From the NCBI RefSeq assembly GCF_006363815.1, contig NZ_RRYT01000032.1, positions 1,241-50,517 of the forward strand: DNA of 49,277 nucleotides, given 5' to 3'. Numbering within the stretch: position 1 is the first letter of the stretch; every line of letters starts with the position of its first letter. The position numbers were made by a program, and so were the translations under genes. Source of the stretch: Thermomonospora catenispora (lineage in GTDB: Bacteria; Actinomycetota; Actinomycetes; Streptosporangiales; Streptosporangiaceae). The notes below the pieces were generated by a model that searched no databases, had not been told where the DNA came from, and was given only the letters and a program-made list of their open reading frames with translations. Below, one piece after another: positions 1 through 49,277 of the stretch.

Positions 1-2
1 CC

Positions 3-335
3 GCGGCGCCGCCTTCCCCGCCCGGTCCTCCGCCCGGCTCTTCGCCCGCGACCGGGCCGCACCCGGGCGCACCGCCCGGAACCGTGCACGGCGACCGGTC
101 GGGCGGCCTCGGGCGTCGACGAGGACACCGGGTCGGCGGGACCGCTCGGGGTGCGGTGGTGTGGCTCCCGGGCGATGGAGCGCTTTGGGGAGGGTGGGGG
201 ACCCTTGAACGGACCACGCGCACGCGGTGCGCGCCGAAGGGACGTCGGCGCGTCCCCGGGTGCGGACACGACGGCGCGCAGCCGAAAGCGGTGGCGGTCC
301 ACGGATCGTCGGGGCGAGCGGAGCTGGTGAGATGA
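3..335 (+). CDS. Possible 3' end of an upstream gene (partial)
   Basis: This frame is open from the window edge and stops with a TGA that overlaps the ATG of the next gene (ATGA). That arrangement is typical of translational coupling in this cluster. The translated part begins Pro/Gly-rich, then becomes Arg/Gly-rich with no recognisable domain. A second frame is also open here to about position 330, so coding status is uncertain. If real, it would be the C-terminal tail of another component of the secretion-like operon. Otherwise positions 1-331 contain nothing I can name. Confidence 0.3.
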   Translation, partial: AAPPSPPGPPPGSSPATGPHPGAPPGTVHGDRSGGLGRRRGHRVGGTARGAVVWLPGDGALWGGWGTLERTTRTRCAPKGRRRVPGCGHDGAQPKAVAVHGSSGRAELVR

Positions 336-2797
336 GCAGAGCGAAGGCGCGCTCCAGCCGTCTGTCGGTGCGGTACTTCGACGACCGGATCCTGCTGACC
401 GACCAGGCGGCATGGGCCTACTTCCGGTTGCCGACGGTGTCGTACGAGTTCACCACCGGCGAGGAACGCGAGGCGCTGGCCACCAACATCACCATCGCGC
501 TGGCCGGGATCCGGATGCAGGACGCGGAGATCCACCTGCGGATCGCCCACCGGACCTACCCGGCGGCCGAGTGGGCGCGCAACCTGGACCGGACCTCCGA
601 CGGCGGGCCGGGCTGGCGCGAATACCTGGAGGAGATGTACGCCCACGTCTGGGCGCAGGATTTTTGGACCAAAGAGGTCTACCTCGGGGTGCGGCTCGGC
701 CCGCGCGGGATGGGCGCCCAGCTGTCCGGCGGGGTGCTCTCGCAGCTGTTCGGCCTCTACAAGCGCAGCGAGCAGATCCTCGGCATCGAGGACGACGCCA
801 TCGACCCCAAGGAGATCGACCGCTGGACCGAGCAGGCCGAACGGCTCGGGCGGGCGCTCGGCGGGTCGGCCCTGTACGCCCGGCACGCCACGGCGAACGA
901 GGTGGCCTGGCTGTTCCGGCACGCGGTGACCGGCTCGCTGAACGATCCGCCGCCCTCGGCGGTGCAGCGCCGCACCTGGGGCGCGGGGGAGATCGAGTCG
1001 CTGGTCGAGGGCGCCATCCACAACGGCCGTTCGTTCCTGCGGATGGAGCAGCCGGGCAGCGACGGCAGCGGCGGCGCGATCAGCTCCTCCTATGTGGCGT
1101 ATCTGAGCTTCGCCCGCTTCCCCGATCTGATGCCCTTCCCGGACGGGGAGCCGTGGCTGCACTTCGCCGACGCGCTGCCGTTCCCGGTGGAGATCAGCTC
1201 CCGGATGAAGCTGATCTCCCCGGCCAAGGCCTCCAAGGACGTCTCCCGCAAGCTCGCGCACGCCCGCGACATGGACCAGCACATCCGGGAGGCGGGCGCG
1301 GAGGCCCCCTTGGCGCTGGCCGAGCAGATCGACGCCGCCCGGATGCTGGAGCACGGCATCACCAAGGAGCGGCTGCCGTTCGTCTACGGCTGGCATCGGC
1401 TGATCGTGTCGGCGCCGTCGGAGGAGCTGCTGGCCCAGCGGGTGGACGCGGTGGTCGAGCACTACCGCGACATCGGCATCGACGTGGTCAACTCCACCGG
1501 CGACCAGTTCTCGCTGTTTTTGGAGTCGCTGCCGGGCGACCGGATCCGGCTGAACGCCTACGCCCAGCGGCAGCCGCTGCGCACCATCGCCGGCGGCATG
1601 CCGACCGCCACCGTGGACCTGGGCGACCGTCAGGACGAGGCCGGCAACGGCTGGGTCGGCCCCTACATCGGCGAGACGCTGGGCCGGGCCCGCTCCATCG
1701 TGCACTTCGACCCGCTGGTGGCGGCGGCCCGCAACCGGCCGACCGCGGTGGCGATCACCGGTGAGCCCGGCGGCGGCAAGACCACGCTGGCGCTGTTGCT
1801 GATCTATCAGATGGCGCTGCGCGGGGTGACGATCGCCGCGATCGACCCCAAGGGCGACGCCGAATCCCTGGTGGAGCTGCTGCGGTCCCGCGGACGCAAG
1901 GCGCGGATCCTGCCGCTGGGGTCGGCCGCCCCCGGCCTGCTGGACCCGTTCTCCTTCGACGACGACCTGGCCGCCAAGAAGACCATGGCCACCGAGACGC
2001 TGCGGCTGCTGCTGCCGCGGATGTCGGAGGAACGCGAGTCGGCGATGATCCAGGCCGTCGGCGCGGTGGCCAACGGCGAGCGCCCCTCGCTCGGCAAGGT
2101 CGTCGACTACCTGGAGGCCGCGCCGGACCCGGCGTCCAAGAACCTCGGCGCGGTGCTGCGGTCGATGTCGGAGATGCGGCTGGCCCGGCTGTGCTTCGAC
2201 CCCTCCGGCGGGGAGCGGATCGACACCGAGGGCTGGACCACCGTGTTCACCCTGAGCGGGCTGACCCTGCCGGACGCGACGATCTCCCGGGACGACTACT
2301 CCTATGAGCAGCGGCTGTCGGTCGCGCTGATGTACCTGGTCTCGCAGTTCGCCCGGCGGCTGATGCACGGGCTGGACCGCAGGCTGCCCAAGGCGATCTT
2401 CCTGGACGAGGCGTGGGCGATCACCTCCACTCCCGAGGGCGCCAAGCTGGTGCCGGAGGTGTCGCGGATGGGCCGGTCCCGCAACACCGCCCTGATCCTG
2501 GTCTCCCAGAACGCCGGGGACCTGCTGAACGAGCAGGTGACCAACTGTCTGTCGTCGGTGTTCTCGTTCCGCTCCTCCGAGCGGCACGAGGTCAGCAACG
2601 TGATGTCGCTGCTGGGCGTGGAGCCCTCTGAGGAGCACCAGGCCGTGCTGCGCAATCTGGGCAACGGCGAGTGCATCTTCCGCGATCTGGACGGCCGGGC
2701 CGGCCGGATCGGGGTGGATCTGATCTCCGAAGAGCTGCTGCGCCGGCTCGACACCAACCCCACCCGGGCTCACTCGTCGTCCCCCCTCACGATCTAG
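332..2797 (+). CDS. VirB4/TraC-type conjugation/secretion ATPase
   Basis: An 821-residue P-loop ATPase of the VirB4/TraC type, the cytoplasmic motor of type IV secretion and conjugation machines. A Walker A motif (GEPGGGKTT) lies near residue 477 and a Walker B (IFLDEAW) near residue 690, followed by the VSQN and RSSE motifs usual for this group. The N-terminal half is the substrate/membrane-interacting region. I chose the ATG at 332, not the in-frame GTG at 227, because it overlaps the stop of an upstream open frame and the protein then begins with typical sequence. The SD is weak (GGAGCTGGTGAG). The gene is followed after 11 nt by a VirB6-like gene. In the absence of relaxase or coupling-protein genes in the window, transfer of DNA is not shown; a chromosomal secretion role is equally possible. 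Confidence 0.85.
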   Translation: MSRAKARSSRLSVRYFDDRILLTDQAAWAYFRLPTVSYEFTTGEEREALATNITIALAGIRMQDAEIHLRIAHRTYPAAEWARNLDRTSDGGPGWREYLEEMYAHVWAQDFWTKEVYLGVRLGPRGMGAQLSGGVLSQLFGLYKRSEQILGIEDDAIDPKEIDRWTEQAERLGRALGGSALYARHATANEVAWLFRHAVTGSLNDPPPSAVQRRTWGAGEIESLVEGAIHNGRSFLRMEQPGSDGSGGAISSSYVAYLSFARFPDLMPFPDGEPWLHFADALPFPVEISSRMKLISPAKASKDVSRKLAHARDMDQHIREAGAEAPLALAEQIDAARMLEHGITKERLPFVYGWHRLIVSAPSEELLAQRVDAVVEHYRDIGIDVVNSTGDQFSLFLESLPGDRIRLNAYAQRQPLRTIAGGMPTATVDLGDRQDEAGNGWVGPYIGETLGRARSIVHFDPLVAAARNRPTAVAITGEPGGGKTTLALLLIYQMALRGVTIAAIDPKGDAESLVELLRSRGRKARILPLGSAAPGLLDPFSFDDDLAAKKTMATETLRLLLPRMSEERESAMIQAVGAVANGERPSLGKVVDYLEAAPDPASKNLGAVLRSMSEMRLARLCFDPSGGERIDTEGWTTVFTLSGLTLPDATISRDDYSYEQRLSVALMYLVSQFARRLMHGLDRRLPKAIFLDEAWAITSTPEGAKLVPEVSRMGRSRNTALILVSQNAGDLLNEQVTNCLSSVFSFRSSERHEVSNVMSLLGVEPSEEHQAVLRNLGNGECIFRDLDGRAGRIGVDLISEELLRRLDTNPTRAHSSSPLTI

Positions 2798-2808
2798 GAG
2801 GTCTGCCC

Positions 2809-5232
2809 ATGAACGGGTCCTGGCGGAGCCGCGTCCGGCCGGCGGGAGCGCGCGGTCGCGTCCGGCTGCCGGCCGTCAGGGGCGGACCCGCCCGGCGGCC
2901 GGCGGGGTTGCAGCGTTCTCCGGCCGAGGGCATCGCCCCGCCCCGGCGCGGCCGGCGCTTCGGCCTGTCCCGCCGGCGCCGCCGCACCGCCCTGCTGCTG
3001 GCGGTGCTGGCGCTGTTCATGCTCAGCCCCGTCGCCCCGGCCGCGGCCGACCCGTTCGGCGGCGACCCCTGCCGTCCGGCCGACAACCCGGCGCCGGAGA
3101 TGTACGGCGCCGGGTACGAAGGCATGATCAAGCCGCCCGGGTATCCGAGCGAGGAGCTCAAGCGGACCCCGCCCGAGAAGCTGACCTACTACGACCGGTA
3201 CGGGACGGCGGGGCAGTTCTGGTACGCGGTCGACATGGGCTGCGCGGACGCCATGAGCATGATGGGCAACGCGCTGGCCAACACCACGTTCACCCTGGTC
3301 CGGGTGATCGACCGCACGACCATCACCGTCTACCAGGCCGCCGCCTCCGAAGCGCTGCTGGGCTGGCTGAAGAACACCGTCGACGACGTGATCAGTGACA
3401 TGGGCGAGACGTTCAACGCCCGTTACTGGTCGTGGGTGGTCATCCTCGGCGCGATCTGGCTGGCCTGGTGGGGACTGGTCCGCAAACGGGCCAGCCGCGT
3501 CACCGAGGGCACCATCTGGATGGTCGCGGCGATGGTCGCGTTGATCTGGCTGGTGGCCAGGCCCGCCGACTTCACCACCTTGGGCACCAAGGTGTCGGAG
3601 GCCACCAGCGCGGCCTTCAACGCCGCGCTGCCGCAGGCCAGCAACAAGGGTGCGGTCTGCATCCCCTCACCCGACGGCCAGAACCCGGCGGCCTCTCCCG
3701 ACGTCGACGCCACCACCCGCAACGCCAACGGCCTGTGGGTGGCGCTGGTCTGCAAGCCCTGGCTGATGGGCGAGTTCGGCACCGCCGATCCCAACGCCAA
3801 GATCGTCCGGGACAACGCCGACAAGCTGCTGTGGTCCCAGGCGGTCGACCTGCCTGAGGCGCACGGTCAGACACGGCTGGACCTGAGCAAGAAGGCCGAC
3901 GCCTACAAGCAGGTCGCCGAGAACATCAAAGAAGAGCACCCCGGCGTCTACCCCCTCTTCCAGGGCAAGAACTGGACGAGCCGGCTGGCGGTGGCGTTCG
4001 GCGCGCTGTTCGCCGCGCTGGTCGCCGGGCTGCTGATCCTGGTGATCGCGATCGCGCTGATCGTGGTGAAGATCGCGTTCCTGCTGCTGCTGGTGGCGGG
4101 CCCCATCTTCCTGGGCATCGGCATCCATCCGGGCATCGGCCGGGTGATCGCCATGCGCTGGCTGGAGCTGCTGCTGTCCATGCTGCTCAAGCAGGCGGCG
4201 CTGATCGGCGTGCTGGCCCTGCTGCTGTGGACGTACGGGCTCATCCTGAGCGAGGGCCTGCCGTGGGGCCTGCAGATCCTGCTGATCTCGCTGGTGACGC
4301 TCGCGGCGTTCATCTACCGCAAGCCGTTCCAGCACCTGTTCTCCGCGGTCGGCTACTCCGCCGTCGGAGCGCGCGAGAAGAGCGAGGTCCATCTGAACAA
4401 GTCGATCGCCGAGGCGCGCAAGAACACCGTGGGAGCCGCCACCGCCGTGGTGCCGGGAGTGGCCGGATACCGGCTGGCGCGCTGGGCCAAGCGCGATCCG
4501 GCCGTCGAGGGCACCGCGCTGGGCGACGCCGCCGCAGGGGCGACCGCCGCGGCCGAGCGCCGAGGGGCCCTCGCCCAGGCCGACGGGGCCGACGGCGACA
4601 CCGCCGACGCGACCGCATCGGGCAAGGGCCGAGGCGGCACGGCCATCGCGGCGGGCCGGCCGCGCTCCAGCGCGCCGCCGCTCAACCTGCCCACCCGCGG
4701 CAGGTCCTCGACCGGCACCGGGGATTCCGGCGGGTCGGACGGCGCCGCCTCCGGCGGAGGGACGGGCAGGCCCGCCTCTTGGGTGAGCGGCCGGATCGGA
4801 CGCGGGTCCGGCGGCGGTGAGGACGGCGGCGAGTCCGGAGGGCTCGTGGGCGCCGGCGTCATCGGAGGACGCGCCGCCGGCGGCGGAGGCCGTTCGCGCG
4901 GCGAGGGGTCCGGATCCGGAGGGGCGTCGTCCGGCGGCCGGGGGAGCGGAGGCGACTCCTCCGGAGGCCGGCGCTCCGGCGGGGACTCCGGTCGCGGCAG
5001 GCTCGGCGGAGGGTCCGGCTCCTCCGGCGGATCCGGCGCGTCGCGGCGCAACGGCCGCCCGTCCGACCCCGCCGCCGGAGTGCCGCGGCCCAGGACCGGC
5101 GAGGGCGGCGGGACCTCCGGCGGCGACCGCAGGACCCCGCCCCCGCTGTGGGGGACCGGCCCCCGCGACGAGGGCCCGCCGATGCCGTTCTGGCTGCGTC
5201 CGGTCGAAGACGCAAGTGAACGAGAGGACTGA
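2809..5232 (+). CDS. VirB6/TrbL-like polytopic membrane protein
   Basis: An 807-residue membrane protein. An Arg-rich N-terminus of about 60 residues precedes a signal-like hydrophobic segment ending in APAAADP. A Cys-containing extracytoplasmic region follows, then about six further membrane segments, including long runs of Leu/Val/Ile between about residues 390 and 510. The C-terminal ~250 residues are a low-complexity Gly/Ser/Arg tail. The topology and position after the VirB4-like ATPase match the VirB6/TrbL channel component of type IV secretion systems; that is inference from context and architecture. The start at 2809 is set by a perfect AGGAGG (2796-2801) that overlaps the stop codon of the ATPase gene. 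The stop overlaps the ATG of the next gene (TGATG-type junction). Confidence 0.7.
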   Translation: MNGSWRSRVRPAGARGRVRLPAVRGGPARRPAGLQRSPAEGIAPPRRGRRFGLSRRRRRTALLLAVLALFMLSPVAPAAADPFGGDPCRPADNPAPEMYGAGYEGMIKPPGYPSEELKRTPPEKLTYYDRYGTAGQFWYAVDMGCADAMSMMGNALANTTFTLVRVIDRTTITVYQAAASEALLGWLKNTVDDVISDMGETFNARYWSWVVILGAIWLAWWGLVRKRASRVTEGTIWMVAAMVALIWLVARPADFTTLGTKVSEATSAAFNAALPQASNKGAVCIPSPDGQNPAASPDVDATTRNANGLWVALVCKPWLMGEFGTADPNAKIVRDNADKLLWSQAVDLPEAHGQTRLDLSKKADAYKQVAENIKEEHPGVYPLFQGKNWTSRLAVAFGALFAALVAGLLILVIAIALIVVKIAFLLLLVAGPIFLGIGIHPGIGRVIAMRWLELLLSMLLKQAALIGVLALLLWTYGLILSEGLPWGLQILLISLVTLAAFIYRKPFQHLFSAVGYSAVGAREKSEVHLNKSIAEARKNTVGAATAVVPGVAGYRLARWAKRDPAVEGTALGDAAAGATAAAERRGALAQADGADGDTADATASGKGRGGTAIAAGRPRSSAPPLNLPTRGRSSTGTGDSGGSDGAASGGGTGRPASWVSGRIGRGSGGGEDGGESGGLVGAGVIGGRAAGGGGRSRGEGSGSGGASSGGRGSGGDSSGGRRSGGDSGRGRLGGGSGSSGGSGASRRNGRPSDPAAGVPRPRTGEGGGTSGGDRRTPPPLWGTGPRDEGPPMPFWLRPVEDASERED

Positions 5233-5888
5233 TGGAGCTCTCCGATAGCCGGCGCAAGCTGCTGTTCGCAGGGCTGGTGGTGGCGTTGACCGCGGTCGGG
5301 GTCTACCTGACCGTGGTCGGCCCGCCGGGCGACGAGGAGCCCGCGCAGAGCCCGGCCGCCCGGGAGACCGCCCTGACGCCTCCCGGGCAGCCCGGCCCGG
5401 CCGTGCCGTCGGTGACGCCGCCCGGCATCTCCTCCACCGTCTCTCCGGACGACTTCGACATCTACCGGCTGCTGCCGTTCTCCAAGCGGGACTTCGCCGC
5501 CGCGGCCGACTTGGCCCAGCGGTTCACCGCCGCGTACGGCACCTACCGCTACGACGAGGACCCGCAGGCCTACATGGCCCGGTTGGAGCCCATGGCCACC
5601 GAGGAGCTCGCCGTCCAGATCGCCCGCGGCGCGTCCGCGCCGGGCCTGCTGGAGCAGCGGCGCAGCGAACAGGTCGTCGCGCAGAGCACCGCCACCCTCG
5701 ACGCCATCCGCGACATCGAGGCCAACTCGATCATCTTCCTGGTCACCGGCAACCAGCAGCTCACCCGGAACGGCCGGACCGGCCACGAGAGCAAGCGGTT
5801 CGCGGTCACGGTGGCGCGGGACGGCAACGCCCTGCGGGTCTACGCGTTCGAACCCGCCGACGCCGGCCAGGCCGGGGACACCGGATGA
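5232..5888 (+). CDS. Single-pass membrane protein, TcpC/VirB8-like (putative)
   Basis: A 218-residue protein with a short cytoplasmic start, one membrane segment at about residues 9-28, a Pro-rich spacer (about 35-75) and an extracytoplasmic domain of about 140 residues. The size, topology and place between a VirB6-like gene and a wall hydrolase suit a VirB8/TcpC-like periplasmic bridge. I see no diagnostic motif, so the family name is contextual. Its ATG shares bases with the TGA of the upstream gene, so translation is probably coupled. Confidence 0.55.
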   Translation: MELSDSRRKLLFAGLVVALTAVGVYLTVVGPPGDEEPAQSPAARETALTPPGQPGPAVPSVTPPGISSTVSPDDFDIYRLLPFSKRDFAAAADLAQRFTAAYGTYRYDEDPQAYMARLEPMATEELAVQIARGASAPGLLEQRRSEQVVAQSTATLDAIRDIEANSIIFLVTGNQQLTRNGRTGHESKRFAVTVARDGNALRVYAFEPADAGQAGDTG

Positions 5889-5935
5889 TCGCCGGCGCCC
5901 GGGCCAGGGGAACCGACGGCAGGTGAGGGAGGCGG

Positions 5936-6988
5936 ATGAGACGGCAGCTGCTGCTCCTGGGGGCCGCCGCCGCGGTCGGCGCGCTCTTCACGGTCCTCAT
6001 CGTCATGCCGGTGTTCATGAGCGCCGGGCAGTTCCTCTACGGCGGGGGCACCTCTGACGCGTTCTGCATCGACACCGGCGAGGCGGCGCGACAGCCCGAG
6101 GAGACCGCAGACGCCCGCGCCATCCCGGCCGAATACCTGGAGCTGTACAAGAAGGCCGGGCGGGAGTACGGGCTGCCGTGGAACGTGCTGGCCGGGATCG
6201 GGAAGGTGGAGACCAATCACGGCACCTCCACCCTCCCCGGCGTCTCGTCGGGCGAGAACTACGCGGGCGCGGGCGGCCCCATGCAGTTTTTGGAGTCGAC
6301 CTGGAAGGCGTTCGGGGTCGACGGCAACAAGGACGGCAAGAAGGACCGCTACGACCCCGAGGACGCCATCCCCTCGGCCGCGCGCTACCTCAAGCACAAC
6401 GGGGCCCCGGAGCGGATGCGCTCGGCGCTGTACGCCTACAACCACTCCTGGGAGTACGTCGACCTGGTGCTGTCGTGGTCCAAGCGCTACGGCGGCGGCG
6501 ACTTCCAGATCGTGCAGGCCGACGGGCCGCTGTGCTCCGACACCGAGGGCCTGCCGGAGAACGTCGAGGACCTGGTCCGGCGCATCATCGACTTCGCCAT
6601 GGCCCAGCGCGGCAAACGCTACATCTTCGGCGCCAACGGACCGGACGCCTGGGACTGCTCCAGCCTCGTCCAGGGCGCCTACCGGTCGGTGGGGCTGACC
6701 ATCCCCCGGACGACCTGGGAGCAGTGGCCGTTCGGCGTGAAGATCCCCAAGGGCGAGGAGCAGCCGGGCGATCTGGTGTTCTTCAACTCCGGCCCGGGGA
6801 CCTCCTGGGACCGTCCCGGCCATGTGGGCCTGGTCATCGGCAACGGCAAGATGATCGTGGCCCGCTGCGCCACCTGCGTGCCCAACATCGGCGTGCAGAG
6901 CTACAAGCGGTCCGACTGGGTCGGGGTCACCCGCCCGCTGGCCAAGCCGGAGGTGCAGCAGCAGCTCGCAAGGCTCCGTTCCCGCTGA
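5936..6988 (+). CDS. Bifunctional wall hydrolase: lytic transglycosylase-like + NlpC/P60
   Basis: A 350-residue membrane-anchored peptidoglycan hydrolase. An N-terminal membrane segment (about residues 4-28) is followed by a transglycosylase-like domain (about 60-195) with a likely catalytic Glu in GKVETNHG (near residue 92), a GPMQF motif and a YAYNHS motif. A C-terminal NlpC/P60 domain (about 220-345) has the catalytic Cys in DAWDCSS (C241) and His in GHVGLV (H296). Such VirB1/TcpG-type enzymes open the wall for type IV secretion machines in Gram-positive bacteria, which fits its place at the end of this cluster. A good SD (GAGGGAGG) sets the ATG at 5936. Confidence 0.85.
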   Translation: MRRQLLLLGAAAAVGALFTVLIVMPVFMSAGQFLYGGGTSDAFCIDTGEAARQPEETADARAIPAEYLELYKKAGREYGLPWNVLAGIGKVETNHGTSTLPGVSSGENYAGAGGPMQFLESTWKAFGVDGNKDGKKDRYDPEDAIPSAARYLKHNGAPERMRSALYAYNHSWEYVDLVLSWSKRYGGGDFQIVQADGPLCSDTEGLPENVEDLVRRIIDFAMAQRGKRYIFGANGPDAWDCSSLVQGAYRSVGLTIPRTTWEQWPFGVKIPKGEEQPGDLVFFNSGPGTSWDRPGHVGLVIGNGKMIVARCATCVPNIGVQSYKRSDWVGVTRPLAKPEVQQQLARLRSR

Positions 6989-7063
6989 CGGCGCCCGCGG
7001 ATTCCCCCCGCCGCGCCGGGGCATGCCTGACGCACGGAGCGGTCGGCGGAACGTGGAGACCAC

Positions 7064-7549
7064 ATGACGCGCACACCGACATTCGGCGGCCCGAGGGTCA
7101 GCCCGGGATATCTGCTGTGGCGGGCGACGCTGCGCTGGCAGCGGCGGATCGCCACGGCGCTCAAACCGCTCGGCCTCACCCATGTGCAGTATGTGCTGCT
7201 GGAGAGCCTGTGGCGGTTCGACGCCCAGGGGCGCCGCCCCAGCCAGCGGGAGCTGGCCGACCGGGCGGGCACCGATGTGATGATGACCAGTCAGGTGGTG
7301 CGGACGCTGGCGGACAAGGGCCTGCTGCGCCGGACGGTCGATCGGCGCGACGCCCGCAAGCGGGTGCTCGCCCTCACCCCCCGGGGCCGGGAGGCGACCG
7401 AACGGGCGATGGAGGTGGTGGCCAGGGCCGATGAGGAGCACTTCGGCGGCGTCGGCGACCGGCGGGCGCTGCTGGTGCTGCTGGGCCGGCTGGCGTACCC
7501 CGAGGAGCGGAGGCGGACACGGGACGGCGGCGACCCCGTCGCGAGATGA
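7064..7549 (+). CDS. MarR-family transcriptional regulator
   Basis: A 161-residue winged-helix protein of the MarR family. Typical features are the helix-turn-helix around RPSQRELADRAGTDVMMTSQ (residues about 56-76), the wing DRRDARKRVLALTPRG (about 98-113) and flanking dimerisation helices. It probably represses its own small operon in response to a small ligand. The ATG at 7064 is preceded by GTGGAGACCAC. Its TGA overlaps the ATG of the Nudix gene, so the two are probably co-translated. Confidence 0.85.
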   Translation: MTRTPTFGGPRVSPGYLLWRATLRWQRRIATALKPLGLTHVQYVLLESLWRFDAQGRRPSQRELADRAGTDVMMTSQVVRTLADKGLLRRTVDRRDARKRVLALTPRGREATERAMEVVARADEEHFGGVGDRRALLVLLGRLAYPEERRRTRDGGDPVAR

Positions 7550-7983
7550 TGGGCCTGGCCCGCGGCCGGCGCGGGAGAGGTGAAGGGAAGGGGATCGCCA
7601 TCGTCATCGTGGTGGGGGCCGCGATCATCCGCGACGGCCGGTTGCTGGCGGCGCAGCGGGCCGAGCCGGCGCGGCTGGCCGGAGGCTGGGAGCTGCCCGG
7701 CGGCAAGGTCGACCCGGGCGAGTCCGACGAGGACGCCCTGATCCGGGAGTGCCTGGAGGAGCTCGGCGTCAAGATCCGGCTGACCGGGCGGGTCGGCGGC
7801 GACTGGCCGCTGGCCGACGCGGGCGGCGTGCTGCGGGTCTGGACGGCCCGGATCGTGGAGGGCGAGCCGACCGCCCTGGAGCACTCGGCGCTGCGCTGGC
7901 TCACCGAGGCCGAGCTGTATGACGTCGACTGGCTGCCGGGGGACCTGCCCGTGGTGGACGCCCTGCGCGGTCGGCTGAGCTGA
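7546..7983 (+). CDS. Nudix hydrolase (MutT-like)
   Basis: A 145-residue Nudix hydrolase. The Nudix box (GX5EX7REUXEEXGU) is complete: it starts at GGKVDPGES and ends at RECLEELGV, about residues 57-80. MutT-type sanitation of oxidised nucleotides (8-oxo-dGTP) is the nearest family guess, but the substrate cannot be read from the sequence. The ATG at 7546 overlaps the MarR stop; the first ~17 residues are Arg/Gly-rich and not part of the fold. A GTG at 7609 behind GGTGAAGGGAAGGGG would give a 124-residue protein closer to the usual MutT length. Confidence 0.85.
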   Translation: MMGLARGRRGRGEGKGIAIVIVVGAAIIRDGRLLAAQRAEPARLAGGWELPGGKVDPGESDEDALIRECLEELGVKIRLTGRVGGDWPLADAGGVLRVWTARIVEGEPTALEHSALRWLTEAELYDVDWLPGDLPVVDALRGRLS

Positions 7984-8021
7984 CGCCCGGCCGGGACGCG
8001 TGCGGGCCGCGGCGGGGTGCC

Positions 8022-8037
8022 CCGGCGGGTCCGCCGG
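8022..8037. terminator. Possible convergent hairpin
   Basis: A GC-only inverted repeat, CCGGCGG-GT-CCGCCGG, lies directly between the Nudix gene (+) and the hydrolase stop (-). There is no T-run. In this genome such hairpins occur by chance, so the call is weak. Confidence 0.3.
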
Positions 8038-8574
8038 TCAGCTCAGCAGCTCCGCCAGCAGCCGCCGTCCCTCCGGCCAGGAGCCGAGCCCGCTGTCGGC
8101 GTTGATGTGGCCCGCCTCGCCGAGGTCGACCAGGTCGGCGCCCCAGGCCTCGGCGAACTCCACGGTCCGCTCGAACGTCATGTACGGGTCGTTCCGGCTG
8201 CCCACCACCGTCGTGCGGAACGGCAGCGCCCGGCGCGGTATGGGCGCGAAGGAGCCCAGCGGCAGCTCGGGCAGGCGCTCGACGTCGGCGGGCGCGACCA
8301 GCAGCGCCGCCTGGACCAGCTCGCGGGCGGCGTCGGGATGCTCGGCCGCCCACCGCGCCACCGTGATGCAGCCCAGGCTGTGCGCCACCAGCGCCACCCG
8401 CTCGGGCGCCGCGGTGACGGCCTCATGCAGCGTCGCGGTCCACTCCTCGGCCCGGGGGAACGACCAGTCGCGCTGCTCGACCCGCCGGTAGGCGGGGTTC
8501 TCCCGTTCCCACAGCGTCTGCCAGTGATCGGGACCGGAGTTCTCATAGCCGGGCAGCACGAGGACCTGTGTCAT
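8038..8574 (-). CDS. RBBP9/YdeN-family alpha/beta hydrolase
   Basis: A 178-residue small serine hydrolase. The start (VLVLPGYENSGPDHWQTLWE) is the signature of the RBBP9/YdeN family. The nucleophile elbow is AHSLGC (Ser66), a later NDPY motif holds the likely acid, and GHINADSGLG holds the catalytic His. The family has esterase or putative aminoacyl hydrolase activity; the physiological substrate is unknown. It is transcribed divergently from typA. Confidence 0.85.
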   Translation of the reverse strand: MTQVLVLPGYENSGPDHWQTLWERENPAYRRVEQRDWSFPRAEEWTATLHEAVTAAPERVALVAHSLGCITVARWAAEHPDAARELVQAALLVAPADVERLPELPLGSFAPIPRRALPFRTTVVGSRNDPYMTFERTVEFAEAWGADLVDLGEAGHINADSGLGSWPEGRRLLAELLS

Positions 8575-8690
8575 GGCGCGATCATAGGGTTCCCGGAATG
8601 CCGGCCTTCACCGGGGCGTTCCCTTTCGTGACGCGCGGCGTCGCCTCCCTCCGGCCCGCTTCGCGGTGGGAGCCCTCACCGGCCGCCACG

Positions 8691-8696
8691 TAGAAT
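8691..8696 (+). promoter_or_regulatory. Possible -10 element for typA
   Basis: TAGAAT, a good actinobacterial -10 hexamer, lies 61 nt upstream of the typA ATG. I see no clear -35 hexamer at the expected distance. Confidence 0.35.
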
Positions 8697-8757
8697 CGAC
8701 CTGCCGCGTCCGTTCCCCCGCGGCTCCAGCTCCCCAGATCCCAAGGCGAGAACACGC

Positions 8758-10614
<1,857 letters not shown>

Positions 10615-10634
10615 CACCGCCTCCGCGAGACGAC

Positions 10635-10673
10635 ACGAACCCCGCTCCGCACATGGTGGGAAGCGGGGTTCGT
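10635..10673. terminator. Bidirectional factor-independent-like terminator
   Basis: A perfect 12-bp stem (ACGAACCCCGCT at 10635-10646 with its complement at 10662-10673) and a 15-nt loop lie 20 nt after typA and between two converging genes. It lacks a strong T-run, as is common in actinomycetes, and would serve both directions. Confidence 0.75.
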
Positions 10674-10759
10674 CGCGTGTCGGATCCCCAGGCCGAGCCT
10701 GGTGCGTTCCGTCCGCCGGAGCCCGATCGGCGGCTCCTCGACGTCCGTCGCGGCCGGAT

Positions 10760-11158
10760 TCAGCGCAGTGTACGGCTGTCCCGGATGTCCTTGATGTCCT
10801 CGCTGATCTTGAAGACCACGATCATCAGCTCCAGCCACACCCGGGTCAGCATCACATACAAAAACCACCCGATCGGCGCCAGGATGATCGCCAGCAGGCC
10901 GACGGGCTGCTCGTTGATCATCGCCACGAACCCGAGGACCACGTAGAACGCGGCCAACAGCGTGAGCAGCACCACGCTGAGGATGTACAGGAACTTGATC
11001 AGCTTCGGCGCGACGAAGTTGTCGAACGTGAAGTCGAACAGGGCGCCGAAGAAGCTCTTGTCGTTGTCGTAACGCGGGCCGGCGGGAAAGCCGTAACCGC
11101 CGGGCTGCGCCGGATAGGGCTGCTGCCAACCGCCGGGCTGACCGTAGGGGGTACCCAT
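10760..11158 (-). CDS. DUF4282 membrane protein (copy 1)
   Basis: A 132-residue protein with a Pro/Gln/Gly-rich cytoplasmic start and a DUF4282 domain. The KSFFGALFDF start of the domain is followed by two long membrane segments (about residues 55-80 and 85-110) and a charged tail. The function of DUF4282 is unknown. It is paralogous to the gene at 18857-19345 (shared pattern FGALxDxxFxxxVxPKLI). AGGAG before the ATG supports the start. A strong hairpin (11277-11305) separates it from the upstream operon, so it probably has its own promoter within 11159-11276. Confidence 0.8.
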   Translation of the reverse strand: MGTPYGQPGGWQQPYPAQPGGYGFPAGPRYDNDKSFFGALFDFTFDNFVAPKLIKFLYILSVVLLTLLAAFYVVLGFVAMINEQPVGLLAIILAPIGWFLYVMLTRVWLELMIVVFKISEDIKDIRDSRTLR

Positions 11159-11276
11159 CGAGAACTCCTGTGAGAGTCGTTGCGGATGCGGAGGCGGGGT
11201 ACGCGAAACGACCTTAGCGAAGGAAACGTCTCACGCCCTACTCCATAAGGGCCCCTGCATCGTAATGCCGACGATC

Positions 11277-11305
11277 GGTGACCGGACCGTGTCGGTCCGG
11301 TCACC
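11277..11305 (-). terminator. Terminator of the kinase/AAA+/FHA operon
   Basis: A perfect 12-bp stem (GGTGACCGGACC / GGTCCGGTCACC) with loop GTGTC starts 36 nt beyond the stop of the FHA gene on the - strand. There is no T-run. It separates the six-gene operon from the first DUF4282 gene. Confidence 0.65.
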
Positions 11306-11341
11306 TTATCTCCTCGGGCGCCTCTCCCGGCGGGCGCTCGG

Positions 11342-12613
11342 TCAGCCCAGCTGTACGGTGCCGGTGACGTCGGCGGCCAGCCGCAGCTCGTCGCCGTCGC
11401 GCAGCGGGGCCTCGACCCCGCGCGGCAGACGTTCGCCGTTGACGAACGTCCCGTTGGTGGAGCCCTCATCGCGCACCCAGGCGGTGCCCGACGGGTCCAG
11501 CCACACCGTCGAGTGCCGCCGCGACACGTTGTCGAACTGGGTGAACGTGGAGGCCACCGGGGACTGGCCGGCGTCGCGGCCGAGCACCAGGTGCTGACCC
11601 ACGGAGATCTTCAGCTCCCCGGTGGGGAACACCACCCGGAGCACCGGGCTCTTCTGACGCACCGGCCGCAGGCAGGAGTCGCACTGCACGGCGGACGGGT
11701 TGCTCAGCACCGCCTCGCAGTGCGGGCACATGAACGCGGTGCTGTCGGCTCCGCGCTGGGGCTGCTGCGGCTCGTCCGGCGGCAGCAGCGTCGCCTCCCG
11801 GCCGTGCGGCGGGGGAGTGACCGACCGGCCGCCGTGCTGCGGAGGAGGCGGCATCTGGTGGTCCCCCGGACCGGGCGGCATGTGCTGTCCGCCCTGCTGC
11901 TGCGGCCCGGGCTGCTGGTGGGGCGCCGGCGGCCATCCCCCCTCGGCGGGCTGCCCGCCGCCCTGGGGAGGCGGCGCCCAGGCGTCGTGCCCCTGCTGGC
12001 CCTGCTGGCCGCCCTGGGACTGCCAGCCTCCGTCGGGCCCCTGCTGAGCGCCCTGCTGCCACCCGGCGTCGGGACCGCCCGGCCGGTTTCCGGGCTGCCA
12101 TCCCTGCTCGGGCGTCTGCGGCTGGCCGCCGTGCTGCTGCCAGCCGCCCGCCTCAGGAGACTGCTGGCCGCCCTGAGCGGGCGACCACTGCGGTGCGGGC
12201 GGCTGCCCCTGCTGCTGTCCCCACGGAGCGCCCTGCCCGTCGGGCTGCCCCATCTGCTGGCCCTGGTGCTGCGCGGGCTGCGGGGACCAGCTGTCCTGGC
12301 GCTGGGGCTGCGGCGGAGCAGGCTGCGGAGACCATCCGTCCTGGTGCTGCGGCTGCGGCGGGGCGGGCTGCGGCGGAGCAGGCTGCGGAGGCCACCCGTC
12401 CTGGTGCTGCGGCTGCGGCTGCGGCGGAGGCCCGTACTGCTGGTTGTACGGGGGCGCGGGCGGCTGCGGCACGTGCTGCCCATGGTTCCCGGGGATGGGG
12501 CCGGGGCGGGGCGTGGTGGCGCCGGCCTTGGCCAGATTCGCCCCGCAGGACATGCAGACCAGGTCACCGGGCTGGAACGGCTCCTCACAGATGGGACAGG
12601 TGGGATTGCTCAT
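11342..12613 (-). CDS. Zinc-ribbon, Pro/Gln-rich, FHA-domain protein
   Basis: A 423-residue cytoplasmic protein with three parts. A zinc ribbon begins at CPIC and ends at CMSC (Cys6, 9, 20, 23). A very long Pro/Gln/Gly-rich linker spans about residues 30-270. A second four-Cys ribbon (CPHC...CDSC) is followed by a C-terminal FHA domain with the phosphothreonine-binding signature: LGRD, SRRHS and STNGTFVNG. FHA domains bind phosphothreonine peptides, so this is a likely reader of the kinase encoded in the same operon. The zinc ribbons and linker resemble scaffold proteins. Its ATG overlaps the stop of the radical SAM gene (ATGA). It is the last gene before the terminator. Confidence 0.85.
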   Translation of the reverse strand: MSNPTCPICEEPFQPGDLVCMSCGANLAKAGATTPRPGPIPGNHGQHVPQPPAPPYNQQYGPPPQPQPQHQDGWPPQPAPPQPAPPQPQHQDGWSPQPAPPQPQRQDSWSPQPAQHQGQQMGQPDGQGAPWGQQQGQPPAPQWSPAQGGQQSPEAGGWQQHGGQPQTPEQGWQPGNRPGGPDAGWQQGAQQGPDGGWQSQGGQQGQQGHDAWAPPPQGGGQPAEGGWPPAPHQQPGPQQQGGQHMPPGPGDHQMPPPPQHGGRSVTPPPHGREATLLPPDEPQQPQRGADSTAFMCPHCEAVLSNPSAVQCDSCLRPVRQKSPVLRVVFPTGELKISVGQHLVLGRDAGQSPVASTFTQFDNVSRRHSTVWLDPSGTAWVRDEGSTNGTFVNGERLPRGVEAPLRDGDELRLAADVTGTVQLG

Positions 12614-13335
12614 GACCGCCAGGACACCTCCCCCGCACGCACTCCGGCCTTCTCCAGCATCGACGCAAGGCGGTCCATGTCGCCTCGTCGCGGGATCCCG
12701 ATGTAGTACACCCGCCTTCCCTCCGGCCCCTCGTCAACCGCTACCTGCACCCGTGGTCGTCCTCCCTCGCCGGACACGGCGTCAGTCGGCCCGTCGTCGC
12801 CGAGCGGCGCCCCGTACCGCTCGCGACCCAGGGCGGTCAATGGCACGACACGCTGGTTCGCCGATCCCCTCCACAGTAGTGAGCGTCCGGCGGGGTCGCC
12901 CCCCTCGACGCCCACGGGATTGAGCCGGTCGATGTACGGCCCCGTGATGACGGCGTCGCATAGTTTCAGGATGTCGCGAGTCGCCGCCGAACGCGAGAGC
13001 CGTGAGTGGACATATCCACTGTAGACGAGTATGTCCGTCGGGAAGTCTGCCCGCCACCGGTGAATCCCGCGCAGCAGCGCCTCCAGCGCCTCCGGCTGCT
13101 GGAACGGCTCTCCGCCGGAGATGGTGACTCCGTCGGGCCGTTCCGGCAGCGACTCCAGCCAGCCCAGCACCGCCTCCACCGGCACCGCGGTCGCCGGATC
13201 CGGCTCCCAGGTGTCGCGCGACAGGCAGCCGGGGCAGCGCAGCGTGCAGCCCTGCGTCCAGATCCCCGCCCGCACGCCCGGCCCCAGCGTGGTGACCGGA
13301 TAGTGCGCCTTGGCCAGCAGCAGCGGCGGGGTCAC
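12610..13335 (-). CDS. Radical SAM protein, NrdG/PFL-activase-like
   Basis: A 241-residue protein with the CX3CX2C cluster motif (CTLRCPGC, about residues 24-31) that binds the 4Fe-4S/SAM centre. GVTISGGEP (about 63-71), a LVYSGY strand, a GPYIDRLNP segment and a WRGSANQRV segment are typical of the NrdG-like group. That group makes glycyl radicals on partner enzymes, but no glycyl-radical enzyme is present in the window. The start is a GTG at 13335 that overlaps the AAA+ stop (GTGA), and the stop overlaps the FHA start. The C-terminal ~70 residues extend past the usual NrdG length. Its substrate is unknown; placement suggests it modifies or senses something for the AAA+/FHA complex. Confidence 0.85.
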   Translation of the reverse strand: MTPPLLLAKAHYPVTTLGPGVRAGIWTQGCTLRCPGCLSRDTWEPDPATAVPVEAVLGWLESLPERPDGVTISGGEPFQQPEALEALLRGIHRWRADFPTDILVYSGYVHSRLSRSAATRDILKLCDAVITGPYIDRLNPVGVEGGDPAGRSLLWRGSANQRVVPLTALGRERYGAPLGDDGPTDAVSGEGGRPRVQVAVDEGPEGRRVYYIGIPRRGDMDRLASMLEKAGVRAGEVSWRS

Positions 13336-15248
13336 TGCAGTTCCAGTTCGACGATGCTGCCGCGGCGCGCGATCCCGGACACGACGATCTCCTCGTCGCC
13401 CGTCAGCTCCCGGTCGAACAGCGCCCGCGCCAACGGGTTGACGAAGTAGGACTCCAGGGCCATTCCGATGCCCCGGCCGCCCTTGTCCAGCTCGCTGGTG
13501 CACCACTCGCGCAGCGTCTTGCGCACCTCGCCGTCGATGGTCAGCGTCAGCCGGTGCTCCTCGGCCACCCGGCGGCAGATGTTGGCCAGCTGCAGTTCGA
13601 AGATCTGGTTGGCGGCCTCGGCGGAGATGAAGTTGAACACCACGATGTTGTCGCCGAACCGGTTGAGCAGCTCCGGCCGGTTCAGCACCGTGGTGAAGTG
13701 GTCGGAGATCGCGCCCTTGAGCTTGGCCTCGATCTCGTCATACGACATGCCGGGGTGGATGTTCTGCACCCGGGCGCCGGGGGAGAAGCCGCCGTCCAGC
13801 CGGCCGCCGGGGTTGCCGGGCGCGTCCACGTACATCCCCAGATTCGAGGTGAAGATCAAGATCGCCTCGGAGAAGTGCACCGTGTTGCCGCGCCCGTCGG
13901 TGAGCCGGCCGTCCTCCAGGATCTGGAGGAACTTGTCCAGGATCCGCGGGTGCGCCTTCTCGATCTCGTCGAACAGGATCACCCGGAACGGATCCTCCCG
14001 GATCGCGTTGGTCAGCTCCCCGCCGGCCTCATGCCCCACATAGCCGGGCGGCGCCCCGATCAGCCGCTCCCCGGCGTGGTCGGAGGAGAACTCGCTCATG
14101 TCGAACCGCAGGTAGGCCGACTCGTCACCGAAGATCAGCTCGGTGATCGCCTTGGCCAGCTCGGTCTTGCCCACCCCGGTCGGCCCGGCGAAGAACAGCA
14201 CCCCGCGCGGCCGGCTGCCGGACCGGGTGGCCTGCGCCCCCGACAGCCCCAGCACCGCCCGCTTGAGGATGTCCAACGTCTTGGTGACCGCCTGCGGCTG
14301 GCCGACCACCCGCTCGGGCACCTTGCTCTCGCCCTCCAGCACCCGTTTGCGCAGGTGGCCGCGGCTCCACGGGTTGTCCAGCACCCCCAGCTTGTAGGTG
14401 CGCACCGCGTCCGGCAGATCGGCCAGCTTGACCCCGCGCTCCCGGGCCAGCCGGGTGATCTCGATCATCGACTGCAGGGTCAGCCCGTCGGCCTGCTCGG
14501 CGAACGCCTCGCACGCCTCGATCGCCGCCGGGTCGGCGGACACGTCACGCACCCCGAACGCCCGCGCCAGCAGCCGGGCCGTCTCCTGCCGATCGCCCAG
14601 ATGCGGCCGGGGGATGGTGATCTCCCGGATGTTGTCGTTGCCGGCGGTCAGCCACGGCGGCAGGTCGCCGGGCCGCTCCACCAGCCACAGGACCGGGTTG
14701 TACAGCGGCTTGGGCCGCGCCCCGGGCACCACCACCGGACGGGCGGTGCGCGAGAGCTTCTCGCAGTAGCGGAAGAAGTCCCGCTCGGCGGGCTCCAGAT
14801 CGGTGGGGCTGCGGGCGATCCGCGAGGCCGAGTCGATCACGAACGCCGCCCGGATCTTCTCCGCCGGGCGGGCCACCGCCGCCAGATACCCGGTCAACGC
14901 CTCCAGCGAGGGCTTCTCCTCCGGCTTGATCTTGCCCAGCAGCCGCTCGGCCGCCGCGGCCGCCTCCTTCCCGATCTCGTCGGGGGTGTCGGGGTACACC
15001 AGCAGCCCGTCCACCGGGTCGTAGATCACCAGGCAGGAGAACCCGCTGGAACGCAGCGCCTCCCACAACAGGTCGCGCAGCGGCAGCAGCCGCGTCGGGC
15101 CCCCCTCGGGCGGCGGCGGGGCCAGGAAACTGTCGTACAGGTTGCCCGACAGCACGTACTGCGAGTGCACCGACAGCGTGGCGTCCAGCTCCCGGATGAA
15201 CGCCGGCCACCCCTGTAGCCGTCCCCCCAGTGTCGGCGACTCCATCAT
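13332..15248 (-). CDS. Clp-like AAA+ ATPase with degenerate first AAA domain
   Basis: A 638-residue AAA+ protein. Residues about 300-635 are a ClpA/ClpB second-module-like ATPase: Walker A GPTGVGKT (355-362), pore loop GYVG (402-405), Walker B ILFDEIEKAH (424-433), sensor-1 TSN (467-469), an RF arginine-finger region (NRFGDN) and a C-terminal small domain. The first ~290 residues look like an AAA fold without a Walker A motif (FVIDSASRI resembles a Walker B strand), so this part is probably structural. There is no ClpB N-domain, no coiled-coil M-domain and no ClpP-binding loop that I can identify, so a remodelling role without ClpP is more likely. The first of two ATGs (15248) overlaps the coiled-coil gene's stop. 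Confidence 0.85.
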   Translation of the reverse strand: MMESPTLGGRLQGWPAFIRELDATLSVHSQYVLSGNLYDSFLAPPPPEGGPTRLLPLRDLLWEALRSSGFSCLVIYDPVDGLLVYPDTPDEIGKEAAAAAERLLGKIKPEEKPSLEALTGYLAAVARPAEKIRAAFVIDSASRIARSPTDLEPAERDFFRYCEKLSRTARPVVVPGARPKPLYNPVLWLVERPGDLPPWLTAGNDNIREITIPRPHLGDRQETARLLARAFGVRDVSADPAAIEACEAFAEQADGLTLQSMIEITRLARERGVKLADLPDAVRTYKLGVLDNPWSRGHLRKRVLEGESKVPERVVGQPQAVTKTLDILKRAVLGLSGAQATRSGSRPRGVLFFAGPTGVGKTELAKAITELIFGDESAYLRFDMSEFSSDHAGERLIGAPPGYVGHEAGGELTNAIREDPFRVILFDEIEKAHPRILDKFLQILEDGRLTDGRGNTVHFSEAILIFTSNLGMYVDAPGNPGGRLDGGFSPGARVQNIHPGMSYDEIEAKLKGAISDHFTTVLNRPELLNRFGDNIVVFNFISAEAANQIFELQLANICRRVAEEHRLTLTIDGEVRKTLREWCTSELDKGGRGIGMALESYFVNPLARALFDRELTGDEEIVVSGIARRGSIVELELQ

Positions 15249-16399
15249 GTTTCGCGCTCCCGCCCACGCTCACGTGCTCGTTGCCTGGTCCGCGCTCTAG
15301 TCTGCCGTGCCCGCGAGACCACCGGCAGCTCGTGCTCCCCCGGCTCGATCCGCCAGGTCACCGTCGCGGTCACCCCCGCGGCCGCCAATCGCCTGCGGGC
15401 CTCCTCGAACGCCTCACACCACTGGTGCTCCCGTTCCACGTCCAGGCGTCGGTCCTCCTCGCTCTCCGGTGCCCGGGTCCGCACGATCGCGGCGCGGATC
15501 GTCCGGTCGTCCTCCACCCGCATCCTGACCCGATGGTCGGGCCAGGCCCCGCGGCTGAGCACCACCTCGCCGTCCCGCGCGGTCAGCGTCTCGAACCCGG
15601 TGTCGACCTCATATCCCAGCTCCTCGAACGCGGCGGTCACCGCGTCCTGCACGTACCGGCGCTCGGCCTCGGCCTGCGCGGCGGCGTCCCGCAGCTCCGC
15701 CTGCCGGCGCCGCTCCTCGCGGCGGGCGGCGGTGCGCTCGTTGGCCTGCCGCACCCGCAGCCGGACCTCGGTCAGCACCGCCTCGGCCTCGGCGTCGGTG
15801 CCGGCCTGGGCGAGCCGTCCGGCGGCCTCGGCGACGAACTCCCGGTCGGCGGGGGAGACGTCCGGGGCCAGCCGTCCCAGCACCTTGGCCAGGGTCGCGG
15901 CGCGCTCGTGCCGCCGCGTCTCCCCCTGCCGGTCCTCCCGCCCCGGAGCGGCCGGGTCGTCGAGCCCGAGGCGCAGCCCTTCGGCGGGGAGCGCGAAGAC
16001 GCGGGCGGCGACGTCCGCCGCGACGTGCTCGCTGATCCGCCGCCGCGCCTCGGCCAGCGCCCGGTCGGTCGCCTCGCACCAGGCCTCCAGCTCCTCGGGG
16101 GAACGGTCGCCGGGCGGCAGCGGCGCCGGGAGTGGGACCTGCGTCCCCGCCTCCTGCTGCGCCTCGGCCAGCGCGGCGATCTGGGCGTTGCGGTCGATCA
16201 CCTCCCGCACCGCGCGGTCCTGGCGTTCGATCTCGGCCAGCGCCGCTGCCCGAGCGTCCGCCCGTCCCTGGGCCGCGGCGGCCAACGCCCGCGCCCCGGC
16301 CGCGGTGAGTCCCGCGGCCTTCCCGGCGACGCGCGTCACCCCCAGGCTGAGGACGACCGCCGCGTCCAGCACGACGTCGGCCTCCACCCCGCTACTCAT
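15245..16399 (-). CDS. Coiled-coil protein of unknown function
   Basis: A 384-residue protein that I do not recognise. It is rich in Ala, Glu and Arg and mostly helical. Coiled-coil-like stretches lie at about residues 50-85 and 195-245, separated by a Pro-rich segment (about 90-100). A compact alpha/beta domain (about 245-350) and a highly basic tail follow. No signal peptide or membrane segment is evident. It sits between the membrane kinase and the AAA+ gene, overlapping the latter by 4 nt. An adaptor or substrate of the AAA+ ATPase would be a reasonable guess, but only from context. Confidence 0.7.
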   Translation of the reverse strand: MSSGVEADVVLDAAVVLSLGVTRVAGKAAGLTAAGARALAAAAQGRADARAAALAEIERQDRAVREVIDRNAQIAALAEAQQEAGTQVPLPAPLPPGDRSPEELEAWCEATDRALAEARRRISEHVAADVAARVFALPAEGLRLGLDDPAAPGREDRQGETRRHERAATLAKVLGRLAPDVSPADREFVAEAAGRLAQAGTDAEAEAVLTEVRLRVRQANERTAARREERRRQAELRDAAAQAEAERRYVQDAVTAAFEELGYEVDTGFETLTARDGEVVLSRGAWPDHRVRMRVEDDRTIRAAIVRTRAPESEEDRRLDVEREHQWCEAFEEARRRLAAAGVTATVTWRIEPGEHELPVVSRARQTRARTRQRARERGRERET

Positions 16400-16421
16400 C
16401 GACAGCTCCTCCAGGCCTCGG

Positions 16422-18806
16422 TCAGGCCGTTCCGAGGGATTCCCGCTCGGCGCGCTCGTGCTCGATTCTCCAACGGTGCAGCCGCATCCCCGCCACGACC
16501 GCGTGCACGACCGGCGCCAGCACCAGCACCGCCAGCCACAACAGACTCACCGCCGCGGTGAGCAGGGTCACCAGTATCAAGATCATCGCCAGCGGGACGA
16601 TCAGCAGCAACACCAGCAGCGGCCCGCAGCCGCGCCGTCCGGTGGCCCGCGCCGACGCCGACAGCGTCTGCGAGGCCCGCGACAGTCCTCGCCCGCTCGC
16701 GTTCAGCACCTTCGACAGCCACGACCACGGCCCGTGCGGCAGATAGTCCGCCCCCTGCCGTCTGGCCAGCAGCACCTCCGCCCCGCACTGCCCGGCCCAG
16801 GCGAGCACCGATACGACCGTCAAAAGGACGGTGGGAGGCCCCGAAGAAGGCTGAACACCAGGGAGAGTGGGACCTTGGGGCCCGTCCCCGCCGCTGAGCG
16901 CGCTCACCACCCAGCTGCCGAGCAGCCACAGCGCCAGCAGCGGCAGGGTCCAGGCCACCGCGCGGGCGGTGGCGGCGCCGCGGCCGGCCAGCCGCCGGTG
17001 CTCCCGTTCGGCCCAGTGCCGGGCGCGTTCGGCATGCCGCCGCTCGGCGGACCGGCGGTCCTGGGCGAGCGCCTGGGCGGCCAGCACGGCGTCGGGGGCC
17101 GCCCGCACCACCGCCAGCAGCCGCAGCGGATCGTCCGCGCCGGCCCAGGCGACCAGTTCCGCGAACCAGGGCACCGGCTCCTGCACCGAGGCGCGGGCCC
17201 GGGCGGCGGACTCGGCCAGCGTCCGGGCGGTCTCGGCGGGACGGGCGGCCAGCGCCAGCAGGGTCAGCAGCACGACCGGGGGATCGTCGCCCGTCCGGTC
17301 GCCCGCCTCCGGCAGGCGGACCATGCCCCCGAACGGCGGGGGCGCCTGCGGCCCCGTCCCTGCGCGCAGCCAGGCCGCCAGCCGGTTCCACTCCGCGGCG
17401 TGGGCGCGCCACCGGTCGTCGATGCCGCGCAGCTCCTCCGCCCCCTGGAAGGCGGCCAGCTCGGGGAGCAGCCGGTGCTCCCACAGCGCCCGCCCGATCA
17501 GGCAGGCCGTGCGGTGGTCGGGGTGGCGCGGGTCTCCGGCGAGCGCCGCCAGGTTCGGCAGGTCCTCGGGGGCGACCCGGCGGCCCAGATAGTGCGGCGG
17601 CAGGGTCGGGTCCAGCCAGCGCACCAGATGCAGCACCTTGACGTCCGGCGGCAGCGAGGTCGCCAGATAGCCGTCGATCAGCGTGATGCGGCTGTCGTCG
17701 GGGAAGGCGGCCAGCCACTCGCGCAGCGCCCGCCACGCCTCTCCGTGCTCGCCGCGGGCGAAGAAGTAGCGCGCCGCCTCCTCCCACCGTTCCACCAGGG
17801 CGCGGGCCAGTTCGGCGCGATCGGTGAACCGGCGTCCGGCGAACGGCAGTCCCGGCCCCGAGGGCGGGGGCTGCTGCTCGGCGGCCACCGGCGGGGACTC
17901 GCCGCGGAGCCAGGCGGCGACCTGTTCGCCCGTCCAGCGGCGCCGCGGGTCGCGGGTCAGCAGCCCCTGGCACAGCAGCCGCAGCCGGGGGTCGGCGATG
18001 TCGGAGTTGTCGATGGGGCGGGTGGCCAGATGGTCGACCACCACCGTCTCGCTCAGCCCCGCGAACGGTGCGCGGCCGGTGACCAGCTCCCGCACGATCA
18101 TGCCGAGCGACCACCAGTCCCGGGCGGGGGAGACCTGCCCGGACAGCGACTCGGGGGCGGCGTAGGCGAGGGTGCGGGAGGAGGAGGCGAACACCACGCT
18201 CTCATCCAGCACCTTGCTCAGCCCGAAGTCGGTGATCGCCACCCGGAGCGGGTCGGTGCTCAGCAGCAGCACGTTCTCCGGCTTCAGGTCCCGGTGCACG
18301 ATCCCCGCCCGGTGCAGCGCCTCCAGGCCCGCGGTGAGCTGGGCGGCGATCTCGGCGACCGCGGCGGGCGGGACGGGTCCGGTCAGCAGGGCGCGCAGGT
18401 TCCCGGCCGGCGCGTACTCCGACAGCTCGTAGTCGCGGCCGTCGGCGTGCCCGGTCTCCAGGATCCGCATCACGTGCGGGGAGTCCAGGGCGGGCAGCTT
18501 GGCCCACACCTCGCGGTCGGCGGCGTACCCCCGGCGGAACACCTTGACCACGTACCGCCGGCCGGCGGCGTCGCGGACCAGCAGCAGATCCGACTCGGCC
18601 CCCTGCACCGGCAGCTCGCCCTCGACGGCGAACCGCTCGGCCAGCGCGCCCGGCAGCCGCAGCAGCGGGTCGGCGGACGCGGCGGAGCCGTCCCGGCGGG
18701 TGGCGTCCGGGACGCGGGGGCCGGGGACGGCGGGGGTCGGCGGGTCGCGGTGCGTCGCTCCGGGGTCCCGCCGCGTCGACTGCGGGAACTCCTCGAACTC
18801 GGTCAC
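16422..18806 (-). CDS. Membrane Ser/Thr protein kinase with C-terminal TM bundle
   Basis: A 794-residue Hanks-type kinase. After a Pro-rich start the kinase domain spans about residues 55-310: ATP-binding Lys88 (VVKVF), HRD (171-173) within HRDLKPEN, DFG (193-195) and APE (217-219). The Gly-rich loop is poor (VQGAES instead of GxGxxG). A helical region of about 300 residues follows, then about four membrane segments between 645 and 775. Unlike PknB-type kinases it has no extracellular PASTA or sensor domain. The start is GTG (18806). It lies 22 nt upstream of the coiled-coil gene and 50 nt downstream of a DUF4282 gene, and likely phosphorylates partners read by the FHA protein. Confidence 0.88.
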   Translation of the reverse strand: MTEFEEFPQSTRRDPGATHRDPPTPAVPGPRVPDATRRDGSAASADPLLRLPGALAERFAVEGELPVQGAESDLLLVRDAAGRRYVVKVFRRGYAADREVWAKLPALDSPHVMRILETGHADGRDYELSEYAPAGNLRALLTGPVPPAAVAEIAAQLTAGLEALHRAGIVHRDLKPENVLLLSTDPLRVAITDFGLSKVLDESVVFASSSRTLAYAAPESLSGQVSPARDWWSLGMIVRELVTGRAPFAGLSETVVVDHLATRPIDNSDIADPRLRLLCQGLLTRDPRRRWTGEQVAAWLRGESPPVAAEQQPPPSGPGLPFAGRRFTDRAELARALVERWEEAARYFFARGEHGEAWRALREWLAAFPDDSRITLIDGYLATSLPPDVKVLHLVRWLDPTLPPHYLGRRVAPEDLPNLAALAGDPRHPDHRTACLIGRALWEHRLLPELAAFQGAEELRGIDDRWRAHAAEWNRLAAWLRAGTGPQAPPPFGGMVRLPEAGDRTGDDPPVVLLTLLALAARPAETARTLAESAARARASVQEPVPWFAELVAWAGADDPLRLLAVVRAAPDAVLAAQALAQDRRSAERRHAERARHWAEREHRRLAGRGAATARAVAWTLPLLALWLLGSWVVSALSGGDGPQGPTLPGVQPSSGPPTVLLTVVSVLAWAGQCGAEVLLARRQGADYLPHGPWSWLSKVLNASGRGLSRASQTLSASARATGRRGCGPLLVLLLIVPLAMILILVTLLTAAVSLLWLAVLVLAPVVHAVVAGMRLHRWRIEHERAERESLGTA

Positions 18807-18856
18807 TTACCGCTCCGTCGATGCCGCTGTGACTGCGGTGAGCCTAACGCGCCGGT

Positions 18857-19345
18857 TCAGATCTTCTCCTTGATGACCCGCAGGTGTTCGACCCCCTTGA
18901 AGCGGACGACCACCGCCTCCATCAGGATCCGCACCATCAGCGCCTCGAACAGCCAGACCAGCGGGGAGGCGAGCATCATGATGACCCCCCAGGCCCAGCC
19001 GTCGTCCCAGGAGGCGATCCACAGCCCGAGGAACAGGAAGATCGTGCACTGCAGGGTGATCAGCAGCAGCGCGACGATGTACCACAGCCGGATCAACTTG
19101 GGGGTCACCAGGTGCTCGAAGCGCGTGTCCAGCAGCGCGCCGAAGACGCCTTTCTCCCGAGGGAACGGCCGTGGCGGCACGCCGGCGCCGTAGGGGCCGG
19201 TGGCGTACGGCGCGTTCTGGGGGGCGCCCTGGGGAGCGCCTTGGGGGTGCGGGGGCCGCGGTGCGGTTCGGGGATCTCGGCCCGGTCCGGCGCCCCCTCC
19301 GGAAGCCGGTCCCTGTCCGGGGCTGGGGGGCGAGGGGTTGGTCAT
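18857..19345 (-). CDS. DUF4282 membrane protein (copy 2)
   Basis: A 162-residue paralogue of the protein at 10760-11158. A Pro/Gly/Gln-rich N-terminus (about 55 residues) precedes a DUF4282 domain with a GVFGALLDTRF start and two long membrane segments, ending in a charged helix. It is the first gene of the apparent six-gene operon, 50 nt before the kinase. The function is unknown. Its presence next to a kinase with a membrane bundle suggests a membrane partner. Confidence 0.8.
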   Translation of the reverse strand: MTNPSPPSPGQGPASGGGAGPGRDPRTAPRPPHPQGAPQGAPQNAPYATGPYGAGVPPRPFPREKGVFGALLDTRFEHLVTPKLIRLWYIVALLLITLQCTIFLFLGLWIASWDDGWAWGVIMMLASPLVWLFEALMVRILMEAVVVRFKGVEHLRVIKEKI

Positions 19346-19935
19346 CTGTCCCTGGTCTCCCTGAACGCGTGCGACATGGCGGGCAAACCGACTCTAGAAC
19401 GGTTCCCGGCGGCGGCGCCGGGACCCGTGCCGCCGTGTCACATCCTCGTATCGGACCACCGGGACGCATCGGGCCGTTCGGTCCGCCGGGCGCGTCCGAG
19501 GACGCGTCCCGCCGATTCGGTCCGTGGTCCGGTCCGGCGCCCCGGTCCGGCCCGGTCCGGTCGATCGGCGCGGCGGTCCCGTGCGCCGTCCCGAACGGGC
19601 CCCGGGGCTCGGCGCAGCGCGACCGACCTGATACGGAGCGTCCGAATCACCCTCTTTTGCGGTGCCGCAACTCCGGCGATATCAGGCGTTCCGGATGGTC
19701 GGCGGCGAGCGGGGGCATAGGCGGACGGCATCACCGCAGCGTCTGCGGGCGCCGCGCATGCAATGTGGCCAGGGTCACATTCGTGTGCTTCCTGTTAGGT
19801 GTGTCACAGTGCCAGGGTGGTGGCGTAAGGTCGCCTAGCCACCAGCGCGTGTACTGCATGTAGCCGTGGCGCGACGGCCGCAGATGTGCACGACCGACCC
19901 GCACGAGCGAAGACTCGACCCCTGGAGTGCCATCG
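19346..19935. promoter_or_regulatory. Divergent intergenic region, kinase operon / sdh operon 1
   Basis: A 590-bp region between two divergent operons, probably holding both promoters. The stretch at about 19480-19565 is rich in repeated GGTCCGG/CGGTCC motifs. A CRP-like site lies at 19764-19779, and a 6-bp inverted repeat GGTGGC/GCCACC at 19819-19824/19838-19843. I see no convincing ORF. Confidence 0.5.
19764..19779. promoter_or_regulatory. CRP/GlxR-type binding site
   Basis: TGTGG-N6-TCACA differs by one base from the CRP/GlxR consensus TGTGA-N6-TCACA. It is flanked by AA and TT, extending the symmetry to AATGTG...CACATT. It lies 157 nt upstream of the sdhC start. GlxR is known to bind upstream of sdhCAB in Corynebacterium; regulation here is inferred. 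Confidence 0.55.
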
Positions 19936-20736
19936 ATGAGCACTGTGGAAGCGCCGACCAAGAAGCGCGCGCAGATCACCGCCAAGACGCTCCGGACCGA
20001 CAACTGGCTCAATTATCCGATCTTCATCGTGGTGCTGTTCACCGCATGGGTCGGCTATGCGACCTTCCGGTCCCTGATGGGCAAGTACTACTGGGTCGAG
20101 GAGTACAACTACCTGACCCCGTTCTACTCGCCCTGCGTCAGCAGCGAGTGCGTCGAGGGCTCGGCGCACTTCGGCACCTTCCTGCCCGAGCTGCCGTTCT
20201 TCATCCCGTTGGCCGCGGTCTCCCTGCCGTTCCTGCTGCTGTTCCGGCTGACCTGCTACTACTACCGCAAGGCCTACTACCGCGGGTACTGGGCCTCCCC
20301 GCCGGCCTGCGCGGTGCGCGAGCCGCACAAGAAGTACACCGGGGAGCGGCGGTTCCCGCTGATCGGGCAGAACCTGCACCGCTACTTCTGGGCGGCGGCG
20401 GTCGTCGTCTCCCTGATCAACACCTACGACGCGCTGCTGGCCTTCACCGACGCCGACGGCGGCTTCCGGATGGGGCTGGGCTCCCTGATCCTGCTGGGCA
20501 ACGTGATCCTGCTGTGGGGATACACGCTGTCGTGCCACTCCTGCCGGCACATCGTGGGCGGCCGGCTGAAGAGCTTCTCCAAGCACCCGATCCGCTACCG
20601 GGCCTGGACCCTGGTGTCCCGGCTCAACGAGCGGCACGGCCAGTACGCCCTGATCACGCTGGGCTCGCTGGTGGTGGCGGACCTGTACGTGGCGCTGGTG
20701 TCCGGCGGGGTCATCTCCGACCCGCGCATCATCTGA
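19936..20736 (+). CDS. sdhC: Succinate dehydrogenase membrane anchor, Sdh1 type
   Basis: A 266-residue membrane protein with about five membrane segments (near residues 28-48, 88-112, 148-170, 178-200 and 235-258). It matches in length and gene order the anchor of the mycobacterial Sdh1 complex (Rv0249c type). Histidines within or near the segments (QNLHRYF, CHSCRH) could ligate heme or sit near the quinone site. The complex passes electrons from succinate to menaquinone. The ATG at 19936 has GGAG 8 nt upstream; an in-frame GTG at 19927 is less likely. It is followed by sdhA after 28 nt. Confidence 0.8.
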   Translation: MSTVEAPTKKRAQITAKTLRTDNWLNYPIFIVVLFTAWVGYATFRSLMGKYYWVEEYNYLTPFYSPCVSSECVEGSAHFGTFLPELPFFIPLAAVSLPFLLLFRLTCYYYRKAYYRGYWASPPACAVREPHKKYTGERRFPLIGQNLHRYFWAAAVVVSLINTYDALLAFTDADGGFRMGLGSLILLGNVILLWGYTLSCHSCRHIVGGRLKSFSKHPIRYRAWTLVSRLNERHGQYALITLGSLVVADLYVALVSGGVISDPRII

Positions 20737-20764
20737 CCCGCGCATCGTCTGACGAGGACTGATC

Positions 20765-22732
20765 ATGACCGAGATCGAAAGGCATTCCTACGACGTCGTC
20801 GTGATCGGCGCCGGCGGGTCCGGGCTGCGTGCGGCGATCGAGGCGCGCCTGCAGGGCAAGAAGACGGCGGTCATCTCCAAGTCGCTGTTCGGCAAGGCGC
20901 ACACCGTGATGGCCGAGGGCGGCGCCGCCGCCGCGATGGGGAACGTCAACCCCAACGACAACTGGCAGGTCCACTTCCGGGACACCATGCGCGGCGGCAA
21001 GTTCCTCAACAACTGGCGCATGGCCGAGCTGCACGCCAAGGAGGCCCCGGACCGCATCTGGGAGCTGGAGCACTGGGGCGCGCTGTTCGACCGCACCAAG
21101 GACGGCAAGATCAGCCAGCGCAACTTCGGCGGTCACGAGTACCCGCGTCTGGCGCACGTCGGCGACCGCACCGGGCTGGAGCTGATCCGCACCGTGCAGC
21201 AGAAGGTGGTGGCGCTCCAGCAGGAGGATCACCGCGAGTTCGGCGACTACGAGGCCCGCCTGAAGGTGTGGGCCGAGACCACCGTCACCCGGCTGCTGGT
21301 CAAGGACGGCAGGATCGCCGGCGCCTTCGGGTACGTCCGGGAGACCGGCAAGTTCGTGGTGTTCGAGGCCCCGGCGGTGGTGCTGGCCACCGGCGGCATC
21401 GGCAAGGCCTACAAGGTCACCTCCAACTCCTGGGAGTACACCGGCGACGGCCACGCGCTGGCCCTGCTGGCGGGGGCGACCCTGCTGAACATGGAGTTCG
21501 TCCAGTTCCACCCCACGGGGATGGTCTGGCCGCCCTCGGTCAAGGGGATCCTGGTCACCGAGTCGGTGCGCGGCGACCGCGGCATCCTGCTCAACTCCGA
21601 GGGCAAGCGGTTCATGTTCGACTACATCCCGGAGGTGTTCAAGGACAAGTACGCCACCACCCCCGAGGAGGCCGACCGCTGGTACGACGACCCGGACAAC
21701 AATCGCCGGCCCCCGGAGCTGCTGCCCCGCGACGAGGTGGCCCGCGCCATCAACGCCGAGGTCAAGGCGGGGCGGGGGTCCCCCCACGGGGGCGTGTACC
21801 TGACCGTGGTGGGCCGGATGCCGGGCGGCGCAGAGGAGATCAAGCGGCGGCTGCCGTCGATGTACCACCAGTTCAAGGAGCTGGCCGACGTCGACATCAC
21901 CACCGAACCGATGGAGGTCGGCCCCACCTGCCACTACGTGATGGGCGGCGTGGAGGTCGACCCGGACACCGCCGCGGCGGTGGTGCCGGGGCTGTTCGCG
22001 GCCGGCGAGGTGGCCGGCGGCATGCACGGCTCCAACCGGCTCGGCGGCAACTCCCTGTCGGACCTGCTGGTGTTCGGCCGCCGCGCCGGGCTGGGCGCCG
22101 CCCAGTACGTGGACTCCCTCGGCGAGGACCGTCCCGCCCCCGACCCCGAGGACATCGAGCGGGCCAGGGCCGAGGCGATGGCCCCGTTCGAGCGCATGGG
22201 CGGGGAGAGCCCGTACGCGGTGCACGCCGAGCTGCAGCAGACGATGAACGACCTGGTCGGCATCATCCGCCGGGAGGAGGAGCTGGTGCGGGCGCTGGAG
22301 GCGCTGGACAAGCTCCGCGCCCGGGTGGCGAACGTGTCGGTGGAGGGCGGCCAGGGCTACAACCCCGGCTGGCACCTGGCGCTCGACCTGCGGAACATGC
22401 TGCTGGTGTCGGAGTGCATCGCCAAGGCGGCGCTGGAACGGACCGAGAGCCGCGGCGGGCACACCCGCGACGACTACCCGGAGATGTCCCCCGAGTGGCG
22501 CAAGATCAACTTGGTGTGCCGGCTGGCGGGCGACCCCGACGACCCGCGGGTGGAGATCAGGCGCCAGGAGATGGAGCCGATGCGCGAGGACCTGCTCGCG
22601 CTGTTCGACGTGGACGAGCTGAAGAAGTACCTGACCCCCGAGGAACTGCCCGCCGCGGTGGCCGCCGGGGACGGGGAGGGAGCCTCCCAGAAGGAGACCG
22701 CCGGTACCGAGACCGAGGAGAGCGGCAAGTGA
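20765..22732 (+). CDS. sdhA: Succinate dehydrogenase flavoprotein, Sdh1 type
   Basis: A 655-residue FAD-containing catalytic subunit. The dinucleotide fold VVVIGAGGSGLRAAIEA is near the N-terminus, the FAD-linking His lies in GKAHTVMAEGG (about residue 45), and the substrate region has QFHPTGM and a HGSNRLGGNSL motif. The sequence resembles the mycobacterial Rv0248c group, not the type B flavoprotein at 26650-28590. A Glu/Gly-rich tail extends the C-terminus. SD GACGAGGACTGATC precedes the ATG. The TGA overlaps the GTG of sdhB. Confidence 0.95.
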   Translation: MTEIERHSYDVVVIGAGGSGLRAAIEARLQGKKTAVISKSLFGKAHTVMAEGGAAAAMGNVNPNDNWQVHFRDTMRGGKFLNNWRMAELHAKEAPDRIWELEHWGALFDRTKDGKISQRNFGGHEYPRLAHVGDRTGLELIRTVQQKVVALQQEDHREFGDYEARLKVWAETTVTRLLVKDGRIAGAFGYVRETGKFVVFEAPAVVLATGGIGKAYKVTSNSWEYTGDGHALALLAGATLLNMEFVQFHPTGMVWPPSVKGILVTESVRGDRGILLNSEGKRFMFDYIPEVFKDKYATTPEEADRWYDDPDNNRRPPELLPRDEVARAINAEVKAGRGSPHGGVYLTVVGRMPGGAEEIKRRLPSMYHQFKELADVDITTEPMEVGPTCHYVMGGVEVDPDTAAAVVPGLFAAGEVAGGMHGSNRLGGNSLSDLLVFGRRAGLGAAQYVDSLGEDRPAPDPEDIERARAEAMAPFERMGGESPYAVHAELQQTMNDLVGIIRREEELVRALEALDKLRARVANVSVEGGQGYNPGWHLALDLRNMLLVSECIAKAALERTESRGGHTRDDYPEMSPEWRKINLVCRLAGDPDDPRVEIRRQEMEPMREDLLALFDVDELKKYLTPEELPAAVAAGDGEGASQKETAGTETEESGK

Positions 22733-23499
22733 GCTACCAGGCGAAGTTCCGGGTCTGGCGCGGGGACGCCGGCGAGGGCGAGCTGGTCGACTACACCGTT
22801 GAGGTGAACGAGGGCGAGGTCGTCCTCGACGTCATCCACCGGCTGCAGGCCACCCAGGCCCCCGACCTGGCGGTGCGGTGGAACTGCAAGGCCGGCAAGT
22901 GCGGATCGTGCTCGGCGGAGATCAACGGCATGCCGCGGCTGATGTGCATGACCCGGATGTCGACGTTCGCCGAGGACGAGGTGGTCACGGTCACCCCGAT
23001 CCGGACCTTCCCGGTGATCCGCGACCTGGTCACCGACGTGTCGTTCAACTACGAGAAGGCGCGGCAGATCCCGGCCTTCGACCCCGGCGACGCCAAGCCG
23101 GGCGAGCTGCGGATGATGCAGGAGGACGTGCAGCGTTCGCAGGAGTTCCGCAAGTGCATCGAGTGCTTCCTGTGCAACAACGTCTGCCACGTCATCCGCG
23201 ACCACGAGGAGAACAAGCCGGCCTTCGCCGGGCCGCGGTTCCTCATGCGGATCGCCGAGCTGGAGATGCACCCGGCCGATCGGTCCGACCGGCGGAACAT
23301 CGCCCAGGAGGACCACGGGCTGGGCTTTTGCAACATCACCAAGTGCTGCACCGAGGTCTGCCCCGAGCACATCAAGATCACTGACAATGCGCTGATCCCG
23401 CTCAAGGAGCGCGTGGTCGGCCGGCGCTACGACCCGCTGGTCTGGCTGGGCGCCAAGCTCGGGATCGTCAAAAAGAGCGAGGACACCCCCTCGGCCTGA
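22729..23499 (+). CDS. sdhB: Succinate dehydrogenase iron-sulfur subunit, Sdh1 type
   Basis: A 256-residue subunit. The 2Fe-2S ligands are in CKAGKCGSC plus a later Cys (about residues 47-68). The second half has ferredoxin-like motifs CIECFLCNNVC (about 143-153) and CCTEVCPEHI (about 205-214) for the 4Fe-4S and 3Fe-4S clusters. The start is GTG at 22729 overlapping the sdhA stop (GTGA), giving strong translational coupling. It is the last gene of operon 1. Confidence 0.93.
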   Translation: MSYQAKFRVWRGDAGEGELVDYTVEVNEGEVVLDVIHRLQATQAPDLAVRWNCKAGKCGSCSAEINGMPRLMCMTRMSTFAEDEVVTVTPIRTFPVIRDLVTDVSFNYEKARQIPAFDPGDAKPGELRMMQEDVQRSQEFRKCIECFLCNNVCHVIRDHEENKPAFAGPRFLMRIAELEMHPADRSDRRNIAQEDHGLGFCNITKCCTEVCPEHIKITDNALIPLKERVVGRRYDPLVWLGAKLGIVKKSEDTPSA

Positions 23500-23900
23500 A
23501 GCCCTCGCGCCGCCGGGGCGGCGACCTGCGGACGCGCCCGGTCGCCGGGTCGCCGCCGGCGGCGACGGGCGGGTCGCCCTCGCGCGCCGCGGCGGCCCGC
23601 CCGCAGCGCCCTGGGGGAGGGATCGATCGCCTCCTGCGCGCCGCGGAGCGTGCCGCGGGGTTCGCCCGCACCGGTTTCCCGGGACCCTTCGCAGACCGGG
23701 CCTGCGGGCCGTCGAGGATGGTGGGACGCTGCACGAAGGCCTGTGGGGCGGCGGAGCGGGGCGGCGGGCGGCGTGCCCCGGCGACGCCGCCCGCCGTTCC
23801 CCGGGCACTCCGGAGATGCCCATGGCACGGGCACCAGCATGCTCGTTCCATCGTCCGAGAAATAGGGATAAGTGCACATATCCCGTGGTGTAGTGGCTTC
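23500..23900. other. Intergenic region after sdh operon 1
   Basis: A 401-bp non-coding stretch. An 18-nt perfect GC palindrome (23549-23566, GTCGCCGCCGGCGGCGAC) may act as an operon-1 terminator. Near its right end an AT-richer segment holds the operator-like palindrome listed separately. I see no supported gene. Confidence 0.4.
23865..23884. promoter_or_regulatory. 20-bp operator-like palindrome
   Basis: GGGATAAGTGCACATATCCC is symmetric at 18 of 20 positions and centred on GTGCAC. It ends 16 nt before the ATG of the CRP/FNR-type gene, so it probably overlaps the promoter or the start of the transcript. Autoregulation by the adjacent regulator is the simplest reading, though its core differs from TGTGA-N6-TCACA. 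Confidence 0.6.
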
Positions 23901-24608
23901 ATGAGCGCGTACGAGCCTGGTTCGTTCCTCGCCGAGCTGACCGAGCGGGAGCGGGATGATCTGCTCCGCCGCGGCCGGGAACGTCAGTTCGCCCGGGGGG
24001 AGGTGCTGTTCACCGAGGGGGAGACCACCACCTGGGTGGCGGTGCTGCTGTCCGGCATGGTGAAGGCCTGCTCCTATGGGACCGGCGGCGTGGAGGTGGT
24101 GCTCGCGGTCCGCGGCCCCGGGGCGCTGCTGGGGGAGGTCTCGGCGATCGACGGCCTGCCCCGTTCGGCCACCGTCACGGCCCTGGAGGCGGCCCGGGTG
24201 CAGGCGCTGTCGGCGGCGGAGTTCATGGGCTTTCTGCACGCGCACAGCCGGGTGTCGGTCCTGTTGATGCGGATGCTGTGCCAGCGCTGGCGGGACGCCG
24301 ACCGCAAGCGCATCGAGTTCGGCGTGTTCGACACCACCGGCCGGGTCGCCCAGCGCCTGGTCGAGCTGGCCGAACGCTACAGCGAGCCCTACCGGCCCCG
24401 CCGCGGCGCGGCCCCGCACGACCATCCCGCCGGCAGCGTCCGCATCACCTTGAACCTCACCCAGGAGGAACTGGCCGGCTGGGTGGGGGCGTCCCGGGAG
24501 GCGGTCAGCAAGGCGCTGCGCACCCTGCGGTCCCACGGCTGGATCGAGACCGGCCGCCGCCGCGTCATCGTCCACGACCTGCAGGCGCTGCGCAGGCACG
24601 CCCGCTAG
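23901..24608 (+). CDS. CRP/FNR-family transcriptional regulator
   Basis: A 235-residue regulator. The N-terminal cyclic-nucleotide-binding-like barrel (about residues 20-135) contains GALLGEVSAIDGLPRSATV, which resembles the phosphate-binding cassette (GExxxxxxxxRSAxV), so cAMP binding is plausible. The C-terminal helix-turn-helix (about 180-225) has TQEELAGWVGASREAVSKAL. No FNR-type N-terminal Cys cluster is present. It lies between two sdh operons and downstream of a CRP-like site at sdhC, which suggests control of respiration genes. An in-frame ATG at 23718 is rejected because the palindrome and promoter-like DNA lie between. Confidence 0.88.
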   Translation: MSAYEPGSFLAELTERERDDLLRRGRERQFARGEVLFTEGETTTWVAVLLSGMVKACSYGTGGVEVVLAVRGPGALLGEVSAIDGLPRSATVTALEAARVQALSAAEFMGFLHAHSRVSVLLMRMLCQRWRDADRKRIEFGVFDTTGRVAQRLVELAERYSEPYRPRRGAAPHDHPAGSVRITLNLTQEELAGWVGASREAVSKALRTLRSHGWIETGRRRVIVHDLQALRRHAR

Positions 24609-25591
24609 CGGGGCGGGGACACCAGGGACTCGACGCCCGCCGGGAGGGTGCCGGCCTGGGCGGCCTCGCTGATGTAGGTCTGCAGGACCTGCTGGAAGGC
24701 ACGGGCGGCGTGGGTGGGGGTGACGTCCTTGCGATGGGCCATGGCGATGGTGCGCAGCAGACCGGAGGAGCCGCGCCGGGAACCGCCCGGGTCGTCGACG
24801 GTGAGGGGGATGCCGCGCAGGCCGGGACGGCCGGCCAGCACCATGCTGGGGACGACGGCGACGCCCAGCCCCGCCTCGACGAACCGCAGGACGGCGTCCA
24901 TCTCGCCGCCCTCGACGGCGAAGCGGGGCTCGAAGCCGGCCTGCCGGCAGGCGGTGATGGTGGCCTCCCGCAGGTCGTAGCCGGGGCGGAACATCACCAG
25001 GGGACGGTCGCGCAGATCCTCGATGCGCAGGTAGTGCCGGCGGGGGAGCCGAGTCTCCCGGGTGGTGGAGCCCGGAGCGGGGAACGCCACCACCAGGTGC
25101 TCTCGGAGGATCGAGGTGGTCTCCAGGGGGGCGTCGCCCGACAACGGCAGGATCACCAGGGCCAGGTCCAGCGAGCCCCGGGTCAGCTCGCGCACCAGGT
25201 CCCGGGAGCCGCCCTCCTCGACCAGCAGGCGGATGCCGGGGTAGGCGTCGTGGAAGCGGCGCAGCACGTCGGCGAGCAGGCCCCCGCACAGCGAGGGGGT
25301 GGCGCCGAGCCGGACCCGGCCGCGCCGCAGCCCGACGAGCTCCTGCACCTCCAGGCGGGCGGTCTCGACATCGGCGAGGATCCGCTTGGCCAGCGGGAGC
25401 AGCGTCTCCCCGGCCGGGGTCAGCGCGATGTTGCCGCGGGCCCGGCTGAACAGCGGCGCGCCCAGTTCGCTCTCCAACGCGCGGATCTGCTTGGACAGCG
25501 ACGGCTGTGCGATCCGCAGCGTCTCGGCGGCCTGGGTGAAGTGCCGGATCTCCGCGACGGCGACGAAATATGCGAGCTGCTGCAACTGCAC
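24605..25591 (-). CDS. LysR-family transcriptional regulator
   Basis: A 328-residue LysR regulator. The N-terminal winged helix (LQQLAYFVAVAEIRHFTQAA, then PSLSKQIRALESELG, residues about 3-45) is typical, followed by a periplasmic-binding-like effector domain (about 92-300). The start is GTG at 25591. Its TAG shares CTAG with the stop of the convergent CRP gene. It lies downstream of sdhB of operon 2 on the same strand but behind a hairpin, so it may have its own promoter in 25592-25731. Its effector is unknown. Confidence 0.9.
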   Translation of the reverse strand: MQLQQLAYFVAVAEIRHFTQAAETLRIAQPSLSKQIRALESELGAPLFSRARGNIALTPAGETLLPLAKRILADVETARLEVQELVGLRRGRVRLGATPSLCGGLLADVLRRFHDAYPGIRLLVEEGGSRDLVRELTRGSLDLALVILPLSGDAPLETTSILREHLVVAFPAPGSTTRETRLPRRHYLRIEDLRDRPLVMFRPGYDLREATITACRQAGFEPRFAVEGGEMDAVLRFVEAGLGVAVVPSMVLAGRPGLRGIPLTVDDPGGSRRGSSGLLRTIAMAHRKDVTPTHAARAFQQVLQTYISEAAQAGTLPAGVESLVSPPR

Positions 25592-25731
25592 ACTTCAAGA
25601 GCGTACGGAGGGCGTTTTCCCGATTTTCGGCCCGGTCGCCGGTAACGGGCCTCGGCCCAGCGTGCGGGCGGTGCCGCCGCTCTCGGCGTCGTGCTCGACG
25701 ACGCTCGCGATGACGCTCTCGACGATGGATC

Positions 25732-25773
25732 AGGGGCGTCCCGCCAGTGGCCGTGACGTGACGGGACGCCCCT
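25732..25773 (-). terminator. Terminator of sdh operon 2
   Basis: A perfect 12-bp stem (AGGGGCGTCCCG / CGGGACGCCCCT) with an 18-nt loop lies 39 nt beyond the stop of the operon-2 sdhB. No T-run is present, as is usual in this window. Confidence 0.65.
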
Positions 25774-25811
25774 AGTCTGAGGGCCGCCTGACCGTGTTCT
25801 TCCGCTCGCCG

Positions 25812-26570
25812 TTACCGGGTCTTCTTGCGGCGGCCGGCGGTGGCGGCCAGGTAGTCGCGGTTCAGCCGGGTGATGGTGTCCAGCGGGATGCCCTTCGGGC
25901 AGGCCGCCGTGCACTCGCCGGTGACGGTGCAGCCGCCGAACCCGGCCTCGTCGTGCGCCTCCACCATCTTGACCACCCGGTCGTAGCGCTCGGGCTGGCC
26001 CTGGGGCAGCAGCCCCAGGTGGGTGACCTTGGCGGCGGTGAACAGCATCGCCGACCCGTTCGGGCAGGCCGCCACGCAGGCGCCGCAGCCGATGCACTCG
26101 GCCGCCTCGAAGGCGGCGTCGGCGGCCGGCTTGGGCACCGGGACGGAGTGCGCGTCGGGGGCCGAGCCGGTGGGCGCGGAGATGTAGCCGCCCGCCTCGA
26201 TGATCTTGTCGAACGCCGACCGGTCCACGACCAGGTCCTTGATCACCGGGAACGCCTTGGCCCGCCACGGCTCGACGGTGATGACGTCACCGTCCTTGAA
26301 CTTGCGCATGTGCAGCTGGCAGGTGGTGGTGGCCTTCTCCGGCCCGTGCGGCGTCCCGTTGATGACCAGCGAGCACATGCCGCAGATGCCCTCGCGGCAG
26401 TCGTGGTCGAAGGCGATGGGGTCCTCGCCCTCCAGGATCAGCTTTTCGTTGAGGACGTCCAGCATCTCCAGGAAGGACATGTCGGGGGAGACGTCGTCGA
26501 GCCGGTACTCGACCATCCGCCCCTCGTCCTCGGGACCCTTCTGGCGCCAGACGCGCAGGGTGATCTTCAT
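25812..26570 (-). CDS. sdhB: Succinate dehydrogenase iron-sulfur subunit, type B
   Basis: A 252-residue iron-sulfur subunit of the fumarate-reductase-like/type B family. The 2Fe-2S ligands lie in CREGICGMC and a later Cys; the 4Fe-4S motif is [11 protein letters not shown] with a following Pro; [15 protein letters not shown] holds the third cluster. It ends in a Lys/Arg-rich tail. The ATG at 26570 has AGAGG upstream; an in-frame upstream start at 26624 would add an unconserved 18-residue leader. It is separated from sdhA by 79 nt. Confidence 0.93.
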
Positions 26571-26649
26571 GGTTATCGCCTCTGGCCTTTCTCGACAGAA
26601 CGCCGGACGCGCGAGATGAGGCACGTCGTCATGGTCAGGTCCGGCCTTC

Positions 26650-28590
<1,941 letters not shown>

Positions 28591-28597
28591 GGTGAAC

Positions 28598-28651
28598 CCT
28601 TTTTCAACTCGGTCGCTGCGATCTGCGGGTGGACGGGTGGGTTGAAAAAGG
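28598..28651 (-). promoter_or_regulatory. sdhC-sdhA intercistronic hairpin masking the sdhA SD
   Basis: On the transcript, CCTTTTTCAAC (genome 28641-28651) pairs perfectly over 11 bp with GTTGAAAAAGG (28598-28608), leaving a 32-nt loop. The 3' arm includes the purine-rich Shine-Dalgarno of sdhA. An AT-rich perfect stem is striking in this GC-rich DNA and suggests control or coupling of sdhA translation, or a processing site. Confidence 0.55.
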
Positions 28652-28652
28652 C

Positions 28653-29351
28653 TCAGTCCACCAGCCCGACGGTGACCGCGAACGGCACGGACAGGTAGCC
28701 GGCGACGAGCACGACGACGAACGCCGAGGCGGCCAGGTGCAGGGCGCGGGCCCGCTGCGGGCTGGAGAGGCCCAGGCTCTGCACGGCGCTGACCAGGCCG
28801 TGCCGCAGGTGGAAGCCCACCGCCACCACGGCGAGCACGTAGAAGAGGGTCACGTACCAGCGCTCGGGCGCGAAGTCCGCGGCCAGGTTGCCGTAGACGT
28901 CGCCATGCTCGTACTCGGGGTGGACCGTGCCGGTGGTCAGGTCCAGCACGTGGTAGATCACGAACAGGGCGATGATCACGCCGCCCCACCGCATGGTGCG
29001 GGCCGCGTACGACCCCTGCACCTTGGCGCGGTGCCGGTAGCGGGCGGGACGGGCCCGGCGGGCCCGGGCGGTCAGCTGCGCGGCCATGGTGATGTGCAGG
29101 ATCAGCGAGGCCAGCAGCACCACCCGCATGATCCACAGGAACCACTCGTGGTGCAGGACGGGGGAGCCGATCGTCCGCAGCCAGGCGGCGTACTCGTTGA
29201 TCTCCTCCGGACCGAAGAAGACCTTCAGATTGCCCAGCATGTGGGCCACCAGGTACAGCACCAGGACGGCGCCGGTCACGGCCATGATCGCCTTCTTGCC
29301 GACCGTGGAGCGGTACAGCGCCGGGATCGCGCGGGGTGAAGTTTGAACCAC
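28653..29351 (-). CDS. sdhC: Succinate dehydrogenase cytochrome b subunit, type B
   Basis: A 232-residue membrane anchor with five membrane segments, typical of di-heme type B succinate:quinone reductases. Histidines within the segments (HMLGN, HHEW, HITMAAQ, YHVLD, HLRHG) are candidates for ligation of two hemes. The start appears to be a GTG at 29351; the SD is weak, so a start a few codons further in cannot be excluded. It is the first gene of operon 2 and is followed by the intercistronic hairpin before sdhA. Confidence 0.9.
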
Positions 29352-29408
29352 GGCGGCACCGTAGGTCCGCCGGGTTCAGCTCGTCCAAGTCATGGAGATT
29401 CTTGTTTC

Positions 29409-29471
29409 CATAGCTTTTGGCTATGAAGCGTGTCGTATGGGACTTTAGTCCTTTTCCGAACGTCGTTCGGA
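29409..29471. promoter_or_regulatory. Cluster of three palindromes upstream of sdhC (operon 2)
   Basis: Three inverted repeats lie within 63 bp in the 179-bp gap upstream of sdhC: CATAGC-N5-GCTATG (29409-29425), GGACT-TT-AGTCC (29440-29451) and TCCGAAC-N3-GTTCGGA (29455-29471). The region is AT-richer than its surroundings. They may be operators of the sdh promoter; the rightmost could also terminate the upstream response-regulator transcript. Confidence 0.5.
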
Positions 29472-29530
29472 GTGATCGACTTCACAGACCGTGACGCGAA
29501 CCCGGCCCGCCGCAGACGCGTCTTACGCCC

Positions 29531-29968
29531 TCACTTGGGAAGCTTGACCACCGTCACGAAGAAGTCGTCGATCTGCCGGACCACCTCGATGAAGCGCTCG
29601 AAGTCCACCGGCTTGGTGACGTAGGCGTTGGCGTGCAGGTGGTAGCTGCGCAGGATGTCCTCGTCGGCCTCGGAGGTGGTGAGCACCACGACGGGGATGG
29701 AGCGCAGGTCGGGGTCGGCCTTGACCTCGCTGAGCACCTCCCGGCCGTCCTTGCGCGGAAGGTTGAGGTCCAGCAGGATCAGGTCCGGCCGGCGGGCGTC
29801 GGCGTACTTGCCCTGACGGCGCAGATAGGCCATCGCCTCCTCGCCGTCGCTGACCACGTTGAGGTTGTTGCCGACCTTGTTGTCCTCGAACGCCTCACGG
29901 GTCAGCAGCACATCCCCGGGGTCGTCCTCGACCAGGAGGACCTCGATCGCGCGCACGGGGTCACTCAT
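29531..29968 (-). CDS. Single-domain response regulator (Rcp1-like)
   Basis: A 145-residue CheY-like receiver. The acidic pair is EDD, the phospho-acceptor Asp lies in LILLDLNLP, the conserved Thr in VVLTTS and the Lys in YVTKP. The extended loop after the acidic pair ([12 protein letters not shown]) marks the Rcp1 group that partners phytochrome-like or CHASE-type histidine kinases. Its start lies within the 3' end of the kinase gene (8-nt overlap), so it is almost certainly the kinase's partner. It has no output domain. Confidence 0.92.
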
Positions 29969-31664
29969 CGCCTGACTCGTCGCCTTCCGTCGTCTCGGTG
30001 CCTTTCTGCCGCTCCGCCGCGGTCGCCTCCCGCACGGGCAGCGTCCAGCGGAACGTGGTGCCGGGCCCGGTGTGCTCGGTCTCCAGCCAGATCCGCCCGC
30101 CGTGGTACTCCACGATCTTGCGGCACATGGCCAGTCCGATCCCGGTGCCCGAGTAGCTCTCCTGCGGGTGCAGCCGCTGGAAGATCAGGAAGATCCGCTC
30201 GGCGTACTTGGGGGCGATGCCGATCCCGTTGTCGCTGCAGGCGAACTCCCACATGTCGGGCTGCTCGGCCGACCGCCGCACCGTCAGCCGCACCCGCGGC
30301 GGCTCGTCCCCGTGGAACTTGATGGCGTTCCCGACCAGGTTCTGCAGCAGGATCCCCAGCAGCGTCCGGTCGCCGGTGACCACCGGCAGCTCGTCCGACT
30401 CGATCCGCGCCCCGGTCTCCTCGATGGCCTGCCCCAGATCGTGCCGGGTGCGCTCCAGCGTCCGGTTCAGGTCCACCGGCTCCATCGGCCGCTCCGAACG
30501 GCCCACCCGGGAGAACATCAGCAGGTCGTTGATCAGCGCCTGCATCCGTTTGGCGCCGTCCACCGCGAAGTCGATGTAGCGGCGGCCCCGCTCGTCCAGC
30601 GCGTGGCTGTACCGGCGCTCCAGCATCTGGCAGAAGCTGGCCACCTTGCGCAGCGGCTCCTGCAGGTCATGGCTGGCCACATAGGCGAACTGCTCCAGCT
30701 CGGCGTTGGAGCGGCGCAGCTCGGCGGCCTGCTCGGCGGCCAGCAGCCGCGCCTCGGAGCTGATCCGCCACTCCTCCACGATCCGGCGGCGCATCGAGTC
30801 CACGATCCCGGCCAGCTCGGCCAGCTCCGCCGGCCCCGAGGCGTTCAGGGGGTGGGCGAAGTCGCCCTGGGAGACCGCCCGCACCTGCTCCGACAGCCGC
30901 CCGATCGGCCCCAGCACGGTGCGCCGGATCAGCACCACCACCGCGATCGCCACCAGCACGATCACGATCCCGGTGAACGCCAGCGACAGATACAGCGTGC
31001 GGGCCCGCTCGCGCAGCTGGGCGTCATAGGTGCCGTGCAGCTGGGTCAGCTCCCGCTGGGTGGCCGAGTTGGCGGCGGTGGCCTGCCGGAACAGCGTCCG
31101 TCCGGTCTCGTTCAGCTCCCGCGTCATCTCCCCGTCGCCGGCCAGCGGCACCGCGAACTGGGCGCGCCAGGCCGCGGTGGCCGCGCTGGCGCGGGCGAGC
31201 TGCTCCAGCGTCGGCTCGCCCTCGGGGACGTCGGCCAGCAGCCGCCGCATGGTGGCCACCGCCTGGTCCTCCCGGACCACCGCCTCCCGGTAGGCGGTCA
31301 GGTCGGCGCGCCGGTGATAGCGGGCGTAGGCGCGGATCGCGCTGTCCTGCTCGTCCAGCGCGGTGGTCAGCTGGAAGTGCTGCAGCGCGGCCGGGGCGAC
31401 GTGGTCGATCAGGGCGTCCCGGGCCCGGTTGTTGCCCTGCAGCGCCAGGGCCGACAGCACCAGCGAGGCCAACAGGATGATCGACAACACCAGCGCGGCG
31501 GCGCTGAACCACTGCCCCAGCCTGATCCGGCTCAATCCGTGGCGCGGCGCGGGCGGCTTGAGCGGGGCCAGCTTGGGCGGCAGCGGCGCCCCCGCGCTCA
31601 TCGAGCCCGGCCGCGGCTCGGCCTCGTCGGTGCGCTCGCTCTCGGTGCGCTCCGTGCTGGTCAA
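29961..31664 (-). CDS. CHASE3/HAMP sensor histidine kinase
   Basis: A 567-residue membrane kinase. A first membrane segment (about residues 51-72), an extracellular helical CHASE3-like domain (about 75-220), a second membrane segment (about 222-248) and HAMP (about 250-305) lead into a phosphorylation helix with His in [11 protein letters not shown]. The ATPase domain follows with N-box [10 protein letters not shown]1 DNGIGI and G2 GTGIGLAM. I place the start at a TTG (31664) because it overlaps the upstream TGA (TTGA) and has AGGAG 6 nt before; the alternative ATG at 31601 lacks an SD. The ligand is unknown. Confidence 0.88.
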
Positions 31665-32875
31665 TGGCGCTCCTGTCCGGTCAACAGCAGCACCGCCACA
31701 TCGTCGGTCAGCTCTTCGCCGTTCAGCCGCTCGACCTCGGAGACCAGGGTGTCGAGCAGCGCGCCGCCGGCCTTCCCGGCGCGCCGGGCGTCCCGGGCCA
31801 GCGTCACCAGCCCCTCGGTGCCCAGCCGGACCGGGCCCTGCCCGATCCGGCCCTCGATCAGTCCGTCGGTGTACAGCAGCAGCCCCCACGAGGACGGCAG
31901 CGCGATCTCGGCGGCCGGCCAGGCGTCCTCGCCCACCAGGTCGGTCGGCAGCCCCAGCGCGGGGCCCGACGTCTCGTCGGGAACGGCGGTGACCTCGTCC
32001 CCGTCCAGCAGCAGCGGCGGAGGGTGCCCGGCCAGGTGCATCCGGGCGGTGCGCAGGGACGGGTCCACGGTGATCGTGCAGACCGTGGTGAACAGCTCGT
32101 CGCTGCGCCGCTCGTGCCCGAGCACGGTGTTCAGGGTGGTCAGCAGCTGCGCGCCGGTGTGCCCGGCCAGCACCAGGGTGCGCCAGGCCATCCGCAGGCA
32201 CACCCCCAGCGCGGCCTCGTCCGGGCCGTGCCCGCACACGTCGCCGATCATCAGGTGCACCGACCCGTCGTCGGTCTGCACCGTGTCGTAGAAGTCCCCG
32301 CCCAGCAGCGCCCGGCGGCGACCGGGCCGGTAACGGGCGTGATGCCGCAGCGACTCGTCGTCGATCAGCGGGACCGGCAGCAGGCCGCGCTCCAGCCGGG
32401 CGTTCTCCCGGCTGAGGATGCGCGCCTCCACCAGGCGCCGCTCGCTCTCCTCGGCCCGCTTGCGCTCGATCGCGTACCGGATCGCCCGGGCCAGCAGCGG
32501 ACCGTCCACCTCGCCCTTGACCAGGTAGTCCTCGGCGCCCAGGGCGACCGCCCGGACCCCCAGGTGGGCGTCGGCCAGCCCGGTGAGCACCACCACCGCG
32601 GCCCGGTCGGTCAGCGACAGCACCTCCTGCAGGAGCTCCAGCCCCCCGGCATCGGGCAGCGACAGGTCGGCCAGCACGCAGTGAATGCGCCCCGACATCC
32701 GCTGCCGGGCCTCGCCCAGCGTGCGGACGTGCAGGATCTCCACGTCCAGCCCGGAATCGGCCAGCAGCTCCTCGACCAGGAAGGCGTCACCGGGGTCGTC
32801 CTCGATGAGCAGCAGGCGCAGCCTGCCGTCGATCCCGGGCAGTACCGTGGTGGGATGGTCGCTGGTCGTGCTCAC
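31661..32875 (-). CDS. Receiver-linked PP2C (RsbU/SpoIIE-type) phosphatase
   Basis: A 404-residue protein with an N-terminal receiver domain (IEDDPGD acidic pair, phospho-acceptor in VLADLSLPD, Lys in YLVKGE; about residues 20-140), a short coiled-coil linker (about 140-175) and a PP2C-type phosphatase domain. The phosphatase metal motifs are GGDFYD, GDVCGHG, LAGHPPPLL, YTDGL and DDVAVLLL. Such proteins dephosphorylate anti-anti-sigma factors in the partner-switching stress response. The start is GTG at 32875. It is the first gene of a three-gene signalling unit with the kinase and the Rcp1-like regulator. Confidence 0.9.
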   Translation of the reverse strand: MSTTSDHPTTVLPGIDGRLRLLLIEDDPGDAFLVEELLADSGLDVEILHVRTLGEARQRMSGRIHCVLADLSLPDAGGLELLQEVLSLTDRAAVVVLTGLADAHLGVRAVALGAEDYLVKGEVDGPLLARAIRYAIERKRAEESERRLVEARILSRENARLERGLLPVPLIDDESLRHHARYRPGRRRALLGGDFYDTVQTDDGSVHLMIGDVCGHGPDEAALGVCLRMAWRTLVLAGHTGAQLLTTLNTVLGHERRSDELFTTVCTITVDPSLRTARMHLAGHPPPLLLDGDEVTAVPDETSGPALGLPTDLVGEDAWPAAEIALPSSWGLLLYTDGLIEGRIGQGPVRLGTEGLVTLARDARRAGKAGGALLDTLVSEVERLNGEELTDDVAVLLLTGQERH

Positions 32876-33219
32876 TCAAGGCCTTCGGACGATCGGCGCG
32901 GGCGTCGGCCCGCAGACAGGCTCGACATGGGCATAAGCATGGCTCGGGCAACGACTCGGCATGGTGTCACCGGCCGCACGAGCGGCCGTGCCGGGCGGCG
33001 GCGGTAGTCCGGTCGCCGCATCTCCCGGCCGTGGAAGCGGCGTCACAGCAAAGGGTCCGATGGCCGCTCCGCATGCCTCGACCTTACCGCCTCCCTTCCA
33101 GGCTCTGCACCTGCTGGACCCTTTCGCTTGTCCCCAACGCGTACAGTCTGCGACGAGTGCCCGCCGCCCGCCGGAAAAACGTTCGTTCTCCGTCGAACGG
33201 CGCGCCTAGGGTTCGCAGG
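32876..33219. promoter_or_regulatory. Divergent intergenic region, PP2C gene / ABC exporter
   Basis: This 344-bp gap serves two divergent operons. Near the ABC gene lies a 6-bp inverted repeat CGTTCG-N8-CGAACG (33180-33199), followed by a -10-like TAGGGT at 33207-33212, 7 nt before the GTG at 33220. That spacing suits a leaderless transcript. I see nothing else that I can support. Confidence 0.4.
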
Positions 33220-34935
33220 GTGAAGGATGCACTACCGACCGTCGACCCGGGCGATCCCGATCATCGGTCTCCGGGACGGTACCTGTGGTGGCTGGCCCGC
33301 CACCAGTCCGGGCCGCTGCTCCGCGGCATCGGCTGGGGCGTGCTGTGGATGGCCTCGCTGGCGCTGATCCCGCCGACGATCGGCCGGGCGATCGACGCGG
33401 GCGTGGCCGCCCGGGACGTCGGCGCGCTGTCGATCTGGTCGGCGGTGCTGCTGGGGCTGTTCGGGCTGCAGGCCGCGGCGGGGGCGATGCGGCACCGGCG
33501 GGCGGTGTTCTGCTGGCTGTCGGCCGCCTACCGCACCGTCCAGGTGGTGACCCGGCAGGCCACCCGGCTCGGCGCCGCCCTGTCCCGCCGGATCAGCGCC
33601 GGCGAGGTCGTCAGCGTCGGCGTCTCCGACGTGGAGCACATCGGGAGCGCGCTGGAGGTCGTGATCCGCGGCACCGCCTCGGTGGTGATGATCATGGTGG
33701 TGATCGCGCTGATGCTGGCCACCGACCTCGGCGCGGGCCTGGCCGCGCTGGCGGGCGTCCCGGTGATCCTGCTGGTCGGGGCGCCGCTGCTGGGGCCTTA
33801 CCGGCGGCGCACCCGGCGGCTGCGGGAGCTGATCGGTGAGCTGAACACCCGGGCCACCGACATCGTGGCGGGCCTGCGGGTGCTGCGCGGCGTGGGCGGG
33901 GAGAAGCTGTTCGCCGCCCGGTACCGCGAGCAGTCCCAGCGGGTCCGGCGGGCCGGCGTGGACGCGGCCCGGGCGGAGTCGATGCTGGCGGGCGCGGAGG
34001 TGCTGCTGCCGGGGCTGCTGACCGTGGCGGTCGTCTGGCTGGGGACGCGGTCGGCGCTGGCGGGCGCGATGAGCCCCGGCGAGCTGGTCACCGTGTACGG
34101 GTACGCGGTGTTCCTGGTCATTCCCATGGCGACGTTGGCGGAGGCGGCCGACAGCCTCACCAAGGGGCACGTCGCCGCGAGCCGGGTCGTGGCGGTGCTG
34201 GCGCTGGAGCCCGAACCGGAGGGGGAGGGCGACCGGGAGCCCGCCCGCCCGGCCGACCTGGTGGACCCGCTGTCGGGCCTGGTGGTCCGGCACGGCCGGC
34301 TGACCGCGCTGGCCGCCGCGTCCGCCGCCGACGCCCGCGCCATCGCCGACCGGCTGGGCCGCTACACCGAGGTCGAGGGGGCCGACGTCACCTACGGCGG
34401 GGTGCCGCTGCGGGACCTGGCGCGCCTGCGGGAACGGATCATCGTCGCGGTCAACGAGGACGTCCTGCTGTCGGGGCCGCTGACCGCCACGCTCGCCTGC
34501 GGCGACCCCGCCCGGGACGTGGACGCGGCGATCGCGACGGCGTCGGCGGAGGACATCGTGGCCGAGGTCGGCCGGGACGCCCACGTCGTGGAGGCGGGCC
34601 GGGAGTTCTCCGGCGGGCAGCAGCAGCGGCTGCGGCTGGCCCGGGCGCTGGCCGCCGACCCCGAGGTGCTGGTGCTGGTGGAGCCGACCAGCGCGGTGGA
34701 CGCGCACACCGAGGCCCGGATCGCCGACCGGCTGAGGCGGATGCGGGCGGGCCGCACCACGCTGGTGTGCACCACCAGCCCGCTGCTGCTGGACCGGGCC
34801 GAGCACGTGGTGTTCGTCGAGGACGGGACGGTGGTCGCCGAGGGGACGCACCGCGACCTGCTCGACGCCGAGCCCCGCTATGCGGAGGCGGTGACCAGGA
34901 ACGAGACGGCCGACCGGGCCCATGGGACGGCTTGA
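33220..34935 (+). CDS. ABC exporter half-transporter with degenerate ATPase site
   Basis: A 571-residue exporter-type protein: a six-helix membrane domain (about residues 20-310) then a nucleotide-binding domain. The ABC signature is near-canonical (FSGGQQQRLRLARAL). The Walker A motif is missing; ALAAASAADARAIADRLG stands where GPxGxGKST should be. The Walker B Asp is replaced (VLVLVEPTS) and the switch His is absent (CTTSP). The protein should not hydrolyse ATP alone. It is probably the passive partner of the next gene's product in a heterodimer. The start is a GTG at 33220; in-frame codons further up lie in promoter-like DNA. Substrate unknown. Confidence 0.85.
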   Translation: MKDALPTVDPGDPDHRSPGRYLWWLARHQSGPLLRGIGWGVLWMASLALIPPTIGRAIDAGVAARDVGALSIWSAVLLGLFGLQAAAGAMRHRRAVFCWLSAAYRTVQVVTRQATRLGAALSRRISAGEVVSVGVSDVEHIGSALEVVIRGTASVVMIMVVIALMLATDLGAGLAALAGVPVILLVGAPLLGPYRRRTRRLRELIGELNTRATDIVAGLRVLRGVGGEKLFAARYREQSQRVRRAGVDAARAESMLAGAEVLLPGLLTVAVVWLGTRSALAGAMSPGELVTVYGYAVFLVIPMATLAEAADSLTKGHVAASRVVAVLALEPEPEGEGDREPARPADLVDPLSGLVVRHGRLTALAAASAADARAIADRLGRYTEVEGADVTYGGVPLRDLARLRERIIVAVNEDVLLSGPLTATLACGDPARDVDAAIATASAEDIVAEVGRDAHVVEAGREFSGGQQQRLRLARALAADPEVLVLVEPTSAVDAHTEARIADRLRRMRAGRTTLVCTTSPLLLDRAEHVVFVEDGTVVAEGTHRDLLDAEPRYAEAVTRNETADRAHGTA

Positions 34936-34956
34936 GGAACGGTGAAAGAGGCACGG

Positions 34957-36762
34957 ATGGGCGCACAGATCCTGCCGGTGGCCTCCCCCCGCCGGGTGCG
35001 CGCGTACGCGCGGCGGCTGACGCTGCGGCACTCCCGCGCGCTGGCCGGCGCGCTGACCCTGCACGCCCTGGCCGCGGCGGCCGGGCTGATCGTGCCGCGT
35101 CTGCTGGGCGACCTGGTGGAGGACGTCGCCGACGGCCGCGCCGCCGCCGGCGGCGTCGTGGCGGCCATCGCGGCGTTCCTCCTCGCCCAGGGCGTCCTGC
35201 AGCGGCAGGCGTTCTACGCCTCGGCCCGGCTCGGCGAACGGGTGCTGGCCGAGCTGCGCGAGGAGTTCGTGGAGCGGGTGCTGGCGCTGCCGCTGTCGGT
35301 GGTGGAGCGCGCCGGCACCGGCGACCTGGTCAGCCGGACCTCCCGGGACGTGGGGAACCTGGCCGGCGTGGTCCGCTTCGCGGTCCCCGACGCGCTGATC
35401 TCCCTGGTGATCGTCGCGTTCACCGCCGGCGCGGTGGCGCTGGCGGGGCCGCTGCTGGTGCTGCCGGGGCTGGCCGTGATCCCGCTGTACTGGCTGTTCT
35501 CCCGCTGGTACCTGGCCCGGGCCCGGGACGGCTACCTGCGGGAGAGCGAGGCCTGGGCCGCCCTCACCGACGGGCTCGCCGAGACCGTCGCCGGCGCCCG
35601 CACCATCGAGGCGTTCGGCCTGCAGGAGCAGCGGCACCGGAGGACCGACGCCGACATCGCCGCCAGCTGGGCCCGGGAGCGCTACACCCTGCACCTGCGC
35701 ACGGTGTTCGTCCCCGGCGTCACCGTGTGCCTGGGGCTGCAGGTGAGCGCGACCCTGCTGGTCGGCGGGATCGGTCACATCCACGGCTGGGCGTCGCTGG
35801 GGCAGGTCACCGCCGCCGTGCTGTACGTGCAGCAGCTCGCCGGGCCGCTGGAGCGGCTGTTGAGCCGGCTGGACGAGCTGCAGATCGGCGGCGCCTCGCT
35901 GGCCCGGCTGTTGGGCGTCGACGAGGTGCCCCCCGATCGCGCACCCTCGGCGGGCGTCGTCTCCACGGGCTTCACACGGCCCGTGCTGGAGGCCCGTGAC
36001 GTCCGCTACGCCTACCGCGCCGGCCGGGACGTCCTGCACGGCGTCGACCTGACGCTGCGGCCGGGGGAGCGGCTGGCGATCGTCGGGCCCAGCGGCGCCG
36101 GCAAGTCCACCCTCGGCAGGCTGCTGGCCGGCGTCCACAACCCCCGCACCGGCACGGTCACGGTGCGCGAGGACGGCGCCGCCGACCATCGGGTGTCGCT
36201 GACCGATCTGCCGCTGGACGAGCTGCGCGGACAGGTCGCCCTCCTCACCCAGGAGCAGCACGTCTTCCGCGGCACGCTGCGCGACAACCTGATCATGGCC
36301 CGGCCCGACGCCACCGACGAGCAGGCCCGCGCCGCGCTGGAGGCCGTCCGCTGGGACGGCCCGGACCTGGACGCCGTCGTCGGGTCCGGCGGCGCGCCGC
36401 TGTCCCCCGCGCAGGCCCAGCAGCTGGCCCTGGCCCGGCTGGTGCTGGCCGACCCGCACACCCTGGTGCTGGACGAGGCGACCTCGCTGCTGGACCCGCG
36501 GGCCGCCCGCAGGCTGGAACGCTCCCTGGCGGCCGTGCTGCACGGCCGCACCGTGGTCGCCATCGCGCACCGCCTGCACACGGCGCACGACGCCGACCGC
36601 GTCGCGGTGGTCGAAGACGGCCGCATCACCGAGTTCGGCTCCCACCACGAGCTCCTGCGGGCCGGCGGCTCCTACGCCGCCCTGTGGCGGTCGTGGCACG
36701 GCGCGGACGATGAGGCGTCGCCCGGGCGGACCGGCCCGGGCGTCAGCCCAGATGGGTCTTGA
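34957..36762 (+). CDS. ABC exporter half-transporter, catalytic subunit
   Basis: A 601-residue exporter-type ABC protein with six membrane helices (about residues 20-310) and a nucleotide-binding domain. Walker A (GPSGAGKST), Q-loop (LLTQEQHVF), Walker B (TLVLDEATS) and switch His (IAHRLH) are intact, but the signature motif is altered to LSPAQAQQLALARL. It should supply the working Walker site in a pair with the upstream protein. I prefer the ATG at 34957 (AAAGAGG upstream); a GTG at 34942 is an alternative. The 3' end overlaps the convergent peptidase gene by 20 bp. Confidence 0.88.
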   Translation: MGAQILPVASPRRVRAYARRLTLRHSRALAGALTLHALAAAAGLIVPRLLGDLVEDVADGRAAAGGVVAAIAAFLLAQGVLQRQAFYASARLGERVLAELREEFVERVLALPLSVVERAGTGDLVSRTSRDVGNLAGVVRFAVPDALISLVIVAFTAGAVALAGPLLVLPGLAVIPLYWLFSRWYLARARDGYLRESEAWAALTDGLAETVAGARTIEAFGLQEQRHRRTDADIAASWARERYTLHLRTVFVPGVTVCLGLQVSATLLVGGIGHIHGWASLGQVTAAVLYVQQLAGPLERLLSRLDELQIGGASLARLLGVDEVPPDRAPSAGVVSTGFTRPVLEARDVRYAYRAGRDVLHGVDLTLRPGERLAIVGPSGAGKSTLGRLLAGVHNPRTGTVTVREDGAADHRVSLTDLPLDELRGQVALLTQEQHVFRGTLRDNLIMARPDATDEQARAALEAVRWDGPDLDAVVGSGGAPLSPAQAQQLALARLVLADPHTLVLDEATSLLDPRAARRLERSLAAVLHGRTVVAIAHRLHTAHDADRVAVVEDGRITEFGSHHELLRAGGSYAALWRSWHGADDEASPGRTGPGVSPDGS

Positions 36763-38821
36763 GGAAGTCCACCTGGAGCAGCAGCAGGTTCTCCGCCACG
36801 ACCTCCTGGGGGGTCATGTGGGTGACCCCCGACAGCGGCAGCACCGTGTGCGGGCGGCCCGCCGCCAGCAGCGCCGAGGACAGCCGGAGGGTGTGGGCGG
36901 CCACCACGTTGTCGTCGGCGAGGCCGTGGATGAGCATCAGCGGGCGCTCCAGCCGGGGCGCGTCCTCGATGAGGGAGTTGCGCACGTAGTTGTCCGGCTC
37001 CTCGTCGGGATGCCCCAGGTAGCGCTCGGTGTAGTGGGTGTCGTACAGCCGCCAGTCGGTCACCGGGGCGCCCGCCACGGCCGCATGGAACACATCCGGG
37101 CGGCGCAGCACCGCCAGCGCCGCCAACCAGCCGCCGAACGACCAGCCGCGGATCCCCACCCGGCCGGTGTCCAGGGCGTCGGGGAAGCGACGGGCGGCCT
37201 CCTCCAGCGCGGTGATCTGATCCTCCAGCACCGGGCCGGCGAAGTCGCCGCGGATCGCCCGTTCCCAGCGCACACCGCGCGCCGGGGTGCCCCGCCCGTC
37301 GGCGATGACGACCGCGAAGCCCTGATCGGCCAGCCACTGGGCCTCGGTGTAGGCGCGCCGCACCGCCAGCACCCGCTGGGCGTGCGGGCCGCCGTAGGGG
37401 TCCATGAGCACCGGCAGCCGCCCGTCGCCGGGCTTCCAGCCGGTGGGCAGCAGCACCGCGGTGCGGATCCGGCGCTCCCCGGCCTGCAGCAGGTGCACCG
37501 TCGGGGTGATCGCCGGGGTCTCCGCCCGCGAGGCGATCTCGTGCACGCCGCCCGGCGCGGTCACCTGCACCTGGACGCCGTGCCTGTCGAGCCGGGAGGC
37601 GGTCAGCACGGTCACCTTCCCCGACCGGGCGCCGCCGAACACCCCCTGCCCCTCGCTGAGGCGGGTCAGCTCGCCCGGCGCGTACGACCACACGTGGACC
37701 TCGGTCGGCTCCTCGGAGGCGGTGAACAGCACCGAGTCGCCCTCCACCTCCAGCACCGAGCGCACCTGCAGGCCGGGCGGGGTGACCGGCTCGCCGCCCA
37801 CGGTCAGCCGCCGGGTGTCGGTCTCGGCGTCCTCGACCGTCCACACCAGCGCCCCGTCGTCGGTGCGGGCGGGCACGCCGGGGACGATCTCCAGCCAGAC
37901 CGGGTCGTGCGACACGTGCAGCACCGAGGTGTCGCCGCTGGCCGGGTCCACCGCCAGCACCCGCATGACCCGCTGGTCCCGCGACTGCACCACGACCATC
38001 GGGCCGTGCCGGTCCCACACGGCGGTGACCAGGTAGGGGAACTCCGACTGGTCCCACACCACCGGCCTGCGCTCGCCCTCCAGCGGGATCAGGTACAGCG
38101 CCACGTAGGCGTTGGGGGTGCCCGCCGCCGGGTAGGCGACCTCGGTCGCCGGCCGGTCGGGGTTGGCGGGGTCGGCGATGTGCCAGCGCGTCACCGGGGT
38201 CTCGTCCACCCGCGCCGCCAGCAGCGCCGTGCCGTCCGGCGACCACCAGTGGCCGCGCATCCGGCCCATCTCCTCGGCCGCGATGAACTCCGCGAGCCCG
38301 TAGGAGACCTGGTCGCTCTCCGGCTGCACCAGGGCCCGGTCGTCGCCGCCGTCGACATCGACGACCCGCAGCGTCCGCCCCGACACGTACGCCACTCTCC
38401 GGCCGGTCGGGTCGGGGCGCGGGTCGAACACCGGGGTCGCGGCGGGCAGCGCCCGCACCGTCCCCTCCCGCAGGTCGGCCGTGAACAGCCGGCCGCCCAG
38501 CGCGAACGCCGCGGTCCGCAGCCGCCGGTCGGCGGCGAACCCGACGATCCCGCCGGCCTGCTCGCGGGCCCGTTCGCGGCGGGCGCGCTCCTCCGGGGGC
38601 AGGTCCTCCTCGCCCGGGACGGACAGCTCGGCCGGGTCGGCGATCAGCCGTTCGGTCCCGGTCGGCAGGTCCAGCGCCCACAGGCAGGTGACCGGATCGG
38701 TGCCCGACCTGGTGCGCAGGAACGCCACGAGGGAGCCGTCGGGCGCGATCTGGAACCCGCGCGGGACACCGAGGGTGAACCGGCGGGTGCGGGCACTCTG
38801 CCGTGGGAAGCTGATGGTCAT
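36743..38821 (-). CDS. Prolyl oligopeptidase family (S9, DPP-IV-like) peptidase
   Basis: A 692-residue serine peptidase without a signal peptide. The N-terminal ~430 residues form a beta-propeller-like region that contains the FIAAEEMGRMRGHWWSPDG segment typical of the dipeptidyl-peptidase IV group (the Glu-Glu pair binds the substrate amino terminus). The catalytic domain has Ser in GWSFGGW, Asp in LADDNV and His in GVTHMT. It probably cleaves dipeptides from peptide N-termini in the cytoplasm. The ATG at 38821 was chosen because upstream in-frame residues are unstructured. Confidence 0.9.
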   Translation of the reverse strand: MTISFPRQSARTRRFTLGVPRGFQIAPDGSLVAFLRTRSGTDPVTCLWALDLPTGTERLIADPAELSVPGEEDLPPEERARRERAREQAGGIVGFAADRRLRTAAFALGGRLFTADLREGTVRALPAATPVFDPRPDPTGRRVAYVSGRTLRVVDVDGGDDRALVQPESDQVSYGLAEFIAAEEMGRMRGHWWSPDGTALLAARVDETPVTRWHIADPANPDRPATEVAYPAAGTPNAYVALYLIPLEGERRPVVWDQSEFPYLVTAVWDRHGPMVVVQSRDQRVMRVLAVDPASGDTSVLHVSHDPVWLEIVPGVPARTDDGALVWTVEDAETDTRRLTVGGEPVTPPGLQVRSVLEVEGDSVLFTASEEPTEVHVWSYAPGELTRLSEGQGVFGGARSGKVTVLTASRLDRHGVQVQVTAPGGVHEIASRAETPAITPTVHLLQAGERRIRTAVLLPTGWKPGDGRLPVLMDPYGGPHAQRVLAVRRAYTEAQWLADQGFAVVIADGRGTPARGVRWERAIRGDFAGPVLEDQITALEEAARRFPDALDTGRVGIRGWSFGGWLAALAVLRRPDVFHAAVAGAPVTDWRLYDTHYTERYLGHPDEEPDNYVRNSLIEDAPRLERPLMLIHGLADDNVVAAHTLRLSSALLAAGRPHTVLPLSGVTHMTPQEVVAENLLLLQVDFLKTHLG

Positions 38822-39013
38822 GGTCTGAGTCTGCCAGTCCCCCCGGGCGGGCCGGGAACGGGCATGAGGGACGCCGGACGCGGGACGGGACGGCGGATGA
38901 GGCGAAGGACACCCCCGTGACCGTGATCCCTCCGCGCAAGAGAGCGTCACGGCGCCCGCCCCTCCGGTAGTTTCGAGGTTCTGCCCCTAGGTCCTCGCGT
39001 ACAGGAGTGGTCG

Positions 39014-40552
39014 ATGCCGGAGCTGCAGCCGGGTGATCCACGGCGGCTGGGTACCTACGAGATCGTCGAACGTCTCGGCGAAGGCGGTCAGGGTGTCGTC
39101 TATCTGGGTCGGGACGCCGACGGCACCAAGGTCGCCATCAAGTTGCTGCGGGCGGATCTGACCGAGAACGAGAGCGCCCGCAACCGGTTCGTGCGCGAGG
39201 TCCAGGCGGCCAAGAAGGTCGCCCGGTTCTGCACCGCGCAGGTGCTGGAGGCGGACGTGGCCGGCGACCGGCCGTACATCGTCAGCGAGTTCGTGCCGGG
39301 CAAGTCGCTGCAGAAGCTGGTCACCGAGGAGGGGCCGCGCACCGGGGCCGCCCTGGACCGGCTGGCGATCGGCACCATGACCGCGCTGGTGGCCATCCAC
39401 CAGGCCGGGATCGTGCACCGCGACTTCAAGCCGCACAACGTGCTCATGGCGCCGGACGGCCCCCGGGTGATCGACTTCGGCATCGCGCGCGCCCTGGAGT
39501 CGGGCTCGGCGGCCAGCACCAAGGCCATCGGCACCCCCGCCTACATGGCGCCCGAGCAGGTGATGGGCTCGGCGCTGACCGAGGCGGTGGACGTGTTCTC
39601 CTGGGGCTCGACGATGGTGTTCGCCGCGACCGGGCGTCCCCCGTTCGGGCAGGACTCGATCCCCGCGGTGATCAACCGGCTGCTCAACGAGGAGCCGGAC
39701 CTGACCGGGGTCCCCGACGACCTGGTCGAGCTGATCCGCGAATGCCTGAACAAGGATCCGAAGGCGCGGCCCACCGCGCAGGCGCTGATGATGCGGCTGA
39801 TCGGCGGGGGAGGCCCGGCGGCGGGCGCGCCCTCCGCCCCGGCGGCCGACGCGACCCGCGTCGACGGGCCGGGGGCGGACGAGGCCACCCGGGTCATCGG
39901 CCCCGGGAGGGGCCCGGACAGGACCGCGGTGATGGGCGCGATCCCCGAAGGCGGCGAGCTGCCCACCGAGGTGCTGGCCGAGGGGCAGCAGCGGGCCCGG
40001 CAGACCGGGCCCGCCCCGGCGCGCCGGCCTGCGGGGCGCGCCGGGGCGGGCGAGGGCACGCTGCCCGGCGTCCCCGGCCACCCGCAGCGGCCGGGCCGGA
40101 GCCGCATCGACGACGGGGAGGGCGGGTCCAAGGGCCCGCTCCTGGCCACGGTGGCGGCGGTCGCCGGCGTGCTGCTGCTGATCGGCGGCCTGGTGTACCT
40201 GGTGGGCGACCGGGATCCCCAAGACCCGGTCGCCCCGACGCAGAGCGTCACCCCCACCGTCGAGCAGCAGGAGCCGCAGCGCCCGTCGCGGCGGCAGGAG
40301 GAGACGCAGGAGCCCGCCTTCGAGGAGCCGGAACCCAAGCCCAAGCCCACCGGAGGGCCGCCCGCCCCGCCCGATGACGGTCCGGCCGACACCGGCCCGC
40401 CGTCCCCGCCGGCGTCCAGCCCGCCGCCCGGCGACTCCGACGGCGGCGACACCGGCGGCGGCGACACCGGCGGCGGAGGCGATCCCGGCACCGGCGGCGA
40501 CACCGGCGGCGGCCCCGAAGGGCCCGGTCGACGCGGCGCTCCCGCGCCCTGA
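39014..40552 (+). CDS. PknB-like membrane Ser/Thr protein kinase
   Basis: A 512-residue kinase. The kinase domain covers about residues 13-270: Gly-rich loop LGEGGQGVVY, Lys in VAIKLL, HRDFKPHN, DFG and APE. A disordered Thr/Ala/Gly-rich juxtamembrane region (about 275-375) includes a repeated (D/E)ATRV motif that could be autophosphorylated. One membrane segment (about 378-400) leads to an outside tail rich in Pro, Glu and Gly, with no PASTA domain. ATG 39014 follows AGGAG. It lies 13 nt before mshB, but a functional link is not evident. Confidence 0.9.
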   Translation: MPELQPGDPRRLGTYEIVERLGEGGQGVVYLGRDADGTKVAIKLLRADLTENESARNRFVREVQAAKKVARFCTAQVLEADVAGDRPYIVSEFVPGKSLQKLVTEEGPRTGAALDRLAIGTMTALVAIHQAGIVHRDFKPHNVLMAPDGPRVIDFGIARALESGSAASTKAIGTPAYMAPEQVMGSALTEAVDVFSWGSTMVFAATGRPPFGQDSIPAVINRLLNEEPDLTGVPDDLVELIRECLNKDPKARPTAQALMMRLIGGGGPAAGAPSAPAADATRVDGPGADEATRVIGPGRGPDRTAVMGAIPEGGELPTEVLAEGQQRARQTGPAPARRPAGRAGAGEGTLPGVPGHPQRPGRSRIDDGEGGSKGPLLATVAAVAGVLLLIGGLVYLVGDRDPQDPVAPTQSVTPTVEQQEPQRPSRRQEETQEPAFEEPEPKPKPTGGPPAPPDDGPADTGPPSPPASSPPPGDSDGGDTGGGDTGGGGDPGTGGDTGGGPEGPGRRGAPAP

Positions 40553-40565
40553 GTAGGGTCGGCGT

Positions 40566-41465
40566 ATGAGCGAGACGGAGCGGCGGATTCTGTTCGTCCA
40601 CGCCCACCCGGACGACGAGTCGATCAGCACCGGCGCCACCATGGCCAAGTACGCCGCGGAGGGCGCCCACGTCTGCCTGGTCACCTGCACGCTCGGCGAG
40701 GAGGGCGAGATCATCCCCGACGAGCTGCGCCACCTGGCCTCCGACAAGGAGGATCGGCTGGGCGAGTTCCGGATCGGGGAGCTGGCGGAGGCGTGCTCCG
40801 CGCTCGGGGTGACCGACCACCGCTTCCTCGGCGGCCCCGGCCGGTGGCGCGACTCGGGCATGATGGGCGCCCCCTCCAACGACCATCCCCGCTGTTTCTG
40901 GCGGGCCGACGTGGACGAGGCGGCCGCCGAACTGGTCCCGGTCATCCGGGAGGTGCGGCCGCAGGTGATCGTCACCTACGACGAGCGCGGCGGCTACGGG
41001 CACCCCGACCACATCCAGGCCCACCGGGTGACGCTGCGGGCCCGCGAGCTGGCCGCCGACCCCGCGCACGGGGAGGGCGAGCCGTGGCGGGCGGCCAAGC
41101 TCTACGCCGCCGCCACGCCTCGCACGGTGCTGGCCCGGTCGATCGCGCTGATGCGCGAGTCCCGGCACCCCTTCAAGCGGGTCACCAGCATCGACCAGCT
41201 CGGCTACGGCGTGCCCGACGACCAGGTGACCACGGTGGTGGACGCCCGCGCCCACCTGCCGGCCAAGCTGGCGGCGCTGCGCGCCCACCGCACCCAGATC
41301 ACCGTGGCGGCCGAGGACGTCGGCCCGTTCTTCGCGCTGTCCAACGGCCTCGGCCAGCAGGCGTTCGGCGCCGAGTACTACACGCTGCTGGACGGGCCGA
41401 GCGGGCCGCGGGCGGCCGACGGGCGGGAGAGCGGCCTGTTCTCCGGGCTGCCCGAGTCGCGCTGA
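40566..41465 (+). CDS. mshB: Mycothiol biosynthesis deacetylase MshB
   Basis: A 299-residue zinc deacetylase of the LmbE-like family. It removes acetyl from GlcNAc-inositol, the second committed step of mycothiol synthesis. The N-terminal [10 protein letters not shown] motif supplies the zinc ligands and base, and [11 protein letters not shown] supplies the third zinc ligand. CTLGEEGE and [11 protein letters not shown] are characteristic of MshB instead of the related conjugate amidase Mca. The presence of this gene supports an actinobacterial host. It is followed after 17 nt by a small membrane-protein gene. Confidence 0.92.
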
Positions 41466-41482
41466 GGGGCGAGATACCCTCG

Positions 41483-41962
41483 ATGGCCGTGGACGAGAAG
41501 CCAAGCGGCGGCGTGTCGCTGACCAAGGACGATGAGTCGTCCCCGGCGGCGCCTCCCTCCGCGTGGGAGACGGCGTACATCGCCGCCGTCACCTACCTGA
41601 TGCTGGTGATGCTGGGCCTGCTGCTCGGCGTCCTCGGCTCCCTCCACCACGGCTGGTCCGTCGGGAAGGTGCCGGTCGCGGCGATCGCACTGATCGCGGT
41701 GAACTTCGCGGTCTGCCGGCTGGCGGGCTGGGGGATGGGCGGCAAGCTGGGCGCCGCGGCGCCGTGGACGGCCTGGACGGCTGTGGTGATCCTGGCCTCC
41801 GCGGACCGCGCCGAGGGCGACCTGCTCATCGCCGGCGACCTGGCCGGCTATGTGTTCCTGATCGGAGGGATGGTCAGCGGCGGACTGGCGGTCGCGGCCA
41901 CCCGCTCCGCCGAGCCCGCCGGCTCGTGGCTGATGCGGCCGGGGCTGCGCGGTCGGGGCTGA
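41483..41962 (+). CDS. Small integral membrane protein (DUF6113-like)
   Basis: A 159-residue protein with a Ser/Pro-rich cytoplasmic start (about 30 residues) and four membrane segments (about 32-55, 63-85, 92-108, 117-140). Its location directly behind mshB matches the DUF6113-type membrane protein found there in many streptomycetes; I cannot confirm this by search. Function unknown. It probably shares the mshB transcript. Confidence 0.75.
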   Translation: MAVDEKPSGGVSLTKDDESSPAAPPSAWETAYIAAVTYLMLVMLGLLLGVLGSLHHGWSVGKVPVAAIALIAVNFAVCRLAGWGMGGKLGAAAPWTAWTAVVILASADRAEGDLLIAGDLAGYVFLIGGMVSGGLAVAATRSAEPAGSWLMRPGLRGRG

Positions 41963-42003
41963 CCTCCGCCGCCGGCGAGGCGTCTGGGTAGTGTTGTTGC
42001 ATC

Positions 42004-42516
42004 GTGAACGACAACGCCCTCCCCGTCCCGGTGGATCCCGCCGAGTTCCGCCGGGTGGTCGGCCGGTTCGCCACCGGCGTGACCATCGTCTCGACCGTCG
42101 TCGACGGCGTCGACCACGCCATGACGGTCAACGCCTTCACCTCGGTGTCGCTTGAGCCGCTGCTGGTGCTGTTCTGCGCCGAGAAGATCGCACGCTTCCA
42201 CGACGCCGTGCTGCGTTCGGGGCAGTGGGCGGTGTCGGTGCTGCCGGAGAACGCCCAGGAGCTGTCCACCTGGTTCGCCACCCGCGGCCGGCCGCTGGGC
42301 GACGGACGGCTGAGCGAGCCCCCGTTCAAACGCGGCCCGATGACCGGGGCGCCGATCCTCACCGAGGCGGTCGCCACGCTGGAATGCCGCACCCACGCCG
42401 TGCATGAGGGCGGCGACCACAGCATCATCGTCGGCGAGGTGCTGGCGGTGGACACGCCCGACCTCGACGCCCGGCCCCTGCTGTTCTACGAGGGCCGGTA
42501 CCGGACCGTGGAGTGA
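42004..42516 (+). CDS. Flavin reductase-like (FMN-binding split barrel) protein
   Basis: A 170-residue protein of the flavin reductase (DIM6/NTAB) family. It has FRRVVGRFATGVTIVST at the N-terminus, MTVNAFTSVSLEPLLVLFC for flavin contact, and the later HSIIVGEVLAV strand. It likely reduces FMN or FAD with NAD(P)H for a partner monooxygenase, but no such partner is adjacent. The start is GTG at 42004. TAGTGT (41989-41994) nine nt upstream looks like a -10, so the transcript may be leaderless. Confidence 0.9.
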   Translation: MNDNALPVPVDPAEFRRVVGRFATGVTIVSTVVDGVDHAMTVNAFTSVSLEPLLVLFCAEKIARFHDAVLRSGQWAVSVLPENAQELSTWFATRGRPLGDGRLSEPPFKRGPMTGAPILTEAVATLECRTHAVHEGGDHSIIVGEVLAVDTPDLDARPLLFYEGRYRTVE

Positions 42517-42588
42517 GACGCCGCGGGCCGGGCGGCCGCGCCGGAGCGGGGACCGCCCGGCCCGCCGGGGGACGGCGCGGGGACGCGC

Positions 42589-43782
42589 TCAGTCGCGCAG
42601 CGCGATCTCCAGCCGGTCCAGCGCCCAGTCCAGCTCGTCCTGCTCGATCACCAGCGGAGGGGCCAGCCGCAGCGTCGTCTCGTGGGTCTCCTTGGCCAGC
42701 ACGCCCAGCTCCATCAACCGCTCGCTGACCGGGCGGGCCTTGCCGTTGAGCTCCACCCCCGCCCACAGCCCGCGCCCGCGCACCTCGCGAACCTTCTCGC
42801 CGAGGAGCGCGCCGAGCCGCTCGTGCATGTGCGCGCCCAGCACCCGGGAGCGCTCCTGGTACTCCCCGGTCTTCAGCATCGCGATCACCTCGCGGGCCAC
42901 CGCGCAGGCCAGCGGGTTGCCGCCGAACGTGGAGCCGTGCTGGCCGGGCCGGAACACCCCCAGCACATCGGAGTCGGCGACCACCGCCGACACCGGCAGG
43001 ATGCCCCCGCCGAGCGCCTTGCCCAGCAGGTACACGTCCGGGACGACGTTCTCGTGCTCGACCGCGAACGTGGCGCCGGTGCGGCCCAGCCCGGACTGGA
43101 TCTCATCGGCGATCATCAGCGCCCCGTTCGCGCTGCACAGCTCACGCACCGCGGTGAGGAACCCGCTGGGCGGCACGTTCACGCCCGCCTCGCCCTGGAT
43201 CGGCTCGATCAGCACCCCGACCGTGGTCTCGTCCATCGCCGCCTTGAGGGCGTCGACGTCCCCGTAGGGGACGACGCGGAAGCCGGGGGTGTAGGGGCCG
43301 TAGGAGTTGCGGGCGTCCGGGTCGGTGGAGAAGCTGACGATCGTGGTGGTGCGACCGTGGAAGTTGCCCTCGAAGGCGATGACGGTGGCCTCGTCGGCGG
43401 GCACCCCCTTGACCTCGTACCCCCACTTGCGGGCGGCCTTGAGCGCGGTCTCCACGGCCTCGGCGCCGCTGTTCATCGGCAGCACCATGTCCTTGCCGAC
43501 CAGCTCCGCCAGCTCGGCGACGAACGGCCCGAACTGGTCGTGGTCGAACGCCCGGCTGACCAGCGTCACCCGTTCCAGCTGGCGCTGCGCGGCGGCGATC
43601 AGCCGGGGGTTGCGGTGCCCGAAGTTGACCGCCGAGTACGCGGCCAGCATGTCCAGGTAGCGCCTGCCCTCCACGTCGGTCACCCAGACGCCCTCGGCCT
43701 CCGCGATCACGACCGGCAGCGGATGGTAGTTGTGGGCGCTGTGCCGTTCCGCCAGCGCCCGCAGCTCCTGGGTACGCGTCAC
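42589..43782 (-). CDS. rocD: Ornithine aminotransferase
   Basis: A 397-residue class-III PLP aminotransferase that converts ornithine and 2-oxoglutarate to glutamate semialdehyde. Typical motifs are HNYHPLPVVI, MNSGAEAVETALKAARKW, GNFHGRTT, IADEIQSGLGRTG and the PLP-binding Lys in LLGKALGGG. The start is GTG at 43782 with GGAGGA upstream, in preference to an in-frame GTG at 43842. It is divergent from a Lrp-type regulator, which probably controls it in response to an amino acid. Confidence 0.93.
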   Translation of the reverse strand: MTRTQELRALAERHSAHNYHPLPVVIAEAEGVWVTDVEGRRYLDMLAAYSAVNFGHRNPRLIAAAQRQLERVTLVSRAFDHDQFGPFVAELAELVGKDMVLPMNSGAEAVETALKAARKWGYEVKGVPADEATVIAFEGNFHGRTTTIVSFSTDPDARNSYGPYTPGFRVVPYGDVDALKAAMDETTVGVLIEPIQGEAGVNVPPSGFLTAVRELCSANGALMIADEIQSGLGRTGATFAVEHENVVPDVYLLGKALGGGILPVSAVVADSDVLGVFRPGQHGSTFGGNPLACAVAREVIAMLKTGEYQERSRVLGAHMHERLGALLGEKVREVRGRGLWAGVELNGKARPVSERLMELGVLAKETHETTLRLAPPLVIEQDELDWALDRLEIALRD

Positions 43783-43955
43783 GTGTTCCTCCGGCGGTCT
43801 GCCGGCCGAATCACGGCCGGACGGTGGCGGCTCTGTGAGCACCGGGGATCGGCCCGGTGCCGCGGATCCGACGGCTGGTCATGGGCCCGGCTCAAGCGTA
43901 TGTTCGGGCTCAGGTGCAGACCAATTGTCGAAACCGACTTCAGGGCTGGTGTTCG

Positions 43956-44411
43956 TTGCGTCTTGACGAGCTTGACCGCCGGATCGTTGCGCATCTGCTG
44001 GAGAATGCCCGCGCGTCGTTCGCCCAGATCGGTGACGCGATCGGGCTGTCGGCGCCCGCCGTCAAACGCCGGGTCGACCGGCTGCGGGAGGAGGGCGTCA
44101 TCACCGGCTTCGCCGCGGTGGTCGACCCGGCCGCGCTGGGCTGGACCACCGAGGCGTTCATCGAGATCTTCTACGACGGCGCCCGGTCGCCGGAGGAGAC
44201 CTACGAGAGCGTCTGCAAGCATCCCGAGGTCATCGCCGCCTACACCGTCACCGGCGAGGCCGACGCCCTCATCCATCTGCGCGCCCGGGACATCGCCCAC
44301 CTGGAGGAGACCCTGGAGCGGCTCCGCCGCGAGCCCAACATCGCGCAGACCAAGACCTCCATCGTGCTGTCCCGCCTGATCGGCCGTCCCACCGACGGTC
44401 CCCACACCTGA
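43956..44411 (+). CDS. Lrp/AsnC-family transcriptional regulator
   Basis: A 151-residue regulator. The N-terminal helix-turn-helix has LDELDRRIVAHLLENARASF and GLSAPAVKRRVDRL (residues about 3-50), followed by the RAM ligand-binding domain (about 65-145). I place the start at a TTG (43956) because it gives the family's usual length. A GTG at 43914, nine nt behind a -10-like TATGTT (43899-43904), would add 14 residues and be leaderless. The divergent position opposite rocD suggests control of ornithine or arginine catabolism. Confidence 0.88.
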   Translation: MRLDELDRRIVAHLLENARASFAQIGDAIGLSAPAVKRRVDRLREEGVITGFAAVVDPAALGWTTEAFIEIFYDGARSPEETYESVCKHPEVIAAYTVTGEADALIHLRARDIAHLEETLERLRREPNIAQTKTSIVLSRLIGRPTDGPHT

Positions 44412-44584
44412 GGGCCGCGGCACGCGGGCCTCGGGGTCCGCGGCCGGTGACACGAGACCGGCTCGGGGTGCCGGCGCCGCCCCCGCCGGGGGCGCCCGCG
44501 GCCTCGCCGTGGCCCGTCCGCGGCCCGTGACGTGGGGTCGACCCGGCGGAGGGCGTGGGATTACTCGGGAGTACGCTCTGCGGC

Positions 44585-45064
44585 ATGGAATTCGCGACCG
44601 CCGACCTGATCGACGAGTTCGACGCCGAGCTGGCCAGCTGCCAGACGCAGTTCCGGCAGTACGGGGGACGGTTGACGTTCGCCGGGCCGATCTCGACCGT
44701 GCGCTGTCACCGGGACAACGCCCTGATCAAGCAGGTGCTCAACGGCCCCGGTGAGGGACGGGTGCTGGTCGTCGACGGCGGCGGCTCCCTGGCCTCGGCG
44801 CTGATGGGCGACATGATCGCCGCCGCCGCGGTGAAGAACGGCTGGGCCGGTGTGGTGATCAACGGGGCGGTCCGGGACGTCGCCGCCCTGCGGACGCTGG
44901 ACCTGGGCATCAAGGCCCTGGGCTCCAACCCGCGCAAGAGCGCCAAGGCGGGCGCGGGCGAGGTCGACGTCCCGATCAAGTTCGGGGGCGCCGAGTTCGT
45001 TCCCGGCCACTGGCTCTACAGCGACGAGGACGGCATCGTGGTGGCCGCCCGCCGCCTGATCTGA
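44585..45064 (+). CDS. rraA: RraA-family protein
   Basis: A 159-residue RraA-type protein. TADLIDEFD at the N-terminus, [15 protein letters not shown] and [23 protein letters not shown] are conserved family segments. RraA inhibits RNase E in E. coli; many family members instead have 4-hydroxy-4-methyl-2-oxoglutarate aldolase activity, and the GDM...D...R residues needed for that are partly present. The role in actinomycetes is not established. Confidence 0.9.
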
Positions 45065-45498
45065 CCTTGTCTCTTGGGGCCCCTTCGGGCCCCTTCGGAC
45101 CCCTTCGGACGCGTCCGCCGCATGCGCCGTCCGGCCCGCCCGGGCGGAACGGTCCCACACCTGACATGGAACGGCTGGTTGAGCCGGTGCCCTGAGTCTT
45201 CGGGTAGCCGCTGCCTACGTGGTGCCCGTGGACATGGTGGGACTGTTCCATCGAGCGGATCCAGGCGAGGTTCAGCTGTATTGCCTGACGGGACATGACC
45301 TCCAGTGGCAAAGCATCTGGGCATCGGCGGTTCCGTGGGAAGTCTTGCCTAGCCAGATGCGTGACCCGCTCCAGGCATAATCGTTGTCGGTGGCGCAGTA
45401 GTGCCGACCCGGCGGACTCGGCGGAATACTCGACGTTCTGCTTAGGGTACATACGTTGACCTGATGAGCTGCATCAGGAGTCGGTGCGATGTTCGACT
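45065..45498. other. Intergenic region with GC transition
   Basis: Just after rraA four copies of CCCCTTCGG-like sequence form a hairpin (GGGGCC/GGCCCC, 45076-45093), a likely rraA terminator. From about 45180 base composition falls sharply compared with the left flank. A 53-codon orphan ORF is listed separately. CCTGATG-N5-CATCAGG (45460-45478) lies 20 nt beyond the stop of the lipoprotein operon (-) and may terminate it. Confidence 0.5.
45219..45380 (+). CDS. Candidate small ORF or gene remnant (53 codons)
   Basis: A short open frame from GTG to TAA. Its translation has a protein-like mix of residues (for example VPVDMVGLFHRADPGEV and WQSIWASAVPWEVLP) and is not low-complexity. A stop codon 13 codons upstream of the GTG (TGA) limits it. 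I see no SD and recognise no family. It could be the C-terminal remnant of a decayed gene or a small protein. It lies within the lower-GC segment. Confidence 0.25.
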   Translation: MVPVDMVGLFHRADPGEVQLYCLTGHDLQWQSIWASAVPWEVLPSQMRDPLQA

Positions 45499-46260
45499 TC
45501 ACTCGAACTTTTGCAGCTGCCGAGTCAATAGTTCGTTGGCTCTTTGGGCAACGGGATCCCCTGAGTCATCCGGCTCTGCCCGTTCCCAGTAGAGGGAACA
45601 AAAGACGACGTTCCCTCGGGTGGCGTAATCGTACATGAAGTAGAAGACGTTGTACTTACTGGTTCGTGGCTCAATATGTTTTTCATAACCGCGGAAGCTG
45701 GTCCAGCCGGGAACGCTTGTAGTGACAACCTTCCAGGTGTCATCGTGGGGATTGTAGATGAAATTCTCGCCAGGCTTCTTTCGGGCTGGTATGCGTTGCT
45801 TGCTGGGGCATGATTCTGCTTTTTTCTTTAGTGTGCTGAATGCTTTGATGGCTTCTGCTGGGCTTGCATAGAGGGCAACTATTTGCGTGTAGAAGATCTC
45901 ATCTCGAGGGCGCTTTGGTTGATTGAAGAACTGCCTCTTGAGGAGTTCTGGCTCGCCCTTGAAGCTGGCCCCAGAAAGTGAGCACATGGGGGCCTTGTTG
46001 TTTTTTATTGATTCAACCGCGACCCTGATCTCATGTTTGGCTGATCCGATCTCTTCTCCAGATAGCAGGCGTGATCTGATCTGCTGTATGGTGTAGGTCG
46101 GCGGCGTGCTCACACTAGGGCTTGACGTTTTTGATGGAATGGTTGAGGTGCCTTTCGAGGGTTCGTCGCTGCAGGAGGCCGCTACTGGAAGAAGCAGCGC
46201 ACAGAGCATTGGGGCGGCTTTCCGCCTGAGGTGCTTTCCTGGGATCGAATGAGCCATCAT
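45499..46260 (-). CDS. Lipoprotein of unknown function
   Basis: A 253-residue predicted lipoprotein. A basic start (KHLRRKAA), a hydrophobic segment and the lipobox VAASC (Cys at about residue 30) are followed by a Ser/Thr/Pro-rich linker and a mixed domain of about 190 residues with three Cys. The layout recalls mycobacterial sensor-domain lipoproteins (PknH extracellular domain-like), but I cannot confirm the resemblance. The codon use is AT-richer than the flanks. The first ATG (46260) overlaps the stop of the upstream gene (ATGA). Confidence 0.7.
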   Translation of the reverse strand: MMAHSIPGKHLRRKAAPMLCALLLPVAASCSDEPSKGTSTIPSKTSSPSVSTPPTYTIQQIRSRLLSGEEIGSAKHEIRVAVESIKNNKAPMCSLSGASFKGEPELLKRQFFNQPKRPRDEIFYTQIVALYASPAEAIKAFSTLKKKAESCPSKQRIPARKKPGENFIYNPHDDTWKVVTTSVPGWTSFRGYEKHIEPRTSKYNVFYFMYDYATRGNVVFCSLYWERAEPDDSGDPVAQRANELLTRQLQKFE

Positions 46261-47033
46261 GGCCTGCTGTTGGTTTGGATTTCGCTCACCACAAGTGGTT
46301 GTGGTGCTGAGGTCTGGCTGAGATCGTCAAGCCTGCCGCCTGTATTGGGGCCGCAACCCGCACCTTCGCATGACCAAGTGACCTGCCAGAGGATGGTTGC
46401 GGTGATCTGGTAAGCTCCCCCTGGGATTTTACTCGAAGAGCGTCGGTAGGTATGGCTGCACGCAGCGCTGTTAGGGCTGCCGGGACCGCTGCATCGGAGG
46501 GTTGTCTCGCCGACGTTCCACTCGACGGCGTAGGGTCTTGCGGTCGCTTGTATTGTCCGGTTTCCGGACGTAATCGGCCCCGCTTGAACAGGAATATAAT
46601 TATCTACCCATAGGTTTGTTCGCAACCGTACGAAGGTCTTGCCGGATGGTGCTGTGTGTACGCGTGGAACCGGCACTTCTGCAGACGCGCGCAGTGCCTC
46701 GGCTATTTCCTGTGGTGTGGGGAGGGGGTCCGGGTCGGTTGGAGTGCCCCCTCCGCCGCCTCCTGGATCTGCGGAGTACTCCGGGAATTCATCGCCTGAA
46801 CCGCTGTTTCCGGATCCAGGGGTTCCGCCGCCGCTCTTGCCATTACCGGTTATGGCGCATCCAAACTTATTTCCTCCTGCAACGGAACATGGGTCAGCGG
46901 AGGCCGGTTGCGTCGTAGCAGTCAGCACTGTGAGCGTTGTGGCCAAAGTCGCTACGGCGGACAGCTGGAAGCGAAGATGACTCTTTGTTGCGCGAGGGTG
47001 TTCTTGGTGTTCGGAAGACTGGGTGCTCAGCAT
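46257..47033 (-). CDS. Secreted protein of unknown function
   Basis: A 258-residue protein with a signal peptide (basic stretch, hydrophobic segment, cleavage after PASA near residue 46), a Gly/Ser/Pro-rich linker (about 60-105) and a beta-rich domain of about 150 residues with several Cys (CSGPGSPNSAACSHTY and WSCEGAGCGP). It lies wholly in the lower-GC island. Its start overlaps the upstream gene by 7 nt. No family was recognised. Confidence 0.7.
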   Translation of the reverse strand: MLSTQSSEHQEHPRATKSHLRFQLSAVATLATTLTVLTATTQPASADPCSVAGGNKFGCAITGNGKSGGGTPGSGNSGSGDEFPEYSADPGGGGGGTPTDPDPLPTPQEIAEALRASAEVPVPRVHTAPSGKTFVRLRTNLWVDNYIPVQAGPITSGNRTIQATARPYAVEWNVGETTLRCSGPGSPNSAACSHTYRRSSSKIPGGAYQITATILWQVTWSCEGAGCGPNTGGRLDDLSQTSAPQPLVVSEIQTNSRP

Positions 47034-47581
47034 GGCTCATCCAGTCTCATATCAGAGACCTTCCACGTTCCACTTTCATATTTTATTGCTGTTCGATAGC
47101 GATATCTGCCACCCTTTTTCTCGTCGATTCGTTTTCCTGTTTTGGCGGAGAAACGGTAGGCGGCGAGGGTGCGCATGCAGTCGACCACGTAGACGGTCCG
47201 GCCGTCTTTGGAGCGGGCGTAGACCTGGGGATTGGAGATGTTGACGAAACGCCAGATCTCGCCTTTGGCGCGGGTCCGTTCGATGTCCTTGGTGACGGTG
47301 GTGAGGAGGGGATCGGTGGCGACCGGGGGAAGAAGGGACGGGTCGTTGGTCTCGTAGGCCTTTTTATAAGCCTGCTGATAGGCCGCGTAGCTGCGCAGGA
47401 CCTGGGCGTCGACCTGTTCGGTGGGCAGGGCTTCGGGAGCGACGGGGGCGGCGGCGGACGCGGCGGGATCGGCGGGGGTGCCGGAGGGGCGGAAAGCGCC
47501 GCCGCTGGGGGTCGAGGCACAGGCGGTGATCAGTCCGGCCAGGGCGAGGGGGCCGAGCGGCCGAACGGTCCGGGCGAACAT
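47027..47581 (-). CDS. Small lipoprotein, first gene of the island operon
   Basis: A 184-residue predicted lipoprotein with lipobox ITAC (Cys near residue 21), an Ala/Pro-rich linker and a globular domain of about 120 residues with two conserved-looking Cys. The fold may be NTF2-like (SLLPPVATDPLL, GRTVYVVDCMRTL, GTWKVSDM), but this is a guess. I prefer the ATG at 47581 (SD AGGGG) over an upstream in-frame start at 47650. The 5' two-thirds is GC-rich like the chromosome, while the 3' third is AT-richer, so the gene spans the island's edge. Confidence 0.7.
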   Translation of the reverse strand: MFARTVRPLGPLALAGLITACASTPSGGAFRPSGTPADPAASAAAPVAPEALPTEQVDAQVLRSYAAYQQAYKKAYETNDPSLLPPVATDPLLTTVTKDIERTRAKGEIWRFVNISNPQVYARSKDGRTVYVVDCMRTLAAYRFSAKTGKRIDEKKGGRYRYRTAIKYESGTWKVSDMRLDEPC

Positions 47582-47914
47582 GCCAAACCCCTGATCGGAA
47601 GCGGCTTGCTGAGGGTGCGGGGGTACGGAGCGAAGCTTACAGAGACGCATGTGGCGGGAAAAGAGGTTCGTTGCGTCCCGGTCGGCTCACAGGTGATCGG
47701 TGAGGAGAGTGTTCCTTCGGAGACGGTGGGATTTGTCATGGTCGGGGGCCGTTCCGCCGGACCGGTAAGGACCCGCCGCGGCCGATCCGAAAACCCTGAA
47801 CGGGGAGCGGCTCATCTGATCCGGCCGCCCCGGGACCGGTGCGAAGTCGGATGCGTTCCCGCTCCGCATCCGGGCGGTCGATGATCGGTCCCGGGAGGCG
47901 CGTCGGGATCCTCG
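47582..47914. other. Intergenic region between lipoprotein operon and MshC-like gene
   Basis: A 333-bp stretch holding the presumed promoter of the lipoprotein operon and the terminator of the gene to the right, listed separately. I see no supported ORF. Confidence 0.4.
47829..47895 (-). terminator. Nested hairpin after the MshC-like gene
   Basis: An outer 10-bp stem (CCCGGGACCG at 47829-47838 with 47886-47895) encloses an inner 8-bp stem (CGGATGCG / CGCATCCG, 47848-47872). It begins about 20 nt after the stop of the - strand gene ending at 47915. Confidence 0.5.
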
Positions 47915-48571
47915 TCAGCGGCGGCCTATCTCGCTCACCAGATCCACGGCCAGAAGCAGGTCCATGTGGATGAACGTCTCCAGCTTGGCGCCGGGGGCCA
48001 CGTCGGGGTCGTCGGCCAGGCGCTCCAGGACCGCCAGGGCGGCCGGGGTGTCGAGGTCGTCGTCGAGGGCGGCTTCGGCCTCCTCGACGGAAGGGCGGTG
48101 GAGGGGCTTGCCGGGAGAGCCGGCCCACCGGGCCATGAGGGCCCGCCAGCGCTCGAGCTGGGGATGGGCCGCCTTCAGCTCGTCGGCGATGTTCACCGGC
48201 TCGCGGTATCGGGTGCGCAGGAGCGCCAGGCGCAGCGTCACCGGGTCCGCATCCGCCGGGATGCGCTCCAGCCCCGGGGTGAGGACCAGATGGGAGGCGG
48301 GCACCGGACGTTCGGCGACCACCACATGAGCGGTCGCCGGATCGCCTTCGCCGAAGTCGGGGATGTTGCAGTCGGCGGGCCGCCAGCCCTGGGGAGGCGG
48401 ACCCGAGCGGGTGGTCAGCACGCGGTGGCGGCGCCTGGTCAGGACGCGGCGCAGCACGTCGCCCACCACGAAGGCGCGCAGGCCGTTCCCGTGGACGTGC
48501 AGGTGCAGCGGCCCGGACGGCGGCCGCCGGAGCCGCTCGCTCGCCGCGTCGTACAGCAGTGTTCCGGGCAT
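47915..48571 (-). CDS. Degenerate MshC/cysteinyl-tRNA-synthetase-like protein
   Basis: A 218-residue protein that resembles the ends of the MshC/CysRS fold. The N-terminus has LLYDAASERL then HLHVHGN and VGDVLRRVLTRRRHRVL, matching the region where the enzymes have YVCG...HLGHA...FDVLRR. The C-terminal half (PVTLRLALL, ERWRALMARW, ALDDDLDTPAALAVLERLAD) is typical of MshC/CysRS. The HIGH motif, zinc-binding Cys, the middle of the catalytic domain and KMSKS are absent, so it is probably not a synthetase. Function unknown. ATG 48571 is 10 nt after the upstream stop. Confidence 0.7.
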   Translation of the reverse strand: MPGTLLYDAASERLRRPPSGPLHLHVHGNGLRAFVVGDVLRRVLTRRRHRVLTTRSGPPPQGWRPADCNIPDFGEGDPATAHVVVAERPVPASHLVLTPGLERIPADADPVTLRLALLRTRYREPVNIADELKAAHPQLERWRALMARWAGSPGKPLHRPSVEEAEAALDDDLDTPAALAVLERLADDPDVAPGAKLETFIHMDLLLAVDLVSEIGRR

Positions 48572-48581
48572 GGCGGTCCGA

Positions 48582-49277
48582 TCAGGTGTCGGGGGCCGCC
48601 GCGGACTCGGCCTGAGGATCTCCCGCCGGCGGAACGGGAGGCAGCGGTCCCGTCTCGGTGATGCGGGGCAGCGCCCCCGTGTCCGTGATGCGTGGCAGCG
48701 ATCCCGTGTCCGTGACGCGGGGGAACGACCCCGTCTCCGTGACGCGGGGCAGTGGCCCCGTCTCGGTGATGCGCGGCAGCGGCCCTGTCTCGGTGACGCG
48801 GGGGAACGACCCTGTGTCCGTGACGCGGGGCAGCGGTCCCGTCTCGGTGGCCCGCGCGTGAGGCGTCCGGCCGTCGGGCGGCACCACCCGCAGCGGGCCG
48901 GTCGCGTCCGGGGGAAGGGGGCCGTGCGCGTGCTGCGGCGGGACGGCGGCCCGAGGCGGAGGGGCGTTCTGCGGGGCGGTCGGGGCGTGGCCCGCCGCGG
49001 CGGGATTGGCGGCCTGCGCCGGCGGGATGCCGGCCTCGGGCATGGGCGGATGCGTCGGCTGGGGCACGGTCGCACCGGGCGGGGCCTGCTGGGGAGCGGT
49101 GACCCCGGCCGTGTGGGGGGCGGTCCCGGGGGCGGGCGGCGTCTGCTGGGGGACGCCGTGCGGGGCGGCGGGCCCGCCCTGAGGCGGTGCGCCCGCGGCT
49201 CCGGCGCCGTGCTGTGCGTGGTGCGCGTGCTGCTGGGCGTGCTGCGGCCCGGCCGTGTGCGGTCCGCCGGCCGGCGC
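48582..49277 (-). CDS. Pro/Gln/Ala-rich protein with 9-residue repeats (partial, 5' end outside window)
   Basis: The frame is open to the window edge (at least 231 residues). The visible N-terminal part is low-complexity Pro/Gln/Ala/His/Gly. The C-terminal part has about eight repeats of T(E/D)TG(P/S/A)(L/F)PR(V/I), then an acidic/Ala-rich tail ending PDT. The 5' end and any folded domain lie beyond the window, so a function cannot be assigned. It lies 10 nt upstream of the MshC-like gene on the same strand. Confidence 0.6.
   Translation of the reverse strand, partial: APAGGPHTAGPQHAQQHAHHAQHGAGAAGAPPQGGPAAPHGVPQQTPPAPGTAPHTAGVTAPQQAPPGATVPQPTHPPMPEAGIPPAQAANPAAAGHAPTAPQNAPPPRAAVPPQHAHGPLPPDATGPLRVVPPDGRTPHARATETGPLPRVTDTGSFPRVTETGPLPRITETGPLPRVTETGSFPRVTDTGSLPRITDTGALPRITETGPLPPVPPAGDPQAESAAAPDT
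48640..48846 (-). repeat. 27-bp tandem repeat array
   Basis: Seven full 27-bp units (48658-48846) and one partial unit (from 48640) encode the 9-residue repeats of the preceding entry. Units differ mainly at a few positions and fall into a GLP-like and a GSF-like type that alternate unevenly, consistent with expansion by slippage or recombination. Confidence 0.85.

Follow-up and report, generated by a model that had tools for sequence, protein, structure and literature searches.

The type VI threonine-phosphorylation pathway consists of PpkA, PppA, Fha and ClpV. To our knowledge, radical SAM proteins have no place in this pathway, and no known system combines phosphothreonine signalling, ATP-driven unfolding and radical SAM chemistry. 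In the ternary conflict systems built on FtsH that Kaur et al. describe (2020, PMC7159879), an inactive first AAA+ domain is followed by an active second one, the components include FtsH-type AAA+, vWA and MoxR proteins, and a radical SAM protein occurs in a subset. Here we analyzed a 49,277-nt stretch of Thermomonospora catenispora DNA (hereafter the window), which contains a block of genes for a Ser/Thr kinase, a coiled-coil protein, a Clp-type AAA+ ATPase, an NrdG-like radical SAM protein and an FHA protein. If read correctly, the block would unite all three activities in a system conserved across several phyla. The open-licence literature yielded no description of this gene set and no published pathway with the same genes, in agreement with the initial annotation, which had called the function undescribed; subscription papers may hold one.

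Layout and conservation of the block

The six ORFs all lie on the minus strand, and their coordinates were confirmed by checking the reading frames. The first gene encodes a small membrane protein of the DUF4282 family (162 aa, 18857..19345; PF14110, E 9e-19; hydrophobic segments within residues 79-147), and the second a Ser/Thr kinase (794 aa, 16422..18806; Pkinase, E 9.4e-35). They are followed by the coiled-coil (CC) protein (384 aa, 15245..16399), in which long helices precede a conserved C-terminal alpha/beta domain, the Clp-type AAA+ ATPase (638 aa, 13332..15248; AAA_2, E 2.8e-44, plus ClpB_D2-small), the radical SAM protein (241 aa, 12610..13335; Fer4_12, E 6.6e-25; Radical_SAM, E 4.1e-7) and a protein composed of a zinc ribbon, a low-complexity linker and an FHA domain (423 aa, 11342..12613; FHA, E 8.8e-14). 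These Pfam matches bear out the domains first assigned to the DUF4282, kinase, AAA+, radical SAM and FHA proteins. For the zinc ribbon, CxxC pairs are visible, but the DZR match (E 0.0016) is under the Pfam cut-off.

The last four genes are joined by three 4-nt overlaps (ATGA, GTGA, ATGA), as had been noted before, and the remaining gaps measure 50 nt (DUF4282 to kinase) and 22 nt (kinase to CC). A shared promoter, also proposed initially, could not be confirmed, as the minus strand has a sole sigma-70-like site (20041-20012), which is some 670 nt upstream and within the next gene. The strong terminator of the initial annotation corresponds to a 13-bp hairpin 3' of the FHA gene on the minus strand (11277..11305; -30.1 kcal/mol, z -6.6, equalled in stability by 0 of 200 shuffles), a probable terminator; it is absent from the consensus terminator scan, which requires a T-run. 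That scan gave 2 terminator-like sites versus 1.9 in shuffles, i.e. no excess. Just past the hairpin, outside the previously annotated region, lies a second DUF4282 gene (10760..11158, minus strand, 132 aa, 32% identity to the first). The two genes, which account for both DUF4282 matches in the assembly, flank the block.

Because the best 80 of a longer list of relatives were kept (485 confirmed; at least 595 stretches), the 80 loci represent nearest relatives, not a census. Linkage was counted in the 52 loci where the AAA+ frame has over 4.5 kb of flank on either side (the other 28 were dropped), and in 48 of them the CC, radical SAM and kinase genes are all beside the AAA+ gene on the same strand within 8 kb. 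FHA is also kept in 26/26 actinobacterial loci with full flank, and DUF4282, which is confined to part of the actinobacterial members, in 19 of these 26. Related blocks also occur in beta- and gammaproteobacteria and on one Clostridial plasmid, giving at least three phyla in all. Such conservation among relatives rules out a chance neighbourhood, and the block is a conserved multi-gene unit, as first claimed; the homologs had been expected to occur mostly separately if that claim was wrong, and the nearest relatives do the opposite and keep the genes linked.

The AAA+ family itself is sporadic (6/396 Actinomycetota and 9/398 Pseudomonadota genomes). In Actinomadura and its kin the block occupies a fixed site beside typA (23 of 26 loci; the other three end near the block). 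The Actinoallomurus loci L048 and L049 have neither typA beside the block nor linked CC and kinase genes. No kinase gene was found by the AAA+ gene in L092 and L097, nor a radical SAM gene in L097; L188 has only radical SAM, AAA+ and a weak kinase match, and no radical SAM gene adjoins the AAA+ relatives of L211, L212 and L015. Five loci from genome sampling in two phyla (L185, L186, L187, L189 and L210) have AAA+, radical SAM and FHA matches (the FHA match being weak in L186 and L210, at 21 and 24 bits) together with CC and/or kinase genes, in differing gene orders. A PP2C-like ORF was detected in all of these except L185 by blastp to one protein, which is itself just under the Pfam cut-off (PP2C_2, 21.4 vs 24 bits). 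At least 100 relatives at the D2 level were present on viral contigs, and all but one of the best 80 of them have 24-36% identity; L103 and L104 were looked at more closely, which led no further. A quick tree is subject to long-branch warnings, and type A is its default label for rows whose context is unknown.

The kinase tail and the FHA protein

The catalytic Lys, the HRD Asp and the DFG Asp of the kinase are conserved in 64-66 of 66 rows, and it is predicted to be an active Hanks-type kinase. An N-terminal tail with T-x-R-D repeats precedes the kinase domain, which is followed by a conserved post-kinase region and C-terminal hydrophobic segments (residues 616-639 and 724-777 by hydropathy). 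The tail contains three such repeats (TRRD, THRD and TRRD; 18690..18776, minus strand), which we propose as phospho-docking sites for the FHA protein. The pThr-pocket Arg, Ser, His and Asn are found in 36/36 FHA rows, and this putative phosphothreonine reader is predicted to bind pTxRD of its own kinase. In one study, pTxxD is called a canonical FHA motif (PMC6375734).

Kinase tails have two to three T-x-R-D repeats almost exclusively where an FHA gene is linked. Under a rule framed after inspection of the tails, 57 of 62 kinases (one per locus, score ≥350) are concordant: 28 with at least two repeats and FHA and 29 with neither, versus four with repeats only and one with FHA only. All but one of the 28 concordant positives (27/28) are actinobacterial. 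With a motif relaxed after L185, L210 and L054 had been seen, 75 kinases (including two repeated contigs, L190 = L041 and L191 = L037) gave 33 with both, 35 with neither, five with the motif only and two with FHA only. Tails from other lineages include five TQRD in L187, TRLD/TQLD/TELD in L185 and four TxRFD in L210. At least two TxRD were found in the tail of none of 21 other kinases of the source genome, these being the ones parsed from 30 fetched among 57 kinase matches. L057 has the repeats, and its locus of 20.6 kb gave no FHA match; as the FHA search model was built from these same families, a very divergent FHA gene could be missed. Clostridial L011 has FHA and no TxRD, and the repeats in its kinase tails are of other Thr motifs. 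No FHA was seen in the betaproteobacterial members, so docking would not be essential to the core. The earlier description of the system as membrane-signalled and phospho-dependent thus gains support from the sequence, namely from the C-terminal hydrophobic segments and the tail repeats.

The AAA+, radical SAM and coiled-coil proteins

D2 Walker A and B, pore Tyr, sensor and Arg residues are present in 79/79 AAA+ rows, and the D1-like region has no GxxxxGK[ST] motif (Walker A). The structure model of the ATPase matches ClpC/ClpB across D1 and D2 (best E 2.7e-25); of the 32 representatives picked alongside the window's protein for the AAA+ model, 31 were used (all but L100). The motor is best described as a predicted ClpC/ClpB-like ATPase with a dead first ring and an intact second one, whose D2 places it among the Clp/Hsp100 motors in the broad sense. 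It shares the D2 ring motifs, the pore loop and the fold with the ClpB/ClpC unfoldases and, unlike them, lacks a Pfam-called N-domain or M-domain and a Walker A in D1. A full ClpB chaperone was rejected (TIGR03346, 244 vs 1232 bits; no D1 Walker A motif). An intact Clp-type motor is what suggests the remodelling machine of the initial annotation. The dead-first/active-second arrangement, the radical SAM protein (in their subset) and the multi-gene NTP-dependent layout recall the FtsH ternary systems; however, the window's second AAA+ domain is AAA_2 plus ClpB_D2-small, hence Clp-type and not FtsH-type, and Pfam called no vWA or MoxR domain in the block's seven proteins.

The radical SAM protein retains CX3CX2C in 77/77 rows, and GGE and GSxNQ are kept, residue by residue, in 75-77 of them, these rows being those with at least 100 bits, which leaves type C out; a seven-row alignment with four type-C rows keeps all three Cys. 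The cluster motif is that of radical SAM proteins, and enzyme activity is predicted. Viperin-like defence was considered and rejected: weak pVip matches (7e-6) were obtained for the plasmid radical SAM protein of L012, and none for that of L060 or the window.

The CC protein has no Pfam, NCBIfam or PADLOC match. Foldseek searches with its AlphaFold2 model (mean pLDDT 83.4) gave nothing at E≤0.001 (best E 0.18 in PDB and 0.13 in BFVD). Its C-terminal domain (residues 262-360; 15320..15616, minus strand) contains D320, E324, W327, C328, G342 and G354. C328 is invariant in 83/83 aligned rows, a few of which are the same contig twice, and the Cys is also invariant in 45-row and 39-row alignments. 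When CC profiles of type A and type C were aligned with hhalign, the match was not significant (probability 1.6%), so the Cys shared across types is read by eye.

Proposed mechanism and cellular role

Taken as a whole, we see about an even chance that the block encodes a machine for protein unfolding and radical modification that is gated by a Ser/Thr kinase anchored in the membrane. What we infer for it comprises each physical contact, what the radical SAM protein acts on, which client is handled and what role it has in the cell. A signal, possibly membrane-borne and sensed with DUF4282, would lead the kinase to phosphorylate Thr in its own TxRD repeats, and the zinc-ribbon/FHA protein would dock on the resulting pThr-x-x-Asp sites; the tail repeats make this first part of the mechanism testable. 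Docking, which in some relatives would be reversed by the PP2C-like phosphatase that they encode, would unite the CC protein with the AAA+ hexamer, whose second ring would thread the client. The target of the radical SAM protein would then be either part of the system itself, with the CC domain and its invariant Cys as the likeliest candidate, or the client being threaded; that Cys could instead be structural or catalytic. CC, AAA+ and radical SAM would form the constant core, with kinase, FHA and PP2C, or helicase and nuclease in plasmid relatives, as exchangeable input and output parts. A more tentative generalization is that this core is an unfold-and-radicalize engine, in which the AAA+ opens or threads the client, the radical SAM protein modifies it and the CC Cys serves as substrate or relay, coupled either to a pTxxD/FHA switch or to plasmid helicase-nuclease effectors. 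If true, the engine would represent a new class among signal-gated protein machines, one that has branched into immunity and housekeeping.

Several alternatives to the gated machine were weighed. That threonine phosphorylation here controls a type VI-like secretion apparatus would account for the same four domain kinds, i.e. kinase, FHA, Clp-type AAA+ and, in relatives, a PP2C-like phosphatase, being co-encoded in what would be a phospho-gated machine. We nevertheless regard it as scarcely credible: the genome has 0 matches to the sheath protein VipB (E. coli control positive), which upholds the initial exclusion of type VI secretion, the AAA+ was rejected as ClpV (TIGR03345, 197.2 bits vs a cut-off of 884.95), and the CC and radical SAM proteins are extra. 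An ordinary NrdG that activates anaerobic ribonucleotide reductase is just as improbable. NrdG is the closest model to the radical SAM core (TIGR02491, E 1.7e-24), which shares CX3CX2C with NrdG and the pyruvate formate-lyase activases; however, the match scores 86.5 bits where the cut-off is 126.1, NrdD (PF13597) was found in 0/25 genomes including the source genome (controls positive), and no glycyl-radical domain was found in the source genome. Radical SAM enzymes often modify small precursor peptides, and a RiPP-type maturation, with a peptide handled by the AAA+ and CC proteins, would follow this common pattern. It is very unlikely here, since the overlaps and the gaps of only 22-50 nt leave no space within the block for a precursor gene of the usual length, and Pfam called no SPASM or RRE domain in the block proteins. 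A redox or iron sensor in place of an enzyme would suit a signalling operon in which the radical SAM protein has no known substrate, but we consider it improbable given the conserved CX3CX2C, GGE and GSxNQ residues, as expected of an enzyme.

As to the cellular role of the gated machine, two readings seem possible, neither of which we favor. One is an anti-phage or anti-plasmid conflict system, of which the window's version would be a phospho-controlled form with the same mechanism. Some plasmid CC/AAA+/radical SAM relatives are accompanied by an MkoA-like SF1 helicase (E 7.6e-102) and a PIN_4 nuclease, others by a kinase-DUF4011-helicase-MTES_1575 nuclease fusion matching Hhe/PDC-S37. These partners suggest conflict systems by association, and a defence role for the block is plausible, which is also consistent with the patchy distribution, with the presence of both forms in Undibacterium curvum and with matches of the AAA+ D2 to part of the PADLOC models PDC-M37B and DolB, although the latter may merely reflect its Clp kinship. 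On the other hand, neither a nuclease nor a toxin is encoded in the window's block, its CC and radical SAM proteins have no PADLOC match, and the fixed typA-side locus in Actinomadura and kin is unlike a defence island. Vertical inheritance at that one locus instead speaks for a housekeeping regulator of stress or envelope proteostasis, with the kinase reading the state of the membrane and a membrane client being remodelled by the AAA+; the hydrophobic segments in the kinase and DUF4282, and the flanking of the block by both DUF4282 genes of the genome, point the same way. Against it stand the sporadic occurrence elsewhere, Actinoallomurus with no typA beside the block, and the limitation of DUF4282 to part of the actinobacterial members.

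Mokosh (MkoA/MkoB) and the Hhe-type systems resemble the plasmid relatives in their SF1 helicases; they differ from the window's block, which contains no helicase or nuclease. Mokosh was rejected for the window, as the MkoA model matches only the kinase among the seven proteins, at its kinase region (57-303). The plasmid relatives, for whose CC and radical SAM proteins the present search showed no dedicated PADLOC 2.0.0 model, provide a way into what may be new defence systems, and their likeness to these known systems extends to the kinase-helicase fusion in type B.

A conserved block beside typA

The block runs on the minus strand from 19345 to 11342 and encodes, in this order, a DUF4282 protein, a Ser/Thr kinase (STK), a coiled-coil (CC) protein, a Clp-type AAA+ protein, an NrdG-like radical SAM (RS) protein and a zinc-ribbon/FHA protein. 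Every junction of the CC/AAA+/RS/FHA run is a 4-nt overlap, the gaps upstream of this run are 22 and 50 nt, and a 13-bp hairpin (-30.1 kcal/mol, z -6.6) lies 3' of the FHA gene. Past the hairpin, between it and typA, is a second DUF4282 gene (11158-10760, minus strand). The two DUF4282 matches in the genome assembly both flank the block, and no match to the second was listed adjoining typA in Actinomadura loci.

The initial annotation had proposed six co-directional genes in a shared operon, and related loci from several lineages confirm that the block is real and conserved. The CC protein was found in 5/5 genus members (own genome included) and in 8/41 genomes overall among the sampled relatives. 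As in the window, the block adjoins typA in 23 of 26 loci of Actinomadura, Spirillospora and related bins (L023-L047, L050), with contig ends close to the block in the remaining three; it is therefore vertically inherited in Actinomadura and its kin. typA was not seen in two Actinoallomurus loci. Many Actinomadura loci also keep close to typA the genes at 2671-6988 of the window, which encode a membrane protein resembling TrbL/VirB6 and a cell-wall enzyme with SLT plus NlpC/P60 and look like part of a conjugation-type module.

A pattern scan of named genomes yielded at least 595 stretches, of which 485 were confirmed; the best 80 gave the loci compared here, and in 52 of them the AAA+ frame is flanked on either side by over 4.5 kb. 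CC, RS and STK lie near AAA+, on its strand and at most 8 kb away, in 48 of these 52, the exceptions being L048 and L049 (without CC or STK), L092 (without STK) and L097 (without RS or STK). An FHA match is present in 26/26 actinobacterial versus 0/26 proteobacterial loci of this full-flank set. With a profile built on the N-terminal region of AAA+, matches came from 6/396 Actinomycetota genomes (own included) and 9/398 Pseudomonadota genomes (search centre included; two of the nine short or weak). Four of the five other actinobacterial hits show AAA+, RS and an FHA match (the last weak in L186) with CC and/or STK; they differ in gene order, and three of them have a PP2C-like ORF. The fifth, L188, has RS and AAA+ with a weak kinase match only. 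A Clostridial plasmid locus (L011) carries STK, CC, FHA, RS and AAA+ and, in addition, genes for a phosphatase and another kinase.

Predicted properties of the core proteins

The AlphaFold2 model of the AAA+ protein (mean pLDDT 85.7) matches ClpC and ClpB along its two rings, with a best E of 2.7e-25 and a TM of about 0.5. The Walker A motif is absent from the sequence of the first, D1-like module, and the second retains Walker A and B, the pore Tyr and the sensor and Arg residues in 79/79 rows, which points to a putative single-engine unfoldase, its activity being predicted by sequence. In a Contendobacter locus (L100), the gene at 4920-6893, upstream of RS, looks on visual inspection like a MoxR-like AAA+ gene.

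CX3CX2C is kept in all 77 RS rows over 100 bits, a threshold that leaves out the helicase-PIN relatives (type C, below). The RS protein is closest to NrdG, yet falls under the family cut-off; NrdD was looked for in 25 genomes, the own one and 24 relatives, with no match, and the own genome yielded no glycyl-radical domain. Because a precursor-peptide gene of usual size would not fit into the block, one of the block's own proteins is the likelier RS substrate.

The CC protein has no library family match and no fold match. Its C-terminal domain keeps D320, E324, W327, C328, G342 and G354, with C328 present in 83/83 rows, a few of which are duplicates from the same contig. In divergent CC proteins of the other types, the matching helix likewise carries a Cys at its start, as judged by eye; a profile comparison of two CC types was not significant. 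The AAA+ relatives L211, L212 and L015 have no RS detected adjoining, and in L211 and L212 the neighbour of AAA+ begins MS(G/A)TPKYS and its matching helix contains a Cys.

Kinase repeats and the FHA protein

The N-tail of the window's kinase reads STRRD...ATHRD...ATRRD, and its T-x-R-D repeats are proposed phospho-docking sites for the FHA protein; pTxxD is given as a canonical FHA interaction motif in PMC6375734. By a rule devised after the sequences had been inspected, and with related rows not independent, at least two repeats and a linked FHA gene are both present in 28/62 block-linked kinases (27 of the 28 actinobacterial), both absent in 29/62 and discordant in 5/62. Among the discordant loci, the contigs of L034, L041 and L102 stop near the block (L034 inside an FHA gene), L054 has an FHA gene with TRRE/THRE repeats, and L057 is a real exception. 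Shuffled kinase tails gave a mean of 0.00-0.10 motifs, and none of 21 other parsed kinases of the own genome (30 fetched of 57 matches) had at least two in the tail.

Lineages distant from the window show TQRDx5 (L187), TRLD/TQLD/TELD (L185) and TxRFDx4 (L210). In betaproteobacteria, where FHA was not matched, the kinase is instead fused to zinc-ribbon CxxC pairs; Pfam detected no FHA domain in two such kinases. The linker of the FHA protein of L185 (7266-7928) itself repeats DTAH three times, perhaps as further phospho-sites. In a Competibacteraceae locus (L098, 3148-6150), the C-terminus of the block kinase consists of WD40 repeats, not hydrophobic segments.

Relatives with other partners and known systems

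On plasmids and in some other genomes, the AAA+/RS core and a CC-like protein are joined to partners other than the window's kinase form (type A). The type B partner is a kinase-DUF4011-SF1 helicase-MTES_1575 fusion, with domains called in L010 and relatives found by blastp in L009, L207, L209 and, in part, L208; no separate RS row is listed for L207. Type C partners are a PIN_4 protein and an SF1 helicase matching Mokosh MkoA (L012, L013, L014 and L016; 7.6e-102 in L012, 1.1e-99 in L016), and L206 is type C by blastp. In a quick AAA+ tree with long-branch warnings, the type C rows fall into a single clade with an SH-aLRT of 100, and type B adjoins type A, rows of unknown context being labelled type A by default. 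Undibacterium curvum has both type A (L075) and type C (L206). A contig of a viral collection (L104) has a helicase, CC, AAA+ and RS form, with no PIN match listed. Such relatives tie the core to defence-like effectors, from which a defensive role of the window's form does not follow.

The block parts belong to known families, CC excepted. The gene set was not found described as a system in the limited, open-licence literature searched, and subscription papers may hold such a description; on these searches it matches no known system. The earlier view that this is not type VI secretion holds, as the block fails the defining tests of type VI control. It also fails those of NrdG, ClpB, Mokosh and FtsH ternary systems. 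The last are nearest among the systems in the papers searched: as reported by Kaur et al. 2020 (PMC7159879), they share with the block an inactive/active AAA+ pair and, in a subset, a radical SAM partner, but differ in having an FtsH-type AAA+, vWA and MoxR.
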